Below, one piece after another: positions 1 to 64,000 of a stretch of DNA of 64,000 nucleotides. The position numbers were made by a program, and so were the translations under genes. Location of the stretch: positions 1 through 64,000 of the forward strand of contig JAICXB010000001.1 in the NCBI GenBank assembly GCA_025980765.1. The letters are read 5' to 3'. The notes under the pieces are model-generated. The model did no database searches and was not told the origin of the DNA. It saw only the letters and a program-made list of their open reading frames with translations. Source of the stretch: Terriglobales bacterium. GTDB taxonomy: Bacteria > Acidobacteriota > Terriglobia > Terriglobales > Acidobacteriaceae. Every line of letters begins with the position of its first letter. The first letter of the stretch is position 1.

Positions 1-2
1 CC

Positions 3-110
3 TCCCCGCAGACTGGCATCATTGTGCTGCTTCCGCATGAGCTCGCCGCGCCACCGAGCGACCTCCTCGCGGACTCCCCACTCGCCGCAGTTTTGAGTCA
101 GTACACCTAG
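3..110 (+). CDS. C-terminal end of an unidentified protein (partial)
   Basis: Frame 3 is open from the left edge to a TAG at 108-110 and reads as about 35 plausible residues (hydrophobic IIVLLP followed by an Ala/Pro/Ser-rich stretch ending LSQYT). The other forward frames close earlier or read as Arg/Ser-rich noise. The family cannot be identified from so short a tail. It would be the gene upstream of the collagen-like protein and on the same strand. Confidence 0.4.
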   Translation, partial: SPQTGIIVLLPHELAAPPSDLLADSPLAAVLSQYT

Positions 111-152
111 CGGCCGCGGCCCCAACGGTCCCAAGAAAACGAGGAGCGCTGC

Positions 153-1742
153 ATGAGAACCATACAGGTGCGATTGCTTTTAGCTTTGGTCGTTGCGGTT
201 GGGATATCGGCTATGTCCTTCGCCGACAATGACAACGATCATTTTTCCGGATCTGGCCACCTTCAGATAACTTCGTTTCCCGATGCCGCCAACGTCATGA
301 TCGACGGCATCGATACTGGTCGAATCACGCCCACGCGCATTGATATGCGCCCCGGCGTTCACACCATCAAAATCTTCACCCAGGATTCGGGGTGGACCCC
401 GCAGGTTCGCAAGATCACCGTCGAACGTGGGTACAGCGAAATGCATTTCACTCTGCTGCCTGCCGACACAGTTGGTCCGCAAGGACCTGCCGGACCGCAG
501 GGACCTATGGGTCCAATGGGCTTAACCGGACCGCAGGGGGTTCCAGGGCCAGCCGGACCACAAGGCCCGAAGGGTGAGACAGGCGCGACAGGCGCCACCG
601 GTCCGCAAGGACCGATTGGAGCCACAGGTTTGCAAGGTCCTAAAGGCGATACCGGCGCAACCGGCGCTCAGGGCCCCGCGGGACCAATCGGTCCGCAGGG
701 AATAACTGGTGACACGGGTCCAGTAGGCCCGCAAGGTCCTAAAGGGGATACAGGTGCGCCAGGCGCTATCGGTCCACAAGGCCCGGTTGGCCCAATTGGA
801 CCTGCGGGAGCACAAGGGCCAGCCGGCCCCACAGGCGCAACCGGCGCGATTGGTCCGCAAGGTCCAGTCGGTCCGAAGGGTGATACCGGAGCCACTGGCC
901 CGGCCGGTCCTCAAGGACCCACAGGACCTCAAGGCCCTGCGGGACCGCAAGGCCCAGTTGGACCGCTGAACCCCAACGTTCTTACCGACGCGAATACTTT
1001 CAATACTGCAGTGGGAGCCGGAGCATCCTCGAATCACCCCAACAGCGGCGTATTTAATACTGCTATCGGGGCTGACTCGCTGCAAAATAACCTGAGCGGG
1101 CAACAAAATACTGCCGTCGGCTTCGCGGCCCTGGGTACGGTTTCCGCAGGCACTCGCAATGTGGCCCTGGGGAACGCCGCAGGCTTCAATCTCTCCAGTG
1201 GCAATGATGACATTTACATTGCCAACCAGGGAAATTCCACTGAGTCGAACACGATCCGAATTGGCAGTTCGCAAACGGCAACTTTCATCGCCGGAATCTC
1301 CGGCGTGAACGTTGTGAATGGCACGCAAGTGGTGGTTGACCAGAACGGACGTCTGGGCACGATCGCTTCTTCGCGTCGCTTCAAGCAGGACATCGAAGAT
1401 ATGGGCGATGCCAGCAGCCGGCTGATGCAATTGCGTCCCGTGACCTTCCGCTACAAGCCGCAATATGACGGCGGATCGGGCGCCTTGCAGTATGGACTGA
1501 TCGCGGAAGAAGTGGCCAAAGTCTATCCCGGCCTGGTGCAATACTCCGCCAAAGGAGAGCCGACAACGGTGTATTACAACCTGCTCACTTCAATGTTGCT
1601 GAATGAAGTGCAGAAAGAGCACCGTCAGATCGAGTCGCAGCAGCAGCAGATCGATCAGCTCACCCAACGTCTGTCGCAACTGGAACGGCAGAGCGACGCT
1701 CGTGTAGCGGTGGCATTGCCGGAGAGAAGCAATAAGCAGTAA
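153..1742 (+). CDS. Secreted collagen-like protein with PEGA, YadA-like head and S74 chaperone domains
   Basis: 529 aa. Seen in order: a signal peptide (about 1-24); a PEGA-type beta domain (about 36-103); an uninterrupted Gly-X-Y collagen tract from Gly108 to about residue 272, roughly 55 triplets with many [13 protein letters not shown] and GATGP units; repeats of the NTAVG/NTAIG type as in YadA trimeric heads (about 285-350); and a C-terminal intramolecular chaperone autoprotease domain (peptidase S74) with SSRRFK, giving a Ser406/Lys411 pair, then a Gln-rich coiled coil. All of these folds are trimeric, so a trimeric surface fibre is inferred, with the S74 domain assisting folding and possibly cleaving itself off. 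The ATG is preceded by GAGGAG. The last residues (RSNKQ) lie in an inverted repeat shared with the convergent gene. Confidence 0.88.
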
Positions 1743-1904
1743 GCAATAGGCGATAAGCAAAACCAGGCAGCGGGTAATCAGGCGGAGAACGCCCAGCGCG
1801 GGCATTCTTCCCGTGAGCACCCGCTGCCTTTATTCTTGGTCGATTGCAGCTTTGCTGGTTGCCTTCGCCTATCGCTTATTGCTTATCGCTTATTGCTTCT
1901 CTCC
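1721..1904. repeat. Inverted repeat of AGCAATAAGC words at two convergent gene ends
   Basis: The left arm (1721-1759) and right arm (1866-1904) are built from repeated agcaataagc/gataagc words. The first 17 bases of the left arm are a perfect reverse complement of 1888-1904. The left arm encodes the last residues and stop of the collagen-like gene. The right arm does the same for the RDD gene. Confidence 0.85.
1765..1838. terminator. Candidate terminator hairpin between convergent genes
   Basis: An 11-bp perfect stem, AGGCAGCGGGT (1765-1775) with ACCCGCTGCCT (1819-1829), is followed by TTTATTCTT. The loop is long (43 nt) and contains a smaller GCGGG/CCCGT stem. Placed to end transcription of the collagen-like gene. 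Confidence 0.45.
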
Positions 1905-2892
1905 GCAAATGCGTTCGCGTGATGCGGTCGTGCCAGCAGAGCCGGTCTTCATCGATGAAGGCCCAGGCAAAGCCCATGCCCAGGGTTGCATAGCAAAGAA
2001 CAATGGCGAGCGCGCGCCAGCGCAACAGATTTCGGCTGGGAGCTTCGCCCGCGAAAGTGCTTAGCCGCAGCCCAGTTGCTCGCATACCCAGTGTGCTGCG
2101 CGCGCATGACAGCGACAGAAAAAAATAGCAGCCGAGCAACAGGAACACACAGACCGATCCGTCTGCCACAAGCGACTTGTTCAGCACAAATGCCCCGGCA
2201 AAGAATTCCGCGCACTCGGCAAAAATTCCTACCGCCGCTGCAAGCAGCACTCCATCCACCAGTGCGGCACAAGCCCGACGACTGAGCGGAGCAGTCTGCA
2301 ACGGAAGATCCAGATCAGACGCCGCAATGTGCGCTGGCTCTTCCGGAGCAATCTCAATTTCCGCTAAATGCGTTGGGGGGGGCGGCGGAAGCTCTTCAAC
2401 CTCGAAGATTCGCAGTTGGTCCGAAATCGGCTCCGCCAGCTCATATTGCCTGGAGACTACCTGATTGCGGGGAAACTGGATCACTTTCCGCACTTGCGTG
2501 GCAATGCGCGGAAAAGGAGCTAATGGCAGACGCTCCTGCGGCATGGCTTCGAACTGCTCTGCCGGAGACTGATAGGGCGATTCATTCTCATGCCACTTCT
2601 CCTGGGCCTCTGCTGCCGCAGGTTCCTCCACAGGAGTAATCGTCGAACTCGCAGGCTGCAACAGATCCTGATCCCATCGCGAGTTCCGGGCCCGCATGGC
2701 CGGAACGGATGTCTCATTCCCATCCGTTAAATCATGGTCTTGAAAATCCAGTTGCGGAGCACTGGGATCCGCCTTGCGGCGGCGCGCGCGATGCGCGCGC
2801 ACCTGCATTGAGACTTCGCGCCGCCAGTCGTTCGGCAGCGGATCTCCGGAACAGGCACAATTGCAATCGGTCCCGCAACGCGGACAAGCCAT
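1876..2892 (-). CDS. RDD-family membrane protein with N-terminal cysteine cluster
   Basis: 338 aa. The N-terminus has a dense Cys cluster (C3, C6, C10, C12, C14) that could bind zinc. A long Pro/Glu/Ala-rich linker follows. The last 135 or so residues form an RDD domain: SRRACAALVDG, then hydrophobic helices, and a final segment where TLGMRATGLRLST is the typical conserved stretch. RDD proteins are small inner-membrane proteins of mostly unknown function; some are linked to ion exchange. It is divergent from lptD and convergent with the collagen-like gene. Its C-terminus (AISDKQ) is encoded by the intergenic inverted repeat. Confidence 0.8.
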   Translation of the reverse strand: MACPRCGTDCNCACSGDPLPNDWRREVSMQVRAHRARRRKADPSAPQLDFQDHDLTDGNETSVPAMRARNSRWDQDLLQPASSTITPVEEPAAAEAQEKWHENESPYQSPAEQFEAMPQERLPLAPFPRIATQVRKVIQFPRNQVVSRQYELAEPISDQLRIFEVEELPPPPPTHLAEIEIAPEEPAHIAASDLDLPLQTAPLSRRACAALVDGVLLAAAVGIFAECAEFFAGAFVLNKSLVADGSVCVFLLLGCYFFLSLSCARSTLGMRATGLRLSTFAGEAPSRNLLRWRALAIVLCYATLGMGFAWAFIDEDRLCWHDRITRTHLRREAISDKQ

Positions 2893-2982
2893 AGAGATAT
2901 AAACGCCTCAGAGCGGCGAGAGAGTATCGGGTGAAAACGATTTTGCACGCCGCGCATCGGCATGCTAAGGTCGGCGATTCGA

Positions 2983-5388
2983 ATGAAATCCCGCCGTCAT
3001 GTTGTTATCACGGCAGTACTCGGTTGTCATCTGCTACTGCTCGTTCCAGTGTTGACGAGCCAGCTACCACCACGACTTGCAAGCGCGTTGGCCGCACCGG
3101 TTGCGCAACGAACGCAACAGGCTGCGCGCGCCACCGCGGCATTGACCTTTCATGGCGAGCCCATAATTATTGAGGCCGACCAACTGGAGAAATCCGCCGA
3201 CATCTACAAATTGCGCGGCGCAGTCGTTATTTTTTTTCGCGATTACACGCTGCATGCGGATGAGATCACCTTCGATTCCGACTCCGGCCAGGCTACCGCA
3301 ACCGGGCATCTGCAGCTCGATGGCGGAGACTACAACGTCCACCTGCAGGCATCGCACGGGAATTACGATGCCAACAATCAGACTGGCCAGTTTTACGATG
3401 TAACCGGAACTACCGGAATGAAGTTTGCCGGCAAGCGCGTCACGCTCACCACCTCCAGTCCATTCGCCTTCAGCGGCAAGGAAGTGGACAAGGTCGGACC
3501 GGACCGTTACATCGTGCATCATGGCACCATCACTTCCTGCGAGCTGCCAAAACCGAAGTGGACCTTCAACGCCGAACGCATCAGCTTCGATGTAGGAGAC
3601 GTCGCGCGGATCTATCACTCCACCTTCCGCGTGCGCGGACTGCCGATCGTGTACCTGCCATTCGCAGAACATCCGGTGGAGCATCTGGGCAGACAGTCGG
3701 GATTCCTGGTGCCTACATTTGGGCAATCGTCGGTGAAAGGCACCATCGTCGGCGATTCTTTTTTCTGGGCCATCAATCGCAGCATGGACGCGACGCTCGG
3801 CGCCGAATACTTTTCCAAGCGCGGCTTTGCCGAACATGCAAATTTTCGCGCCAAGACGGCTGACGATTCCTTCGTCAACATGAACTATTTTGGCGTGCTT
3901 GACCGGGGCTTCGGACCTACGCACATCGATGAAGGCGGAGAAGACATAAAAATCCAGGCCGAGCAGTATTTCCCCGACAATGTTCGCGCAGTGGCAAACG
4001 TCGAGTATCTCAGCAGCTTTTTATTCCGGCTTGCATTCGCGGAGACGTTTACCACCGCGGTGAATTCTGAGGTCAAGTCTGATGTCTTTGCCTATCGCAA
4101 TCAGGATGGATATTCGCTGGGCATTCTGGCGCAGCGCTATCAGAATTTCCAAAGCACCAATAAGGGAGATTATTTCAGCATTCTCCACGTTCCCAGCATC
4201 GACGCCTCGTCGGTAGACCGCGCACTTCTGGGCACGCCGCTGAACTTCGGATTTGATATCTCCGCGACCGGGCTTTCGCGTCGCAGTCCAACCTTCAGCT
4301 CCGCGAACCTGGTGGGACGACTAGATGCGCATCCCCGCATTGCCTTGCCTGTCTTCTTCAAAGGCTGGACCTTACGGCCGGCCGCAGCCGTGCGCGATAC
4401 TTTCTATTCCCAACATAAAACTGCAGAGACTCAGTTTGACGTGGGCTCAACCCTCAATGACCCGCTTAATCGGCGGGCGATTGAAGGCGAGATTGAAGTC
4501 CGTCCTCCGCGCCTGGAGCGAATCTATGAGAAAGGGTTGTTCGGACACTCACTCAAGCACACGCTGGAGCCGAGCGTTGATTACCGCATCGTGAACGGAG
4601 TCGATAATTTTCTCAGCATCATCCGCTTTGACAGCGCCGACTTGCTGACCAACACGAATGAAGTCGAATATGGCGTAACCAATCGTATTTATCTCAAACC
4701 ACGCAAGCCGAAGTGCGATGAATCGGCGGCATCCAACGCAGACAAAGCTTGTGTGCGGACCTCAACCGAGTTTCTAAGCTGGGAAGTTGCGCAGAAGTAT
4801 TTTTTTGATCCTAACTTCGGCGGCGCTGTCGTCCCCGGAGTGCGCAACGTCTTTGAAACCACCGCCGACTTTACCGGAGTTGCTTTTTTGACCGAGCCGC
4901 GCAACGTTTCGCCGGTGATCTCGCGATTGCGCATTCACACCAGCGCTCACACCGACGTCCAGTGGCTGCTGGACTATGACACCAAGAAGGGCTTTATCAG
5001 CTCCAGCGATGTCTTCGTGGACTATCGCCTGGGGAGCTATTTTTTCGGAGGCAGTCATGCGCTGTTGCGTTCGCCTGGCGAAGTTTTCCTTTCCAGCACA
5101 CTTCCGGCAGTGGAGAAATTCAATCAATTCCGTCTGATTGCCGGCTATGGGAACCCCTCGAAACGCGGACTGAACGTGGCAGGAAACGTCGGTTACGACG
5201 TCAATCTATCGTCCATCCAATATGACGCGGTGCAGACTTCGTACAACTGGGATTGCTGCGGCCTGAATTTCGAATATCGCCGCTTCGTGCTGGGACCGGT
5301 GCGAAACGAAAGCCAGTACCGATTCGCCTTCAGCCTCGCGAATATCGGCACTTTTGGCAATCTCAAAAGGCAAGAACGCTTGTATTGA
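2983..5388 (+). CDS. lptD: LPS-assembly protein LptD (OstA family)
   Basis: 801 aa from ATG 2983, which has AAGG upstream; an ATG at 2962 is in frame but has no ribosome site. A signal sequence is followed by an OstA/LptA-like beta-jellyroll (about 50-190: ITFDSDSGQATATGHL, then a second copy) and a long C-terminal beta-barrel. Known role: the outer-membrane channel that inserts lipopolysaccharide together with LptE. Cysteines include SCELPKPKW and an adjacent pair in WDCCGLNFEYRRF near the C-terminus. The pair matches the CC of proteobacterial LptD that needs disulfide shuffling. The next two genes encode a DsbA-like oxidoreductase and a SurA-like chaperone, which fits LptD maturation. Confidence 0.93.
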   Translation: MKSRRHVVITAVLGCHLLLLVPVLTSQLPPRLASALAAPVAQRTQQAARATAALTFHGEPIIIEADQLEKSADIYKLRGAVVIFFRDYTLHADEITFDSDSGQATATGHLQLDGGDYNVHLQASHGNYDANNQTGQFYDVTGTTGMKFAGKRVTLTTSSPFAFSGKEVDKVGPDRYIVHHGTITSCELPKPKWTFNAERISFDVGDVARIYHSTFRVRGLPIVYLPFAEHPVEHLGRQSGFLVPTFGQSSVKGTIVGDSFFWAINRSMDATLGAEYFSKRGFAEHANFRAKTADDSFVNMNYFGVLDRGFGPTHIDEGGEDIKIQAEQYFPDNVRAVANVEYLSSFLFRLAFAETFTTAVNSEVKSDVFAYRNQDGYSLGILAQRYQNFQSTNKGDYFSILHVPSIDASSVDRALLGTPLNFGFDISATGLSRRSPTFSSANLVGRLDAHPRIALPVFFKGWTLRPAAAVRDTFYSQHKTAETQFDVGSTLNDPLNRRAIEGEIEVRPPRLERIYEKGLFGHSLKHTLEPSVDYRIVNGVDNFLSIIRFDSADLLTNTNEVEYGVTNRIYLKPRKPKCDESAASNADKACVRTSTEFLSWEVAQKYFFDPNFGGAVVPGVRNVFETTADFTGVAFLTEPRNVSPVISRLRIHTSAHTDVQWLLDYDTKKGFISSSDVFVDYRLGSYFFGGSHALLRSPGEVFLSSTLPAVEKFNQFRLIAGYGNPSKRGLNVAGNVGYDVNLSSIQYDAVQTSYNWDCCGLNFEYRRFVLGPVRNESQYRFAFSLANIGTFGNLKRQERLY

Positions 5389-5405
5389 CTGCACCCTGGG
5401 GCCAA

Positions 5406-5425
5406 CACGAAGGGTGACCTTCGTG
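5406..5425. other. Hairpin between lptD and the dsbA-like gene
   Basis: A perfect 8-bp stem, CACGAAGG/CCTTCGTG, with loop GTGA lies 17 nt after the lptD stop. There is no T-tract, so it is not a standard intrinsic terminator. It may be an mRNA-stabilising or attenuating structure inside the lptD transcript. Confidence 0.4.
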
Positions 5426-5488
5426 CTAACCCAATGTTTCACAACGTGCGATAATCAACTCATCGCTCCGTCATTCGAGGTACTCTGT

Positions 5489-6415
5489 TTGTTCAAGATC
5501 CGACTATTGTTTATCTCTACCCTTCTTTTCGCGCTAGGCTGCGCCGCCCAATCCAATCAGAGCAAGCAGGACCTTAATGCTTTGAACCGGCGCATTGAGC
5601 AAAAGGTCCGATTGACCTTTGACCTGCCGTCTGCAGTGTCGGTCTCCGTCGGCAGCCGGGTAGCAAGTGAAATTCCCGGTTATGACAAGGTTCCCATCAC
5701 GCTGTCGAGCCAGAACCACTCCAGCACGCACGACTTCCTGATTTCCAAGGATGACAAGACGCTGATCGAATGGGAAAAAATCGATCTCACCAAAGACGTG
5801 ATGCAGTCGATCGATCTGACTGGGCGGCCGGTACGCGGCAACAAGCAAGCTAAGGTGGTGATCGTCAACTACGACGACTTCGAATGTCCCTTCTGCGCGC
5901 GCATGCACCAGACGCTCTTCCCCAATCTGCTAAAGACCTATGGCGACGAAGTGAAATTCGTGTACAAGGACTATCCCCTGATCGAGATGCACCCCTGGGC
6001 CATGCACGCAGCCATTGATGCAAATTGTCTGGCCGCGCAGAATAACGACGCTTATTGGGATTTCGCAGATTACGCGCATAACAACCAGAAAGAGATCAAC
6101 GGTGACAAACGAGACATCAAGCAAGCAGACGCGCGCCTGGACAGTCTGACTCACGATATTGGACAAAAACGAAGCCTCGACCTGACCAAACTCGACGCCT
6201 GCACGAAAGCTCAGGATGAAACTGCCGTAATGGCATCCAGAGCCGAGGGGGAAAAGATTGGTGTGGAAGCGACGCCGACGATGTTCATCAATGGCGAACG
6301 CCTCTCTGGAGTGAAGTCGGAGGAGGAGATGCGAGCCGTAATCGATCGGGCGCTGAAAGATGCCGGCGAGACTCCGCCCGCGAGCGCGACTTCGGCGGCA
6401 AAAGCAGATCGGTAG
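5489..6415 (+). CDS. DsbA-like thiol:disulfide oxidoreductase lipoprotein
   Basis: 308 aa from TTG 5489, chosen because GAGG stands 8 nt upstream and the protein then begins with a clean lipoprotein signal (lipobox ALGC, Cys18). The frame opens further upstream, but that part overlaps lptD and is not signal-like. The N-terminal third is variable. The thioredoxin-fold DsbA/thioredoxin_4 domain follows, with active site C133-P-F-C136 (DFECPFCARMH) and cis-proline Pro263 (EATPTMFING). Expected role: periplasmic disulfide formation or isomerisation. It lies between lptD and a surA-like gene, so the Cys-containing LptD is a likely client (inference). Confidence 0.88.
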   Translation: MFKIRLLFISTLLFALGCAAQSNQSKQDLNALNRRIEQKVRLTFDLPSAVSVSVGSRVASEIPGYDKVPITLSSQNHSSTHDFLISKDDKTLIEWEKIDLTKDVMQSIDLTGRPVRGNKQAKVVIVNYDDFECPFCARMHQTLFPNLLKTYGDEVKFVYKDYPLIEMHPWAMHAAIDANCLAAQNNDAYWDFADYAHNNQKEINGDKRDIKQADARLDSLTHDIGQKRSLDLTKLDACTKAQDETAVMASRAEGEKIGVEATPTMFINGERLSGVKSEEEMRAVIDRALKDAGETPPASATSAAKADR

Positions 6416-6581
6416 TGTCAGGCTCTCAGCCCGGCGTTCATCGCCTGGAATATGTACTGTCAGGCACGATTCAGCGTTTTCAACACGCGGTGAGTCAGGA
6501 ATCCAAGACTCTATCCATTTCCATACGATACAATTCCGCTCATCTGCACTCTGTGAATCCGCGCTTGTGGGAGCTTCTATT

Positions 6582-7628
6582 TTGAACACGCCGCGCCGCC
6601 TGTTCTTCCCGGCACTGTTTCTTCTCTTTACGTTCATCTCTGGCTACCAGCATTCCCGTCCGGGTGCTGACGTCATGGCCAAGGTCAACGGTCGGGTCAT
6701 CAGCAAGTCTGAATTGGACAAGTACTACGCGAACCAGGAGCTCGCTGCCGCGCAGAAGCCGAGCGGTGAGCAGGCCGAGAGCCTGCGCCTGAACATATTA
6801 AAAACGCTCATCGATCAGGAGATCATGATGCAGCGCGCGGAAAAACTCGGACTCCTGGCCACTGACGAGGAAGTCGATCGCAAACTGAACGAACTCAAAG
6901 CGCCTTACACTCAGGAGCAGTTCGATCAGAAGCTGAAGGACAGCCACATGTCTCTCGACGATCTGAAGCGAGACTTGCGGCGCAATCTGACCATCGACAA
7001 GGTATTGAACAAAGAGATCACCTCCAAGATCAGCATCACCGACAAAGAAATTGCCGACTACTACAACCAGAACAAGGCGCAGTTCAACCTGATCGAACCG
7101 CGTTATCACCTGGCGCAGATCGTGGTGAGTTCACAGCCCGCCAGGCAGGTCAGCAATCTCAAGAATGACAAAGCGCAGAATGACGTCGATGCGCGCAAGA
7201 AGATCCAGATGGTCGAGAACCGGCTGGAGAGCGGCGACGACTTCGCTCAGGTGGCGATGAACTATTCCGAGCAGCCCGATACCGCGGGCAACGGCGGCGA
7301 CATGGGCATGATCTCCGAGTCACAACTACGCAACAATCCGGAAATTTATGCGGCAGTATCCAAGCTCAAACCGGGAGAAACTTCACCGCCACTCCCGGTA
7401 ACCGACGCCAGTAAACGGGTGATTGGATACAGCATTCTGAAGCTCATCGCCAAAGAACCCGCCGGGCAGCGTGAACTGAACGATCCTCGCGTGCAGCAGT
7501 TTGTTCGCCAGCAACTGCGGGAAAGCCGCGAGCAACTGCTGAAGGCCGCCTATTACGACACCGTCCACAACGAAGCCAAGATTGAAAACTACTACGCCGA
7601 CGACTTGCTGAAGAACGTAGGCAAATAG
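6582..7628 (+). CDS. SurA-like periplasmic peptidyl-prolyl isomerase
   Basis: 348 aa from TTG 6582, selected because GGGAG stands 8 nt upstream and a signal sequence (RRLFFPALFLLFTF) follows directly. The longer open frame upstream overlaps the previous gene and is Arg-rich. SurA N-domain (about 30-150: VNGRVISKSELDKYY, the typical start of the chaperone module) is followed by a parvulin/PpiC rotamase domain (about 165-300: RYHLAQIVVS, GGDMGMISES) and a C-terminal helix. Known role: chaperone and prolyl isomerase for outer-membrane proteins. Third gene of the lptD-dsbA-surA-like set. Confidence 0.9.
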   Translation: MNTPRRLFFPALFLLFTFISGYQHSRPGADVMAKVNGRVISKSELDKYYANQELAAAQKPSGEQAESLRLNILKTLIDQEIMMQRAEKLGLLATDEEVDRKLNELKAPYTQEQFDQKLKDSHMSLDDLKRDLRRNLTIDKVLNKEITSKISITDKEIADYYNQNKAQFNLIEPRYHLAQIVVSSQPARQVSNLKNDKAQNDVDARKKIQMVENRLESGDDFAQVAMNYSEQPDTAGNGGDMGMISESQLRNNPEIYAAVSKLKPGETSPPLPVTDASKRVIGYSILKLIAKEPAGQRELNDPRVQQFVRQQLRESREQLLKAAYYDTVHNEAKIENYYADDLLKNVGK

Positions 7629-7636
7629 AGGGTGGT

Positions 7637-7752
7637 AAGAACCTGACGCGGATCACGCGGATAGGAAGCGGATAAAATCTCAAACTCTGTTTGTTGTGCA
7701 GTAGGTTCTCAAAATCCGCGTCTCATCTGCGTGATCCGCGTCAAGTTTTCTC
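7637..7752. repeat. Inverted repeat of GACGCGGATCACGCGGAT words
   Basis: The left arm (about 7637-7678) and right arm (about 7711-7752) are imperfect reverse complements built from acgcggat/cacgcgg units. The repeat fills the gap between two convergent genes. The same word family recurs at 40360-40508. Confidence 0.8.
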
Positions 7753-8250
7753 CTATGTGATCACAGCCAATACGTCCCCTGCGTTAACGGGCGCGCCTTC
7801 TGTGGCAAGCACCTTCGCGACCGTGCCTTTTTTCGGCGACTTCAATTCGTTCTGCATCTTCATGGCTTCGATCACGATTACAGCCGCGCCCTGCTCGATC
7901 TCGCTTCCTTCAACGGCGATCACGCGCACGACCTTTCCCGGCATAGGAGCGACAATCTTCCTTGGTCCATCGCCGGCGCCGGCACGAGCGTGCCGCGTTC
8001 TCCATGCGCGCGGGTCGCGGACATCGACCGAGTAACGGCGGCCGGAAATCGCCAGTTGCTGCTGCCCTGAGCTCTCGAGGATCTCGTACGATTTGCCGCC
8101 AAGGATGAGAGACAAGACGCCGGGGGCGGTGGTGGTCGCATCCAGAAGAATCTGTTCGCCGTTCACCTCACATTTCCATTGCGCAGGCGATTCTCCGCGC
8201 TCGAGCTCAACGCGATAATCCCGGCCATCGACGCTGACCTCGAAGATCAT
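7753..8250 (-). CDS. Biotin carboxyl carrier protein (biotin/lipoyl attachment)
   Basis: 165 aa from ATG 8250, which overlaps the accC stop in an ATGA arrangement. This indicates translational coupling and decides the start over the longer open frame. The C-terminal ~75 residues are a biotinyl domain with EAMKMQNELKSP, where Lys of MKM is the biotinylation site. The N-terminal half (VDGRDYRVEL) is a small beta domain. It is the carrier for the preceding biotin carboxylase. The carboxyltransferase is not in the window, so the acyl-CoA substrate (acetyl, propionyl or methylcrotonyl) is open. Confidence 0.9.
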   Translation of the reverse strand: MIFEVSVDGRDYRVELERGESPAQWKCEVNGEQILLDATTTAPGVLSLILGGKSYEILESSGQQQLAISGRRYSVDVRDPRAWRTRHARAGAGDGPRKIVAPMPGKVVRVIAVEGSEIEQGAAVIVIEAMKMQNELKSPKKGTVAKVLATEGAPVNAGDVLAVIT

Positions 8251-9818
8251 CGCTCGGCCAATCCCTCCTGCCGCGCTGCCATCTTCCATTTTCCAGGTGA
8301 AGCATCGGAGTTAGACTTGCCCTTCCCGTTTGCCGGCTTCCCATTTCGGTTCGCCTGCAACAAAGCGGCCGCGATCGCAGCGATCTTCTCTGTGCTGCCG
8401 TCCATGGCCGCGGGCGCGGATGGCTGGCGTGCGGCCAGCAGGCGATCGAGATAACCAGTGTCCATGCGCGCGACGATGAAGTTTTCGTCTTGCAGAATTT
8501 CCCGGAACAAACCAAGATTGCTCGCGATGCCGCCGATGAAATACTCATCGAGTGCACGACGCATACGCCGGATTGCCTGTTCCCTGGTGGGGGCATAGGC
8601 GATGAGCTTTGAGAGCATGGGATCGTAGTCGAGTGGCACCGTCCAGCCTTCGTAAATGCCGCTGTCCTCACGGATGCCGGGACCCGACGGTTGAAGCAAT
8701 CGCGTGATCTTGCCCGGAGAGGGAAAGAAGTTGTTGTCAGGATCCTCGGCATAGACGCGCACTTCGATGGCATGGCCGCGCAACTGCAGATCGTGTTGCG
8801 TAAACGGCAGCGGCGCACCGGCGGCGACCAGGAGTTGCAGATGTACAAGATCCAGGCCGGTGACAAGCTCGGTCACCGGATGCTCTACCTGCAACCGCGT
8901 GTTCATCTCCAGGAAATAGAAATTCTTCTCTTGATCTACCAGAAACTCAACGGTGCCGGCGTTGTAGTATCCAGCAGCGCGGGCGAGGGCGACCGCCGTT
9001 TCTCCCATCGCCTGGCGCATGGCAGCATCGACAATCGCCGATGGCGCCTCCTCGATCACCTTCTGATGACGGCGCTGGATCGAGCATTCGCGTTCTCCGA
9101 GATACACCACGTTCCCTTGCTCGTCTCCGAATACTTGAACTTCGATGTGCCGTGGGTTGACGATCAGCTTCTCGATGTACACGTCGCCATTGCCGAAGGC
9201 GCGCAATGCCTCGCTCTGCGCTGCGGTAAAGGCGGAGGCAAGCTCATCCGGAGTGTCCACCCGGCGCATGCCCTTTCCGCCACCACCGGCTGCGGCTTTG
9301 ATCATGATGGGATAGCCAACACTCTGGGCAACTTCTCTCGCTTGCTGTGGCGATTCCAGGGCGCTCACCGATCCGGGCACACGCGGCACTCCCGCGCGAT
9401 CTGCCGCTTGGCGCGCCCGCGTCTTGGATCCCATGGCTTCCATCGCCGCCGCCGAAGGGCCAATGAATTTCACTCCGGCTTTCGCGCAGGCCCGCGCGAA
9501 CTCGGCATTCTCTGAGAGAAATCCGTATCCCGGATGAATGGCATCTGCGCCGCAGCGCTTCGCCACCTCCAGAATGCGGGAAATGTTCAGATATGATTCG
9601 CGCGCCGCCGCCGGACCAATGTGGTACGCCTCATCGGCCTTCATCACATGCAAAGCCGCGCGATCTACGTCGGAATAAACGGCGACGGTGGAAATGCCAA
9701 GCTCGCGGCAGGCGCGAACCACGCGCACAGCAATCTCACCGCGATTGGCGATCAGGACCTTCTTGAAGATGGAAGAGTTAGGCACTTGAGGGCTTGGCGA
9801 ATCGGGTGATCGGGCCAT
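8247..9818 (-). CDS. accC: Biotin carboxylase (acyl-CoA carboxylase subunit)
   Basis: 523 aa from ATG 9818. It has the whole biotin carboxylase fold: FKKVLIANRGEIAVR at the start, HPGYGFLSENAEFA, the ATP-grasp glycine loop AAAGGGGKGMR, and EMNTRLQVEHPVTE. It carboxylates the biotin of the neighbouring carrier using ATP and bicarbonate. The usual start of the family lies just before FKKVLIANR. The roughly 20 residues ahead of it (Pro/Asp/Ser-rich) are encoded by an intergenic repeat of cccgat words, so the true start could be GTG 9785 or TTG 9833. The C-terminal ~70 residues are a variable extension. Confidence 0.93.
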   Translation of the reverse strand: MARSPDSPSPQVPNSSIFKKVLIANRGEIAVRVVRACRELGISTVAVYSDVDRAALHVMKADEAYHIGPAAARESYLNISRILEVAKRCGADAIHPGYGFLSENAEFARACAKAGVKFIGPSAAAMEAMGSKTRARQAADRAGVPRVPGSVSALESPQQAREVAQSVGYPIMIKAAAGGGGKGMRRVDTPDELASAFTAAQSEALRAFGNGDVYIEKLIVNPRHIEVQVFGDEQGNVVYLGERECSIQRRHQKVIEEAPSAIVDAAMRQAMGETAVALARAAGYYNAGTVEFLVDQEKNFYFLEMNTRLQVEHPVTELVTGLDLVHLQLLVAAGAPLPFTQHDLQLRGHAIEVRVYAEDPDNNFFPSPGKITRLLQPSGPGIREDSGIYEGWTVPLDYDPMLSKLIAYAPTREQAIRRMRRALDEYFIGGIASNLGLFREILQDENFIVARMDTGYLDRLLAARQPSAPAAMDGSTEKIAAIAAALLQANRNGKPANGKGKSNSDASPGKWKMAARQEGLAER

Positions 9819-9882
9819 CGGGTCATCGGGCAAGTTAGATCATCCGATGACCCGATGACCCGATGGCCCGATCACCCGATTA
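9802..9882. repeat. Inverted repeat of CCCGATGA/CCCGATCA words
   Basis: The arms at about 9802-9832 and 9840-9881 are made of cccgatgacccgat-type units and are reverse complements with few mismatches. The left arm encodes the N-terminus of AccC. The right arm begins at the tdh stop codon. The same family occurs at 11405-11469 and 59325-59356. Confidence 0.85.
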
Positions 9883-10935
9883 CCTTTGCATTCCATTCGG
9901 GTACAGCAATATCTTGCTTGCCTCACCGGTTTTCAGCCGTTCCATGCCTTTGCTGAAATCTTTCAGCGGCATGCGGTCGGTGATCACCGGAGACAAATCG
10001 AGTTTGCCGGCCTTGAGCAGCGCTTGCATCTGGTACCAGGTCTTGTACATCAGCCGGCCGTTGATGCCCTGCACAACTGCACCCTTGAAAATCAGGTCTT
10101 CGGCAAAGTTCATCTTGATGGGAACGGAAGGAATTCCCAACAAGGAAACGCGCCCGCCCAGCCTGAGGATGTCGAAACCGGTCTTGATTCCGTCGGGATG
10201 GCCGGACATTTCCAGCACCACATCGACTCCGGTGCCGTCGGTGTGTTCGAGCACAAACTGCTTGACGTTGTCTTTGCTGGGATCGCAAACGTGGTCCGCC
10301 TTCATCTGGCGGGCCAATTTACGCCGATGTTCGTTTACCTCCAGCGCAAATACCTGTGAAGCCCCCACCGCGCGCGCCACGGCAATGGAAAACAAGCCGA
10401 TCGGCCCGCAACCAATGACGGCAACGGTTTTTGCGGCTATTTCTCCGGCGAGAACGGTGTGTACGGCGTTGCCCAGGGGGTCGAGAATGGAGGCGTAATC
10501 GGCGGGAATGGAAGGGTCGAGCTTCCAGATGTTCGATTCGGGAATCTTTACGTACTCGGCAAAGGCGCCATCGGCGTCGACACCGATAATCTTCACAAAC
10601 TGGCAAATGTGAGCTTCGCCCGTGCGGCATTGCAGGCATTTGCCGCAATTCACGTGCATCTCGGCGGAGACGAAGTCTCCTTCCTTGACGCTGGTGACCT
10701 CGCGGCCCACGGCGGCAACCGTTCCACAGAATTCGTGTCCGGGCACCAGTGGCGGATGAATGCGCTTCTGCGCCCAGGCATCCCACTCGTAAATATGCAG
10801 GTCGGTGCCGCAGATGGAAGCCACTTTCACTTTGACAAGAACGTCTGTAGGCCCAATTTCCGGTCGCGGCACTTCGCGTACTTCCGATCCGGCACGCGCC
10901 GCGGGCTTCACGATGGCCTGCATGTTTTCGGGCAT
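9880..10935 (-). CDS. tdh: L-threonine 3-dehydrogenase
   Basis: 351 aa from ATG 10935 (MPENMQAIVKP); the upstream in-frame ATG adds an unlikely Pro/Arg-rich stretch. A zinc-dependent medium-chain dehydrogenase that oxidises L-threonine to 2-amino-3-ketobutyrate with NAD. Seen: catalytic zinc Cys42 (SICGTDLH), GHEFCGTV with the second zinc ligand, the structural zinc cluster CGKCLQC...HIC, and the nucleotide-binding IGCGPIGLFSIAVA. The DLHIYEWDAWAQ segment is typical of Tdh rather than other alcohol dehydrogenases. No kbl partner is adjacent, so threonine breakdown would rely on an enzyme elsewhere. Confidence 0.9.
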   Translation of the reverse strand: MPENMQAIVKPAARAGSEVREVPRPEIGPTDVLVKVKVASICGTDLHIYEWDAWAQKRIHPPLVPGHEFCGTVAAVGREVTSVKEGDFVSAEMHVNCGKCLQCRTGEAHICQFVKIIGVDADGAFAEYVKIPESNIWKLDPSIPADYASILDPLGNAVHTVLAGEIAAKTVAVIGCGPIGLFSIAVARAVGASQVFALEVNEHRRKLARQMKADHVCDPSKDNVKQFVLEHTDGTGVDVVLEMSGHPDGIKTGFDILRLGGRVSLLGIPSVPIKMNFAEDLIFKGAVVQGINGRLMYKTWYQMQALLKAGKLDLSPVITDRMPLKDFSKGMERLKTGEASKILLYPNGMQR

Positions 10936-11002
10936 AAATGGGTATGGCCTCGGCGCCGGCCAATTGCGAGCGCCGGAGAGTGGGACCAAACTTCTCAGTC
11001 TA

Positions 11003-11374
11003 TCACTCGAATTCCGGGCGCGCGGGCAGAGGCGCCGGCGGCTGTAGAGCCGATACTTGCTGGGGCGGCGGAGCGCTTACGGCGAGAGTCGAGAGATCGA
11101 GTTCGATCTCAATTCCGCCGACTGCATGGGAAATAGCGTTGTAGATAAAAGCGATCAGTCCGCCAAAGATGAATCCGAAAAAGGCGTAGAAAAACGGCAC
11201 AAACGCAACAAACAGGATTACTCCAGCCAGCGACCGTCGCAACTCCGGCGCACCCACCACTGCCAAGCCAGGACCTATCAGGAAGAATGGAGCCAGGATC
11301 AATCCGAGAATGCCGTACAAAATAGCATTCACTTTCGCCACGGAAAACACGCGGACAGAACGAAGCTTAATCAT
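11003..11374 (-). CDS. Small integral membrane protein, unknown function
   Basis: 123 aa. A basic N-terminus (IKLRSVRVFSVAKVNA) leads into two long hydrophobic segments (about 17-45 and 48-85), then a Pro-rich tail. The N-terminus resembles the DUF3566-type start (RSVRVFSVAK), but the assignment is uncertain. It lies between tdh and the hydantoinase gene on the same strand. No function can be proposed. Confidence 0.65.
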   Translation of the reverse strand: MIKLRSVRVFSVAKVNAILYGILGLILAPFFLIGPGLAVVGAPELRRSLAGVILFVAFVPFFYAFFGFIFGGLIAFIYNAISHAVGGIEIELDLSTLAVSAPPPQQVSALQPPAPLPARPEFE

Positions 11375-11404
11375 GGATCCCTCAGTTCACGACGGCATGG
11401 AATA

Positions 11405-11469
11405 TCTGGTGATCGGGCCATCGGGTGATCGGGCGAAGTCAAATCATCCGATCACCCGATGACCCGATT
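11405..11469. repeat. Inverted repeat of ATCGGGTGATCGGG words
   Basis: The arms at about 11409-11434 and 11442-11469 are reverse complements with few mismatches, from the same cccgat word family as 9802-9882. The right arm supplies the final residues (NRVIG) and TGA stop of the hydantoinase gene. Confidence 0.85.
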
Positions 11470-13086
11470 ATGTCCCCAACCGCCGCCGCCGGGCGACTCG
11501 ATCCTGACGCGATCGCCGCGTTTCAGCCGCACCGAGCCTTTTGCCGGAAGCGGCAGCTCTGAGCCGTCGCTGCGAATTGCAATGTTGCGTCCCGGAGCGC
11601 CATCGCTGCCGCCCTCTAGTCCGTATGGACCGCGTTTGCGCCGGTCGGCCAGCAGTGTAACCTCGGCATCGCACAGCAACTCGAGTTCCCGGACAATGCC
11701 GTCGCCGCCGCGAGTTGAGCCATCCCCACCGCTGCCCCGACGCAGCGAATAACGTTTCACGCGAAACGGATACGCATACTCCAGCGCCTCGGCCGGCGTG
11801 TTCAGCGAATTCGTCATATGCGTGTGGACACCGGAGATGCCGTCCTGCGTAGGACGCCCGCCCATGCCTCCGGCGATTGTTTCGTAGTAGGCAAATGGCT
11901 CGCCGGCGCGCGCGTGACCGGCAGGAAAGAGCCCGCCAATCGTCAAATTGTTCATGGTGCCGGAAGAGGCCGCCGGAACCAGATCGGGCGCCGCTTGCGC
12001 GAGAGCGCGAAATAAGGTGTCGACAATGCGCTGCGACATCTCGACATTCCCGCCCGCGACAGCTGCCGGCGGACGCGCATTGACCACCGTGCCCTCCGGC
12101 GCGATTACGCGAATAGGACGCATGATTCCTGCGGCCGCGGGAACGTTCTCCGCCAGCAAACAACGAAAAACATAGAAACACGCGGAGTAGGTTATCGCTT
12201 CGACTGCATTGATGCTGCCTTCGACCTGCGCATCGCTGCCGGTGAAATCGATTGTGACCAGCGAATCGCCGTGAGCGGATCGTCGGCGAGCGGAGCGGGA
12301 TGCAATCCTGATGCTCACCGCAATCTTTACAGGACGGTCCCTTATGCCATCGTCGTCAAGAAAATCCTCAGCCGCGTATTTACCGGCAGGAAGTCGAGCC
12401 AGCAGGGCCCGCGTCATTTGTTCCGCATACTGCTGCAGTTCTTCCGTCGCGCGATGCACTCGCGCAAGCCCATATCGGGAAGAAATATCTTCCAGCCTGC
12501 GAATGCCAGTGTTGCAGGAAGCAATCTGCGCGCCCAGATCTCCTTCCCGCTCCTGCGGCGTGCGGACATTCGCCAGCACTAACTGGATCACGTCCTGCTG
12601 AAGTTCCCCGCCGCGCACCAGCAGCACCGGCGGAATCCGCAGGCCTTCCTGATAAATCTCGCGGGAAAGTCCCATCGATCCTGCGAAGGCGCCGCCGACA
12701 TCAGCATGATGGGCGCGCGAGGCCACATAGAAATCCGGCGACCTGCTTCTGCTAGTCCGCTGGCCGATGTACACCGGCGCGACCAGCGTGATGTCGGGCA
12801 AATGGGTGCCGCCGGCAAAGGGGTCGTTCACCATCGCGATGTCGCGCGATCCAAGCCTCAGGCGATCAATCGCCGCTCGCACCGACATCGGCATGGAGCC
12901 GAGATGCACAGGCATGTGGTCGCCCATGGCTACGACTTGCGCATGGCAATCGAAGACAGCGCATGAATAATCGCGGCGCTCGCGGATGTTGGGGGAAAAG
13001 GCGCTCCGCCGCAGCGATGCTCCCATCTCCTCGGCGATGGAGTGAAACAGCTCGCGAAAAATCTCCAGCTCAACCGGATCGGCCAT
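11452..13086 (-). CDS. Hydantoinase B / oxoprolinase family protein (HyuB)
   Basis: 544 aa, full length for HyuB. Typical stretches: ELFHSIAEEMGASLRRSAFSPNIRERRDYSCA near the N-terminus, then AMGDHMPVHLGSMP, DPFAGGTHLPDITLV and, late in the protein, GGGWGHN after a glycine-rich region. HyuB is the B subunit of ATP-dependent N-methylhydantoinase, acetone carboxylase-like and oxoprolinase enzymes. It normally works with HyuA, which is not adjacent, so the substrate is unknown. The C-terminal five residues and stop come from the flanking repeat. Confidence 0.9.
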   Translation of the reverse strand: MADPVELEIFRELFHSIAEEMGASLRRSAFSPNIRERRDYSCAVFDCHAQVVAMGDHMPVHLGSMPMSVRAAIDRLRLGSRDIAMVNDPFAGGTHLPDITLVAPVYIGQRTSRSRSPDFYVASRAHHADVGGAFAGSMGLSREIYQEGLRIPPVLLVRGGELQQDVIQLVLANVRTPQEREGDLGAQIASCNTGIRRLEDISSRYGLARVHRATEELQQYAEQMTRALLARLPAGKYAAEDFLDDDGIRDRPVKIAVSIRIASRSARRRSAHGDSLVTIDFTGSDAQVEGSINAVEAITYSACFYVFRCLLAENVPAAAGIMRPIRVIAPEGTVVNARPPAAVAGGNVEMSQRIVDTLFRALAQAAPDLVPAASSGTMNNLTIGGLFPAGHARAGEPFAYYETIAGGMGGRPTQDGISGVHTHMTNSLNTPAEALEYAYPFRVKRYSLRRGSGGDGSTRGGDGIVRELELLCDAEVTLLADRRKRGPYGLEGGSDGAPGRNIAIRSDGSELPLPAKGSVRLKRGDRVRIESPGGGGWGHNRVIG

Positions 13087-13135
13087 CGCTGGCGATTATA
13101 GGTGCTCTGGCATTTTGAAGTTCAAAAAGCAAAAG

Positions 13136-13259
13136 CTTTACCACGGATTTCACGGATGTCACGGATTGCACGGATAAACCATGGGCAGCCGAGAAATCAA
13201 AAAACAAGAACAAGAAAATCCGTGAAAACCGTGCGCCATCCGTGGAATCCGTGGTTGAG
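13136..13259. repeat. Inverted repeat of CCACGGATTTCACGG words
   Basis: The left arm (about 13136-13185) and right arm (about 13215-13259) are reverse complements made of ccacggattt/cacggat units. The same family is found at 15700-15800, 46970-47010 and 49647-49768. Confidence 0.85.
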
Positions 13260-13296
13260 ATTTTGCTCTTGATGTTGCGTTTCGGTGAAATTTCTA

Positions 13297-13325
13297 TTGA
13301 CACGAGCAACAACTCGGCCCAATAT
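13297..13325 (+). promoter_or_regulatory. Sigma70-type promoter of the lysine-rich peptide gene
   Basis: A -35 box TTGACA (13297-13302), a 17-nt spacer and CAATAT (13320-13325). The -35 is a perfect consensus; the -10 is a weak 3 of 6. It would give a leader of about 90 nt before the small gene at 13421. Confidence 0.55.
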
Positions 13326-13420
13326 CTGGTGGTAGCAGTTTGGGCCCCACGATAACTGGAGTACCCAATGCGGGGACTCTGCAACCCAAGGGAGAACGTT
13401 CCACAAGGAGGAACATAACC

Positions 13421-13471
13421 ATGCCAATGAAAAAGAAGGCCACAAAGAAGAAAGCAGCGAAGAAGAAATAA
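13421..13471 (+). CDS. 16-residue lysine/alanine-rich peptide
   Basis: ATG to TAA encodes MPMKKKATKKKAAKKK. A strong Shine-Dalgarno sequence, AAGGAGGA, ends 8 nt before the ATG. A consensus -35 lies upstream and a textbook intrinsic terminator starts 29 nt after the stop, so this is a free-standing transcription unit. The composition resembles the basic tails of histone H1-like proteins, suggesting nucleic-acid binding, but that is inference. It is far below the usual gene-calling length. It could instead be a leader peptide of a small regulatory RNA. Confidence 0.6.
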   Translation: MPMKKKATKKKAAKKK

Positions 13472-13499
13472 CTGCTGCTGTAACGCAAACCTGATTTGC

Positions 13500-13531
13500 G
13501 GCCTTCGCACCTGTCGAAGGCCTTTTTATTT
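13500..13531 (+). terminator. Intrinsic terminator after the lysine-rich peptide gene
   Basis: A perfect 8-bp stem, GGCCTTCG (13500-13507) with CGAAGGCC (13515-13522), and a 7-nt loop are followed by TTTTTATTT. The best intrinsic terminator in the window. Confidence 0.85.
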
Positions 13532-13707
13532 GGGCTTCGCAGCTACGAAGCAAATTCGTTGCGCAATTGACTTTAGAGCGCCAGATGGTCACCGCTGACC
13601 CCAGGCCCTAGCTTGATCCTGTTAAGAGCGCAGAACGAATGTGCGAGGTCGCACAGGGTTGTTTAGAAAGAACTACCCCACCCCTCCAGAGCCCCAAACC
13701 ATCCTGG

Positions 13708-13735
13708 AGCTTCGCAGCTTCGAAGCTGCGAAGCT
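13708..13735. repeat. 28-nt perfect palindrome of TTCGAAGC words
   Basis: All 28 bases equal their own reverse complement; the centre is TTCGAA. It belongs to the gcttcgaagc word family seen at 16126-16164 and 33764-33980. It lies 40 nt upstream of the MerR gene, so it could also act as an operator, but its relatives elsewhere argue for a repeat. Confidence 0.85.
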
Positions 13736-13774
13736 TATTGACCCCGCGATTGTGCCCGACATACCATTCGCTTC

Positions 13775-14188
13775 GTGGGCACCAAGAAGGCCGTCAAATC
13801 CCGAGGCAAGAAGAAGCCGACCGGCGAAATTGTCATTCCCGACAAACTGTACTTCCGCATCGGCGAAGTCGCGAAGCTGTGCTCGCTTCCCGCTTACGTT
13901 CTGCGTTTCTGGGAGACCGAATTTCCGCAGTTCAAGCCCAACAAGAGCAATACCGGACAACGCCTCTATCGCCGCAAGGACGTCGAGAACATCGTTCGCG
14001 TGAAGAAGCTGCTCTATGAAGAGGGCTACACGATCAACGGCGCGCGCCAATTCTTGAAGTCAGAATCTCGCAACAACCGCTCCCAGGCCGCACTTCCCTT
14101 TCAGCCGGTAAACAATCATCGCAGCGAACTGCGCGAAATTCGGCAGGGACTAAAGGATGTTTTGGGAATTCTCTCGTCGAAGAAATAG
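13775..14188 (+). CDS. MerR-family transcriptional regulator
   Basis: 137 aa from GTG 13775; no better start is visible. A lysine-rich N-terminus is followed by a MerR winged-helix DNA-binding domain (about 25-95): LYFRIGEVAKLC, LRFWETEFPQFKPNKS, GQRLYRRKDVENI, VKKLLYEEGYTINGARQFL. The short C-terminal region has no obvious effector domain or metal-binding cysteines. It resembles the small MerR-like proteins found beside ihfA in other bacteria (remembered). No target can be named. Confidence 0.85.
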   Translation: MGTKKAVKSRGKKKPTGEIVIPDKLYFRIGEVAKLCSLPAYVLRFWETEFPQFKPNKSNTGQRLYRRKDVENIVRVKKLLYEEGYTINGARQFLKSESRNNRSQAALPFQPVNNHRSELREIRQGLKDVLGILSSKK

Positions 14189-14199
14189 CTAAATTTTCG

Positions 14200-14229
14200 C
14201 TTAGAAGCTCAGCAGCTCAGAAGCTGCCT
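14200..14229. repeat. Short AGCAGCTCAGAAGCT repeat
   Basis: Reiterated agaagctcagcagctc words occupy the gap between two convergent genes. The same word family is found at 45720-45946. Confidence 0.6.
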
Positions 14230-14499
14230 TCAAATCCCCACTCCGTATTCCATACCGTTCATTATGCGATCTTCTCCGGCATGGCTATAGCTTTCGTAGG
14301 GAGTGTGGCTGGCGAGGCGTTGTTTGCGGAGTTCGTTGCCGAGGTAAAGCGCGCCGGCGACGACAGCCAGGCCTACGCCGGTCCACATCAGTGCAAAGAG
14401 CGGGCGTTTGATAGACGAAGTCATACGGGCGATGGTCTCCTCAAATCCTTCCGGAGATTGCGATTCAACCACTTCGAACCGATGTTGGCGAGCGTACAT
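14230..14499 (-). CDS. Small single-pass membrane protein, unknown
   Basis: 89 aa. A hydrophilic N-terminus (VVESQSPEGFEETIARM) precedes one clear membrane helix (about 34-56, ALMWTGVGLAVVAGALYLG), then a short charged and Tyr/Met-rich tail. It lies on the same strand as obgE, about 100 nt downstream of it. The family is not recognised. Confidence 0.5.
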   Translation of the reverse strand: MYARQHRFEVVESQSPEGFEETIARMTSSIKRPLFALMWTGVGLAVVAGALYLGNELRKQRLASHTPYESYSHAGEDRIMNGMEYGVGI

Positions 14500-14600
14500 C
14501 GAAAGGCCCCTGGGTTACTTGACTATGGTAGGATGCCCCGATTCTCGCTGTGTTTGCCGTAGATTTTTCGGAACGAAGTTACTGAGGTAATAGATGGCTC

Positions 14601-15656
14601 TTAGGCTGGTAGCGATTCGCCGGCTTGCTGGGCCTGCCCGCCGGCGTCGCGCATCTCCCGCACCCGCGCTCCTACCTCATATTTGAGCCTTTCGATTCCT
14701 TGTCCGCTGACCGCGGAAATTGCAAGAAATGGCAGCTTGCGACGCGTGCTCATCCGCTTGAGTTTTGCGAGCTTCTCGGGATTGGCTACATCAATCTTGG
14801 ATGCAACCACGATCATCGGCTTGTCTTCGAGGCCGGTCCCCCAACTGGTGAGCTCGCCCAGGATCACTTTGAAATCCTCCACCGGATCGGGACGCCCGCT
14901 GCTGTCGGAGACATCGACCAGGTGCAGCAGCAGCCGCGTGCGCTCAATGTGCTTTAGAAACTGCGTTCCCAGCCCATGCCCGGCGCTCGCTCCTTCGATC
15001 AATCCTGGAATATCGGCAACCACGTAGCTGTCATCATCCGGCGGTTCGCCCACGGTGACCACTCCCAAATTGGGCTCCAGTGTCGTAAACGGATAATCGG
15101 CTATTTTGGGACGGGCCGCGGAAATGCGCGAAATCAGCGTGGATTTTCCCGCATTGGGAAAGCCAACCAGGCCGACATCGGCCAGCAGCTTCAACTCCAG
15201 GCGATAGCTGCGCTCCTCTCCCGGCCGTCCCAGCTCGTGTTCGCGCGGTGCTTGATGTGTGGGAGTAGCGAAATGCTGATTGCCACGGCCTCCGCGACCG
15301 CCTTTGGCGATGACCACGCGTTCATCCACATGGGAAAAATCGTGCACGCGCTCGCCCGAGTCCGCGTCGTACAGAATGGTCCCCACCGGCACCTTCAGAA
15401 TTACCGGCTCGCCTTCGCGTCCGGTGCGGTTTGAGCCCTCGCCATGGCGGCCGCGCTCGGCTTTGTATTCGGGATTGAAGCGAAAATGCACCAGCGTGTT
15501 GTGCCGCTCGCTGGATTCCATCACGACGTCGCCACCGCGTCCGCCGTCTCCGCCCGAGGGACCACCGCGTGGAACGAACTTTTCCCGACGGAATGCCATG
15601 CAGCCATTGCCGCCATCGCCGGCTTTTACACGAATTTTGGCTTCGTCGATGAACAT
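14601..15656 (-). CDS. obgE: GTPase ObgE/CgtA
   Basis: 351 aa. The N-terminal Obg glycine-rich fold (about 1-158: [34 protein letters not shown]) is followed by a G domain with Walker [20 protein letters not shown] and a late SKID. Known role: an essential GTPase in 50S ribosome maturation and stress signalling. It lies downstream of rplU and rpmA in the widely conserved rplU-rpmA-obgE order, though a 200-nt repeat separates it from rpmA. Confidence 0.96.
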
Positions 15657-15660
15657 GAGC

Positions 15661-15864
15661 TTCTGGCTGCTAGCTGCTGGCTGCTGGCAAAATCAAAAGC
15701 CTTACCACGGATTTCACGGATAGACACGGATCACACGGACAAAAATGGAACAAAATAGATTATCCGTGAAATCCGTGCTGATCCGTGAAATCCGTGTTAA
15801 AGCCTTTGATTTTGCTTTTGGTTTTTTTAGCTAGCAGCCAGCAGCTAGTAGCTAGCAGCTAAAC
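15661..15864. repeat. Nested double inverted repeat between rpmA and obgE
   Basis: The outer arms are made of tagctgctggctgc words plus caaaatcaaaagc (15661-15703 against 15800-15864). The inner arms are made of ccacggatttcacgg words (15704-15740 against 15759-15799). The two families are unrelated in sequence but share one axis, giving a potential hairpin about 200 nt long. Confidence 0.85.
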
Positions 15865-15867
15865 CCG

Positions 15868-16125
15868 CTAGATCGCGGGCTCGACGCTGACAAATCGGCC
15901 CATATTCCCGCGATCGACGAAGCGCACTACGCCGTCGATTTTGGCGAATAGCGTGTCATCTTTGCCGCGTCCGACGTTCTTGCCTGGCTTCAAACGCGTG
16001 CCGCGCTGACGCACGATGATCGATCCGCCGCTCACCAATTGTCCGCCGAAGGCCTTCACGCCCAGCCGCTGCGCGTTGGAGTCGCGCCCGTTTTTGGAAC
16101 TTCCTAAACCTTTTTTATGTGCCAT
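15868..16125 (-). CDS. rpmA: 50S ribosomal protein L27
   Basis: 85 aa, the normal length. [20 protein letters not shown] is the hallmark N-terminus of L27, and [19 protein letters not shown] follows. The N-terminus reaches the peptidyl-transferase centre. It starts 36 nt after rplU; the gap is occupied by a ttcgaagc repeat. Confidence 0.97.
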
Positions 16126-16164
16126 ATAGCTCCGCAGCTTCGAAGCTTCGCAGCCTCGAAGCTA
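16126..16164. repeat. Imperfect palindrome of GCTTCGAAGC words between rplU and rpmA
   Basis: The gap between the two ribosomal genes is filled by agcttcgaagcttcg words. The TAG stop of rplU is the start of the repeat. Confidence 0.75.
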
Positions 16165-16659
16165 TTTTTTCTTTCCTTTTTGCGCGGCTTTGGCAGTGCC
16201 CTTGCCGCTCTTCGACTTCGAACTCTTCGACGCTTTGCCTTCGGCGCCGGTGCGTGCCTTCTTTTCCGACTTCTGTTCCGTCTGCTTGCTGGCCATTTCT
16301 TTCTTCTCCGCTTTCGGTTTAGGGGCGGATTCCTGCTCCGGAGCTTTGAACGACTGCCCGTCAAAGGCGATTTCCGCGATTCTTACCGAGGTAAACGGCT
16401 GCCGGTGTCCTTGCAATTTCTTGTATTGTTTCTTCCGCTTGAAGTGGAAGACCAGGATTTTGTCGCCGCGTCCCTGCTCCAGCACGGTGCCGACGACGCG
16501 CGTGCCCGCTTCCGGACGCCCAATCTTGCCTTCTTCGCCGGAAACAGCCAGCACATCGGTGAATTCAAAGTTGCCGGGAGCGAGCTTTTGGTCGACTTTA
16601 ATCACGTCTCCGGGCGCGACGCGAAACTGTTTCCCCCCGGCGCGGATCACCGCGTACAT
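16162..16659 (-). CDS. rplU: 50S ribosomal protein L21 with long basic tail
   Basis: 165 aa against a usual ~103. The core (1-103) is normal L21: MYAVIRAGGKQFRVAPGD, FKRKKQYKKLQGHRQPFT. Residues 104-165 form a Lys/Ala/Ser/Glu-rich, probably disordered tail ending GKGTAKAAQKGKKK. The tail could add rRNA contacts, as basic extensions do in other ribosomal proteins (inference). First gene of the rplU-rpmA-obgE set, with a good promoter at 16795-16824. Confidence 0.95.
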   Translation of the reverse strand: MYAVIRAGGKQFRVAPGDVIKVDQKLAPGNFEFTDVLAVSGEEGKIGRPEAGTRVVGTVLEQGRGDKILVFHFKRKKQYKKLQGHRQPFTSVRIAEIAFDGQSFKAPEQESAPKPKAEKKEMASKQTEQKSEKKARTGAEGKASKSSKSKSGKGTAKAAQKGKKK

Positions 16660-16794
16660 AGGCTTTTCCTCGAGAAAACGCGCAAAAGCAGCGCACTTTC
16701 GTTGAAATTATTGACGCTTGCTGGTTCCTAACGCCGCTCAGAGCACGGCAACGGCCCTCAGACGAGGACATCTAGGACAGACAAACTGAACGTT

Positions 16795-16824
16795 ATTCTA
16801 GCTTCTCGCAGACTTTAAGGTCAA
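16795..16824 (-). promoter_or_regulatory. Sigma70-type promoter of rplU-rpmA
   Basis: On the minus strand: TTGACC (plus-strand 16819-16824), an 18-nt spacer and TAGAAT (16795-16800). Both boxes match 5 of 6 consensus bases. It gives a leader of about 130 nt before rplU, long enough for an autoregulatory site, though none was identified. Confidence 0.65.
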
Positions 16825-16954
16825 CGGAGCAACGACTTTATGCTGTTTCCCCGAATTGGGTAATTGTGTAATCGGGTAATTTTGCAATTTGAAAAGCCGA
16901 CGTCATTTGCAACTTTGCTCTGGATCTTCAATTCCTCAATTTCAAATTTCTCAA

Positions 16955-18922
<1,968 letters not shown>

Positions 18923-18949
18923 TGCCTAAACAGTATAATGCCGCGCATT

Positions 18950-18996
18950 TATGGACGAGAGTGGACGTTATGGACGTGGTGGACTGAGTGGACAGA
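18950..18996. repeat. GTGGACG/GAGTGGACA word repeat at the start of the four-helix gene
   Basis: Reiterated tggacgt/gagtggac words span the divergent promoter gap and the first codons of the four-helix-bundle gene. The same words form the hairpin inside that gene at 19378-19482. Confidence 0.7.
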
Positions 18997-19640
18997 AGCG
19001 CGAAGCGCTGATTCCGAAGCACGGTGGCTATCGCAACCTGAAGAGCTTTCAAGTTGCGCAACTGGTCTATGACGTAACCGTGCGCTTCTGCGATCGCTAT
19101 GTCGAAAAGCGCAGCCGCACGCACGATCAAATGGTGCAGGCCGCGCGAAGTGGCGTTCAGAATATTGCGGAAGGAAGCCAGGCGGCAGGTACTTCGAAGA
19201 AAACCGAACTGAAGTTAACAAATGTAGCCCGCGCTAGTTTAGAAGAATTGCGCCTCGACTACGAAGACTTCTTGCGCCAGCACTGCCTCCCAAAATGGGA
19301 ACGAACCGATCCACGCCGGGCCAGCTTAATAGCTAGCCGCTGCGCCAATGCCGATTGTGTAGCGCAGTGGGCCCGCGAACAGCACGATGGACGAAGTAGA
19401 CAACGTGGACTGAGTGGACCCAGTGGACAAACCAGATCTACAAAGTCCACCTCGTCCACAAAGTCCACCTCGTCCACTTACCCCGAAATAGCCGCCAATA
19501 CCGCCCTCGTGCTAATCGCAGTAGCCGCCAGCCTGCTGGACCGCCAACTAGCGGCCCAAGCCAAAGCCTTCGAGCAAGAGGGCGGCTTCACCGAACGTCT
19601 CTACCGAGTGCGCAAAAACGCTCGCGAAGCGGGCGAATAG
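18951..19640 (+). CDS. Four-helix-bundle 'suffix' protein (S23/IVS-like) with repeat-derived linker
   Basis: 229 aa. Residues ~25-115 are a four-helix-bundle domain of the 23S-rRNA-IVS (S23) type: IPKHGGYRNLKSFQVAQ, RSRTHDQMVQAARSG, QNIAEGSQAAGTSKK, LEELRLDYEDFL. Residues ~180-229 are the matching suffix (EIAANTALVLIAVAAS, EEGGFTERLYRVRKN). Between them lies a Ser/Thr-rich linker (TKSTSSTKSTSST) that is the translation of an inverted repeat of gtccac words. The first ~20 residues also come from this word family, so the true start is unsure. Function unknown; relatives include the Avd accessory protein of diversity-generating retroelements. Confidence 0.8.
   Translation: MDESGRYGRGGLSGQKREALIPKHGGYRNLKSFQVAQLVYDVTVRFCDRYVEKRSRTHDQMVQAARSGVQNIAEGSQAAGTSKKTELKLTNVARASLEELRLDYEDFLRQHCLPKWERTDPRRASLIASRCANADCVAQWAREQHDGRSRQRGLSGPSGQTRSTKSTSSTKSTSSTYPEIAANTALVLIAVAASLLDRQLAAQAKAFEQEGGFTERLYRVRKNAREAGE
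19378..19482. repeat. Inverted repeat of GTCCAC words inside a coding region
   Basis: The left arm (about 19385-19432: gtggactgagtggac words) and right arm (about 19440-19480: gtccacctcgtccac words) are reverse complements. The reading frame passes through the whole structure without a stop. Confidence 0.85.
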
Positions 19641-19741
19641 GCAAAACGCTTCGCACCGCTTGCAAACTCTTGCATCTTGCCAAGCACACCTGCGTTGTGG
19701 TCAGATTTCCGGCTCACAGTTCGTTTCGGAGGCGTTCGATT

Positions 19742-21232
19742 ATGAATATGATTCGGAACATAGTAACGGCATTCGTCCTTCTGTTTGCAGGCGTTGCGTT
19801 TGCTCAAAGCAACACGCCAAGTAATCCCACCTGGTGGAGCAAGTATCTGTATTTATCCACTCACGCTGCGGGGGCCAACTCCGGGGCCGGGACTTCGACT
19901 TCGGTGGGCGCTAATGTTGATGTTTCCAACGAATGTGGGCCGCAGAGCGAGACCTATATCACCCTGAACACCAGCAAGCCTAAGAACTTGGCGGGCGGCT
20001 CCAACGAGATTTTTCGCCTTCCGATGCGCGCCTATGCATCGTTCGACAACGGCAGCTCCTGGACCGGGGTTGATGCGCCGCTTCCACCTTCCCTAAACGG
20101 CACCAATGACGGCCGGTTTGCTTCCGACCCGAGCCTGGTTTTCGACAGCCGCGGAAACCTCTTTTATAGCTACATCGTCGTCTTTTTCGGGAACGGCAAT
20201 GGCTTCAACGGCAGTGAATTGGCAGTGGCAAAGTCCAGCGATGGCGGCAAGAGCTTCCCCGGTGCCACATTCTTCAGCTTCGCCAGTGGCGGCGACCACT
20301 TCAATGACAAGCCAATGATTACTGCGGACACAAATCCCGGCAGCCCATTTCGGGACAACATCTATGTAGCCTGGGACGCGGCCAGCGGCGGCTCCACCGG
20401 CGGCGGCATTCGCGTAGCGCATTCCAGCGATCACGGCGCCACCTTCACAGTCACCCGCGCCGATAATCCCTCTGGTCCAGGCAGATCCATTGCAGCAGTG
20501 CCGTTCGTCGGCCCGAACGGCGAGTTGTTCGTCGCCTGGAATGACTTCTCCGCAAACGCCATCACCTTCAATCGCTCATTCGACGGCGGCAATACCTGGG
20601 GAACTCCGGTAGTAGTCGCAAATAAAACACTGGCATTCGATATTGCAATTCCTGCAATTTCCTTTCGCGGCGCGCTGGAGTACCCGGCCTGCGATGCCGA
20701 TCGCAGCGGCGGCGCGCATAATGGCCGTCTCTATTGCTCCTGGATGGATCTCACGCCCGCCGGCGTGACCGACATCTTTACTGCCTTCTCGGATGACAAC
20801 GGGGCCACCTGGTCTGCGCCGGAAACCATCACCGATCCACTGGGTTTTTCGGCCGACCGCTTCTACCAATGGCTCTCTGTTGACCAGACCAATGGCAGCG
20901 TAAATGTCAGCTTTTATGACACCCGCAACGACATCACCGGCGCGCGCTTCATGACCGACGTTTACTTCACGCAATCGACCAACGGCGGAGTGACCTGGCG
21001 CCAGCCCAACACGCGAGTGTCTTCGGCCAGCTCCAACGAACACGATTGCAACGGAATCTTCCCCTGCTCGGCGATCGACTATGGAAATCAGTACGGCGAC
21101 TACGAGGGCATCGTTTCTTACGGCGGCACCTCTCACCCCATTTGGACCGACAGCCGCAGGAACCAGCAGGCTGCGACCGGCTGCCGTACCAACGAACTGA
21201 TGGAAGAGGTGTTCACCGCGACCGTGAAGTAG
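19742..21232 (+). CDS. Secreted sialidase-like beta-propeller protein with Asp-box repeats
   Basis: 496 aa from ATG 19742, with GGAGG 9 nt upstream. The N-terminal signal peptide ends at about VAFAQS. At least five Asp-box (BNR) motifs are visible: SSDGGKSFPG, SSDHGATF, SFDGGNTWG, SDDNGATWS and STNGGVTWR. This predicts a six-bladed sialidase/neuraminidase-type propeller. The catalytic Arg triad and Tyr/Glu pair of true sialidases could not be confirmed, so it may be a non-catalytic or other exo-glycosidase-like protein. It is exported, probably periplasmic or extracellular. Confidence 0.8.
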   Translation: MNMIRNIVTAFVLLFAGVAFAQSNTPSNPTWWSKYLYLSTHAAGANSGAGTSTSVGANVDVSNECGPQSETYITLNTSKPKNLAGGSNEIFRLPMRAYASFDNGSSWTGVDAPLPPSLNGTNDGRFASDPSLVFDSRGNLFYSYIVVFFGNGNGFNGSELAVAKSSDGGKSFPGATFFSFASGGDHFNDKPMITADTNPGSPFRDNIYVAWDAASGGSTGGGIRVAHSSDHGATFTVTRADNPSGPGRSIAAVPFVGPNGELFVAWNDFSANAITFNRSFDGGNTWGTPVVVANKTLAFDIAIPAISFRGALEYPACDADRSGGAHNGRLYCSWMDLTPAGVTDIFTAFSDDNGATWSAPETITDPLGFSADRFYQWLSVDQTNGSVNVSFYDTRNDITGARFMTDVYFTQSTNGGVTWRQPNTRVSSASSNEHDCNGIFPCSAIDYGNQYGDYEGIVSYGGTSHPIWTDSRRNQQAATGCRTNELMEEVFTATVK

Positions 21233-21254
21233 TGGACTTGGGCTTCCTCAGCAG

Positions 21255-21572
21255 CTAGCCGGGTAAGAAGTCGTAGCCCTGGATGGAGGCGGCGACTCCG
21301 ATTTTGCCGCTTGCTTTGTCTTCGTGCACGCGCAGAACCGTGGCTTTGCAGCAGACCTGGATGGCTGCGGTCCGGGTCAGCTCCGGGGGAAGAGTCATTG
21401 TGAACTCGAGTTGGGAGTGTTCCTGCAGCGTGCAGTTGACATAGAAGAAGACGCCGTTCGCGCTTACATCGCGCGTCCTTCCATGGACCGTGGCCTCGGA
21501 TTCGGGGATTTTGAGCCATAAGGGAATCTCCAATGGAAATCTCGGGAGCGAGCGTTTTTCTTCTGTCTGCAC
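21255..21572 (-). CDS. PilZ-domain protein (c-di-GMP binding)
   Basis: 105 aa, a single PilZ domain. The RxxxR motif is seen at KRSLPR (Arg7, Arg11) and the D/NxSxxG motif at DVSANGVFF; both are the c-di-GMP contacts of the family. It has no fused output domain, so it probably acts by binding a partner. It is convergent with the sialidase-like gene. Confidence 0.85.
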   Translation of the reverse strand: MQTEEKRSLPRFPLEIPLWLKIPESEATVHGRTRDVSANGVFFYVNCTLQEHSQLEFTMTLPPELTRTAAIQVCCKATVLRVHEDKASGKIGVAASIQGYDFLPG

Positions 21573-21984
21573 GTACTTCTCTCCTGGAGCGAATGTCCAT
21601 TCTCTGGGACACCTGAATGTCCGCAGACACGGAGGGCTGCTCCATGGCCGTCACTGGCTGCTTCGAAAAGATTGTGGTTGGACCTATCTCGGGAACGTGA
21701 GAGAAATCGCCCTCATTATGCATCAGGATGTCAACACTTGCCAGCGATGGAAAGCTCCCGATTTTCACGAGCGCAACGCTGGAATCCACGGGCATCAGCC
21801 GCGTTTTCCACAGCTTGCTGCAAGAAAGCAATTTTGAGCGTATCCAATCGGGCGCCGCCGGACACCGACCTCCGTGCCGGGAAATCAAAAGTCAGCCGGA
21901 ATCCGAAATTCCTCTTGCCAGCGTTCTCAAAGGCGTAGAACATCATTCATTCCTCCTCCACTCCAAAAGCAGGTGAAGGCATTC
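21573..21984. other. 412-nt gap with no supported gene
   Basis: Open frames on both strands run through the gap but show no family motif, ribosome site or consistent codon pattern. It presumably holds the promoters of the divergent PilZ and desaturase genes. No strong -35/-10 pair was picked out. Confidence 0.4.
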
Positions 21985-22839
21985 GTGTCAGCTAACGCAT
22001 TGCCAATGACGAATCGATACAGACTGGGAGCGATCGTTCCCTTCGCATTGCTGCACCTGGGAGTGCTGGCTGTGTTCCTGGTGCCCTTCGCCTGGAAGTG
22101 GGTGGGGTTGATGCTGGCGACGTACTTCCTGCGCATGTTCGGCGTTACCGCGGGATACCATCGCTACTTCAGCCATCGCTCTTACAAAATGGGGCGCGTG
22201 CCGCAATTCCTAATGGGACTTCTGGCGCAGACCTCGTCGCAAAAAGGCGTGCTGTGGTGGGCAGCGCACCATCGCGACCATCATCAGAATTCCGATTTGG
22301 AAAACGACGTCCACTCGCCCTGGCAGCGGGGATTCTGGTGGTCGCACGTGGGCTGGGTGATCTCCAATGACTTCGACGAATACGATCCGCGGCGCATCGG
22401 CGACTTTGGAAAATTTCCGGAGCTGCGCTGGCTAAATCGCTGGCACTGGCTGCCGACGGTGATTTTCGGAGCGACGATTTACCTGCTGTGGGGAGCCAGC
22501 GCATTCATCTGGGGATACGTTGTCTCCACCGTCATGCTCTTCCACTGCACATTCTCCATCAACTCCATCGCACACATCTGGGGATCGCGCCGTTTCGAGA
22601 CGCCCGACCAAAGTCGAAACAATCTTTTGCTCGCGCTGATCACCATGGGCGAGGGCTGGCACAACAATCATCACCAGTATGCCTACAGTTGTCGCCAGGG
22701 ACTGCGCTGGTGGGAGGTAGATTTCACCTTCTACCTGGTCAAGGCGATGAGCTGGCTGGGAATTGCGCGCGAGATTCGCGGATGGCGTTTGCCCTCCGAG
22801 GCGACGGAAAAGAATAGTTTTCGTTATCTGTCATCCTGA
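21985..22839 (+). CDS. Membrane fatty acid (acyl-CoA type) delta-9 desaturase
   Basis: 284 aa from GTG 21985, favoured by AGGTGAAGG just upstream; ATG 22006 is the alternative. The three histidine boxes of the di-iron desaturases are present: H59RYFSH, H95HRDHH and H226NNHH. Four hydrophobic segments fit the family. It introduces a cis double bond into acyl chains. It begins a rightward run of lipid genes (FAD oxidoreductase, DUF1365, Cfa), although a 450-nt repeat region follows it. Confidence 0.92.
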   Translation: MSANALPMTNRYRLGAIVPFALLHLGVLAVFLVPFAWKWVGLMLATYFLRMFGVTAGYHRYFSHRSYKMGRVPQFLMGLLAQTSSQKGVLWWAAHHRDHHQNSDLENDVHSPWQRGFWWSHVGWVISNDFDEYDPRRIGDFGKFPELRWLNRWHWLPTVIFGATIYLLWGASAFIWGYVVSTVMLFHCTFSINSIAHIWGSRRFETPDQSRNNLLLALITMGEGWHNNHHQYAYSCRQGLRWWEVDFTFYLVKAMSWLGIAREIRGWRLPSEATEKNSFRYLSS

Positions 22840-23272
22840 GCGCCGACGCCGCTTTGGGGGTTATGAGGCCAATGAACAGGAGCAGATCCTTCGTCGGGCT
22901 GGGCGACCTTCACTCCTCGAACAAATGTTGAATTCGTCCAATCCGTCTGGTTCGTCTCATCCGTTCGGTCAGTTGGTTTCTTGAGCGAAAGAACCACAGC
23001 TCGCACGGATGAGACGGATGGAACGGATCGGACGGAATATTTTTATTGATCTCATTTGACTTAAAAATCTGTTCATTGGGAGCGCCGCGTAGCGGCGGAA
23101 GGATCTCCTGCGATGGTATACGGGCCAATGCAGTGAGTAGCGCTTTTCAAGCGATACGCGGGAGAAACCAGATTTGTAATGGAACAGCCGCGCAGCCGGC
23201 GTCGAAGTCCGACACTTTTGCAGGAGATCCCTTCGACAAGCTCAGGGCTGCGCCTCAGGATTACATTTCATA
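22835..23272. repeat. Intergenic repeats: TCATCCTGAG/AAGGATCTCCTGC and GAACGGATCGGACGG families
   Basis: The gap between desaturase and FAD oxidoreductase. Outer words tcatcctgagcg (22835) and its complement ctgcgcctcaggattac (23249-23266), plus aaggatctcctgc and gcaggagatccc, belong to the same family as 25612-25793 and 27214-27256. Inside lies an inverted repeat of ccgtctcatccg/gagacggatgg words (about 22930-22975 against 23000-23038). Confidence 0.75.
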
Positions 23273-23288
23273 AATTGATGACAAATTG

Positions 23289-24575
23289 ATGAATGATGCA
23301 GGCCCACAACGCATCGCGGTGATCGGATCGGGAATCTCCGGACTCGCGGCCGCATACTTCCTCAGCCGCAAGCACGAGGTCCATCTCTTCGAGAAGGACT
23401 GCCGCCTCGGTGGACATACCCATACTCATTTGATTGAAGACCCGGCAACCGGCCGCATCCTGCCGGTGGATACAGGGTTCATCGTGCACAATGACCGCAC
23501 CTATCCCAATCTGGTGCGCCTGTTTGCCGAATTGGGAATTGCGAGCCAGGCGAGCGACATGTCGTTCGGGGTCTCCTGCCGGCAAACCGGCTTCGAATAC
23601 TCCAGCCGCGGACTGAGTGGGTTCTTCGCACAGCGCAGCAATTTGCTGCGTCCGTCCCATTATGGGTTCTTTCGCGAGCTGATGCGCTTTAATCGCGAGG
23701 CGCCGAAATTGCTGGAGTCTCCGGCGCACCCCAGCATCACCTTGGGCGAATACCTCGAGCGCGAGCGCTTCAGTCGCGAGTTTACCGAACGGTATCTGTA
23801 TCCGATGTCGGCTGCAGTGTGGTCCACGTCGCCGGGGCAGATGCGGGACTTCCCTGCCGGCACACTGATTCGGTTCTTCGACAATCACGGATTTCTCGGC
23901 ATCAACACCCATCCCAAATGGAAGACGCTGATCGGCGGCAGTCACACCTATATTCCCAAGCTGACCGCGGCATATTTAGACCGCATTCACACCGGCGCGC
24001 AGATTCGCGCAGTGCAGCGCAACGAGCATAGCGTTACACTGCAGTTCCAGAATAGGACAGCGCAGGAATTCGACCAGATTGTCTTTGCCACCCATGGAGA
24101 TCAGGTGCTGCCCCTGCTCGATACTCCGACCTCAGCGGAGGGCGAGGTGTTGGGCGCATTTCGCACCAGCCGTAGCCGCACCTGGCTGCACACCGACAAT
24201 TCCGTGCTGCCGAAGCGGGTTCCAGCTCAGGCTTCGTGGAATTATCACGTGCATACCGAGAGCACGGCTGACCTGGCCACCACCGGCGTGACCGTCACCT
24301 ACGATATGAACCGCCTGCAGGCCATCGATTCGCCCACACGTTTTTGCGTCACCCTCAACGCGCTGGAAGGGATTGACGAACGCAAGGTTTTACGGCGAAT
24401 GGAGTACGCGCATCCTCTCTACACGATCGAGAGCGTGCGCGCGCAGGCGCGCTGGAACGAGATCAGCGGAAAGAACCGCACCCACTTCTGCGGCGCGTAC
24501 TGGTTCTATGGATTTCACGAAGATGGCTTGAACTCGGCTCTGCGCGTGGCCCGAGCTCTGGGGGTGGAATGGTGA
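23289..24575 (+). CDS. FAD-dependent oxidoreductase (amine-oxidase / NAD(P)-binding family)
   Basis: 428 aa from ATG 23289. The N-terminal Rossmann FAD motif is IGSGISGLAAAYFLSRKHEV...FEKDCRLGGH. Conserved segments PVDTGFIVHN and TYIPKL follow, with a C-terminal GAYWFYGFHEDGL. This family is regularly next to DUF1365 and Cfa genes; the redox reaction is not established for this member. The stop overlaps the start of the DUF1365 gene (ATGGTGA), so the two are translationally coupled. Confidence 0.88.
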   Translation: MNDAGPQRIAVIGSGISGLAAAYFLSRKHEVHLFEKDCRLGGHTHTHLIEDPATGRILPVDTGFIVHNDRTYPNLVRLFAELGIASQASDMSFGVSCRQTGFEYSSRGLSGFFAQRSNLLRPSHYGFFRELMRFNREAPKLLESPAHPSITLGEYLERERFSREFTERYLYPMSAAVWSTSPGQMRDFPAGTLIRFFDNHGFLGINTHPKWKTLIGGSHTYIPKLTAAYLDRIHTGAQIRAVQRNEHSVTLQFQNRTAQEFDQIVFATHGDQVLPLLDTPTSAEGEVLGAFRTSRSRTWLHTDNSVLPKRVPAQASWNYHVHTESTADLATTGVTVTYDMNRLQAIDSPTRFCVTLNALEGIDERKVLRRMEYAHPLYTIESVRAQARWNEISGKNRTHFCGAYWFYGFHEDGLNSALRVARALGVEW

Positions 24576-25423
24576 ACCTCCATCCCGGCATTTACGTCGG
24601 CACGCTGCGCCATCGCCGCTTTGCGCCGGCGCGTCACGATTTCACCTATCCCATCTTTATGGTCTCTCTCGACATCGATCGCATTGCCGAGATGATGTCG
24701 GTCTCGCCCTTGACCAGCCTGAACCGCTGGAATGCCGCTAGCTTCCACAGCGAAGACCATTTCGGGAATCCTTTGCTGACGCTCCGGGAGCGCCTGGCGG
24801 CAGATGCGGCCGCGCGCAGCTTGGGTCTGCCGCCAGGCAAGATTTTCCTGCTCACACATCTCCGCTATTTCGGCTACAACTTCAATCCGGTTTCGTTCTT
24901 CTACTGCTATGGCCGCGAGGGGGATTTGAAGACCATCGTCGCCGAGGTGAACAACACCTTTGGCGAAACGCACAATTATTGGCTGGAGAACGACAGGGCG
25001 GGCGAGGCGCTGCACGCGGATTTCGCCAAGGAATTTCACGTTTCCCCATTTCTGGGAATGGAACAGCAATATCAGTGGACCTTCGCTTCAAACGGCGATT
25101 CGCTGATCGTGCAGACAAATTCCCACGAAGGCGCGGGCCACATCTTCGACGCGACACTAAAGCTCGAATTCCGGGAATGGAACCGGAGAAACCTGCACTC
25201 GGTGCTGCTGCGCTATCCGTGGATGACGTTGAAGGTGATCGCGGCAATCCACTGGCAGGCAGTCCGGCTGTGGGGCAAGAAGGTTCCCGTCGTGCATCAT
25301 CCGGGGGCGGGAAGGTTCGCCAAATCTGCGGTGCAGCACTTCGGGGCTTCGTGGCGGCCGGGGAGAGTTCTACCTGAGGGGCATGGCGAAAGCGGCGGTG
25401 GCCGTTTGAAGACGAACTGCTAA
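24569..25423 (+). CDS. DUF1365-family protein
   Basis: 284 aa. The diagnostic start YVGTLRHRRFAPARHDFTYPIFMVSLDID and HLRYFGYNFNPVSFFYCY are both present. Function unknown; the family nearly always accompanies the FAD oxidoreductase and a Cfa-type methyltransferase, as here, so a step in unusual fatty-acid formation is inferred. It overlaps the preceding gene by 7 nt. Confidence 0.9.
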   Translation: MVNLHPGIYVGTLRHRRFAPARHDFTYPIFMVSLDIDRIAEMMSVSPLTSLNRWNAASFHSEDHFGNPLLTLRERLAADAAARSLGLPPGKIFLLTHLRYFGYNFNPVSFFYCYGREGDLKTIVAEVNNTFGETHNYWLENDRAGEALHADFAKEFHVSPFLGMEQQYQWTFASNGDSLIVQTNSHEGAGHIFDATLKLEFREWNRRNLHSVLLRYPWMTLKVIAAIHWQAVRLWGKKVPVVHHPGAGRFAKSAVQHFGASWRPGRVLPEGHGESGGGRLKTNC

Positions 25424-25611
25424 AGAATGTACCAATTACAGGAGACGGAACATGAACCCAGGCTGTCCGAACTAATCGCCATGCGTAAAGATGAAAACAA
25501 AGTTTCCGCGCCGGAGCCGTCAATCGTGCGTGGCGTTTGGTCTGAGGTTCTAATCAGCACGACTTCATCTGCATTCGGCGACTCCACAATTTACAGATTG
25601 TCTCCAATGTC

Positions 25612-25793
25612 AAGATGTCATCCTGAGGCGCAGCCGAAGGATCTCCTGCAACATTGTCGGACTGAAACGTCAGTTGCGCGGCTCTTCAAGCAAAAATCAG
25701 GTCCTCAAGCACGGTGGCCGAGGAGCCCTACTCACAGCAGCATCTTATACACTTCGCAGCAGGTCCTTCGGCTGTGCCTCAGGATGACACTTG
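25612..25793. repeat. Inverted repeat of TCATCCTGAGGC...AAGGATCTCCTGC units
   Basis: The left arm (about 25612-25655) and right arm (about 25752-25793) are reverse complements with few mismatches. The unit is the one at 22835-23272 and 27214-27256. It occupies most of the 516-nt gap before cfa. Nothing else is recognised in that gap. Confidence 0.85.
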
Positions 25794-25939
25794 AAGATGG
25801 ATGCTGAGATGTTGAAGCATGCAGGTGAAGTTCGCGCCCTGATAAAACCACGCAGGCCCGGTACACAGTTTGTTGGAGGAGGAACTAATTTGGTCGCCTC
25901 TGCATGCCACCTCTTTACCGGACTTTTCTTGGAGACCAA

Positions 25940-27220
25940 ATGAAATTCGCTCACAAATTCGTATTGCGGATGCTCGAACGAATACGGGAAGGAAATCTGG
26001 AGCTGGTCTGCAACGACCAGACTTACCGATTTGGCACTCCGTCATCGGACCTGCGCGCTGTGATTGCCGTTCACAACGAGCGCTTCTTCGAGCGCGCTCT
26101 CTTCGCCGGCGACATCGGACTGGGTGAATCCTACATGCAGGGGGAATGGTCCTCGGCCGATCTGGTTGCAGTGGTGCGGCTGGCGATTCGCAACCTGAGC
26201 CACATTGAGCAGGGCAACCGGCTATTTTCGTTGCTGAGCCGCATTGCCAACATCGTTCAACACCGCATACGCGGAAATACTCTGAGCGGCAGTCGCAGGA
26301 ACATTCATCATCATTACGATCTCGGCAATGAGTTCTACAGGCTGTTTCTCGATCCTTCGCTGGCCTACTCCTGCGCCTATTTCCTGAAAGGGGAAGACCC
26401 ACTCGAGCAAGCGCAGTTGCAGAAATTCGATCGCATTTGCCGCAAGCTGCTGCTCTCGCCTGAGGACCATCTGCTGGAGATCGGCACCGGATGGGGAGGC
26501 TTCGCGGTCTATGCCGCAAACCGGTACGGATGCCGCATTACCACGACCACCATTAGCCGCGAGCAGCATGAATACGCCGCAGCCTGGCTAGCAGAGACCG
26601 GACTCAGCAGCGGCAAGCATCCGCAGGTGCAGTTGCTCTTTCAAGACTATCGCCATCTCGAAGGCAAGTACGACAAGATTGTTTCCATCGAGATGTTCGA
26701 GGCGGTGGGACTGGCCCACTACGACGATTACTTCGGCGCCTGCGATCGTCTGCTGAATACAGACGGAAGCATGCTGCTGCAGACCATCAGCATGAACGAG
26801 CGCACGTTCCCCAGCTACGTGCGCGGATGTGACTGGATCCAGAAATACATCTTTCCCGGCGCCGAACTTGCTTCGTTGATCGAAGTGCAAAGATCTCTGC
26901 GGCGCTGCACAAAGATGTCACTGCACAACGCGGAGGACATCGGCTGGCATTATGCGCAGACGCTGAAACTCTGGCGTGCATGCTTCCTCGAGCGCCTGGC
27001 AGAAGTCCGCGGCCTGGGCTTCGACGAGGTATTCATCCGCATGTGGGACTACTATCTCGCCTACTGCGAAGCCGCATTCCGCGAGCGCCACATTGGCGAT
27101 TTCCAACTGCTTCTGGCCAAGCAACACCATTCTGGTCCGCTTATGGATGAGCCGTGGGAAGAGGCGACACAGCCAGAAACATCGACGGTCGGGCCTTCTA
27201 TAACTGATCTGTCATCCTGA
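25940..27220 (+). CDS. cfa: Cyclopropane-fatty-acyl-phospholipid synthase-type methyltransferase
   Basis: 426 aa from ATG 25940, with GGAG 6 nt upstream; an in-frame ATG at 25904 lacks a site. It has an N-terminal lipid-binding region, IHHHYDLGNEFYRLFLDPSLAYSCAYF, the SAM-binding loop E180IGTGWGGFAVYAA, SIEMFEAVG, and the late FIRMWDYYLAYCEAAF. It transfers a methylene or methyl group from SAM onto unsaturated phospholipid chains. The desaturase upstream could make its substrate. Confidence 0.92.
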   Translation: MKFAHKFVLRMLERIREGNLELVCNDQTYRFGTPSSDLRAVIAVHNERFFERALFAGDIGLGESYMQGEWSSADLVAVVRLAIRNLSHIEQGNRLFSLLSRIANIVQHRIRGNTLSGSRRNIHHHYDLGNEFYRLFLDPSLAYSCAYFLKGEDPLEQAQLQKFDRICRKLLLSPEDHLLEIGTGWGGFAVYAANRYGCRITTTTISREQHEYAAAWLAETGLSSGKHPQVQLLFQDYRHLEGKYDKIVSIEMFEAVGLAHYDDYFGACDRLLNTDGSMLLQTISMNERTFPSYVRGCDWIQKYIFPGAELASLIEVQRSLRRCTKMSLHNAEDIGWHYAQTLKLWRACFLERLAEVRGLGFDEVFIRMWDYYLAYCEAAFRERHIGDFQLLLAKQHHSGPLMDEPWEEATQPETSTVGPSITDLSS

Positions 27221-27256
27221 GCCCGTCGTGACGGGCGAAGGACCTCCTGCAATGCG
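27214..27256. repeat. TCATCCTGAG...GGACCTCCTGC repeat unit with inner hairpin
   Basis: A single copy of the unit, with an inner stem CCCGTC/GACGGG, fills the gap between the cfa stop and the antitoxin-like gene's stop. Confidence 0.75.
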
Positions 27257-27268
27257 TCGTTCTCAAGA

Positions 27269-27484
27269 TCACAAGAGCTCGTCGAGAGGGTGCGTCTCCC
27301 CTTGACGATGTTCTCGTTCGGCCTCTTCAGCCAGGCGTCTTAATTTCTCCGGACTGCGCGACAGTTTTTCCTTCCAGATGGCTTCGTCCTGCAGTGTTTC
27401 GATGATCTGGGAGGCGATGGCGTCCTGCTCCTGCGGCGGGAGCGTGGCAATTTTCTGCAGCGCCTTTTGAAGCATCTCCGTCAT
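27269..27484 (-). CDS. Orphan antitoxin-like small protein
   Basis: 71 aa, highly charged and mostly helical: TEMLQKALQKIATLPPQEQDAIASQIIETLQDE. This resembles the short antitoxins (addiction-module type) that precede RelE/ParE-like toxins. No toxin follows: a repeat unit starts 13 nt beyond the stop and then comes the convergent cfa gene. Probably a leftover antitoxin, or one acting in trans. Confidence 0.6.
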   Translation of the reverse strand: MTEMLQKALQKIATLPPQEQDAIASQIIETLQDEAIWKEKLSRSPEKLRRLAEEAEREHRQGETHPLDELL

Positions 27485-27549
27485 GTCCGAAGCCTGGCAA
27501 AGCCGGATGAGACGTACAAGGGATCAAGCGCTTGCGAACGTCACGGTCT

Positions 27550-28908
27550 CTACCGCAGGCCATTCTGAGCTGGCGTGAGCGTCTGCAGGCGTTTTTTGTC
27601 GATCTTGAGCACGATGCCGGCGTTGCGGTCGGCGACCTCGCTCACCTTGTATTCCGATGAAGTGCCGAGCACCTGCGCCAGCTCCGACGCGGTGAGCTTG
27701 TATTCGTCGACGAGCCAGTCGGCCATGTTGGCAGTGGCGGCGCGGAAGGCGTCGTCGAGCGAGCCGCCGAGGCCCATCGCCATGAGGTGCGTTGGCGATT
27801 CCATTCTGGGACCGTGCAAGCGCTTTCCCGGAAGTACATCAACGGTGAATTCCACGTCCATGGAAGTTTCGAGCGCGTTGCCGTTGAGCTCGCCATCGCC
27901 CTGCAGCGCGTGTCCGTCGCCGACATAGAGCAAAGCTCCGGGCACATTCACCGGCAGATACACGGTTGCGCCCTCGATGATTTCGTTGAAGTCCATGTTG
28001 CCGCCGAAGCGCCCGGAATCGCCGGTGCCGGGCGCCGCCTGTGCCGAATTGGGAGCGACGGCGACGCATCCCAACATGGGCCGCAGTGGTACGGTGTAGT
28101 GTGCGAGGTGCTCCCCGGGCTTCTCCGGAGTGGCCACGCCGCGCTCGCGGTCGAGATGCCAGCGCACGTCCTTGCCCGCGTCTTTCATCTTGACGGCGAG
28201 ATCGCTGTCGAGTCCGCGATCGACGATGGCGTCGTCGCTGATCGCCCAATCGCGATTGAGGCGCAAATGCGTCAGATGCACCACCAGCGTGTCTCCGGGA
28301 ACGGCAGTTTCAATATAGAACGGTCCGGTTTCGGGATTCCCGCCCAGCACGCGGCGCACGCCTTTCTCGTCAGTGCCGCCGGCATCGACTGTAGTCGTGT
28401 GCACCGTGTCTCCGGGGGCGATGGTCAGCGCCGGCTTATTGGCGGCGGAAAACTGGCGGTAAAACGTCGTTGGCGTGAATTCGTGCCGCTGCGGCGTTCC
28501 CGCTCGGCGCTGCGGCGCGAGGGTGGCGGTGAACTGGTGCGTCGTGGGATGCGCGGCGTCGCCGCCATTGATGAAGACGATGCTGCCCGCCATCTCCCCG
28601 GCCTGCAGCGTGGCATTCATTTCCTCGCTGCCGCCCTGCTCGTCTTTAGCAAGAAAGTGGACGGCATTCCCGCTGACGGTGCCATCGAGCTTGTCTCCAC
28701 TGAAATCGCCGGTGAGCTGCTGCCCGTGCTGCTCCAATTTCAAGGGAAAATAAAGTGGCGTGCCGAAGAAGTCGGCCTTGACCACCCAGCGCCCGGAAAG
28801 ATCGCCGGGCGCAGCCTGCGCGAAGGCTGCGGGCACAAGTGCCAAAATGAGAATCGTCAAGAAGGTAGCGGCGAAGCATGCTGCGCCACTGCGAGGGTGA
28901 GCCATCAT
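27550..28908 (-). CDS. Secreted acetamidase/formamidase-family protein
   Basis: 452 aa. A signal peptide (about 1-31, ALVPAAFAQA) is followed by a ~90-residue beta-rich domain (LSGRWVVKADFFGTPLYFPLKL, about 37-130) and the FmdA/AmdA domain (TIAPGDTVHTTTVDAGG, LGCVAVAP, FGGNMDFNEIIEGATVYLPV, GDGHALQGDGELNG, then VDVLPGKRL). The family hydrolyses short amides to ammonia and acid. The secretion signal and extra N-terminal domain differ from the cytoplasmic enzymes. Confidence 0.9.
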   Translation of the reverse strand: MMAHPRSGAACFAATFLTILILALVPAAFAQAAPGDLSGRWVVKADFFGTPLYFPLKLEQHGQQLTGDFSGDKLDGTVSGNAVHFLAKDEQGGSEEMNATLQAGEMAGSIVFINGGDAAHPTTHQFTATLAPQRRAGTPQRHEFTPTTFYRQFSAANKPALTIAPGDTVHTTTVDAGGTDEKGVRRVLGGNPETGPFYIETAVPGDTLVVHLTHLRLNRDWAISDDAIVDRGLDSDLAVKMKDAGKDVRWHLDRERGVATPEKPGEHLAHYTVPLRPMLGCVAVAPNSAQAAPGTGDSGRFGGNMDFNEIIEGATVYLPVNVPGALLYVGDGHALQGDGELNGNALETSMDVEFTVDVLPGKRLHGPRMESPTHLMAMGLGGSLDDAFRAATANMADWLVDEYKLTASELAQVLGTSSEYKVSEVADRNAGIVLKIDKKRLQTLTPAQNGLR

Positions 28909-28985
28909 TGCCTCCAGATGGAAGCAGTCATTGTAGAGGAACGGCGCCCTTAGAATTTCTGCAATATTCTAGAGACCGTTGAGTT

Positions 28986-29171
28986 CTATAAGCCCGGGAT
29001 CTGGCGCTTCGCGCACTCAAGAATTTCAAGAACACGCGACATTTTGCGAATATGCCCAAGCTCGATCCTGTCGAACTTGGGCAGAGAACGGTAGGTTTTA
29101 TCTTTGTACTGAATGACTCTGCTGTGCGTGGCGAGTCGAACCGTCGCTCCAGGCGCACAGACCTTGAGCAT
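28986..29171 (-). CDS. Small HicA-like protein (possible toxin)
   Basis: 61 aa from ATG 29171; the frame is open further upstream (CALRDVER precedes the Met) but offers no better start. THSRVIQYKDKTYRSLPK followed by GHIRKMSRVLEI resembles the His-containing strand and C-terminal helix of HicA mRNA interferases. It lies 39 nt after a larger gene on the same strand, as expected for a toxin-antitoxin pair. Weak similarity judged by eye only. Confidence 0.4.
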   Translation of the reverse strand: MLKVCAPGATVRLATHSRVIQYKDKTYRSLPKFDRIELGHIRKMSRVLEILECAKRQIPGL

Positions 29172-29210
29172 TCGTTCTACGTCGCGAAGAGCGCAGTGGC
29201 CGACATGCCT

Positions 29211-29705
29211 TTAGGCGGCCTTTGCCACTGTGTCCTTTAAGTTGTCTTTCGGCGTGAACTTCCTCTTCGCGGCAGACAGTTTTTCCACGGTGACCTTCGG
29301 CGGCGCTTCTTCCGCTTTCATTCTGTCCAGTTGAGAGAATGGCTCCGGCGGCGGGCCGGAGCTTGCCCGCACGAGTTGGAGAGCATCGTTCCAACTGCGT
29401 TCCTCTTCTTTGTCCACTTCTTTGGCGAACCTTTCCACCTCACGCTTGAACGCTGCGAACGTTCTGGACTCATCAGCTATGTCGAAAAGCACCTCTTTGT
29501 AGCGATTCCGAAATCGAGCGAAGCTCTCTTGCGGCGTGCTTCCGCTTTCCGCGATTGCGCCAGGGCGGACTCCATAGGTCCACCATTTTCCGTCTTCTTG
29601 CACCATCAGCGCCCGCCCAGACAGGGTGATGCCAGCCAAGAATCCCTTACCTGAAACGGCGTCGCGCAAAGTGAACAGCAGGGGATGATGGGTCATCTCG
29701 GACAT
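29211..29705 (-). CDS. Uncharacterised protein, possible HicB-like partner
   Basis: 164 aa from ATG 29705. The N-terminal half (LFTLRDAVSGKGFLAGITLSGRALMV, KWWTYGVRPGAIAESG) has the strand-strand-helix look of HicB-type domains. A helical region (FARFRNRYKEVLFDIADES) and a Lys-rich tail ending KDTVAKAA follow. It precedes the HicA-like small gene. Function is inferred from this pairing only. Confidence 0.5.
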   Translation of the reverse strand: MSEMTHHPLLFTLRDAVSGKGFLAGITLSGRALMVQEDGKWWTYGVRPGAIAESGSTPQESFARFRNRYKEVLFDIADESRTFAAFKREVERFAKEVDKEEERSWNDALQLVRASSGPPPEPFSQLDRMKAEEAPPKVTVEKLSAAKRKFTPKDNLKDTVAKAA

Positions 29706-29756
29706 TACAAACTCCGCGTTAACTTCGAAAGCCGATGAGTATATGCAGAACCGCAC

Positions 29757-30168
29757 GGGGGAATGAAAGTGAGCCGGTCTTGCATGTAGTTATGGGGGTG
29801 GATGCAGCAGAGTTTACCATATCTGGATTTTAGCTCTGGCTAAGACTATTGGCGACAGAGTACAGAAAGACATGTCACTTTCGGTTCAGTGGTTGCGCCG
29901 AAGTGATCGGGCTGCCTTTGTCGTTCCGAGCGGATTCTCGTTTACTGAAATCCGGTGGTTTTCGCAGGCGGAAATTGCGTCGTTCAATGATCAAATCGTC
30001 GCAGCGGGGACTCGGGGCAAGGAGCAGGGCTTTCAAGCTGGGGCGTGGCGACTTCATAACTAATCTGCACTTGATTTTACCCGATGCTCAATTCGACAGC
30101 TCCGGATAACTTTACCAGCTCTGCATCTAAGAGCACTTGGCGGTTTACACTAGAGATTCGCCCTCACT
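29757..30168. other. 412-nt gap without a clear gene
   Basis: A 63-codon frame (29872-30063, +) is open but has no ribosome site or recognised motif. The gap holds the divergent control regions of the HicB-like and phosphohexomutase genes. No convincing promoter pair was identified. Confidence 0.35.
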
Positions 30169-31599
30169 ATGCAGACCATCAAATTCGGGACCGACGGATG
30201 GCGCGGCATCATTGCCGACGATTTCACCTTCGCGAACGTTCGTCGCGCCGCTTCGGCGATTGCCAATTACGTGCTCAAGCACGAGGACGCGCGCCGCGGG
30301 CTGGTCGTCGGCTATGACACTCGCTTTGGCTCGCGCATGTTTGCTCAGGCCGTCGCGGAGGTGCTCGCCGGCGCGGGAATTCCTGTTCGCCTGGCCAACG
30401 ACTACACGCCCACTCCCGCGCTGTCATTCGGCGTGAAGCACTTCAACGCCGCCGGCGGGGTGATGATTACCTCCAGTCACAATCCCTGGAACTGGAATGG
30501 AGTGAAGTACAAGGCGGGTTACGGCGGCTCGGCGCGTCCGGCGATCATCGCCGCCATCGAGAAGGAGCTCGACGCAGCTCTTCCCAAATCGGGAACTACG
30601 GCGGCGATCGCCGAGACCGACTTCAAGCAGCCCTACATCGCCGCCATCAAGAAATTCGCCGACATCGACAGGATCGCCGGCGCCGGCTTCAAGTTCCTCA
30701 TCGACTGCATGTATGGCGCGGGACGCGGAGTGCTGGCCGGCATCTTCGCCGAGCGCGGCATCGACTTTGTGGAGATTCGCGCCCAGGTGAACCCGCTGTT
30801 TCCCGGCATCAATCCCGAGCCCATCGAGCCGCACGTGCGCGAAGCGCAGGAGGCGGTGGTGCGCGAGAAGTGCCACGGCGGCTTCATCACCGATGGCGAC
30901 GCCGACCGCATTGGCGCGGTCGCCGAAGACGGCAGCTACGTGGACTCGCACAAAATCTATTCCATCCTGCTGCGCTGGCTGCTGGAGCGAAAGCGCTGGC
31001 CGGGCGACGTGGTGCGCGCCTTCAACACCACCAAGATGCTCGACCGCATCGCCGCGCAGCACGGACGCAAACTGCACGAGTGCGGCATCGGCTTCAAGTA
31101 CATCTGCGACCTGATGCTGGAACAGGAAATCCTGATTGGCGGCGAAGAATCGGGAGGCATCGGCATCACCCGGCATTTACCGGAGCGCGACGGCATTCTC
31201 AACGCGCTGCTGCTGGCGAATGTGATGGCGGAGGAGAAGCGCACGCTGGCGGAACTGGTGCGCGATCTGCAGAAGGAATACGGCGAGCACTACTACGCGC
31301 GCCTCGACATGCATATTCCGAATGACGTGAAGGAATCGGCGATCGCGCGCGCCCGCAACGGCGTGCGCGAGATCGGCGGGCACAAGGTGCTGCGCGTGGA
31401 GACGCTCGACGGCGTGAAGTTCTTTCTCGATGCGCCGCGCGGAAGCGCTGGACGCAGCGCGCCGCCGGCGGAATCGTGGCTGCTGCTGCGGGCGTCAGGA
31501 ACGGAGCCGCTGCTGCGCGTGTATTCCGAAGCTGGCTCGCCGGGCGTAGTGAAAGAATTGCTGAGCGCGGCAGAAGCGTTTGTGAACGAGCGGAGCTAA
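30169..31599 (+). CDS. Phosphoglucomutase/phosphomannomutase family enzyme
   Basis: 476 aa. The alpha-D-phosphohexomutase fold: FGTDGWRGIIADDFT at the start, the phosphoserine loop TSSHNPWNWNGVKYK (Ser103), the metal loop D242GDADR, the sugar loop GGEESGG and the C-terminal phosphate-binding RASGTEPLLRVYSEA. It interconverts hexose 1- and 6-phosphates. With manA and manC at 40-43 kb it could feed GDP-mannose synthesis, but substrate choice (Glc or Man) cannot be read from sequence. Confidence 0.93.
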   Translation: MQTIKFGTDGWRGIIADDFTFANVRRAASAIANYVLKHEDARRGLVVGYDTRFGSRMFAQAVAEVLAGAGIPVRLANDYTPTPALSFGVKHFNAAGGVMITSSHNPWNWNGVKYKAGYGGSARPAIIAAIEKELDAALPKSGTTAAIAETDFKQPYIAAIKKFADIDRIAGAGFKFLIDCMYGAGRGVLAGIFAERGIDFVEIRAQVNPLFPGINPEPIEPHVREAQEAVVREKCHGGFITDGDADRIGAVAEDGSYVDSHKIYSILLRWLLERKRWPGDVVRAFNTTKMLDRIAAQHGRKLHECGIGFKYICDLMLEQEILIGGEESGGIGITRHLPERDGILNALLLANVMAEEKRTLAELVRDLQKEYGEHYYARLDMHIPNDVKESAIARARNGVREIGGHKVLRVETLDGVKFFLDAPRGSAGRSAPPAESWLLLRASGTEPLLRVYSEAGSPGVVKELLSAAEAFVNERS

Positions 31600-31603
31600 A
31601 AAG

Positions 31604-31745
31604 GAGCGCGGCGGCCCTCCGCCGGATTTTTCTTAATTAGAGAGAAAATTAGAGTCAAATTTCGCCCGAGGGCGGCCGCGCTCCGTTTCGGATGTTAACT
31701 TGAGAGAATGTTGGAGACACCAAAATCCGGCGGAGGGCCGCCGCT
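31604..31745. repeat. Inverted repeat of GGCGGCCCTCCGCCGG, reaching into the M48 gene
   Basis: The left arm (about 31602-31631) and right arm (about 31719-31748) match over nearly 28 bases with one or two mismatches. A smaller ggagcgcggc/gccgcgctcc pairing lies inside. The right arm encodes residues 5-14 of the M48 protease. Confidence 0.85.
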
Positions 31746-32862
31746 CTCCTTGGCCGACACTCCCGAGGCGCGGCAGTACAGCCGCATTCATCGCTGGCTT
31801 TCGGTCATTGACACTGGCCTGGGCATCGCCTTGCTCATCGTGCTGGTTGCCGCTGCGTGGACGCGAAACTTGCGCGATATTTCTTTCCGCTGGTCGGGCG
31901 ATCATTACGTGCTGGCTCTGTTTTTCTACGTGCTGCTGCTCACGATTATCACCAAACTCATCAGCCTGCCGCTCGACATTTACAGTTTCCGCCTGGAACA
32001 CCGCTTTCAGTTGTCGAACCAGAGCACAGGAGCATGGCTGCTGGACGAGGTGAAGGGATTCGCGCTCGGGCTGGTCATCGGCGCGCTGCTTGCGGAATTG
32101 GTGTACTGGATTATCCGCAGCTCGCCGAATTTCTGGTGGATCATCGCCTGGGCCGCATTCACCGTGCTTTTCGTGGTCTTCGCGCAACTCGCGCCGGTGG
32201 TGCTGTTTCCCATTTTTTACAAATTCGTTCCACTGCAGGACGACGAGCTTCGCCGCCGGCTGGTGAACCTGAGCGAGCGCGCGGGCACGCGGGTGCGCGG
32301 CGTCTATGAATGGAAGCTGTCGGAGAAGAGCAAGAAGGCCAATGCCGCGTTGACCGGATTGGGAAACACGCGGCGCATCATCGTCGCCGACACGTTGCTC
32401 CAGAACTATTCCCATGATGAAATCGAGGCCGTGCTGGCGCACGAACTCGGACATCACGTCCACGGACACATCTTCAAGAGCATCCTCATGCAAATGGGAA
32501 TCACGCTTTTCGGATTCTGGGCGGCGAACCAGGCCCTGCGCTACGCCACCTTCGATCGCCACATGTTCGTCACGCTCTCCGACTTCGCCAACCTGCCGCT
32601 GCTGGCGCTGGTTTCGGCGGCGCTGTCGGTACTTCTGATTCCCGCGCTCAACGCCTACTCGCGCTACAACGAGCGCCAGGCCGATCTCTACTGCTGGAAG
32701 TCGGTGCCGCGCGTGGATCCGTTCGTCACCGCAATGGACAAGCTCAGCGCGCAAAACCTCTCAGAAAAATCTCCGTCAAGATTGGTGGAAGTGCTCTTCC
32801 ACTCGCACCCGCCAGTGTCGAAGAGGATTGCGGCGGCGAAACAATTCGAAGCCGCGCAGTAA
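31708..32862 (+). CDS. M48-family membrane metalloprotease (Ste24/CAAX protease-like)
   Basis: 384 aa. Several transmembrane helices (about 34-55, 70-95, 115-140, 145-170) precede the zinc protease domain with H245ELGHH and a downstream YNERQADLYCWK holding the third zinc ligand. It resembles Ste24p-type CAAX proteases with the long N-terminal membrane region rather than short HtpX. Probable role: membrane protein quality control. The N-terminal SGGGPPLSL is encoded by a repeat arm; initiation may lie further in. Confidence 0.9.
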   Translation: MLETPKSGGGPPLSLADTPEARQYSRIHRWLSVIDTGLGIALLIVLVAAAWTRNLRDISFRWSGDHYVLALFFYVLLLTIITKLISLPLDIYSFRLEHRFQLSNQSTGAWLLDEVKGFALGLVIGALLAELVYWIIRSSPNFWWIIAWAAFTVLFVVFAQLAPVVLFPIFYKFVPLQDDELRRRLVNLSERAGTRVRGVYEWKLSEKSKKANAALTGLGNTRRIIVADTLLQNYSHDEIEAVLAHELGHHVHGHIFKSILMQMGITLFGFWAANQALRYATFDRHMFVTLSDFANLPLLALVSAALSVLLIPALNAYSRYNERQADLYCWKSVPRVDPFVTAMDKLSAQNLSEKSPSRLVEVLFHSHPPVSKRIAAAKQFEAAQ

Positions 32863-32865
32863 AAA

Positions 32866-33051
32866 ACTTTTCACCACGGAGACACGGAGAACACGGAGGA
32901 AGATGGGGAAATTGGCGCGAATCTAATGGCGGTACTCGATATGGGCAGGTGAGGTATCCCAAACTCGAGCTTGAACCGGCGTCCCGTCCGCGCTATCCAC
33001 GTTTTGTTTTATCTTTCTCCGTGATCTCCGTGCCTCCGTGGTGAAAAAGAT
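32866..33051. repeat. Inverted repeat of CACGGAGACACGGAG words reaching into kdsB
   Basis: The left arm (32866-32900) begins 3 nt after the M48 stop. The right arm (33015-33051) encodes the C-terminal FHHGGTEITEK of KdsB. About 32 bp pair with few mismatches. The family recurs at 34799-34977, 35507-35684, 40321-40352 and 58186-58336. Confidence 0.9.
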
Positions 33052-33766
33052 TTTCCACTTTCCGCAAATCCTCTTCCGTGTCCACCCCCACCGTGTCATA
33101 CGGCGTTTCCGCCACATAGATCTCGATGCCGTGGTCGAGGAAGCGCAACTGCTCCAGGCGCTCGGCGCGTTCGAGTTCCGATTCGGGCCAGGCGCAAAAC
33201 TGCTCCAGCGCTTCGCGCCGATATCCGTAGAAGCCGAGATGCTTGTAGCGCGTGACTGCTCCTGAATTGTCGCGGTCGAAGGGCACGGTGGCGCGGGTGA
33301 AGTAAAGCGCGCGGTCCTCAAGATCGGTGACCACTTTCACTGCATTGGGATTGTTCAGGTCGGCGGCGCTGCAGCGGGTCTTGATCGTCGCGACCAGCAC
33401 GCGCGCGGCTCTATCCCGCATCGGCTTCAGCAGCGCGGAGATGTGCTCCGGACGCGCCAGCGGCTCGTCTCCCTGCACATTCACGTACACATCGGCGGCA
33501 ATGCGCTGCGCCACTTCCCACACGCGATCGGTGCCGCTGCGGTGCGCCGGAGAAGTCATCTCCGCGTGCCATCCGTTCTGGTTGCACAACGCCAGAACCT
33601 CCTCCGAGTCGGTGGCGACAATCACCTCCGCAAGCTGCGGACAGCGCCGCGCCGCCTCGACCACATGCGCCAGCATGGGCCGTCCGGCAATCTCGCGCAG
33701 AACTTTTTTGGGCAATCGGGTGGAAGCAAGGCGCGCGGGGATGATGGCAATAGCTTTCATAGCCAC
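32993..33766 (-). CDS. kdsB: 3-deoxy-manno-octulosonate cytidylyltransferase (CMP-Kdo synthetase)
   Basis: 257 aa. IPARLASTRLPKKVLREIAGRPM, VNVQGDEPLARPEHI, HLGFYGYRREAL and VDTEEDLRKVE are standard KdsB. It activates Kdo with CTP for the lipid A core. Residues after about 240 (FHHGGTEITEKDKTKRG) are not part of the family. They are the translation of a repeat arm that has replaced the natural end. Confidence 0.95.
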   Translation of the reverse strand: MAMKAIAIIPARLASTRLPKKVLREIAGRPMLAHVVEAARRCPQLAEVIVATDSEEVLALCNQNGWHAEMTSPAHRSGTDRVWEVAQRIAADVYVNVQGDEPLARPEHISALLKPMRDRAARVLVATIKTRCSAADLNNPNAVKVVTDLEDRALYFTRATVPFDRDNSGAVTRYKHLGFYGYRREALEQFCAWPESELERAERLEQLRFLDHGIEIYVAETPYDTVGVDTEEDLRKVENLFHHGGTEITEKDKTKRG

Positions 33767-33980
33767 GAAGCCACGAAGTCACGAAGCTTCGAAGCTTCGA
33801 AGCGAACTGCAACAGCAAATTCAAAATCTTACACTTTAGTCCAAGCGTCGCGGCTTCGCTGCTCCTTGGCGTCGTGGCTTCGCGGCTCCGTGGCTTCGTG
33901 GCTTCGTGGCTTTGATATGATTTCTACAGGTGCAAGCTGAATAGCTTCGAAGCTTCGCGGCTTCGTGGCTTCGAAGCTCC
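33764..33980. repeat. CGAAGCCACGAAG / CTTCGTGGCTTCG repeat array between kdsB and tRNA-Met
   Basis: Left words (33764-33805) overlap the kdsB start region. They pair with the reiterated gcttcgtggc words at 33850-33908 and 33950-33980. It is an irregular 9-12 base periodic array without uniform spacers. Confidence 0.8.
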
Positions 33981-33984
33981 CGAC

Positions 33985-34061
33985 GGCGGTGTAGCTCAGG
34001 TGGTTAGAGCGACGGTCTCATAATCCGTAGGTCGTAGGTTCGAGTCCTACCGCCGCCACCA
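33985..34061 (+). tRNA. tRNA-Met (CAT anticodon)
   Basis: 77 nt with encoded CCA. The acceptor stem GGCGGTG pairs with CGCCGCC (one G-U). D-arm GCTC...GAGC, anticodon loop CTCATAA, T-arm with GGTTCGAGTCC. The top anticodon-stem pair is T-T. The loop fits elongator Met; tRNA-Ile2 (CAT, later modified) cannot be excluded. A TATGAT box at 33916-33921 could be its -10. Confidence 0.95.
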
Positions 34062-34090
34062 ATCAGGTAGTTGGCACAACCCATAGCGGA

Positions 34091-34783
34091 GTGCCAATTA
34101 TGCACCACAAGCAGCAGCTTTCCTCTCCTACGAGCCACGGATTGAAATCCGTGGGTCACGATTCCACGCAAAATTCAACAACTCAAAATCGCGCTGACAC
34201 CCAGCGTTCATGCGGCTCTGCGCAGGATCCTGCCGGCGGTCTCGCCGGCGCGGCACGGCCAGAAGAACGGCTCGCCAGACCGCGAGAGACGGCGCTTCCA
34301 CAGTGGCGATGCGAAGCCCTGCGCTCGCCTGGACCTGACCCGACCGGCGAAGCCGCAATCGCCTGCGGAGCGCGCGCGGACGTCGTCTGCGAATTCTGCG
34401 GCCCGCTTTGCCTGCACTGCGCGGAAGAGACGTTTTGCTTCTCCGGAGAGCACAGACTCAGCTCCGTCGAATCATTGGGCCGCGATGCCGGCCAGATCGT
34501 CGCGCCCAAGCCACTTTTCAAAGTGGTTTATGTCCAGCTCTCATGCGCAAACTGCGGCGATGTGCGCATGGCCTTGCCTGCAGCCGCGAATCCCACATCG
34601 GGAATTGAGCTGGCTTGTCCGGAGTGCGCCGCGCCGGGGGTCTGGCGCTATCTCGCGCATGGATTGACGCAGCGCGAGCTGCCGTTTTACGAGAGGTTCA
34701 CGCTGGAGGAGGAGGAGGACCCGGAAAAACCCTTCAAACCTCGAGTGCCTTGGGACCGCCGCAGCCGGCACTGGGAAGAGTAG
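34091..34783 (+). CDS. Cys-rich (zinc-ribbon-like) protein of unknown function
   Basis: 230 aa as the open frame. Only the part from about residue 95 looks coding in quality: CEFCGPLCLHCAEETFC, then LSCANCGDV...LACPECAAPGVWRY, giving two or more CxxC pairs likely to bind zinc, and an acidic tail (EEEEDPEKPF). The first ~90 residues are Gln/Ser/Ala/Pro-rich and may be read-through of repetitive non-coding sequence, so the start is unsure. Confidence 0.5.
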   Translation: MPIMHHKQQLSSPTSHGLKSVGHDSTQNSTTQNRADTQRSCGSAQDPAGGLAGAARPEERLARPRETALPQWRCEALRSPGPDPTGEAAIACGARADVVCEFCGPLCLHCAEETFCFSGEHRLSSVESLGRDAGQIVAPKPLFKVVYVQLSCANCGDVRMALPAAANPTSGIELACPECAAPGVWRYLAHGLTQRELPFYERFTLEEEEDPEKPFKPRVPWDRRSRHWEE

Positions 34784-34798
34784 GCCTGCAACCAAAAG

Positions 34799-34977
34799 CT
34801 TTTTTCACCACAGAGGACACGGAGAACACAGAGAAAAGCTGGATCAATTTTGAATTGTTGAGTTTTGATTACTGAATAGCGGACCTCGTCAATAGGTCTT
34901 GCATTCATAATTCAAAACTCACAAACAAAATTCCCATTTTCCTCCGTGCCCTCCGTGTCCTCTGTGGTAAGAGGTCA
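34799..34977. repeat. Nested inverted repeats (ACCACAGAGGACACGGAG outer, TTCAAAACTC inner)
   Basis: Outer arms of the ccacagaggacacgg family lie at 34805-34838 and 34937-34977. Inner arms of ttgaattgttgagttttg/attcaaaactc words lie at about 34845-34872 and 34905-34932. The rest of the gap to 35200 shows nothing recognisable. Confidence 0.8.
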
Positions 34978-35200
34978 ACTTTTTCCACAGGCACTTTGCT
35001 CTTGACGAAAACGCAAATCCGCCGTAGCAGAGAACATGTAGTCAGCGTTGAGCACCAAATCGGCGAACCGGCTCAACGGAACTCAAGCACTTGCGCGTTC
35101 CAGATCGCGCGCAACCGGCAGGAGCGGCGCTGCCACACTCCATCCGCCTCGGCGGACTCGCCTGGAGTAGCTGTACCCGGCCTTGCACCCAAACACTCTC

Positions 35201-35491
35201 ATGAGCACTCGTGTGTCTAACAACTGGGTCCCCGTGTACCGGCTGCATCAGAGCTGCCACAGCGAAGCGCCGGCTTATTTCGTCAAACGCGAGCAGGCCC
35301 TGCGCATGGTGGAGGAGGCGGCGGCGACCTTCGTGAATCGCGGCCGCGCCATCCGCTTGACCTTCGAGCGCCCCGCCGATTTACGCGGGGAGTCGTGCCG
35401 AATTGGGCCGGGCACAATTGTTGCTTACGCCTGCGGGGTAAAGCGGGCGGTGGCCGCTGTGGAAGCGTGGAACCATTTCGCGATTTCGTGA
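35201..35491 (+). CDS. Small hypothetical protein
   Basis: 96 aa from ATG 35201; the open frame begins at 35183. Mixed alpha/beta composition: NNWVPVYRLHQSC, a helix ALRMVEEAAATFVNRGRAIRLTF and IGPGTIVAYACG. No family recognised. Confidence 0.4.
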   Translation: MSTRVSNNWVPVYRLHQSCHSEAPAYFVKREQALRMVEEAAATFVNRGRAIRLTFERPADLRGESCRIGPGTIVAYACGVKRAVAAVEAWNHFAIS

Positions 35492-35506
35492 TTGCAACAA
35501 ATTCAC

Positions 35507-35684
35507 CACAGAGGACACTGAGGGCACAGAGGAAAGCACAAAAGGCGTTTCGGGTTTCAGGTTTCGAGTTTCGGGAAAGGCTGGATCCATCGAGCCCACA
35601 ATCAACTCGAAACCTGAAACTCGAAACCCGAAACTCTTTTCTCTGTGCCCTCTGTGTCCTCTGTGTCCTCTGTGGTTACCCTTC
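35507..35684. repeat. Nested inverted repeats (CACCACAGAGGACAC outer, GGGTTTCAGGTTTCGAG inner)
   Basis: The outer arms at 35506-35540 and 35640-35684 belong to the ccacagagg family. The inner arms at about 35550-35578 and 35605-35635 are gtttcaggtttcgag words. The two unrelated families share one symmetry axis. Confidence 0.9.
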
Positions 35685-35711
35685 ACCGAACCACAACACA
35701 GACCGAATGCT

Positions 35712-36104
35712 ATGACCAAATCAAATTCAACTCCCAAGCGCAAACGCACTTCCATGCCGCCGATCGCATCGGCGACGCGGCGCATTCTCAAAAAGAAACC
35801 CGACGGCCTCGCATCCTGGAGCGACCGCCTGGTCGAGAAGCTGCTAACCATCGCTACCAATCCGAAAACTCCGGCTGCAACCGCGATGCAGGCCATTCGC
35901 ATTCTGATCGAGCACTCAAACGGCGCTCCTCACAATGGCGATCTCGACGCAGCATCGCTTGAAGACGGACTGCCGTCGCTGGCCGATATCCGCAAACAGT
36001 CGCAAGCCGAGGTGGAAAAGCGCATTGCCGAACTGCTGGGGAGCATCGGCTCGATCCCCGGCGTGCAAAGCCAAACTGAAACGGCTGCGACGACTGAAGC
36101 GTGA
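35712..36104 (+). CDS. Hypothetical protein, helical and basic at the N-terminus
   Basis: 130 aa. A Lys/Arg/Ser-rich N-terminus (KSNSTPKRKRTSMPP), then helical segments WSDRLVEKLLTIATNPK and ATAMQAIRILIEHSNG, and an acidic middle. The first half is loosely like small DNA-binding subunits such as phage terminase small subunits, but no phage genes are nearby. Function unknown. Confidence 0.55.
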   Translation: MTKSNSTPKRKRTSMPPIASATRRILKKKPDGLASWSDRLVEKLLTIATNPKTPAATAMQAIRILIEHSNGAPHNGDLDAASLEDGLPSLADIRKQSQAEVEKRIAELLGSIGSIPGVQSQTETAATTEA

Positions 36105-36177
36105 ACTGAGTGGGGCAGGCCGTTCAGGCGAGGGCATTTTTGCCGTTAGTCTAGACCAGTGGCGTGAGTTGAGAAAT

Positions 36178-36228
36178 TGTCATTCTGAGCGAGGGCGAAC
36201 GCCCGAGCCGAAGAACCCCAGCGCTCGC
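36178..36228. repeat. TCATTCTGAGCGAGGGCGAACGCCC repeat unit
   Basis: A unit of the general tcattctgagcg...gaagaacccc type, with an inner stem GGGCG/CGCCC. The remaining gap to 36640 (about 410 nt) has no supported gene. Confidence 0.6.
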
Positions 36229-36639
36229 TCTTCCGCGATTCTGCTGACTTTCTCAACAAATGCGCATTAGAGCTGCACTATCCACATTCAAACTCGACGC
36301 ACCCTAGGGGTCCTTCGGCGGGAACTATCATGTGGCCGCAGGACGACTGCAGGATGCGGGACTGCTATCACAATATCCATTAATGGTGAGCAGCGGCCAG
36401 CCAGTTCAGACCAGGCGAGAAGAACGACCGAATCGATCCGTCGGCAAGGGGACACGGAAATCTCAGTCGGCAAATCTTGGCGCTCACCTGCCGGGGGATA
36501 CAATCTTTTCGTTTTGACGATTAGAGACTCGAATTTCGTTCACATGCACAGTGGAGCCGGGGCATGCCACGTCTCGACGCGCGATCTTCACTAATCCGCT
36601 TCTCTATTCAAGGCGCGCTGGATTTACACTTCTTCTCTT

Positions 36640-39216
36640 ATGCGCCTGCTCCGCCTGTTTCCTCTCTTAGTCACTCTTTCCACACTCTCCTTCGCCTCCG
36701 CTCCCGCCGGCATTCCACGTGAACTGGCGCGCGAGCGCGCGGCGCTGATCTCCGACCTGCAGTACCGTTTGCAATTCACTCTGGTTCCGCACGCCTCTTC
36801 CACTTCCGGACACGCCGAGATCTCCTTCCAACTGAAATCTGCCACGGCGCCGCTGCCCATCGACTATCGCGAGGGCTCGGCGAGCAAGCTCGAGATCAAC
36901 GGCAGCGCGGTTCCGGTTGTCAGCGAGAACGGGCACATCATTTTGCCGCAAGACAAGCTGCGTGCGGGCGAGAACCAACTCTCCATCGATTTCGCTTCGC
37001 CGGTAGCTCCGGCGGGCAAGGCGATCACCCGCTTCGAAGACAAAGACGACGGCAAGGAGTACATCTACACGCTCTTCGTTCCCATGGATGCGAGCATGGC
37101 CTTTCCGTGCTTCGATCAGCCGGATCTGAAGGGACGCTTCACTCTCGAAGTCACTGCGCCCGCGAGTTGGACCGTGATCTCCAATACACAGTCGCAAGGT
37201 GCAGGATCGGCCTCCTTCGGCCAGCCGCTCGACTTCGTGTTTGCTGAAACCAAGCCGATCAGCACCTATCTGTTCGCCTTCGCTGCCGGACCGTTCAAGA
37301 AAGTGAACGACACCTCCGGACTGCCCGGTGTCTGGGTGCGCTCATCGCAATACCAGCGAGCCATCGCCGAAGCGCCTGAGCTGCAGGAGATCACCGCGCG
37401 CGGCATGAAGTTTCTGGAGCAGTACTTCGCGCAGCCATTCCCATTTCCCAAATATGACCTGGTGCTGATCCCCGGCTTCGCATATGGCGGCATGGAGCAC
37501 GCCGGCGCGACCTTCCTGCGTGAGGAGTCGGTGCTGTTCCGCACCGCGCCCACGCACAGCGACCTGATCGGACGCGATCTGCTCACACTTCACGAGCTTA
37601 CGCATCAGTGGTTTGGCGACTTCACCACTATGCGCTGGTTCGACGATCTGTGGCTGAAGGAAGGGTTTGCACAGTACATGGCCTATCGCGCGCTCTCCGA
37701 GCTGAAGCCCGACGAGCACGTGTGGCAGCGCTTCTACCTGGCAATTAAGCCGGCGGCATACGCCATCGATTCCACTTTGGGAACGACGCCGATTTATCAA
37801 AACATCGACAACCTCCAGAACGCGAAGTCCGCCTACGGCGCGATCGTTTACTCCAAGGCCCCGGGGCTGCTGCGGCAGCTCGCCTTCATTCTCGGCGATG
37901 AGCATTTTCGCGATGGCCTGCGGATTTACCTGCGCGAGCACGAATACGGCAACGCCACTTGGGAGGACCTGGTGGGCGCCTTCGAGCGCGCCTCGGGACG
38001 CTCGCTCGATGAGTGGGCGAGCGCGTGGATCAAGCGCCGCGGCATGCCGCAGGTGGATGTTTCCTGGAGCTGCTCCGCGGGCAAGCTGCGAAATTTCAAG
38101 CTATCGCAGCATAACGTGCTCAACGAAGGCGGAGTATGGCCGATCGCCATGCAGGTGCTGCTGAGCTACAACGATGCGCCGCCGGCGCGGCTGAAGGTAG
38201 AGATGACGCGCGCGACGGCCGATGTGCCGCAGGCGGACGGGCGGCCATGCCCCTCATTCGTCTTCGCAAACGATAACGATTACGCGTACGGCAGATTCCT
38301 GCTCGACCGCGAGAGCCGACGTTCGGTCGAGAACCATCTGGGGAGCATCGAGGACCTTTTCGAGCGCAGCCTGCTCTGGGGATCATTATGGGACTCGGTG
38401 CGCGAAGCGCAGCTTGCGCCCTGGGACTATCTCTCGCTCGTGCGGCATTTCGTTCCCGCGGAGAACGACGAATCGCTCTCGCAGTCGCTCGTCTCGCACA
38501 CGGTCACGGCTCTGCATCGCTATGTGCATCCGCAAACGCGGGCCGAATTTGTGCCGTCGTTCGAAACCATTGCGGCGGATCGCATGCAGCACGCGCAAGA
38601 GCAGGGCCTGCGCATCGTGTGGTTTCGCGCTTATCGCGCGCTCGCGGAAACCGTCGGCGGGCGTGAGCGGCTGCAAGATCTTCTCGACGGAAAGCTGCAG
38701 GTACCCGGAGTGCAACTGCGTTCGCTGGACCGCTGGCGAATGGTCACGGCGCTGATCGCGCTCAATGATGCACACGCCAATGAGATCTTCGCGGCCGAGC
38801 GCCAGCGCGACCACACCGGCGACGGGCTCAAGTACGCCTATGTCGCCGAAGCCGCGAGTCCCGATGCGGCGACGAAGAAGAAATATTTCGACGATTATCT
38901 GCACAACGCGATGCGTCCGGAAGACTGGGTGGAGCAGAGCCTGGGAGCATTCAACTACTGGAACGAATCGGAGTTGACGCTGCCCTATTTGCGTCCGGCG
39001 CTGGAAGAATTGCCGCAAATCAAGCGCGAACGAAAAATCTTCTTCGTCCTGGGCTGGCTGGGAGCATTCATCGACGGCCAGCAATCCGCCGAGGCCGATA
39101 ACGAAGTGCACCAGTGGCTAAACACGGCCACAATCGATTCCGACCTGCGACTGAAAGTGCTGGAGTTCTTGGATGATCTGGATCGCGCGGTGAAGATTAA
39201 GAAAACATTTCCGTGA
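36640..39216 (+). CDS. M1-family zinc aminopeptidase, exported
   Basis: 858 aa. Signal peptide (about 1-22, FASAPAG). N-terminal beta domain, the exopeptidase motif GGMEHAG (a variant of GAMEN), and the zinc site H319ELTHQWFGD with Glu342 (LWLKEGFAQY), matching HExxH-x18-E. A long C-terminal ERAP1-like helical domain follows. It removes N-terminal residues from peptides. Export suggests a periplasmic scavenging role rather than the cytosolic role of PepN. Confidence 0.93.
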   Translation: MRLLRLFPLLVTLSTLSFASAPAGIPRELARERAALISDLQYRLQFTLVPHASSTSGHAEISFQLKSATAPLPIDYREGSASKLEINGSAVPVVSENGHIILPQDKLRAGENQLSIDFASPVAPAGKAITRFEDKDDGKEYIYTLFVPMDASMAFPCFDQPDLKGRFTLEVTAPASWTVISNTQSQGAGSASFGQPLDFVFAETKPISTYLFAFAAGPFKKVNDTSGLPGVWVRSSQYQRAIAEAPELQEITARGMKFLEQYFAQPFPFPKYDLVLIPGFAYGGMEHAGATFLREESVLFRTAPTHSDLIGRDLLTLHELTHQWFGDFTTMRWFDDLWLKEGFAQYMAYRALSELKPDEHVWQRFYLAIKPAAYAIDSTLGTTPIYQNIDNLQNAKSAYGAIVYSKAPGLLRQLAFILGDEHFRDGLRIYLREHEYGNATWEDLVGAFERASGRSLDEWASAWIKRRGMPQVDVSWSCSAGKLRNFKLSQHNVLNEGGVWPIAMQVLLSYNDAPPARLKVEMTRATADVPQADGRPCPSFVFANDNDYAYGRFLLDRESRRSVENHLGSIEDLFERSLLWGSLWDSVREAQLAPWDYLSLVRHFVPAENDESLSQSLVSHTVTALHRYVHPQTRAEFVPSFETIAADRMQHAQEQGLRIVWFRAYRALAETVGGRERLQDLLDGKLQVPGVQLRSLDRWRMVTALIALNDAHANEIFAAERQRDHTGDGLKYAYVAEAASPDAATKKKYFDDYLHNAMRPEDWVEQSLGAFNYWNESELTLPYLRPALEELPQIKRERKIFFVLGWLGAFIDGQQSAEADNEVHQWLNTATIDSDLRLKVLEFLDDLDRAVKIKKTFP

Positions 39217-39236
39217 GATGGGCCGTTTCACGGCAA

Positions 39237-39374
39237 GCCTTCAGTAATCAGTCTTCAGTCCTTAATCAGCGGGCAGTATTCAACCAGTTCGTAGTGTTCA
39301 TCTCCAAACAGGCAATCCGTCTGGCCAGAAACTCTTCCGAGAACTAATCACTGAAAACTGATTACCGAAAACTT
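39237..39374. repeat. Inverted repeat of CAGTAATCAGTCTTCAGT words
   Basis: Left words at 39240-39268 and right words at 39345-39374 (actaatcactgaaaactgattacc) pair imperfectly. The same family occurs at 41638-41673, 42097-42129 and 46908-47083. The rest of the gap to 39605 holds a short ccacggatt/ccgtgggtcg element (39414-39465). Confidence 0.75.
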
Positions 39375-39604
39375 GCTGTGTGCGCGAAGGCCTTAACAGT
39401 GCCTTTCTTAGAACCACGGATTATGAGACCGTGGGTCGATGCGGGCTGATCCGTGGGTCGATCCTGACTTTCGCCGAATCGAGGTAGCTGGTCACCGGCA
39501 TCATACGCCTTTGTTTCGCCTTGTCAACCGGCGAGTTTTGCGTGTTTGCATCGTGTTGTAGTTCTTTCTCGGCAGTCTCCCATTTCTCGGCTACTCTTAG
39601 CCAC

Positions 39605-40318
39605 ATGGCGCAACAGCATACGCATGTTCTGCATGTGGAAGGGCACTTCGGGTCAGGAGACCTGGTGCGCGACATCGTCATTGGCATGGCCGACGGGCTG
39701 ACGGTCCCGTTCGCGTTGGCGGCGGGGCTCACCGGTGCGGTGAGCGTGACGCGGCTGATCGTGCTCGCCGGCCTGGCGGAAATTGCCGCCGGATCGATCG
39801 CCATGGGGCTCGGCGGATATCTGGCGGCAAAGGGCGATGCGCAGCATTACGCGAGCGAGCGCGAGCGCGAAGAGCGCGAAGTCGTGGAGCGAGTTCACGA
39901 TGAAGAGCAGGAGATCTACGAGATCTTCCACACCTACGGCGTCAGCGACGAAGAAACCACTCCTGTATTGAATGCATTGAAGCGCAATCCCAAAGCCTGG
40001 GTGGATTTCATGATGCGTTTCGAATTGGGACTGGAAGAGCCGCAGGCGCAGCGCGCGCGCAACAGCGCGGCGACCATTGCGGCTTCATACATCTTTGGAG
40101 GTTTCATTCCCCTTGCTCCGTACATGATCGCCGGCGACATCTACACGGCGCTGAGCTGGTCGGTGGTGATCACCATCATCGCGCTGGCGGTTTTTGGCTG
40201 GATCAAAGGACGGGTGGCAGGAATCTCTGCGCTACGCAGCGCGATCCAGACCACGTTGACCGGAGGCGTCGCGGCAGCGGCAGCGTTTGGACTGGCAAGG
40301 CTGCTTTCGGCAAAGTGA
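39605..40318 (+). CDS. VIT1/CCC1-family metal transporter-like protein
   Basis: 237 aa from ATG 39605; the upstream open frame is non-membrane-like. GSGDLVRDIVIGMADGLTVPFALAAGL is the characteristic first helix of VIT1. GSIAMGLGGYLAAKGDAQHY, an acidic cytoplasmic helix pair and three C-terminal membrane helices follow. The family moves iron or manganese across membranes. The substrate here is unknown. Confidence 0.9.
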   Translation: MAQQHTHVLHVEGHFGSGDLVRDIVIGMADGLTVPFALAAGLTGAVSVTRLIVLAGLAEIAAGSIAMGLGGYLAAKGDAQHYASEREREEREVVERVHDEEQEIYEIFHTYGVSDEETTPVLNALKRNPKAWVDFMMRFELGLEEPQAQRARNSAATIAASYIFGGFIPLAPYMIAGDIYTALSWSVVITIIALAVFGWIKGRVAGISALRSAIQTTLTGGVAAAAAFGLARLLSAK

Positions 40319-40320
40319 AT

Positions 40321-40508
40321 CGTTTCACCACGGAGGCACGGAGTACACGGAGAATCAGAAACAAAACACAACGCGGATTACGCAGATGTGACGCGGGGCA
40401 ATAAGAAATTCTTGATTTTGATGGCCGTGGCAAATCACACATCACTCGAGCACAAACAGCAATTTAAGTCATTTTGATCCGCGTCACATCCGCGCAATCC
40501 GCGTCAGG
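40321..40508. repeat. CACCACGGAGGCACGG element plus GACGCGGAT inverted repeat
   Basis: A single arm of the cacggag family (40321-40352) adjoins an inverted repeat of acgcggattacgcag/ccgcgtcacatccgcg words (about 40366-40398 against 40478-40508). It fills the gap between two convergent genes. Confidence 0.8.
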
Positions 40509-40513
40509 TTTGT

Positions 40514-41626
40514 TCAGATCAGCTTGTTCAGCTTGCGCTCTGCGAGTTGCTTTACCACCTTGCCAACGTCCTGCGAGTGCTCGCGGGTGGTGATCAGCAG
40601 GGCATCATCGGTTTCCACTACGACGACGTCCTTTACGCCAACGGCAGCAACGAATTTTTTCGGCGAGTAGATGTAGTTGCCGGCGGCATTGAGCACGAAA
40701 TTGTCTTTGGCTTCAATTACGTTGCTGTTCTCGGCGGCCGGGGAGTTCGCGAGACGATGTTCGAAGAGCGCGGTCCAGGAGCCGAGGTCATTCCAGCCGA
40801 AATCCGCGCGCAGGCAGTAGAGATTCGAAGCTTGCTCTCCCTTGGCCGAGCGCGGCTCCAGCACCGCGTAGTCGATGCTGATGCTTTCGCATTTCGGGTA
40901 CACGCTCTTGAATACGCGGCGGAATTTCGGTGTGCCCCAGGCGCCGGCGATGTCTTCGAGGAGTGGGGCGGTCTTCGGCAGATGCTCGCGAATCGCGCTA
41001 ACCAGCGTCCTGGCCGACCAGACGAAGATCCCGCCATTCCACAAGTAATTTCCCGCGGAGAGGAACTGCTGCGCGCGCTGCTGATCGGGTTTTTCGGTAA
41101 AGCGGCGCACGCGGTAGAGTCCGTCTGAGAGCTGCTCGCCGGCTTCGATGTAACCGTATCCCGTTTCGGGACGAGTCGGGGCAATGCCCATGACCACCAT
41201 GTTTGCGCCGGACGCCGCAAGTTTGATCCCCTGTGACAGGACTGTGCGAAACGCCTTCTCGTCCTTAATGACGTGATCCGCGGGAAACATGCCAATCACC
41301 GCATTCGAATCCATGCGCTGCAGGATGAATGCAGCCAGTCCGATCGCGGGCGCGGTGTTACGAGCGGCGGGCTCGGAGACGATCTGTCTCTTGGGCAGCC
41401 CCTTCAATTGTCTTCCAATCACGGCGGACAGGTAGTCATTCGTGATCACCCAGAATTTTGCCGGATCCGATAAAGGAAGCAGGCGGGCGACGGTCTGCTG
41501 GATCATCGAGCGATCGCCGTCGAGGTTCAGCACCTGTTTGGCCATCTTGCGGCGCGAACGCGGCCAGAAGCGCGTGCCACTGCCGCCGGCGAGGATCACG
41601 GGATAGAAGTGCGGGGTCAGGGGCAT
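40514..41626 (-). CDS. manC: Mannose-1-phosphate guanylyltransferase
   Basis: 370 aa. The nucleotidyltransferase signature VILAGGSGTRFWPRSRRKMAKQ is followed by the sugar-phosphate region RRFTEKPD and a C-terminal region. At 370 aa it lacks the C-terminal cupin isomerase half of the bifunctional ~480-aa enzymes, so it is the monofunctional GDP-mannose pyrophosphorylase. The isomerase is supplied by the separate manA 500 nt away. GDP-mannose would feed polysaccharide or LPS. Confidence 0.92.
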   Translation of the reverse strand: MPLTPHFYPVILAGGSGTRFWPRSRRKMAKQVLNLDGDRSMIQQTVARLLPLSDPAKFWVITNDYLSAVIGRQLKGLPKRQIVSEPAARNTAPAIGLAAFILQRMDSNAVIGMFPADHVIKDEKAFRTVLSQGIKLAASGANMVVMGIAPTRPETGYGYIEAGEQLSDGLYRVRRFTEKPDQQRAQQFLSAGNYLWNGGIFVWSARTLVSAIREHLPKTAPLLEDIAGAWGTPKFRRVFKSVYPKCESISIDYAVLEPRSAKGEQASNLYCLRADFGWNDLGSWTALFEHRLANSPAAENSNVIEAKDNFVLNAAGNYIYSPKKFVAAVGVKDVVVVETDDALLITTREHSQDVGKVVKQLAERKLNKLI

Positions 41627-41637
41627 GTTGAGGTATT

Positions 41638-41673
41638 ACAAGTTATCAGTAGTCAGTTATCAGTTATCAGTCG
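41638..41673. repeat. Left inverted arm flanking the four-helix-bundle gene
   Basis: Reiterated agttatcagtagtcagt words. It is the reverse-complement partner of 42097-42129 on the far side of the four-helix-bundle gene. Confidence 0.75.
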
Positions 41674-41690
41674 GTACGTCAGGTTTGATT

Positions 41691-42086
41691 CTATTGTCCT
41701 GCTCCGCGCGCTTTGCCGCGCTCACCATCAATTTTGGTGATTAATGCCCACAGCATCTTCTTGATTTCGACAACTGGTTGGTTTAGCAATTTGTACTCAT
41801 CCGGGCTCAGATACTCCAAATCGCGAGCGAGTTCGAAGTGATTTTCCAGTTCACTAGATGATCCTGCGGCGATCCGCAAGAAACGAGAAAAGTCTCCGGG
41901 ATCTCCTCGACCGCATCCCTCTGCGATATTGGCAGAAATCGAACCCGCACAACGCCGGATTTGACTGGTCAAACTGAATCGTTCGTCATCTGGGAACCGC
42001 TTTGTTGCTTTGTGAATGGCCAGAGTGAGGACATGTGCTTTTCTCCAAACCAGCAGGTCTCTGAAATTTTGCAATTGGCACTCCAC
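41691..42086 (-). CDS. Four-helix-bundle protein (23S rRNA IVS / S23 type)
   Basis: 131 aa. The family pattern is clear: FRDLLVWRKAHVLTLAIHKATKRFP near the start, FSLTSQIRRCAGSISANIAEGCGRG, FLRIAAGSSSELENHFELARDL, and a late helix. Members occur in intervening sequences of 23S rRNA genes and as stand-alone genes; the function is unknown. It sits between manC and manA and is flanked on both sides by arms of one inverted repeat, like a small cassette. The C-terminal ERGKARGAGQ is atypical. Confidence 0.88.
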   Translation of the reverse strand: MECQLQNFRDLLVWRKAHVLTLAIHKATKRFPDDERFSLTSQIRRCAGSISANIAEGCGRGDPGDFSRFLRIAAGSSSELENHFELARDLEYLSPDEYKLLNQPVVEIKKMLWALITKIDGERGKARGAGQ

Positions 42087-42096
42087 TGGAACGATG

Positions 42097-42129
42097 CACT
42101 GGCTACTGATTACTGAATACTGAAAACTT
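42097..42129. repeat. Right inverted arm flanking the four-helix-bundle gene
   Basis: tactgattactgaatactg words, reverse-complementary to 41638-41673 with several mismatches. Confidence 0.75.
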
Positions 42130-42141
42130 GCACAAATTTGC

Positions 42142-43134
42142 TCAGGTGATCGGCTTCGGAACAGTTTCAGGTTCTCCGACCTTCTCGCCTGGCAGCATCG
42201 CTCGCACGCACTCGAATTCCCATTGTGGGCGGATGCGATAGTCGCGCAACGATGCCGGAATCACTGCGGCCTCTCCTCTTCCTACGCTGATCGCCGGCGC
42301 GCTGTCGCATTCGATAATTCCGCAGCCGCGCAGACCCACAATGCAGTGCGCTGAAGAGAGCTGAGGGTCGGCTGCGGTGGAGAAGGCTTTTTCCTGTTTC
42401 AGCAACATTTTGTCTACTTCAAAGCAGGGCGATGAGACCAAAACGACTCGTCCATTTCCGCCTCGGCTTTTGACCTTGCCTGCACGAGTGACCTCTTTCA
42501 TAGCGCCGAGCCCGCGTTCGATGTGCAGTTCGCGTGGACGGCCATAATCGTACAAGCGATAGGTGGTGTCGGAGTTCTGCTGAGTTTCGAGCAGCACGCA
42601 ACCTGGTCCGATGGCGTGAATGGTGCCGGCATCCACATAGATGAGATCGCCGGGCGTAACTTCGATCCAATTGAGCAGCTGCTCCATGGTGTTGTCACGA
42701 ATCGAGGCTTCCACCTGTGCACGGCGCGTTCCGGACTTCAAGCCGAGGGCTACCCTGGCACCGCGTTCGGCGCTGAGCACATACCAGCACTCGGTTTTTC
42801 CGCAGGGCAGGGAGGCCCTTGCCGCTGCATGATCGTCGGGGTGCACCTGCACCGACAGCTTGTCCTTCGGAAAGATGATCTTCATCAGCAGCGGAAAGCG
42901 GCGATCGCGTGCGGCGCTGCCGTTCAGCTCTGCGCCAAATCGCTCCGCCACTTCCCGCAATGTACAGCCCTGCAAGTTGCCGTTGGCGACGCGGCAACCG
43001 TCTCCCGTAAGCCAAACCTCTCCAATCGGCTGATTGCCGATCTGGTGTGACGGATAAAAATCGCTGAGATCGTGCGTTCCCCAGACGCGTTCATAGAATT
43101 CGGGGAGCAGAAGCAGTGGATAGAGTTGTGACAT
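42142..43134 (-). CDS. manA: Mannose-6-phosphate isomerase, class I
   Basis: 330 aa from ATG 43134 (MSQLYPLLLLPEFYERVWG); a longer in-frame start adds an atypical stretch. Zinc-cupin motifs: QVHPDDHAA and KTECWYVLSAE with the Gln/His and Glu ligands, then DAGTIHAIGPG. It interconverts Fru-6-P and Man-6-P, supplying the mannose branch used by ManC. Confidence 0.93.
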   Translation of the reverse strand: MSQLYPLLLLPEFYERVWGTHDLSDFYPSHQIGNQPIGEVWLTGDGCRVANGNLQGCTLREVAERFGAELNGSAARDRRFPLLMKIIFPKDKLSVQVHPDDHAAARASLPCGKTECWYVLSAERGARVALGLKSGTRRAQVEASIRDNTMEQLLNWIEVTPGDLIYVDAGTIHAIGPGCVLLETQQNSDTTYRLYDYGRPRELHIERGLGAMKEVTRAGKVKSRGGNGRVVLVSSPCFEVDKMLLKQEKAFSTAADPQLSSAHCIVGLRGCGIIECDSAPAISVGRGEAAVIPASLRDYRIRPQWEFECVRAMLPGEKVGEPETVPKPIT

Positions 43135-43271
43135 CAGTCCGAGGTTTAAGTGTGCGGAACAGGATCGAAGAACCCGCACGACTTTAGATGTTTAGAAGCA
43201 GCTCTGACCAGAGATGTTGCAGCAAACGATGAACCGTACGGCATGCCAGCGTTTGCCGCAAGAAACATCTA

Positions 43272-43299
43272 GAGACGCAGCCGCCGAGGCGGGCGTCTC
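43272..43299 (-). terminator. Candidate terminator after bamD
   Basis: A 7-bp stem GAGACGC/GCGTCTC encloses a smaller CCGC/GCGG stem. On the minus strand it is followed by TAGATGTTTCTT, a poor T-tract. It starts 10 nt after the bamD stop. Confidence 0.45.
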
Positions 43300-43308
43300 C
43301 AGTTGACG

Positions 43309-44865
43309 CTAAAACGGGATCATCTTCTTGAGGCCTTTTTTCTTCTTCTTCTTACTCGAGGAACTGCCCTGATCCTCCTTTGAGGCTGAGGATGAGCTCG
43401 CCTGAGCCGTAGCTGCAGAATCGGATTGCCCGTTCTTGATTTCGTTTACCTGTGCAGGCATTTGCGGTGGGTTGTCGGCTGGAGCTGCTGCAGTACCGGC
43501 TGAAGCTGGAGCTGCCGAACTATCAGCTGGAGCGGCTGCGGCAGGTGCAGGCTGGGCACTCGCCCCTGGTGCCGGAGTTGCTGTCCCGGCGCTGGGCGCT
43601 GTGTTCGGCGTCAACTCACCGATTCCAGTGTCGTTGGGCGCAGAGGCGCTGGGAGCCGTTGGATCTACCGTTGCTGCCGGCGCTGGGGCTGTGCTCGTGC
43701 TTGCATCCGACGTTGCGGGAGTGTCGGAGCGTGGCAGAGCATCGCTGGGTGGCGGCCCTTCCGGTCCAACCTTCTCCACGCTCACGGCGCCAGCTTTGCT
43801 CTTATCGTCAATGCCTAACAAAGTATTAGTCGCGGAGCGAACCAACTGCGGAGCGCTTGCGGGTTGCGGATCGACCAGAGTCGGATCGCCAACCTTGGAA
43901 GCGCGCACTACATCTTCCGGGCCGCGATGGAAGGTCGCCGTCACACTTCCGAACCTGCCCACCTCGCCTCGGCTCGCCTCCTCCGCTTTGTTCTCGGCAA
44001 TGGCTTCTTTCGTCGGGGTGGGAATGGGACGGCCAAGCGCCTTCAATCGCTCGCGGGCATCATTTGCCCGGTCACTGATGGGGTAGCGTTCGATCAGGTG
44101 CGAGTAGGCTTGCGCTGCATCCGCCTGATATTCCTTAACCAGTTTTCCTTTGAAGGTCTCCGCGACCTTGCTATTTTTCATGAACTCGGCTTCGCGTTCG
44201 TAGGCGTTGCCGAGCATGAACATGGCATCGTCAGCCTGACTGTACAGAGGATAGGTGTCGGTAAGCGTTTTCAGCCGAGCGACGGCAGCGGGGTAAGAGT
44301 CGCGCAGATAGTAGAAGCGCCCGATGCGGTACTGGCGTTCTGCGAGCACTTCCTGCACATCGCGCAAACGCTGCTTGGCCTGCGGCACCAACTTGCTGTC
44401 AGGGAACTGTTGAATGAGCTGACGGTATTCATCTTCCGCACGCATGGCATGGGTGTAGTCCCGGTCGGGCTTTTCCATCTGCTTGTAATGCATGTTGGCG
44501 ATCTTGAGCTGCGCCTCGGCAGCTTCGGGCAGATTGGGGAAGAACGTGATGAAGTCCTTGTACTCGACCTCCGCCTGCTGATACGCGGCGGCTGTACCTT
44601 CCGCGTACCAGGAGTCTCCTACCGAAAGCTTGGCGCGAGCGATGTATTCCGAATCCGGATAGGTGTTGATCAGTGTCTGCAGCGTGATGCGGGCAACGTC
44701 ATATTTGCCGTGCTTCATCGCGTCCATGGCGCGATCAAAGAGCACCTTGTCAGGCTGCTTGGAATCGAGGTTGGCGATCGGATTGGTGACTTTGTTGTGA
44801 TGGCAGCCGGCAAGAGCGGTCGCCAGGATGAGAGCGAGGACGAGTTTTTTACTGCGGAGAATCAT
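43309..44865 (-). CDS. bamD: BamD-like outer-membrane assembly lipoprotein with long C-terminal extension
   Basis: 518 aa, about twice the usual 245. Lipobox TALAGC (Cys21). TPR-like repeats occupy about 40-265 (LFDRAMDAMKHGKYDVARITL, TYPDSEYIARAKL, IGRFYYLRDSYPAAVARL), as in BamD. The following ~200 residues are Ala/Pro/Ser/Thr-rich and probably disordered, ending in a Lys run and KKMIPF. Known role: periplasmic scaffold of the BAM complex. The extension could span the periplasm or bind peptidoglycan (inference). Confidence 0.88.
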   Translation of the reverse strand: MILRSKKLVLALILATALAGCHHNKVTNPIANLDSKQPDKVLFDRAMDAMKHGKYDVARITLQTLINTYPDSEYIARAKLSVGDSWYAEGTAAAYQQAEVEYKDFITFFPNLPEAAEAQLKIANMHYKQMEKPDRDYTHAMRAEDEYRQLIQQFPDSKLVPQAKQRLRDVQEVLAERQYRIGRFYYLRDSYPAAVARLKTLTDTYPLYSQADDAMFMLGNAYEREAEFMKNSKVAETFKGKLVKEYQADAAQAYSHLIERYPISDRANDARERLKALGRPIPTPTKEAIAENKAEEASRGEVGRFGSVTATFHRGPEDVVRASKVGDPTLVDPQPASAPQLVRSATNTLLGIDDKSKAGAVSVEKVGPEGPPPSDALPRSDTPATSDASTSTAPAPAATVDPTAPSASAPNDTGIGELTPNTAPSAGTATPAPGASAQPAPAAAAPADSSAAPASAGTAAAPADNPPQMPAQVNEIKNGQSDSAATAQASSSSASKEDQGSSSSKKKKKKGLKKMIPF

Positions 44866-44885
44866 GAGTACCTTTAAGAGTCAAT

Positions 44886-44960
44886 TCCGAACGTAGTGAG
44901 GAATCCCTTTCCGAACCTGTGTGGCGTCCATAGGGATTCCTCGCTGCGCTCGGAATAGAT
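44886..44960. repeat. Inverted repeat TTCCGAACGTAGTGAGGAAT
   Basis: The left arm 44886-44909 and right arm 44936-44960 pair over about 24 bases with few mismatches. It fills most of the gap between rpe and bamD. Confidence 0.85.
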
Positions 44961-44966
44961 TGCGCT

Positions 44967-45665
44967 TCACACCATCTTCATGCCCGCGCGCTTAACTTCC
45001 GGAGCGGCATCCTGGGCGGCCTTCAGCAGGTTGCGTGCGTTGCCCGTGATGTCGTGTCCGTCAAAGACGGCGCTGCCGGCAACCAGTAGTTCGGCTCCCG
45101 CGCGGACCACGTCGGCGACGGTGTCGTGGGCGATTCCACCGTCGACTTCAATGCGGAAATTCAGTCCGCGTTCTTTGCGGATGCGCGCCAGATTAGCGAT
45201 TTTGTGCAACGCGCCGCGAATAAACTTCTGCCCACCAAAGCCTGGATTCACTGACATCACCAGCACCAGATTCACCATGTCGAGCACTTCGCTGAGCGTC
45301 TCGACCGGTGTAGCGGGATTGATGACCACCCCCGGCTTGCAGCCGTGATGCTCAATCAACTGCAGCGTGCAATTCAGGTGCACGCAGGCTTCCTGGTGGA
45401 CAGAAATCCAGTTTGCCCCTGCGGCGGCAAAATCCGGGATGTAGCGATCGGCGTTCTCGATCATCAGGTGCACGTCAAAAATTGCATCGGTGATCGGCCG
45501 CATCCACTTGACGATTGGCGGCCCGAAGGTGATGTTGGGGACAAAGTGCCCGTCCATCACATCGAGGTGAACGATCGTCGCTCCACCTTTGATGGCGGCC
45601 AGTACGTTGTCCGCAAGATGCGCGAAGTCGGCGGAAAGAACTGAAGGTGCAAGCTCGATCAACAT
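44967..45665 (-). CDS. rpe: Ribulose-phosphate 3-epimerase
   Basis: 232 aa. TIM-barrel with the metal and catalytic residues seen: LSADFAHLADN, HLDVMDGHFVPNITFGP, VMSVNPGFGGQKF and EVDGGI. It interconverts Ru5P and Xu5P in the pentose phosphate pathway. Transcribed toward bamD across a 100-nt repeat. Confidence 0.96.
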   Translation of the reverse strand: MLIELAPSVLSADFAHLADNVLAAIKGGATIVHLDVMDGHFVPNITFGPPIVKWMRPITDAIFDVHLMIENADRYIPDFAAAGANWISVHQEACVHLNCTLQLIEHHGCKPGVVINPATPVETLSEVLDMVNLVLVMSVNPGFGGQKFIRGALHKIANLARIRKERGLNFRIEVDGGIAHDTVADVVRAGAELLVAGSAVFDGHDITGNARNLLKAAQDAAPEVKRAGMKMV

Positions 45666-45719
45666 AGGCGCTGCCCCGATTGTCAGGAGACTCTCACAAT
45701 TTTATCAGCTTCTGGGCCG

Positions 45720-45946
45720 TAAGAGCTTCTAAGCTGCTAAGCTTCTCAGCTCAGATGTGCCCGTCTCGGGGCAGACGGAGGCAATCTCGGTGCAGGTTTT
45801 TAGCAGCTTAGGAGCCAGGCAGCTTATCCAATCCTCTGGGCAAGCAAGCTTCTCCGCTGGAAGTGAGCCCTTTTGTGGCAAAATCGGACGCACTTTCACT
45901 ACAAAGGGTCAGCAGCTTAGGAGCTCAGCAGCTTAGAAGCTTCAAA
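45720..45946. repeat. Repeats of AGCAGCTTAGAAGCT words before the DedA gene
   Basis: Left words (about 45722-45755: agagcttctaagctgctaagcttctcagct) and right words (45907-45946: agcagcttaggagctcagcagcttagaagctt) form an inverted repeat. Further single copies lie between. Both neighbouring genes diverge from it. Confidence 0.8.
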
Positions 45947-45951
45947 ACCTC

Positions 45952-46938
45952 ATGCATGAAGCCTCCCAATTGATGCAGTTTCTGGCGCGCCACGGGTATT
46001 CCGTGTTGTTTCTCTGGGTGCTGGCCGAGCAGGGCGGCATCCCCATTCCTTCGCTTCCGCTTTTGATTGCCGCCGGCGCACTGTCGTCCTATGGAAAGCT
46101 CAGCTTCTCAGTCCTGCTGCCGGTCACGATAGTCGCGGCGATGATCAGCGATTTCATGTGGTACCAGCTCGGGCGGACGCAAGGCGGGAAGATTCTCAGC
46201 CTGCTCTGCCGCATCTCGCTCGAGCCCGACTCCTGCGTCAAAAACACTGAAAACCTGTTCATGAAGAAGGGAGCCAGTTCGCTGCTGGTCTCGAAGTTCG
46301 TTCCCGGGCTGAACACGGTAGCGCAGCCGATGGCCGGCATCGTGCGCCTATCCTGGGCGAAGTTTTTTATCTTTGATTTTTGCGGGACGCTGTTCTGGGC
46401 GGGAAGCATTCTAGTGGTGGGCAGAATTTTTCACCGCCAGGTGGAAGATGTTTTGGCGCTGCTGCATCGCTCTGGCCTGTCGCTGTTGGGTGTTGTCCTA
46501 TTCGCAGCTGCGTGCTGGGTGATTTACAAATACGTGCAGCGCCGCCGCTTCTTGCACAAGCTGCGCATTTCCCGCATATCCCCCGAAGACCTGCACCAGC
46601 AGATTGAAGGCGGCAAGCCGGTGGTGGTAGTCGATCTGCGCAATGAATTCGCTCTCGACCAAGACTCGGTGCAGGTGCCGGGAGCGATTCGACTTACGCC
46701 GGAACAATTGGAGGTGCGCCATGAGGAGATCCCGCGCGATCGCGACATCATCCTCTATTGCACCTGACCGAACGAGGCGACAAGCGCCCGGGTGGCGCTG
46801 CAACTGCAAAAACGGGGCATCACGCGGGTGCGTCCGTTGCTCGGCGGACTCGATGCATGGACCGCGCTGGAGTATCCCGTAGAGAAGGTCGCGATCACGG
46901 TAGAAAGCAGTCAGCACTCAGCAGTCAGCACTCAGTAG
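45952..46938 (+). CDS. DedA-rhodanese fusion with in-frame TGA (putative selenoprotein)
   Basis: 328 residues if TGA at 46765-46767 is read (position 272); 271 if it stops there. Residues 1-200 are a DedA/VTT membrane domain (FLWVLAEQGGIPIPSLPLL, FVPGLNTVAQPMAG, three or four helices). Residues 215-320 are a rhodanese domain (VVVVDLRNEFALDQDS, PGAIRLTPEQL, DIILYCT-U-PNEATSARVA, then GITRVRPLLGGLDAWTALEYPVE). The frame and rhodanese similarity continue without fault past the TGA, which falls in the active-site loop. A 6-bp hairpin starts 15 nt after it. Selenocysteine is the best reading; a nonsense mutation of a Cys codon is the alternative. The last ten residues come from a repeat. Confidence 0.7.
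46783..46799 (+). promoter_or_regulatory. Candidate bacterial SECIS hairpin
   Basis: A perfect 6-bp stem AGCGCC (46783-46788) with GGCGCT (46794-46799) and a 5-nt loop CGGGT. The loop begins 21 nt after the TGA and has G at its second position, within the usual spacing and loop rule for SelB-recognised elements. The stem lies in coding sequence, as expected for a bacterial SECIS. Confidence 0.5.
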
Positions 46939-47083
46939 GGCAGATGGCAAAGGCAAAAGGCAAAGGCCAAACCACGGATTACCCGGATCGGCACAGACTC
47001 TCACGGAGTACCAGAACAATAACTTCGCCAAAGCTGACCCTTGATTGCCGAAAGCTAAGTGCTGAATGCTGACTGATGAATGC
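46908..47083. repeat. Inverted repeat of AGTCAGCACTCAGCAGTC words with inner elements
   Basis: The left arm (46908-46937) encodes the tail and stop of the DedA-rhodanese gene. The right arm (about 47050-47083, aagtgctgaatgctgactg words) is its reverse complement. A ggcaaaggcaaaagg stretch and a ccacggatt element lie between them. Confidence 0.8.
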
Positions 47084-47108
47084 CGATCCCTGCCTGTAGA
47101 ATTCCCGG

Positions 47109-49007
47109 ATGCGATATGTTCGTTTTATCGCGCTCGGGTGCGCGCTGCTGCTTTTCGTTTTTTTCTGGGCTTGCGGACGAAGCACCAAAGTTTCCGGATC
47201 TCTAGATCCCGCCACGCTTACTTCGATTGCGGTTACCCCGGCCAATCAGACTCTTGCATCGGGCAACACCCAGCAATTCACGGCGACCGGATCATTTAGC
47301 GACGGCAGCACCCAGAACCTGAGCAGCTCGGTGACCTGGAGTTCGACCAATAGCGCCGCGGCGACAATCGCGCCCAATGGGATAGCGACGGCGGTTGCAG
47401 CGGGCAGCACAAGGATTCAGGCGGCTTCGGGATCAACGAGCGGAGCTACGAATCTGACGGTGGTTACCGCCGGAACGCCCAGCGCGAGCGTCGATGTGCT
47501 CACGTATCACGATGACAACGCCCGAACCGGCCAGAATCTGCAGGAGACGATCCTCACCCCCGCAAATGTGAATGCAAATGCTTTCGGAAAGCTGTTTGTC
47601 ATTTCAGTCGATGGCAAAGTCGACGCGCAGCCGCTGTATGTCTCAAACGTGAGCATTGCCGGCGGTACTCACAATGTGCTGGTGGTTGCCAGTGAGCACG
47701 ACAGCGTGTATGCCTTCGACGCGGATACCGGCACGAAATTGTGGCAGGTCTCGACGCTCAAGTCGGGAGAGACGACCTCCGAGCCGCGCTTCGGATGCAC
47801 GCAAGTGGAGCCCGAGATTGGGGTGACGGCCACGCCGGTAATTGATCGCAATGCCGGCCCGAACGGTACCATTTACGTCGTTGCCATGAGCAAAGATGCG
47901 TCCTCGCCGCCAAATTATTTTCAGCGGCTGCACGCGCTCAATCTCGTCACCGGCGCTGAGCAGTTTGGCGGGCCGAAGGATGTGCACGCCACTTTTCCCG
48001 GAACAGGAGACAACAGCAATGGAGACTCTGTCGTCTTCGCTCCCGCCGCATACAAAGAACGTCCCGGCTTGCTGCTGCTGAATGGAGTGGTCTACACCAC
48101 CTGGTCGTCGCATTGTGATATCGGTCCCTACACGGGCTGGATCATTGGCTACGATCAGAGCACGCTGGCGCAGACCAGCGTCTTCAACATCGTTCCCAAT
48201 GGGAGCGAAGCTTCGTTTTGGAACAGTGGCGCCGCGCCGGCTGCCGATGCTGTCGGCAATATTTACCAGCTCGCCGGCAATGGCACCTTCGACGCCACGC
48301 TTAATGCAAACGGATTTCCCGCTCGCGGCGACTTCGGCAATGCGTTTATCAAATTCTCGACAATCAATCGGCAGCTTGCGGTCGCCGACTACTTTGACAT
48401 GTTCAATACTTTGAGCGAGTCGGATGCCGATCAGGACCTCGGTTCTGGCGGCGCGCTGGTTCTGCCCGACCTTACGGAGGCGTCCGGCAGTGTGAAGCAC
48501 CTCGCAGTCGGCGCTGGTAAGGATGGCAACATCTACGTGGTCGATCGTGACAACATGGGCAAGTTCAAAGCGCAGGTCAACAATGTTTATCAGGAGATCC
48601 CCAATGCGATTGGCGCCGAGTTTGGCATGCCGGCGTACTTCAACAACACGATTTACTACGGCGGTGTGAGCGACAAGCTGAAGGCCTTCTCCATTTCGAA
48701 CGCGAAGCTCAGCGCAGCGCCTTCGTCGCAAACGAGCAATACTTTCGCGTATCCCGGAACAACCCCGGCAGTCTCCGCGAACGGGTCAAGCGATGGAATC
48801 GTCTGGGCAACCGAGAACACCGTTCCCGCCGTGCTGCACGCCTATGACGCGACCGATCTGTCGCACGAACTCTACAACAGCAATCAGGCAGCCGGCGGTC
48901 GCGACCAATTCGGGACGGGCAATAAGTTCATCACGCCAACCATCGTGAACGGCAAAGTATATGTTGGCACGACGAACGGCGTTGGAGTGTTTGGGCTGAT
49001 TCACTGA
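47109..49007 (+). CDS. Secreted lipoprotein with BIG2 domain and PQQ-type beta-propeller
   Basis: 632 aa. A hydrophobic signal with a possible lipobox (FFWAC, Cys22). One bacterial Ig-like (BIG2) domain (about 38-118: SIAVTPANQTLASGNTQQF, VTWSSTNSAAATI). Then a long region with PQQ-like propeller blades (VLVVASEHDSVYAFDADTG, LAVGAGKDGNIYVVDRDNMG, VYVGTTNGVGVFGL at the C-terminus). No catalytic residues recognised. Probably a cell-surface binding or enzyme-like protein; the substrate is unknown. Confidence 0.8.
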   Translation: MRYVRFIALGCALLLFVFFWACGRSTKVSGSLDPATLTSIAVTPANQTLASGNTQQFTATGSFSDGSTQNLSSSVTWSSTNSAAATIAPNGIATAVAAGSTRIQAASGSTSGATNLTVVTAGTPSASVDVLTYHDDNARTGQNLQETILTPANVNANAFGKLFVISVDGKVDAQPLYVSNVSIAGGTHNVLVVASEHDSVYAFDADTGTKLWQVSTLKSGETTSEPRFGCTQVEPEIGVTATPVIDRNAGPNGTIYVVAMSKDASSPPNYFQRLHALNLVTGAEQFGGPKDVHATFPGTGDNSNGDSVVFAPAAYKERPGLLLLNGVVYTTWSSHCDIGPYTGWIIGYDQSTLAQTSVFNIVPNGSEASFWNSGAAPAADAVGNIYQLAGNGTFDATLNANGFPARGDFGNAFIKFSTINRQLAVADYFDMFNTLSESDADQDLGSGGALVLPDLTEASGSVKHLAVGAGKDGNIYVVDRDNMGKFKAQVNNVYQEIPNAIGAEFGMPAYFNNTIYYGGVSDKLKAFSISNAKLSAAPSSQTSNTFAYPGTTPAVSANGSSDGIVWATENTVPAVLHAYDATDLSHELYNSNQAAGGRDQFGTGNKFITPTIVNGKVYVGTTNGVGVFGLIH

Positions 49008-49026
49008 AATAATGAGAGTTCAAAAC

Positions 49027-49245
49027 ATGGAAGATCAAAAGCGAATGCTGGCGGAAATCGACAAGCAGACCTTCAGATCAAGAACGGCCACTACATTGAC
49101 TATGACCAGATCAAGCGATGGCTTCTTTCCTGGGGAAGCGATCGCGAACTACCGCCACCAAAATGCGCCTGTGGTAAGGAACATGCGGACGAGGGTCTCT
49201 GGCGTGGATCGAGCCATTCAGCCCGCTGCGCAACAACGGACTTGA
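49027..49245 (+). pseudogene. Frameshifted antitoxin-like gene remnant
   Basis: Starting at ATG 49027 the frame reads MEDQKRMLAEIDKQ. From about 49066 the neighbouring frame continues as DLQIKNGHYIDYDQIKRW and then LLSWGSDRELPPPKC. The two halves together look like a short antitoxin of the type ending in SWGxxRELPPP (remembered). A single-base deletion near 49065-49070 would explain the break. No toxin follows. Confidence 0.5.
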
Positions 49246-49269
49246 AAAGCATCTGCGATAATTCCGCGC

Positions 49270-49620
49270 ATGGCTTATTCCGGACAACCTGCCCACAACA
49301 TGGTCTCCACCACTTTCGAGCTCGCGGGGTATCGCGTGGTGCGCACGCTTGGGGTGGTGCGCGGCATTGTGGTGCGCTCGCGCTCCATCTTCGGCACCAT
49401 CGGCGCGGGACTGCAAACTTTGGTCGGCGGCAACATTACCCTGCTCACCAATCTCTGCGAGAAAACGCGCAACGACGCCTTCGACATTATGCTGGAGCAC
49501 GCTGCGCAATTGGGAGCGAACGCCGTAGTCGGCGCGCGCTACGACGCGACCGAAGTGATGCAGGGTGTCACCGAAGTGTTGGCGTATGGGACAGCGGTAG
49601 TGGTGGAGCAAATTCGATAG
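49270..49620 (+). CDS. YbjQ/UPF0145-family protein
   Basis: 116 aa. Conserved segments of the family: [46 protein letters not shown], and a C-terminal YGTAVVVE. Small homopentameric proteins, once called heavy-metal-binding domain; the function is uncertain. It follows the antitoxin remnant and precedes a repeat. Confidence 0.85.
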
Positions 49621-49646
49621 AGCAGTTCCGGAGCCAAGAGCAAAAC

Positions 49647-49768
49647 CTTTACCACGCATCACACGGAAGAGCGCGGATTCCACGGATTTCTTCAAACGAT
49701 ATCTCTATGCTTCCTTAATCCGTGGGGATCCATGAGCATCCGTGAAATCCGTGGTAAGGCTTTAGGTC
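49647..49768. repeat. Inverted repeat of TTTACCACGGATCACACGGA words
   Basis: The left arm (49645-49690) and right arm (49718-49768) are ccacgg/catcacacgg words, imperfect reverse complements of the same family as 13136-13259. Confidence 0.8.
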
Positions 49769-49806
49769 TTCTTTGCAGTTCAGGTTGGATCGGCCCACAA
49801 AATGGA

Positions 49807-49840
49807 GAACGCCAAAGCTGGTTAGCCCTGGCGTTCGGTT
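49807..49840 (+). terminator. Candidate intrinsic terminator
   Basis: An 8-bp perfect stem GAACGCCA (49807-49814) with TGGCGTTC (49829-49836) and a 14-nt loop is followed by GGTTTTGG. The T-run is short. It lies between the YbjQ-like gene and coaD. The remaining ~270 nt up to coaD show nothing further. Confidence 0.4.
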
Positions 49841-50109
49841 TTGGTCCGCTAATGCAGACCCAAAAGTTGTCCATTGAGGCCGCTGAGCACTCCCCCAAAT
49901 GCCTTCACAGCCTCGCAGTTCGCCTAAAAGCAATTGCCACACCAAACTGAGTGTTCGCGTAAGTGCCTGATTTTGCTTAGGCGCGCATGCCGGTTTTCCA
50001 GCGTCCAATCGTCAGCAAATGCAAAGCTTTGCACACTTTTCCACCGGATTTGCCATTGCTACCCAGGGACATACTCCTTAGAATCGAAGTTGAGCCCGTC
50101 TGACCATTC

Positions 50110-50616
50110 ATGAAGGAAATCAAGGCGATCTATCCCGGCTCGTTTGACCCTTTAACCAACGGTCATCTCGATCTAATCGAGCGCGGCAGCAAGATTTTCC
50201 ATGAACTGGTAGTCGCCATTCTGCGCAATTCCGAGAAGCAGCCGCTGTTCGAGATCGAAGAGCGGCAGAAGATGCTGATGGAAGCGACGGCACGCTGGCC
50301 GAACGTCCGCGTGGACACCTTCTCTGGATTGCTTGTCGATTACGTCGTGCAGCAGAACGCGCAAGCGGTGTTGCGTGGCATTCGCGCGATCAGCGACTAC
50401 GAGTACGAACTGCAGATGGCATTAATGAACCGCAAGCTGAACGCTTCGGTGGAAACTGTTTTCATGATGCCGGCCGAAGCTTATTCGTATCTCAGCTCGC
50501 GTCTGGTAAAAGAAATTTTTCGGCTGGGCGGATCTGTGAGAGAGTTGGTTCCGCCGCAAGTAGAAAAACGTTTGCACAACAAAGTTCGGCCCATCAAGGC
50601 GGTCGCGAAGCGATAA
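50110..50616 (+). CDS. coaD: Phosphopantetheine adenylyltransferase
   Basis: 168 aa, normal length. AIYPGSFDPLTNGHLDLIERG carries the TxGH nucleotide motif. RWPNVRVDTFSGLLVDY, RGIRAISDYEYELQMALMNR and the SSRLVKEIFRLGGSV segment are standard CoaD. It makes dephospho-CoA. It ends 23 nt before an aminotransferase gene. Confidence 0.97.
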   Translation: MKEIKAIYPGSFDPLTNGHLDLIERGSKIFHELVVAILRNSEKQPLFEIEERQKMLMEATARWPNVRVDTFSGLLVDYVVQQNAQAVLRGIRAISDYEYELQMALMNRKLNASVETVFMMPAEAYSYLSSRLVKEIFRLGGSVRELVPPQVEKRLHNKVRPIKAVAKR

Positions 50617-50638
50617 GGTTCAGGAGGAGAGAAGGCAT

Positions 50639-51832
50639 ATGGCAACCACGGTAGTGAGCGCTCCATTTTCCGCGCGGGTAAACCGCATTGAGATTTCCGC
50701 GACCATCGCCATGACCGCGGAAGCCGCCAAGCTTCGCGCCAAAGGCGCCGATCTTGCCGATTTGGGGATGGGAGAGCCGCACTTCAATACTCCGCGGCAT
50801 ATCAAAGATGCTGGCATCGCCGCGATTGAGCAGAACTTCACCAAGTACACCGCCGTGGGAGGAATACCGGAGCTGCGCAAAGCCATCGTCAAGCGTCATG
50901 CCCAGGACTTCGGCTCCGACTACAAGCCCGAGGAGGCGGTCGCCTCCACCGGCGGCAAGCAGGCTCTGTTCAACGCCATCCAGGTGCTGGTGGATCATGG
51001 CGATGAGGTCATTATTCCCGTCCCATATTGGGTCTCATTCAAAGACATCGTCGAATACGCCGGCGGCAAATGCGTGTACGTGGAAGCCGACGAAGCCCAG
51101 GATTTCCGCCTCACCGCCGACATGATCCAGCGCGCTATCACTCCGCGCACCCGCGCGATCATCCTCAACACGCCATGCAATCCCTCAGGGGCGGTGATGC
51201 ATCCTGACGATCTGCGTGATGTGATCACAATGGCCAGCCGCCGGGGAATTTACGTGATCTCCGACGAATGCTACGTCTACCTGAACTATACCGGCGACGT
51301 GCAGTCGGCGGCCTCGATCGCAGAAGCGCGCGAGCATCTGGTGATTATTGGCTCCTTGTCAAAGACCTACGCGATGACGGGATGGCGCTCCGGCTATGCG
51401 CTAGGACCGGCGCCCGTGGTGGCCGCGCTCAACAAACTGCAGAGCCAGTCCACGTCGAATCCCTGTTCGATCGTGCAGAAAGCCGCCATCGCCGCGCTGG
51501 AAGGACCGCAGGATTGCATTGCGGAATTCCGCACTGACTACATTCGCCTGCGAGATTTCGTGTTGGAGCGCCTTGCCCAAATTCCCGGAGTGCATTGCGC
51601 GCGGCCGGAAGGGGCGTTCTATGTGTATCCCAATGTTTCAGCGTATTTCGGACGTGGGGGAGTGCGGTCGAGCGCCGACGTTGCCGATCGGCTCCTGCAC
51701 GAGGCGCATGTGGTCACTGTGCCCGGAGAAGGTTTTGGAACCAGCGAGCACATCCGCCTTTCGTACGCGACCAGCCGCGAGGTTCTGGGCAAAGCCCTGG
51801 ATCGAATCCAGCAGTTCTTCGCGGCGCTTTGA
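50639..51832 (+). CDS. Aspartate-type aminotransferase (class I, PLP)
   Basis: 397 aa. GAPGGAG-like SD (AGGAGAG) upstream. Fold-type I motifs: KARGADLADLGMGEPHF-type start, TGGKQALFNAIQVLVD, LNTPCNPSGAV, and the PLP lysine in SLSKTYAMTGWRSGYALG. It is closest by eye to the AspB/thermophile-type aspartate aminotransferases. Exact keto-acid preference cannot be read. The stop TGA overlaps the next ATG (TGATG). Confidence 0.93.
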   Translation: MATTVVSAPFSARVNRIEISATIAMTAEAAKLRAKGADLADLGMGEPHFNTPRHIKDAGIAAIEQNFTKYTAVGGIPELRKAIVKRHAQDFGSDYKPEEAVASTGGKQALFNAIQVLVDHGDEVIIPVPYWVSFKDIVEYAGGKCVYVEADEAQDFRLTADMIQRAITPRTRAIILNTPCNPSGAVMHPDDLRDVITMASRRGIYVISDECYVYLNYTGDVQSAASIAEAREHLVIIGSLSKTYAMTGWRSGYALGPAPVVAALNKLQSQSTSNPCSIVQKAAIAALEGPQDCIAEFRTDYIRLRDFVLERLAQIPGVHCARPEGAFYVYPNVSAYFGRGGVRSSADVADRLLHEAHVVTVPGEGFGTSEHIRLSYATSREVLGKALDRIQQFFAAL

Positions 51833-52473
51833 TGTTGAGTCGGCCCCGCTTAAAGTTCCTGATCTTAGGGCTGGCGCTCGCATGCGCGGCGCTGGCCTTT
51901 GCCTTCGATTACAAGCCGCCGGATATTCCGCCGGCGGGTCACGCCGATAAATATCCGCTGCACGAAACGCATAAGGATGAGGGCGTCAGCATCGCCCTCG
52001 ATCCCTATGGCGCCGGCAAAGATTCGATCTTCCACGTGAAATTTCGCGAGCACCACATCCTGCCGGTGCGGCTGATTGTCAGCAACGACACCGGCCAGCC
52101 CATCTCGCTGGCGAATGCCGTAGTCGAATATACGACCGCGAAGAAACAGAAGGTCGAGCCGCTCACCAAAGCCGACCTAAAGCGCATTCTCGGTAGCGCC
52201 TCGGAGCCACATGATAACGCTGGTACCCGAATCCCACTGCCATTGCCTCTGCCCAGGCACAAGTCACGTCTGCCCAAAGGCACCGACGAGGAGATCGATT
52301 ACCTGCAATTCAAGGCCGAGGCCGTAGAGCCACACAACACGCAGGCAGGTTTTATCTTCTTCAACGTGAGCGGGGTACCTCAGCCATTGGTGGGCACGCA
52401 CGTTCTGTTCACAGGCATTCGCAACGCCGATGGGCAGGAGCTGTTCTACTTCGATATTCCGCTGTCGAAATAG
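51832..52473 (+). CDS. Exported protein of unknown function
   Basis: 213 aa. A signal peptide (about 1-24, LACAALAFAFDY), then a beta-rich domain: GVSIALDPYGAGKD, FREHHILPVRLIVSNDTGQPISL, KAEAVEPHNTQAGFIFFNVSG and a C-terminal LFYFDIPL. The pattern suggests an immunoglobulin-like fold. It is coupled to the aminotransferase by a TGATG overlap. No function proposed. Confidence 0.75.
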   Translation: MLSRPRLKFLILGLALACAALAFAFDYKPPDIPPAGHADKYPLHETHKDEGVSIALDPYGAGKDSIFHVKFREHHILPVRLIVSNDTGQPISLANAVVEYTTAKKQKVEPLTKADLKRILGSASEPHDNAGTRIPLPLPLPRHKSRLPKGTDEEIDYLQFKAEAVEPHNTQAGFIFFNVSGVPQPLVGTHVLFTGIRNADGQELFYFDIPLSK

Positions 52474-52558
52474 GTGGCACGGCGATGCACCATCTGACCC
52501 TGTCCCTTCGTTTCACACACGCCGCGTTGCGATCCGGAAATCACTTTAGAATTTAGGA

Positions 52559-53542
52559 ATGCGCAAGCTGCTGGCGTTCCTCATCCTGGTCCTGCTGGTT
52601 TTTTCGGCATGGCTGGTCTTCGCCTTCCTGGTCCCCGCCGGACCTCGCCAGCAGACTTTTGTCGAATTCAAGACGGGCTCTTCTGCGCGCAGGATTGCCA
52701 CAGAACTCAAAGATGCGGGCATCATTCGCAGCCGAACCGCATTTCTCCTCTTGCACTTGATGAAGCACGGATCGCTGAAGGCGGGCGAGTATGCCTTCTC
52801 CCATCCTGACAACCTGAGGGACGTCTACGGCCGAATCGTTCGCGGCGACATTTACACCCGCGTGCTGGTGGTGCCCGAAGGCTACAACATGTTCGACATC
52901 GCGGCCGAGGTGGAGCGGCTGGGCATCGATTCGCAGCAGAATTTTCTGGAGCAGGCGCGTACGCAGACAGCGATAATACGCGATCTCGATCCGCAGGCTC
53001 CAACGCTCGAAGGCTATCTGTTTCCGGATACGTACCGGGTGTCCCGCAAAGAAAAATCGCCTGACGTGGTTGCCGCGATGGTGAAGCGCTTTCACCAGGA
53101 GGCGCGCGCGATTGGCCTCACCGGCGACGTTCATCGGATCGTCACCATGGCTTCGATCGTGGAGAAGGAGACGGCGCAGCCCGATGAGCGTCCGTTGGTC
53201 GCCGGAGTCTTCTATAACCGGCTGGCGCAGCACATGCCGCTGGATACCGATCCCAGCGTGGTTTATGCCGCGCTGCTGAACGGCAGATACCGCGGAAGCA
53301 TCTATGCCTCGGATCTGCAGTTCACTTCGCCTTACAACACTTACCGCAATGCCGGACTGCCGCCTGGACCGATCTCGAATCCGGGACAGGCCTCGTTGCT
53401 GGCGGCCATGCACCCAAGCCAGACCGATTACCTCTATTTCGTCAGCGACAATCAGGGACATCACCGTTTTTCCCGCACGCTTGAGGAGCACAACCGAAAC
53501 GTTGCCGAATACCGCAGAGCGAGCGGCGCCGGCGCGCGCTGA
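52559..53542 (+). CDS. mltG: Endolytic murein transglycosylase MltG
   Basis: 327 aa. One N-terminal membrane helix (about 5-25), a LysM-like segment (GSSARRIATELKDAGIIRSR), then the YceG domain with the catalytic motif MASIVEKETA (Glu202), VFYNRL, TDPSVVYA, YNTYRNAGLPPGPISNPG and HHRFSRTLEEHNRNV. It cleaves nascent glycan strands near the inner membrane and sets their length. Confidence 0.96.
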   Translation: MRKLLAFLILVLLVFSAWLVFAFLVPAGPRQQTFVEFKTGSSARRIATELKDAGIIRSRTAFLLLHLMKHGSLKAGEYAFSHPDNLRDVYGRIVRGDIYTRVLVVPEGYNMFDIAAEVERLGIDSQQNFLEQARTQTAIIRDLDPQAPTLEGYLFPDTYRVSRKEKSPDVVAAMVKRFHQEARAIGLTGDVHRIVTMASIVEKETAQPDERPLVAGVFYNRLAQHMPLDTDPSVVYAALLNGRYRGSIYASDLQFTSPYNTYRNAGLPPGPISNPGQASLLAAMHPSQTDYLYFVSDNQGHHRFSRTLEEHNRNVAEYRRASGAGAR

Positions 53543-53614
53543 GCAATCCTCCGGGCGAAATCTGCACGTACTGCTCTTATATACTGGATGGTTCCCTGTC
53601 GTTCGCCCTCTTGC

Positions 53615-54505
53615 ATGGTCAACTTCCCTTCGGCTCGATTGGTCGCGCTCGCTGTTCTCATGCTCTCGTTATCCGGCTGTTTGTCACGCACGCGGACGGT
53701 TAACCGCCGGCTGGTGAACCCCGCCAACCTCAGAATCGCCACCTTGCCGGAACTGGTGCAGACCATTGATTCGGATGCGCGAAAAATCCACAGCCTTACA
53801 GCGACCGTAGAGATCGCGACCTCGGTGGGTGGCGCCAAAAAGGGCAAAGTCACCGAATATCAGCAGATCAAGGGCTACATCCTGGAGAAGGATCCCGACA
53901 TGCTGCGCATGATCGGTAAGGTGCCGCTGGTGGGCACCACCTTGTTTGACATGGTTAGCGACGGCAAGACTTTCAAGCTTTCCATTCCTGTGACCAACCG
54001 CTTTATCGAAGGACCGGCGGAGGAGGGCGCGGTACCTTCGACGAACACGCTGGAGAACCTTCGTCCGCACGTCTTCTTCGATTCGTTGCTGCTGCACGAG
54101 ATCGCCGCCGATGAAATTCCCGTTTTGGAGCAGAGCACGCAAATCGTGACCGATGCGAAAAACAAGAAGAAGAGTTGGGAAGTGCCCGACTACGTAGTGG
54201 ACATCATCAAGAAAGACGGCGAATTCTGGTACATGGAGAGAAAGATCGAGTTTGACCGCATCAATTTAAAGCCATATCGGCAGCTCATCTATGATCAGAC
54301 AGGCCAGGTCGCGACCGAAGCCATCTACGAGGAATACCAGGATTTCAACGGAATGAGCTTCCCCTCGATCATCCAGATCAACCGGCCAAAAGAGGAATAC
54401 TCTGTGCGGCTGATCATCGAAAAATTACAGGTGAACACGCCGATGACCGATGAGCAGTTCGTGCTGAAGCAGCCAGAGGGCTCGCGATTGAAGGTGCTGA
54501 AATAG
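53615..54505 (+). CDS. LolA/DUF4292-like outer-membrane lipoprotein
   Basis: 296 aa from ATG 53615, which gives a clean lipoprotein signal (lipobox SLSGC, Cys22); an earlier ATG at 53588 does not. A LolA/LolB-type half-barrel is suggested by TATVEIATSVGG, VLEKDPDMLRMIGKVPL-type strands, TTLFDMVSDGKTFKLSIP and the late FPSIIQINRPKEEYSVRL. Probably involved in lipoprotein or hydrophobic-cargo handling. Not further assignable. Confidence 0.75.
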   Translation: MVNFPSARLVALAVLMLSLSGCLSRTRTVNRRLVNPANLRIATLPELVQTIDSDARKIHSLTATVEIATSVGGAKKGKVTEYQQIKGYILEKDPDMLRMIGKVPLVGTTLFDMVSDGKTFKLSIPVTNRFIEGPAEEGAVPSTNTLENLRPHVFFDSLLLHEIAADEIPVLEQSTQIVTDAKNKKKSWEVPDYVVDIIKKDGEFWYMERKIEFDRINLKPYRQLIYDQTGQVATEAIYEEYQDFNGMSFPSIIQINRPKEEYSVRLIIEKLQVNTPMTDEQFVLKQPEGSRLKVLK

Positions 54506-54526
54506 GCGCAGCCGGATGCGGGCCCC

Positions 54527-54742
54527 TTACTGCGTGTCCTTCCATTCCTCGTACCATGCCATCTGAATCGCTTCGAGCTTGCCTTCATTGGAAGCCGCGG
54601 GATCGTCGTTGAACGTGGGCAGTTCAGTCACGTAGCGATGCAGGTCGGTGAAGCGGACCGTCAGAGGATCGGTGTCAGGAAACTTCTCCGTAAGCAGGAT
54701 GCCGATTTCTTCGGCATCTTCCCAACCAAGGTCAGCAGGCAT
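54527..54742 (-). CDS. iscX: IscX (Fe-S assembly accessory protein)
   Basis: 71 aa. LGWEDAEEIGILLTEKFPDTDPLTVRFTDLHRYVTEL and the closing EAIQMAWYEEWKD are the hallmarks of IscX/YfhJ. It is small and acidic, binds IscS and iron, and tunes cluster assembly. Last gene of the isc operon, separated from fdx by a repeat. Confidence 0.95.
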   Translation of the reverse strand: MPADLGWEDAEEIGILLTEKFPDTDPLTVRFTDLHRYVTELPTFNDDPAASNEGKLEAIQMAWYEEWKDTQ

Positions 54743-54752
54743 AGAACTCCTG

Positions 54753-54909
54753 GTAAAGCGTTCAGGAAAAGCGTTTCAAATGAGGCGTTTCAGAAAAATC
54801 GTTTCAGTAGAAGTGTTGAAAGAGGCATTCGGAATGGTCCACCTTCTTGCTTTAAAACGCCTTTTTGAAACGCTCTAATTGAAAGGCTGTAGCTGAAACG
54901 CTTCATCCT
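54753..54909. repeat. Inverted repeat of GAAAAGCGTTTCA words between fdx and iscX
   Basis: Left words (54755-54815: aaagcgtttc, ggcgtttcag) and right words (54850-54905: aaaacgcc, tttgaaacgc, ctgaaacgc) are reverse complements with a period near 20. Confidence 0.8.
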
Positions 54910-55336
54910 ACTCCTTTGGCGCGTGTCCTTCCGAGACGTAGTTGCGGTTCCATTCCGGAATCTCGACCACCAGTTCTCCCGGCTTGGTGATTACCGCCTG
55001 GCACCCCAGGCGCGAATGCAGCGTCAGGCCGGCGGCCAAATCGAGCTTGTCGGCCTCATCGTCCTCCATCTCGGACAGCAATTCTTCGCCTTTGTGCACG
55101 ATGACATGGCAAGTGGTGCAGGCGCAATTTCCGCCACAGGCGTGATCGAGAAAGAAATCATTGGCCAGCGCGACATCCAGCAGCGACTGCGGCTTGCCGT
55201 GGTCGGCGTAGGGAAGCTCGCCATTCTCAAATTCGAACGTTTTGTTCGCCGGTTGGAAAGTAACGCGGACCGTATTGGGCCCCGGCGCTTCCAGGGTCGC
55301 CGTACTTTGATTGTTGCTCTTGGTTTCGTCAGACAT
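54908..55336 (-). CDS. fdx: Isc-type [2Fe-2S] ferredoxin
   Basis: 142 aa. The adrenodoxin-type cluster motif is HACGGNCACTTCHVIV (Cys-x5-Cys-x2-Cys), with the fourth ligand in RLGCQAV. LDVALANDFFLDHACGG and EMEDDEADKLD are typical. It donates electrons in Fe-S cluster assembly. The N-terminal ~20 residues (Ser/Thr/Asn-rich) are an extension. It follows hscA in the operon across a repeat. Confidence 0.93.
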   Translation of the reverse strand: MSDETKSNNQSTATLEAPGPNTVRVTFQPANKTFEFENGELPYADHGKPQSLLDVALANDFFLDHACGGNCACTTCHVIVHKGEELLSEMEDDEADKLDLAAGLTLHSRLGCQAVITKPGELVVEIPEWNRNYVSEGHAPKE

Positions 55337-55348
55337 AAAGATGCGAAC

Positions 55349-55499
55349 TGCGTTTCAAGTTTCGAGTTTCAGGTTTCGGGACCCACCCGCTACCGCGGGC
55401 GGTACAGGTTTCGGTCGCGAGCCAAATGAGGCATACACCGGAGTTCCTGAAATGACGGTTTTGCTGAAAACTTGAAACCTGAAACTTGAAACGCTCTTT
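55349..55499. repeat. Inverted repeat of TTTCAAGTTTCGAGTTTCAGG words between hscA and fdx
   Basis: The left arm (55349-55382) and right arm (55464-55499) are reverse complements of gtttcaagtttcgag type. The same family is at 35550-35635 and 58738-58829. Confidence 0.85.
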
Positions 55500-55504
55500 C
55501 AATT

Positions 55505-57430
55505 TCAATCTCCTGCTTTGTCGAACTCCGCGGGCGCGATCGGATGCGGAGCACTCGGACCTTCGCCTAGTTCGGTTCCTGCGCTGGCCATGGTCTTCCC
55601 CTTGACCGCGCTGGCGACTGCCGAATCCATCATCAGCTCCGCCAATTTTGTGGTGGCCCCGTTGAGATCATCGATCGCCGAGCGAATCTTGCGATAGTCC
55701 TCGCCTGCTTTTTTGTTTTTCAGTTCGCTTTCGAGCTGCGCGATCTGCTGCTGCTCTGCTCCGCCGAGAGCGCTCCAGGCAGCGTTCTTGCGCGCTTTTT
55801 CCAGCGCCAGGAGGATATTGTCCGCCTCCACACGAGCTTCGATGACCTGACGCTTGTTGAAATCTTCCTGCGCGAAATCGAAGGAATCGAGAATCATCTT
55901 CTCGACTTGCTCGTCAGTGAGTCCATAAGTCGGCTTGACTTCGATCTGGGCTTCTTTGCCGCTGCGCTGCTCGCGCGCGCTGACGTGCAGAATGCCATTG
56001 GCGTCGATGAGGAACTTTACTTCGATGCGCGGTAATCCGGCGGGCATGGGAGGAATGCCCTTGAGATCGAATCTAGCCAGTGAGCGGCAGTCTGCCGCCA
56101 ATTCGCGTTCGCCTTGTAGAACGTGTATTGCGATGTTGGTTTGCCCCTCAACCGCGGTAGTGAATTGCTCGGTAGCCGATGCAGGAACCGTGGAGTTGCG
56201 GTGAATGATCTTCGCCACCACGCCACCCATCGCCTCGATCCCGAGCGACAGCGGAGTCACGTCGAGCAGCAGCATGTCTTCCGTAGCTTGCGATCCGCCC
56301 GCCAGAATGTGCGCCTGCACCGCGGCTCCGAGCGCGACCACTTCGTCAGGGTTCAATTCAATGTGAGGCTCACGCTGGAAGAGATCTTTCACCAGCGCGC
56401 GCACCCGGGGAATGCGCGTTGAGCCGCCGACGAGAACAACTTCGCCGATGTCATTGGGCTTGATTTTGGCGTCAGCGAGCGCCTGCTTGCAGGGAGCGAT
56501 CGTGCGCTGCAGGATCGGCTCAATGAGCTGCTCGAACTGTTCGCGAGTGATTTCCCGCTGGTAGCGTTTTCCGTCGGGCAACTCGATGTCGAGTTTCGTT
56601 TTGACCTGCGAGGACAGCGCGATCTTGGCGTCGATGACCGCGTTCCGAATCGCCTGCACGGCCTCTCCATTGCGTCGGAGATCGAGCTTCAGGTCTCCAG
56701 AGATGTCGTCGAGCGCGATGGAGATGAGCAGATTGTCGATGTCGTCCCCGCCCAAATGCGTGTCGCCGTTGGTGGAGATCACTTCGAAAATTCCTTCGTG
56801 CAGCTTGAGAATGGAGATGTCGAACGTCCCGCCGCCAAGGTCGTAAACCGCGACAATGCCGTCCTTCTGTTTGTCCAGACCGTACGCCAGTGCGGCGGCG
56901 GTTGGTTCGTTGACCAGGCGAAGCACGTCGAGCCCGGCGATGCGTCCGGCATCTTTCGTTGCCTGGCGCTGGGCATCATTGAAATACGCGGGAACGGTTA
57001 CGACTGCTTTGCTGACTGGCGCGCCGAAATAGCGCTCTGCATTTTTTTTCAGCTGCAGCAGCACGTACGCGGAAATTTCTGGCGGAGTAAAGGTCCTCTC
57101 GCCCAGGCGGATGCGCAGTAGCTCGCCGCTATCGGGTTCGGCAAGACGGAAGGGGAAGAGCTTGAGTTCGTCCTGAACATCGTGGATGCCCCGTCCCATC
57201 AGCCGCTTGACGGAGTAGATCGCGTTCTTCGGAGTTTCAATCAGGTGTTTGCGCGCCCGGTTGCCAACGACAATGTTCTCCCGGCCGTCGCCGGTGACCA
57301 GCGCGACCACTGAGGGTACGAGGTTGGAGCCGTCCTCGCCGGGGATGACGACGGGGGAGTCGCCTTCCATGTACGCGACCAGCGAGTTGGTCGTGCCTAA
57401 ATCGATCCCAACAATGCGCGGCTCAGTCAT
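55505..57430 (-). CDS. hscA: Fe-S assembly chaperone HscA (Hsp70 family)
   Basis: 641 aa. ATPase domain: [48 protein letters not shown]. Substrate-binding domain with [14 protein letters not shown] and a C-terminal helical lid. Assigned as HscA, not DnaK, because of its place directly after hscB in an isc operon and because IscU here carries the LPPVK recognition motif. Its start overlaps the hscB stop (TAATG). Confidence 0.94.
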
Positions 57431-58173
57431 TACGCCGCCAGCGCCTCATTTACGTCGCGCACCAGATTTCGAACATAGGATCGCCGGTTCAGCAGGGCAA
57501 CCATCTTGTCGCGCACCGCGATTCGCAGCGGATCTTCGGCGTCGGCGCCGGTGGCGATCACCTGGTCCCACTCTTTCCAGAGTTGGTGGAGATCGCTGGT
57601 TGAACTCGCGAGCATAGCCTCGAATCGATCTTTGGCTGTCGATAAATCTTTTTCCACCTGCTCGTCGCGCTCGCCCATTTTCTTGCCCATGCGAGCTTCT
57701 TCGAGCTGCATGTTCAGCTCGAACACTTCTTCCAGCAAATCCGCGGGAACGACCTGCTGTTTTTCTTTTCCCTGCGCTCGCGCAGCATCAGTGGCCGCGC
57801 GTGACTGCTCTTCCAGCTTCACACCCTCAAGCTCGAGCAGATATTCGGTGCGCGCAATCGGATCGCGCAGCGTGCGATAGGCGTCGTTCAGCAACGAACT
57901 CTGATCGGTGCTCCAGCGCTGCTCTTCTGCGCTGGCGCGGGCGTACAGGTCGGGATGCACCTTGCGGCTGAGCGAATAAAACTCTTTTTCCAGCGCATCA
58001 AGATTTATGTTCAACCGGCGTTGCAGCCCAAAGAAGGTGAAGTAATCAGAATCGGCGGGCGGCTGGAGCTTGGAGCAATGCGGGCAAAAATGTGCCGCCT
58101 TCTCAATCTCCCTCAGACATGACCAGCAGGCCTGGGAAGCGAGCGTCTCGGGATTGGGAACGACTGGATGCAT
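57430..58173 (-). CDS. hscB: Co-chaperone HscB with N-terminal zinc-ribbon-like domain
   Basis: 247 aa from ATG 58173; a GTG at 58194 lies in a repeat arm. The N-terminus has a CxxC pair of the human HSC20 kind ([19 protein letters not shown]). A J-domain follows ([27 protein letters not shown] in [31 protein letters not shown]), then a C-terminal helical domain that binds IscU. It delivers IscU to HscA and stimulates its ATPase. Proteobacterial HscB lacks the Cys domain. Confidence 0.93.
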
Positions 58174-58185
58174 TCCAAAAATCTT

Positions 58186-58336
58186 TCTAACCACGGAGAC
58201 ACGGAGTCACGGAGAAAGCTCTGTTAAATGTGTGATTTGGCATTTGGGAATCGATCACAAAGCAAATCACTGATCATCCAATTACAAAAATTCCCGATTT
58301 TCTCCGTGTCTCCGTGCCTCCGTGGTGAAAAGGTTT
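58186..58336. repeat. Inverted repeat of CCACGGAGACACGGAG words between iscA and hscB
   Basis: The left arm (58188-58218) and right arm (58298-58336) pair over about 30 bases with few mismatches. The family is that of 32866-33051. The inner part has atttgtgattttg/caattacaaaaatt words. Confidence 0.9.
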
Positions 58337-58725
58337 TACGCGGAGAACGAACTGCCGCATCCGCACGATTTCGATGAATTGGGATTGATGAAGTTGAAGC
58401 CTCGCTTCATCAGCGACTCTTCCCAATCGAGGATCATGCCGTGCAGGTAAATGAACGATTTGGGATCGACGAACAGCCGGACTCCCTCGAATTCGTACAC
58501 CCGGTCGCGCTCGCGCGGCTGGCTGTCAAAGCGAATCTGATAACTCAGTCCGGAGCAGCCACCGCCAGAGACCCCCAAACGCAATCCCCCCTGCTCGGGA
58601 GACACGTTCTCCTTGACCATCGCCGTGCGCACCTTCTCGAGCGCGCGCTGCGTGATCTGGATTCCTTTGGCTCCGGGCGCGGCGCCATCGGAGCTGAGGA
58701 CCGGACTGTCGATTGCGAGTGGCAT
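58336..58725 (-). CDS. iscA: Iron-sulfur cluster assembly protein IscA (HesB family)
   Basis: 129 aa. The three conserved cysteines are in GVSGGGCSGLSYQ and SSKSCGCGSSF (C-x(n)-C-G-C). KGIQITQRALEKV starts the domain, and the first ~20 residues are an extension. It acts as an A-type carrier delivering Fe-S clusters to targets. Confidence 0.94.
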   Translation of the reverse strand: MPLAIDSPVLSSDGAAPGAKGIQITQRALEKVRTAMVKENVSPEQGGLRLGVSGGGCSGLSYQIRFDSQPRERDRVYEFEGVRLFVDPKSFIYLHGMILDWEESLMKRGFNFINPNSSKSCGCGSSFSA

Positions 58726-58737
58726 ATCTAAGAAAGG

Positions 58738-58829
58738 CGTTTCAAGTTTCGAGTTTCAGGTTTCGGGCAAAACCATTCTGCTCGTTATTTGGACCAACCT
58801 GAAACTTGAAACCTGAAACCCGAAACGCC
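58738..58829. repeat. Inverted repeat of GTTTCAAGTTTCGAG words between iscU and iscA
   Basis: The left arm (58738-58767) and right arm (58798-58829) are reverse complements with few mismatches. The family is that of 55349-55499. Confidence 0.9.
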
Positions 58830-58835
58830 TTTTGC

Positions 58836-59255
58836 TTATCCCTTTACCGCTTCCACCGCCGCCGGGGCAGTTACCCCCTGCTTCTTCTTCCAATCGCCGA
58901 TTGCGGCGCGAATTGCGTCTTCGGCCAGCACCGAGCAGTGAATCTTCACCGGCGGCAGCGCGAGCTCCTTCACGATATCGGTGTTCTTGATCGTGAGCGC
59001 ATCGTCCACCGTTCGGCCCTTCACCCATTCCGTCGCGAGGGACGAGGAAGCGATGGCCGAGCCGCAGCCGAACGTCTTGAACTTGGCGTCTTCGATGACC
59101 TGCGTCTCAGGATTGACTTTGATCTGCAGACGCATGACGTCGCCGCACTCCGGAGCTCCGACCAACCCGGTGCCCACCTGTCCACTGCTCTTGTCAAGCG
59201 TGCCCACGTTGCGAGGATTGTTGTAGTGATCGATTACTTTGTCGCTATAAGCCAT
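58836..59255 (-). CDS. iscU: Fe-S cluster scaffold protein IscU
   Basis: 139 aa from ATG 59255, with GGGAG 6 nt upstream; the frame is open further upstream through a repeat, giving a false longer start. Scaffold residues: Cys in GAPECGDVM, FKTFGCGSAIASSS and HCSVLAEDAI, and the HscA-recognised LPPVK motif (LALPPVKIHCS). The AYSDKVIDHYNNPRNVG start is typical. It receives sulfur from IscS and builds the nascent cluster. Confidence 0.96.
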   Translation of the reverse strand: MAYSDKVIDHYNNPRNVGTLDKSSGQVGTGLVGAPECGDVMRLQIKVNPETQVIEDAKFKTFGCGSAIASSSLATEWVKGRTVDDALTIKNTDIVKELALPPVKIHCSVLAEDAIRAAIGDWKKKQGVTAPAAVEAVKG

Positions 59256-59279
59256 TTCACTCTCCCAAAATGTTTTCCA

Positions 59280-59356
59280 ATTTCGTGATTTTGTGATTTC
59301 GCGATTTCGTGATTTTTGAATCACCCGATCACCCGATCACGAAATCACCCGATTTC
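59280..59356. repeat. Repeats of TTTCGTGATTTTGTGATTTC and ATCACCCGATC words between iscS and iscU
   Basis: Words tttcgtgattt on the left (59280-59317) pair with atcacgaaatcacccg on the right (59319-59356). This links the cccgat family of 9802-9882 to a gtgattt family. Confidence 0.8.
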
Positions 59357-59357
59357 T

Positions 59358-60629
59358 TTAGTGTCCTTCCGTAGCCCATTGAATCTTCTTCAGATCGATG
59401 CCTTCCTTCACCATCTCGTAGAGCGGTGAAAGCTCGCGCAGCTTCTTGACCGTGTCGATGATCTTGTCAGCCACGTAATCCACTTCGGCTTCGGTATTGA
59501 AGCGGCCGATGCCGAAACGGATGGAGCTGTGGGCCACGTCGTCTCCCAGTCCAAGAGCCTTTAATACATAAGATGGCTCAAGCGTCGCCGAGGTGCATGC
59601 CGAGCCGCTGGAAACCGCGATGTCGTTGATGCCCATCAGCAACGACTCGCCCTCCACATACACAAAACTCATGTTCAGGTTGCCCGGCAGACGGTGCTCC
59701 ATCGTGCCGTTGATGTGGATCTCATCCAGGTTCTGCTCCAGCTTGCTCTTGAGCCGGTCGCGCAGGAATGCCAGACGCTTTGACTCCTCCGGCATCTCTT
59801 CCATGGCAAGAGCGCACGCTTTGCCCAGTCCGACGATGCCCGGGACGTTCAAAGTCCCGGAGCGCATGCCGCGCTCGTGTCCGCCGCCATCGATTTGCGC
59901 GGTAATCTGCACCCGCGGGCTCTTCCGTCGCACATACAGAGCGCCAACGCCCTTGGGCCCGTAGATCTTGTGCGCCGTGATCGACATCAAATCGATGTTG
60001 TCTTTGATCACGTTCACCGGGACTTTGCCGATGGCCTGCACGGCGTCGGAGTGGAAGAGCACGCCCTTCTCGTGACAGAGCTTGCCGATCTCGGCGATCG
60101 GCTGGATGACGCCAATTTCGTTATTGGCGTACATGATCGTGACGAGAATGGTCTTGTCATCGATGGCGCGTCGCAAGTCATCCAGATTGACCAGGCCATC
60201 GGCGCCGACCGGCAGATACGTGACCCGATATCCGTACTTCTCCAACCGCTTGCAGGTGTCGAGCACGGCCTTGTGCTCGGTGGCCGCGGTGATGATGTGA
60301 TTGCCCTTCTCTTTGTACATCTCGGCAACGCCCTTGATGGCCAGGTTGTCGCTTTCGGTGGCGCCCGAGGTGAAGATGATTTCTTTTGAGGTTGCGCCCA
60401 CCAGTTTCGCGATCTGCTCGCGCGCATTCTCGACTGCCTGCTCGGCCTCCCATCCGAACTGATGATTGCGGCTGGCGGCATTGCCGAAGCGGCCAGTGAA
60501 ATAGGGCAACATCGCCTCCAACACGCGCGGATCGACCGGCGTGGTGGCGTGATTGTCCATGTAGATGGGTAATTTCACGGAAGCCTGAGCATTTCCGTTG
60601 CTGTTCGTCGCTACTGCCGTGGTGCTCAT
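59358..60629 (-). CDS. iscS: Cysteine desulfurase IscS
   Basis: 423 aa. GGAG 9 nt before the [26 protein letters not shown], the PLP-binding lysine in [12 protein letters not shown], and the catalytic Cys in [21 protein letters not shown]. It removes sulfur from cysteine to form the persulfide passed to IscU. The N-terminal ~20 residues (Ala/Asn/Ser-rich) are an extension. Second gene of the isc operon, 38 nt after iscR. Confidence 0.97.
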
Positions 60630-60666
60630 CGGATTCGTTCTCCTTCATCCCCTCTAATAAATGCGC

Positions 60667-61137
60667 TCAGCGTAATGTCACTAATTCCAGTGGCTGTACT
60701 GGCGCTTCCTGTGTAGTCGCGCTCGCTGGACGCGAGTCCCGCATGTCGGAAATCTTGATGGCTGCGAGCAAAGCCCTGATGCTCTCATTCACCTGCCGCA
60801 ATGGCTCGCGCACGGTGCAGCGCTTGCTCTGGTCGCATCCGCCACTCTCATGCGGCAAGCACGAGGTAATAAACAGCGGCCCATCGACCGCGTGGATCAC
60901 CTCAAGCGCGGAAATTTGCCGTGCCTCGCGTGCCAGAGCGTATCCCCCGTTGGTGCCATGGTGCGACAGCAGAAGCTTGGCCTTCGCCAGCTTCTGCAGA
61001 ATCTTGGCCAAGGCCTCTTGCGGAATGCGGTAAGCGTCGGCGATATCCTTCGCGCTGCAGGAGCCATTCGCTCCCAGCTCGGCCAAATGCCGCACCGCGA
61101 TCAATCCGTAATCGGCCTTCTTTGTAAGCTTCAGCAT
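60667..61137 (-). CDS. iscR: Rrf2-family regulator IscR
   Basis: 156 aa. The N-terminal winged-helix is typical (LKLTKKADYGLIAVRHLAEL, IPQEALAKILQKLAKAKLLLSHHGTNGGYALAR). The cluster-binding region has three cysteines in TSCLPHESGGCDQSKRC, a spacing of 8 and 6, slightly different from the 6 and 6 of E. coli IscR. It binds [2Fe-2S] and represses its own operon. A matching site overlaps its promoter at 61166-61188. Confidence 0.93.
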   Translation of the reverse strand: MLKLTKKADYGLIAVRHLAELGANGSCSAKDIADAYRIPQEALAKILQKLAKAKLLLSHHGTNGGYALAREARQISALEVIHAVDGPLFITSCLPHESGGCDQSKRCTVREPLRQVNESIRALLAAIKISDMRDSRPASATTQEAPVQPLELVTLR

Positions 61138-61165
61138 TCCAAAGGGCTCACTGCGTGTAAGCCAT

Positions 61166-61188
61166 ATCCGACCTATTCAGTCGTATAT
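61166..61188 (-). promoter_or_regulatory. IscR type-1 binding site
   Basis: Read on the minus strand, the 23 bases match the E. coli type-1 consensus at 20 positions: an ATA start, CGACTG core half and AGGTCGG second half. It lies just downstream of the -10 box, where bound IscR would block initiation. Confidence 0.65.
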
Positions 61189-61190
61189 TG

Positions 61191-61219
61191 ATTTTAGAAC
61201 GCTGAGCCAGGTAAATCAA
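61191..61219 (-). promoter_or_regulatory. Promoter of the isc operon
   Basis: On the minus strand: TTGATT (plus 61214-61219), a 17-nt spacer and TAAAAT (plus 61191-61196). These match 4 and 5 of 6 consensus bases. The IscR site overlaps the expected transcription start. Confidence 0.65.
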
Positions 61220-61473
61220 CTCAGGGCAGTTATTGGGCGGTACAGATTGGTGAACGGCAAGTCTATTAGGCCGAATGGTTTCGGCCGCTGTGCACCCAGC
61301 GTTCATGGGCCCGACATCGCAGCTTGCGTACTGACGCAGGAAATTGCGGAGAGCGCCAGAGGCAGCCTGCCCGCCTTTACCAGACGCGCTGGGCCGGTGC
61401 ATGGCTCCTTCGCAGCTCGAATTAAGGCATTGGCTGGATTGAGTTCTTTGCATGCGGGGTTAAGCTGAAAATA

Positions 61474-62562
61474 GTGACGCCACTCACTAAGTCCACGATT
61501 GCAATCATCGTGCTCGCCCTCTCGCCGATTGGACTGTCTGCGGGCGGAGATTACGAAAAACCCGACCTGCCGCACAGCATTCATGCAGTACGCAGGATGG
61601 AACCTACCTTCAGCGTCACTGCGGGAATCCATGGTGATGTCTTCCCCGCATTCGCGAATTACGCTTCTCTGCAAAATCCAGATCAGCGCAACTGGAGTGT
61701 CGTTTCCGTTAAGGCTTCCAATTCCTCCAGCAGCGAGCAGCGTTATCGCATCAGCGTGCGCGTGCCAGGATGGAGCGACGAAGAGATTCAGGTGGTGAGC
61801 GTCGCCGCCGCTTCTTCCCACAGCTTCAGTTTTGCCCCTTCGTTCTTTCCTCGGCTTTATTCCAACCACGAGATTGCGGCCGCGACCGCGCAAATCAAGA
61901 TCACCGACCTGGCTGGCAATCCGGTTTATCACAGCACCGTTCCTCTGCGCCTGCGCGCCGTCGAAGACATGCTCTGGGGCGCGCACTTCGAATACGCAAA
62001 CTTCATTGCGTCGTGGGTCACTCCCCACGATCCTCGCGTGGAAGAGGTGCTGTCGAAGGCCAAGGAGCTGATGCCGGGACGGCGTCTTCCTGGATACGAA
62101 GACTGGAAGGATGCCGCAGGCCAGGAGATCGAGACTCTCTTGCAGGCGAAGGCGATTTATCTCGCGCTGCAGCGGCAGCGGCTCTCCTACGTGAAGAGTT
62201 CGCTGACCTTCGGCGCCAATGCCGGAATCAGCGAGCGCATTCGCACTCCGCGCGAGAGCATTCGCGAGAGTTCGGCGAACTGCATCGATGGCTCTGTGTT
62301 GTTTGCCTCCGCTTTCGAGAACCTGGCGATGGATCCTGTGATCGTTCTCGTTCCCGGTCATGCCTATGTTGGAGTGAAGCTGTCAGATAAAGCCGACGAC
62401 TATCTTTACATCGACAGCTCGCTGACTGGCCGGGTCTCCTTCGATGCCGCAGTGAACATTGCGCAACGCGCATTGGCGAAATATCAAGCTTCGCAAGTCG
62501 ATCGCATCAGCATTCATGACGCTCGCCAGGCGGGCATCTACCCGATGCCGGAATTGCAGTAA
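61474..62562 (+). CDS. Secreted transglutaminase-like protein
   Basis: 362 aa from GTG 61474. Signal peptide (about 1-23, PIGLSAGG). A beta-domain (about 45-165) is followed by a transglutaminase-like cysteine-protease fold with the triad Cys270 (SANCIDGSVLFAS), His296 (VPGHAYVGVK) and Asp314 (YIDSS). Such domains act as peptidases or protein crosslinkers; the substrate is unknown. It sits between the isc operon and bamA. Confidence 0.8.
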   Translation: MTPLTKSTIAIIVLALSPIGLSAGGDYEKPDLPHSIHAVRRMEPTFSVTAGIHGDVFPAFANYASLQNPDQRNWSVVSVKASNSSSSEQRYRISVRVPGWSDEEIQVVSVAAASSHSFSFAPSFFPRLYSNHEIAAATAQIKITDLAGNPVYHSTVPLRLRAVEDMLWGAHFEYANFIASWVTPHDPRVEEVLSKAKELMPGRRLPGYEDWKDAAGQEIETLLQAKAIYLALQRQRLSYVKSSLTFGANAGISERIRTPRESIRESSANCIDGSVLFASAFENLAMDPVIVLVPGHAYVGVKLSDKADDYLYIDSSLTGRVSFDAAVNIAQRALAKYQASQVDRISIHDARQAGIYPMPELQ

Positions 62563-62680
62563 GTTCATCCCGCGAAATCACCTCACATTAACAACTCTTA
62601 GGGCCAATGCCGGGTCAGATTGCTTTGAAGGTGCGTTGAACGTCCCATATAATTGAGAATTCCTCCACGAATTCATAACT

Positions 62681-64000
62681 GTGGTAGAGAGGCATCTTAT
62701 TTTTAATACCCATCAAGCAGCGGACCGGCGCTGGTCGGGCGTTGTTCGACGATTGCTCTACTTCACTCTTCCTCTGCTGCTGACCTTAATCAGTTCTGGG
62801 GAGGCATTCGCTCAGCAGGCCCTGGTTTCAGAGATTCTGGTCCACGGCAATCGTCGCATTCCGGCCGAGACCATCAAGTCACGGATGTTCACCCGCCCGG
62901 GTGACGTCTACGACACCCAGGCCCTGGAGCGCGACTTCAACTCTCTTTGGAACACCGGCTATTTTGACGATCTCCGTTTCGAGCGGCAGGACACCCCGAA
63001 AGGAATAATTCTCGAAGTCTATGTCACCGAGAAGCCGACCATTCGCGAGATCAAATACATTGGCCTGAATTCGGTTTCGCAGAGCGACGTTCTCGACCGC
63101 TTCAAGAAAGACAAAGTCCCGCTATCGCAGGAAAGCCAATACGATCCCACCAAAGTAAAAAAGGCGGAGGTGGTGCTCAAAAACCTGCTGGCAGAGCACG
63201 GCCGCCAATTCGCCACCATCCGCACCGAAGTGCACAAGATTCCTCCCGCAGCGGTGAGCGTGGACTTCATCATCAAAGAAGGTCCCAAGGTCAAAGTTGG
63301 GAAGATCAGATTCGACGGAAACAAAAAGGTCTCCAGCCGCCAGTTGCGGGCGGCGATGAAGAACAGCAAGCCCATTGGCATCCCGCACTCGTTGATCTTC
63401 GAGAACCTGTTCTCGCATACCTTCGACGCCAGCAAGCTGGATGAAGACGCCGAGCGCGTCCGCTATCTTTATCAGACGAAGGGCTACTTCAAAGTCCTGG
63501 TAGAGGATCCCAAGACCAAGATCCGCGATACCAAGCCGGGATTCCCGTACATCGGGCGCCATGGCGGCAAAGTCGTGGACATTACGGTACCAGTGCAGGA
63601 AGGCGACCGTTACCGGTTGGGGACAATCACCTTCAGCGGCGGTAAGGCGATTACTAACACCAAGCTTCTGCGTGCGCAGTTCCCAATCAAGGACGGAGAC
63701 ATCTTCAATCGCGAGCTGATCGGCAAGGGCCTCGACAATCTGCGCAAAGCTTACGGCGAACTTGGATACATCAACTTCAGCGCGGTGCCGCAGACTGACG
63801 AAGACGATCAGAAGAAGGTCGTCTCGTTGAAAGTGGATCTCGATGAAGGCAAGCAGTTCTACGTACGCCGCATTGAGTTTGAAGGCAACACGACCACACG
63901 CGACAAAGTTATCCGCCGCGAACTGGCGCTCGAAGAAGGCAACGTTTACAACAGCCGTCTTTGGGAACTCAGTTTGTTGCGTCTGAATCAGCTGAACTAC
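62681..64000 (+). CDS. bamA: Outer-membrane protein assembly factor BamA (5' part, runs off the window)
   Basis: 440 codons to the right edge with no stop. GTG 62681 is the best start seen; no ribosome site is evident. A signal sequence (LLYFTLPLLLTLISSGEAFAQ) is followed by POTRA domains: VSEILVHGNRRIPAETIKSR, PTIREIKYIGLNSVSQSDVL, VGKIRFDGNKKVSSRQLRAA, YRLGTITFSGGKAIT, and YVRRIEFEGNTTTRDKVIRR. Five POTRA units are covered; the barrel lies beyond the window. It is the core of the BAM insertase; BamD is at 43.3-44.9 kb. Confidence 0.93.
   Translation, partial: MVERHLIFNTHQAADRRWSGVVRRLLYFTLPLLLTLISSGEAFAQQALVSEILVHGNRRIPAETIKSRMFTRPGDVYDTQALERDFNSLWNTGYFDDLRFERQDTPKGIILEVYVTEKPTIREIKYIGLNSVSQSDVLDRFKKDKVPLSQESQYDPTKVKKAEVVLKNLLAEHGRQFATIRTEVHKIPPAAVSVDFIIKEGPKVKVGKIRFDGNKKVSSRQLRAAMKNSKPIGIPHSLIFENLFSHTFDASKLDEDAERVRYLYQTKGYFKVLVEDPKTKIRDTKPGFPYIGRHGGKVVDITVPVQEGDRYRLGTITFSGGKAITNTKLLRAQFPIKDGDIFNRELIGKGLDNLRKAYGELGYINFSAVPQTDEDDQKKVVSLKVDLDEGKQFYVRRIEFEGNTTTRDKVIRRELALEEGNVYNSRLWELSLLRLNQLNY

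Follow-up and report, generated by a model that had tools for sequence, protein, structure and literature searches.

An in-frame UGA predicted to encode selenocysteine in a DedA-rhodanese fusion gene of Acidobacteriota

Does an in-frame TGA within the rhodanese half of a putative membrane protein gene end the protein, or is it read as selenocysteine (Sec)? The question is raised by a gene at 45952-46938 of the window (the whole 64,000-nucleotide stretch analysed in this study), for which a first-pass annotation had proposed a candidate selenoprotein with an in-frame TGA at 46765-46767 and the same frame running on to a TAG at 46936; these coordinates proved exact. The open reading frame starts with the ATG at 45952 and encodes 271 aa under the standard code, or 328 aa when the TGA is read through. 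Based on the comparative evidence below, UGA 272 of this gene is most probably read as selenocysteine, to which we assign a probability of about 0.92. With the TGA taken as Sec, the locus contains the following features:

45952..46938, + strand: DedA(VTT)-rhodanese gene, 328 aa with TGA as Sec; stop codon TAG at 46936-46938
46045..46422, + strand: VTT/DedA membrane domain, residues 32-157 (PF09335, E 2.6e-15)
46207..46209, + strand: Cys86, first of the DedA-domain Cys pair (Cys in 89/90)
46234..46236, + strand: Cys95, second of the pair (LCRISLEPDSCV; Cys in 86/90)
46294..46314, + strand: re-entrant helix tip KFVPGLN, with Lys115 and Asn121 at the positions of YghB Arg130 and Arg136, by alignment
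46579..46866, + strand: rhodanese domain, residues 210-305, with the TGA inside (PF00581, E 1.6e-10)
46759..46761, + strand: Cys270, start of the active-site CxU motif (Cys in 87/87 homologues reaching the position)
46765..46767, + strand: TGA codon, predicted selenocysteine 272 (frame, homologue column and Sec machinery)
46783..46799, + strand: SECIS-like hairpin AGCGCC-CGGGT-GGCGCT with a 6-bp stem

Once the TGA is read through, an N-terminal VTT domain and a C-terminal rhodanese domain lie in one chain, which makes the protein a DedA-rhodanese fusion. An AlphaFold2 model built with 35 sequences (mean pLDDT 78.1, pTM 0.62) places C270 directly behind a strand at 265-269, with a helix starting at residue 275. 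Foldseek against the PDB returned 31 matches at E 0.001 or better; the best of them are for the most part entries of rhodanese domains and span about 100-130 columns. The active-site loop of the rhodanese domain is two residues longer than that of GlpE. In the HMMER alignment, the Cys of GlpE and that of L005, from the window's own genome, fall in the Sec column, and YgaP has its Cys at C270; MAFFT places the Cys of all three at C270. This loop Cys is the catalytic one in GlpE, and either C270 or Sec272 may be the nucleophile of the window protein.

The window protein was searched against 396 Acidobacteriota genomes, with E 1e-30 or better counted as a match. The phylum is assigned from five loci in genomes of the window's family, each with 100% identity over 3.9 kb to contigs that bear the titles Granulicella, Acidobacteriaceae or Acidobacteria. 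As a result, 71 genomes were found to harbor a match. From the 92 places found, 90 were read, and the two left out (one in G265 and one in G131) contain the DedA half only. The TGA position is reached in 87 of the 90 places, the other three (L088, L099 and L100) having no residue at 272, and it is occupied by TGA in 32, Cys in 51, Ser in 3 and Arg in 1. Cys in most homologues and TGA in a recurring subset is the pattern on which the first-pass annotation had staked its reading. Its expectation that ordinary DedA-rhodanese fusions carry CxC here, with Sec in place of the second Cys, is likewise borne out by the homologues: the typical motif at the TGA is ILYCTUPNEATSAR, and Cys forms read ILYCTCPSEETSAK. 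The 32 TGA genes come from 30 genomes (29 besides the window's) and 12 families, and the Cys two residues ahead of the column is kept in every homologue that reaches it. The gene therefore has an in-frame TGA opposite a conserved redox Cys of its homologues, as is expected of a selenoprotein gene. In 31 of the 32 TGA genes this codon is the sole TGA of the aligned stretch; the remaining gene, L036, has a second TGA 43 codons further, at the domain end, where an ordinary stop is expected. The four homologues in which Ser or Arg takes the place of Sec (L090, L092, L095 and L098), three of which also have no intact DedA Cys pair, are perhaps a branch with another function.

Beyond these genomes, a contig scan with the single window protein as query yielded no relative. 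An alignment-based scan, in which 80 loci were kept of 251 confirmed, relied on a pattern that asks for Cys where the window has Sec; its 80 loci are therefore expected to be Cys forms by construction and are uninformative on Sec outside the phylum.

The presence of the Sec machinery was then compared with that of the TGA. SelB and tRNA-Sec are called signatures of the Sec-decoding trait in the excerpted text of PMC1273633, and the window's genome contains both, with SelB at 376.8 bits (cut-off 242.25) and tRNA-Sec at 64.9 bits (cut-off 47); ARAGORN also reports a tRNA-SeC with anticodon tca. SelD is present as well (369.8 bits, cut-off 125). The selD gene (L020, G000:C90) has its own in-frame TGA, in KAAGUASKL, and SelD of this genome is itself a probable selenoprotein. 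A search for selA in the genome, which is 83.78% complete, did not find it. The machinery check suggested with the initial proposal thus came out for selB, selC and selD, with selA not found in an assembly about 84% complete. The same genome also encodes a second, stand-alone rhodanese (L003, G000:C46, 1486-1833) with an in-frame TGA in YCTUPNEGSS, which scores 100 bits (E 7.4e-29) against NF041203, below the cut-off of 115.

Across the 71 matching genomes, selB above cut-off was found in 29/30 TGA genomes vs 5/41 others, selA in 28/30 vs 5/41, and tRNA-Sec of at least 60 bits in 26/30 vs the same 5/41; the 60-bit threshold is our own choice, since weaker matches include tRNA-Ser. A Fisher test of SelB against TGA over the 71 genomes gives p 2e-13, with the genomes being related and not independent. 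The exceptions among TGA genomes are G055, with no selB above cut-off, G000 (the window's) and G341, where selA was not found, and G026, G215, G230 and G330, whose tRNA-Sec matches reach just 50-51 bits and not 60. Most relatives in genomes without Sec machinery have Cys at 272. Conversely, in five genomes that have the machinery, none of the places examined holds a TGA form (G394, G043, G068, G221 and G131): G394, G043 and G068 contain Cys forms, the G221 gene is frame-disrupted, with another frame reading YCTCPNE, and the G131 place is the one left out of the reading.

Three other accounts of the TGA have to be weighed against Sec insertion. The incomplete assembly (83.78%) might lead one to suspect a sequencing error, with TGA miscalled for TGC or TGG, or a pseudogene with a real disabling mutation. 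The same codon in the same column of 32 genes from 30 genomes and 12 families, followed by a conserved frame, makes this explanation practically negligible, and assembly error is rejected by the recurrence itself. A true stop is the default reading of the code, and it would leave a 271-aa DedA protein with a truncated rhodanese, read-through being minor or regulated. Insertion of selenocysteine often falls short of full efficiency, which would suit such an arrangement. However, the mean identity of 31 TGA homologues to the window protein is 62% past the TGA (residues 273-309) vs 41% in the rhodanese part before it (210-271), and the TGA tracks the Sec machinery across genomes, so that a true stop is very improbable. 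In addition, synonymous codon differences after the TGA exceed non-synonymous ones in 5/6 close pairs by raw counts, the exception being L026/L028 with 5 synonymous vs 7 non-synonymous differences.

It is also conceivable that a reassigned or suppressor tRNA inserts Cys, Trp or some other residue at the UGA. Relatives have Cys at this position, so an inserted Cys could work; non-standard selC-like tRNAs are known, and the search of the window's genome did not find selA. Against this, TGA is the stop codon of 5/10 genes checked in the window (the TAG of the DedA-rhodanese gene is among the other five), and a reassigned genetic code is therefore rejected. Moreover, the genome contains tRNA-Sec, SelB and a TGA-bearing SelD, and selA accompanies the TGA in 28 of 30 genomes. 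We accordingly give little credence to the insertion of a residue other than Sec.

For the selenocysteine reading, SelB and Sec-tRNA(Sec) would read UGA 272 with the aid of the hairpin directly past the codon. This hairpin is as first described, with a stem AGCGCC/GGCGCT of 6 bp and the loop CGGGT at 46783-46799, 15 nt past the TGA. The G at loop position two, which had been offered as a bacterial SECIS feature, is indeed found in 32/32 TGA genes; as the second position of a codon for Arg or Ser, it is largely forced by the protein. In the window alone, the 62-nt fold does not stand out from shuffled sequences (z -0.66), the stem is seen in the 51-nt fold, a competing structure is seen in the 42-nt fold, and synonymous recoding of the gene yields a 5-bp stem in register 7.6% of the time. 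The window hairpin by itself is weak evidence.

Homologous genes were compared by a stem test that required 5 bp, with G-U allowed, in the fixed register of the window, with expectations from 1000 trials in which each gene was recoded synonymously from its own set of codons; 31 of the 32 TGA and 49 of the 51 Cys sequences remained after removal of duplicates. The stem occurs in 23/31 distinct TGA genes (expected 1.28, maximum 8 in 1000 recodings) and in 1/49 distinct Cys genes from the same homologue search (expected 1.75). Three loop-closing pairs are formed in 31/31 TGA genes vs 16/49 Cys genes, and the second TGA rhodanese, L003, forms the stem at the register of the window gene. The picture is different for Cys genes from named contigs, where a usable Cys motif was present in 77 of 80 loci. 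Among these, the stem occurs in 11/21 distinct genes encoding SAR[VTLA]A (expected 1.75, with 0/1000 trials as high) vs 6/56 others (expected 1.64), and in 0/3 of the Acidobacteria genes in this set. The contigs of all 11 stem-forming SAR[VTLA]A genes are titled Nitrospira, Nitrospirae or, in two cases, Nitrosospira. The hairpin is thus partly forced by the protein motif, and the stem-forming Cys genes reflect either descent from Sec forms or a codon context that favours the stem. The proposed SECIS-like element recurs in TGA genes but is less specific to them than first proposed. Because 11/21 comparable Cys genes form the stem, we count the hairpin as support only, and its use as decisive proof of Sec is rejected, as Nitrospira Cys genes form it too.

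A quick, unrooted tree of 87 proteins, built with the trait column removed, requires 4 Sec/Cys changes, 2 of them forced by well-supported branches, vs about 26-28 with shuffled labels, and, within the window's family, splits the Cys forms into two separate clades (37 and 11 rows). Such a pattern is consistent with Cys having replaced Sec repeatedly as the machinery was lost, a direction that we infer on an unrooted tree. The well-supported independent Sec/Cys contrasts number 2, too few for a significant phylogeny-corrected test; over 200 random pairings, SelB goes in the same direction in a mean of 1.6/2 contrasts and in the opposite direction in none. A separate clade of 16 relatives (L089, L091, L094, L097 and L101-L112) runs parallel to the main one and comprises 5 Sec and 11 Cys forms, with motifs such as IYLYCTU and IYLYCSC. 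The Cys forms on Nitrospira, Nitrospirae or Nitrosospira contigs (L113-L123, L125, L126, L128-L132, L150 and L162), which include the 11 with the SECIS-like stem, share 43-52% identity with the window protein and possibly go back to a Sec ancestor or to gene transfer.

What might such a protein do? The product would consist of an N-terminal DedA (VTT) membrane domain and a C-terminal rhodanese with Cys270-x-Sec272 in its active-site loop. The DedA half carries a Cys pair of its own, C86/C95, which is intact in 83/83 homologues with Cys or Sec at 272. In the four homologues with Ser or Arg at 272, these two positions are CS, CS, AQ and CC, that is, broken in 3/4, and in the three homologues short of 272 they are CC, CC and CS. 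By alignment, the pair is absent from E. coli YghB and from L002, the ordinary DedA of the window's genome. It is present together with the rhodanese pair in the two Betaproteobacterial fusions aligned, from Cupriavidus metallidurans and a Comamonadaceae plasmid; one further Cupriavidus locus, L196, was left out of the alignment. This distribution suggests a joint function of C86/C95 and 270/272, as in a two-site relay. The predicted Sec position, its machinery and the coupled Cys pairs are established by comparison of sequences. As for mechanism, it is quite possible, if short of even odds, that Cys270/Sec272 works as a redox centre, or as a carrier of persulfide or selenide, in exchange with Cys86/Cys95. 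At the membrane, the protein would then handle either disulfide electrons or a species of sulfur or selenium, whose transfer there the first-pass annotation had also proposed.

The DedA half could instead be an undecaprenyl-phosphate (UndP) flippase, with the seleno-rhodanese merely sensing or tuning it by redox, which would be compatible with the Sec reading. DedA proteins of COG0586 are proposed as UndP flippases, and rhodanese fusions placed in COG0586, in the excerpts of PMC10127716, and the acidic residues are mostly kept in the window's family (E26 is Glu in 70/90, D67 is Asp in 86/90). On the other hand, YghB Arg130 and Arg136, which according to the same excerpts are essential and likely form the phosphate site of these flippases, are not retained as a pair: the Arg136 position (121; Asn121 in the window) is Arg in 0/90 homologues, and the Arg130 position (115) is Lys in 87/90 and Arg in 3/90. 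The second re-entrant helix of the window protein thus has K115 and N121 where UndP flippases have two basic residues. Compared with UptA and YghB/YqjA, the window's family has in common the VTT domain, the mostly conserved acidic residues and the re-entrant helix motif, but differs in having no second essential Arg (90/90), Lys for the first (87/90) and an extra Cys pair. The DedA-rhodanese protein is therefore, as far as its residues tell, probably no plain UndP flippase, and a flippase tuned by the seleno-rhodanese is rather unlikely. Returning to the exchange between the two pairs, we tentatively suggest that these proteins might form a distinct non-flippase DedA subfamily in which the two Cys pairs shuttle disulfide electrons, or a persulfide or selenide, between the cytosol and the membrane. 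The title of Ledgham 2005 and part of a review connect a DedA protein of Ralstonia/Cupriavidus metallidurans with selenite. Cupriavidus metallidurans carries a DedA-rhodanese, which could possibly be that selenite-linked DedA.

Several known systems resemble parts of the window protein. CxU rhodaneses are listed in the available portions of PMC13188914 (form 3, NF041203) and PMC9312934. The 'rhodanese-related (seleno)protein' form 3 of NF041203 has CxU in the active-site loop, as the window protein does (match 2.2e-25); the latter scores 88.7 bits, under the cut-off of 115, and adds a DedA domain with a Cys pair to what is, in the model, one rhodanese domain of 126 positions. DedA/GlpE fusions (COG0586 + PF00581, e.g. 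PA1209 of P. aeruginosa) have the domain order of the window protein, and the two aligned have CxC at the Sec site and both Cys pairs, with Cys instead of Sec. The DedA-rhodanese fusion is mentioned in the excerpts of PMC10127716 and PMC12893004, where no link to selenium is stated, and the former calls the rhodanese-DedA connection unclear. TsoB, a rhodanese/DsbD fusion-like protein (NF045694; weak match, 7.3e-4), is a seleno-rhodanese that, to judge by its name, has a membrane partner, but this partner is another one and the TsoB motif, in the excerpt of PMC13188914, is UxxxxU rather than CxU.

Literature searches among open-licence papers, mostly at the level of listed titles, returned no report of a Sec-form DedA-rhodanese fusion, and DedA is unmentioned in the portions available of the selenoprotein papers PMC1794560, PMC13188914, PMC9312934, PMC2398784, PMC5029168, PMC1088965 and PMC12013277. 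In the excerpted part of the last of these, deep-Sep, one Acidobacteriota genome was examined, with 3 known selenoproteins; the Sec-form fusion may already lie unremarked in its Acidobacteriota data. CxU rhodaneses and Cys-form DedA-rhodanese fusions are thus known separately, and the combination of Sec with the fusion appears to be new as far as these searches reach. The C86/C95 coupling and the missing flippase Arg are features beyond the first-pass annotation. With Sec at 272, seleno-rhodaneses would gain a polytopic membrane domain, and a single predicted selenoprotein would recur across 12 families of one bacterial phylum, while standard-code annotation would end the protein at 271 aa. 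Moreover, the coupled Cys pairs and the absent flippase Arg make the question of the rhodanese-DedA connection testable by simple replacements.

The surroundings of the gene were also inspected. The upstream genes, on the minus strand, match Ribul_P_3_epim, YfiO, PMI_typeI, 23S_rRNA_IVP and NTP_transferase/ManC, and those downstream, on the plus strand, match Big_2, YbjQ, CTP_transf_like and an aminotransferase; the 23S_rRNA_IVP-family gene, at 41691-42086, sits between the ManC-like and PMI-like genes. Three neighbour genes were looked for within about 1.5 kb of the homologue in 29 loci, and none of them recurs; the gene thus seems to stand alone, and its neighbourhood gives no operon hint of function. 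An Rfam search of 45600-47200 gave one sub-threshold match alone (malK-III, E 0.74). Short tandem and inverted repeats lie on both sides of the gene, at 45724-45941 and 46906-47086, and a AGCAGTCAGCACTC repeat at 46906-46935 codes for the final residues, SSQHSAVSTQ, of the DedA-rhodanese protein.
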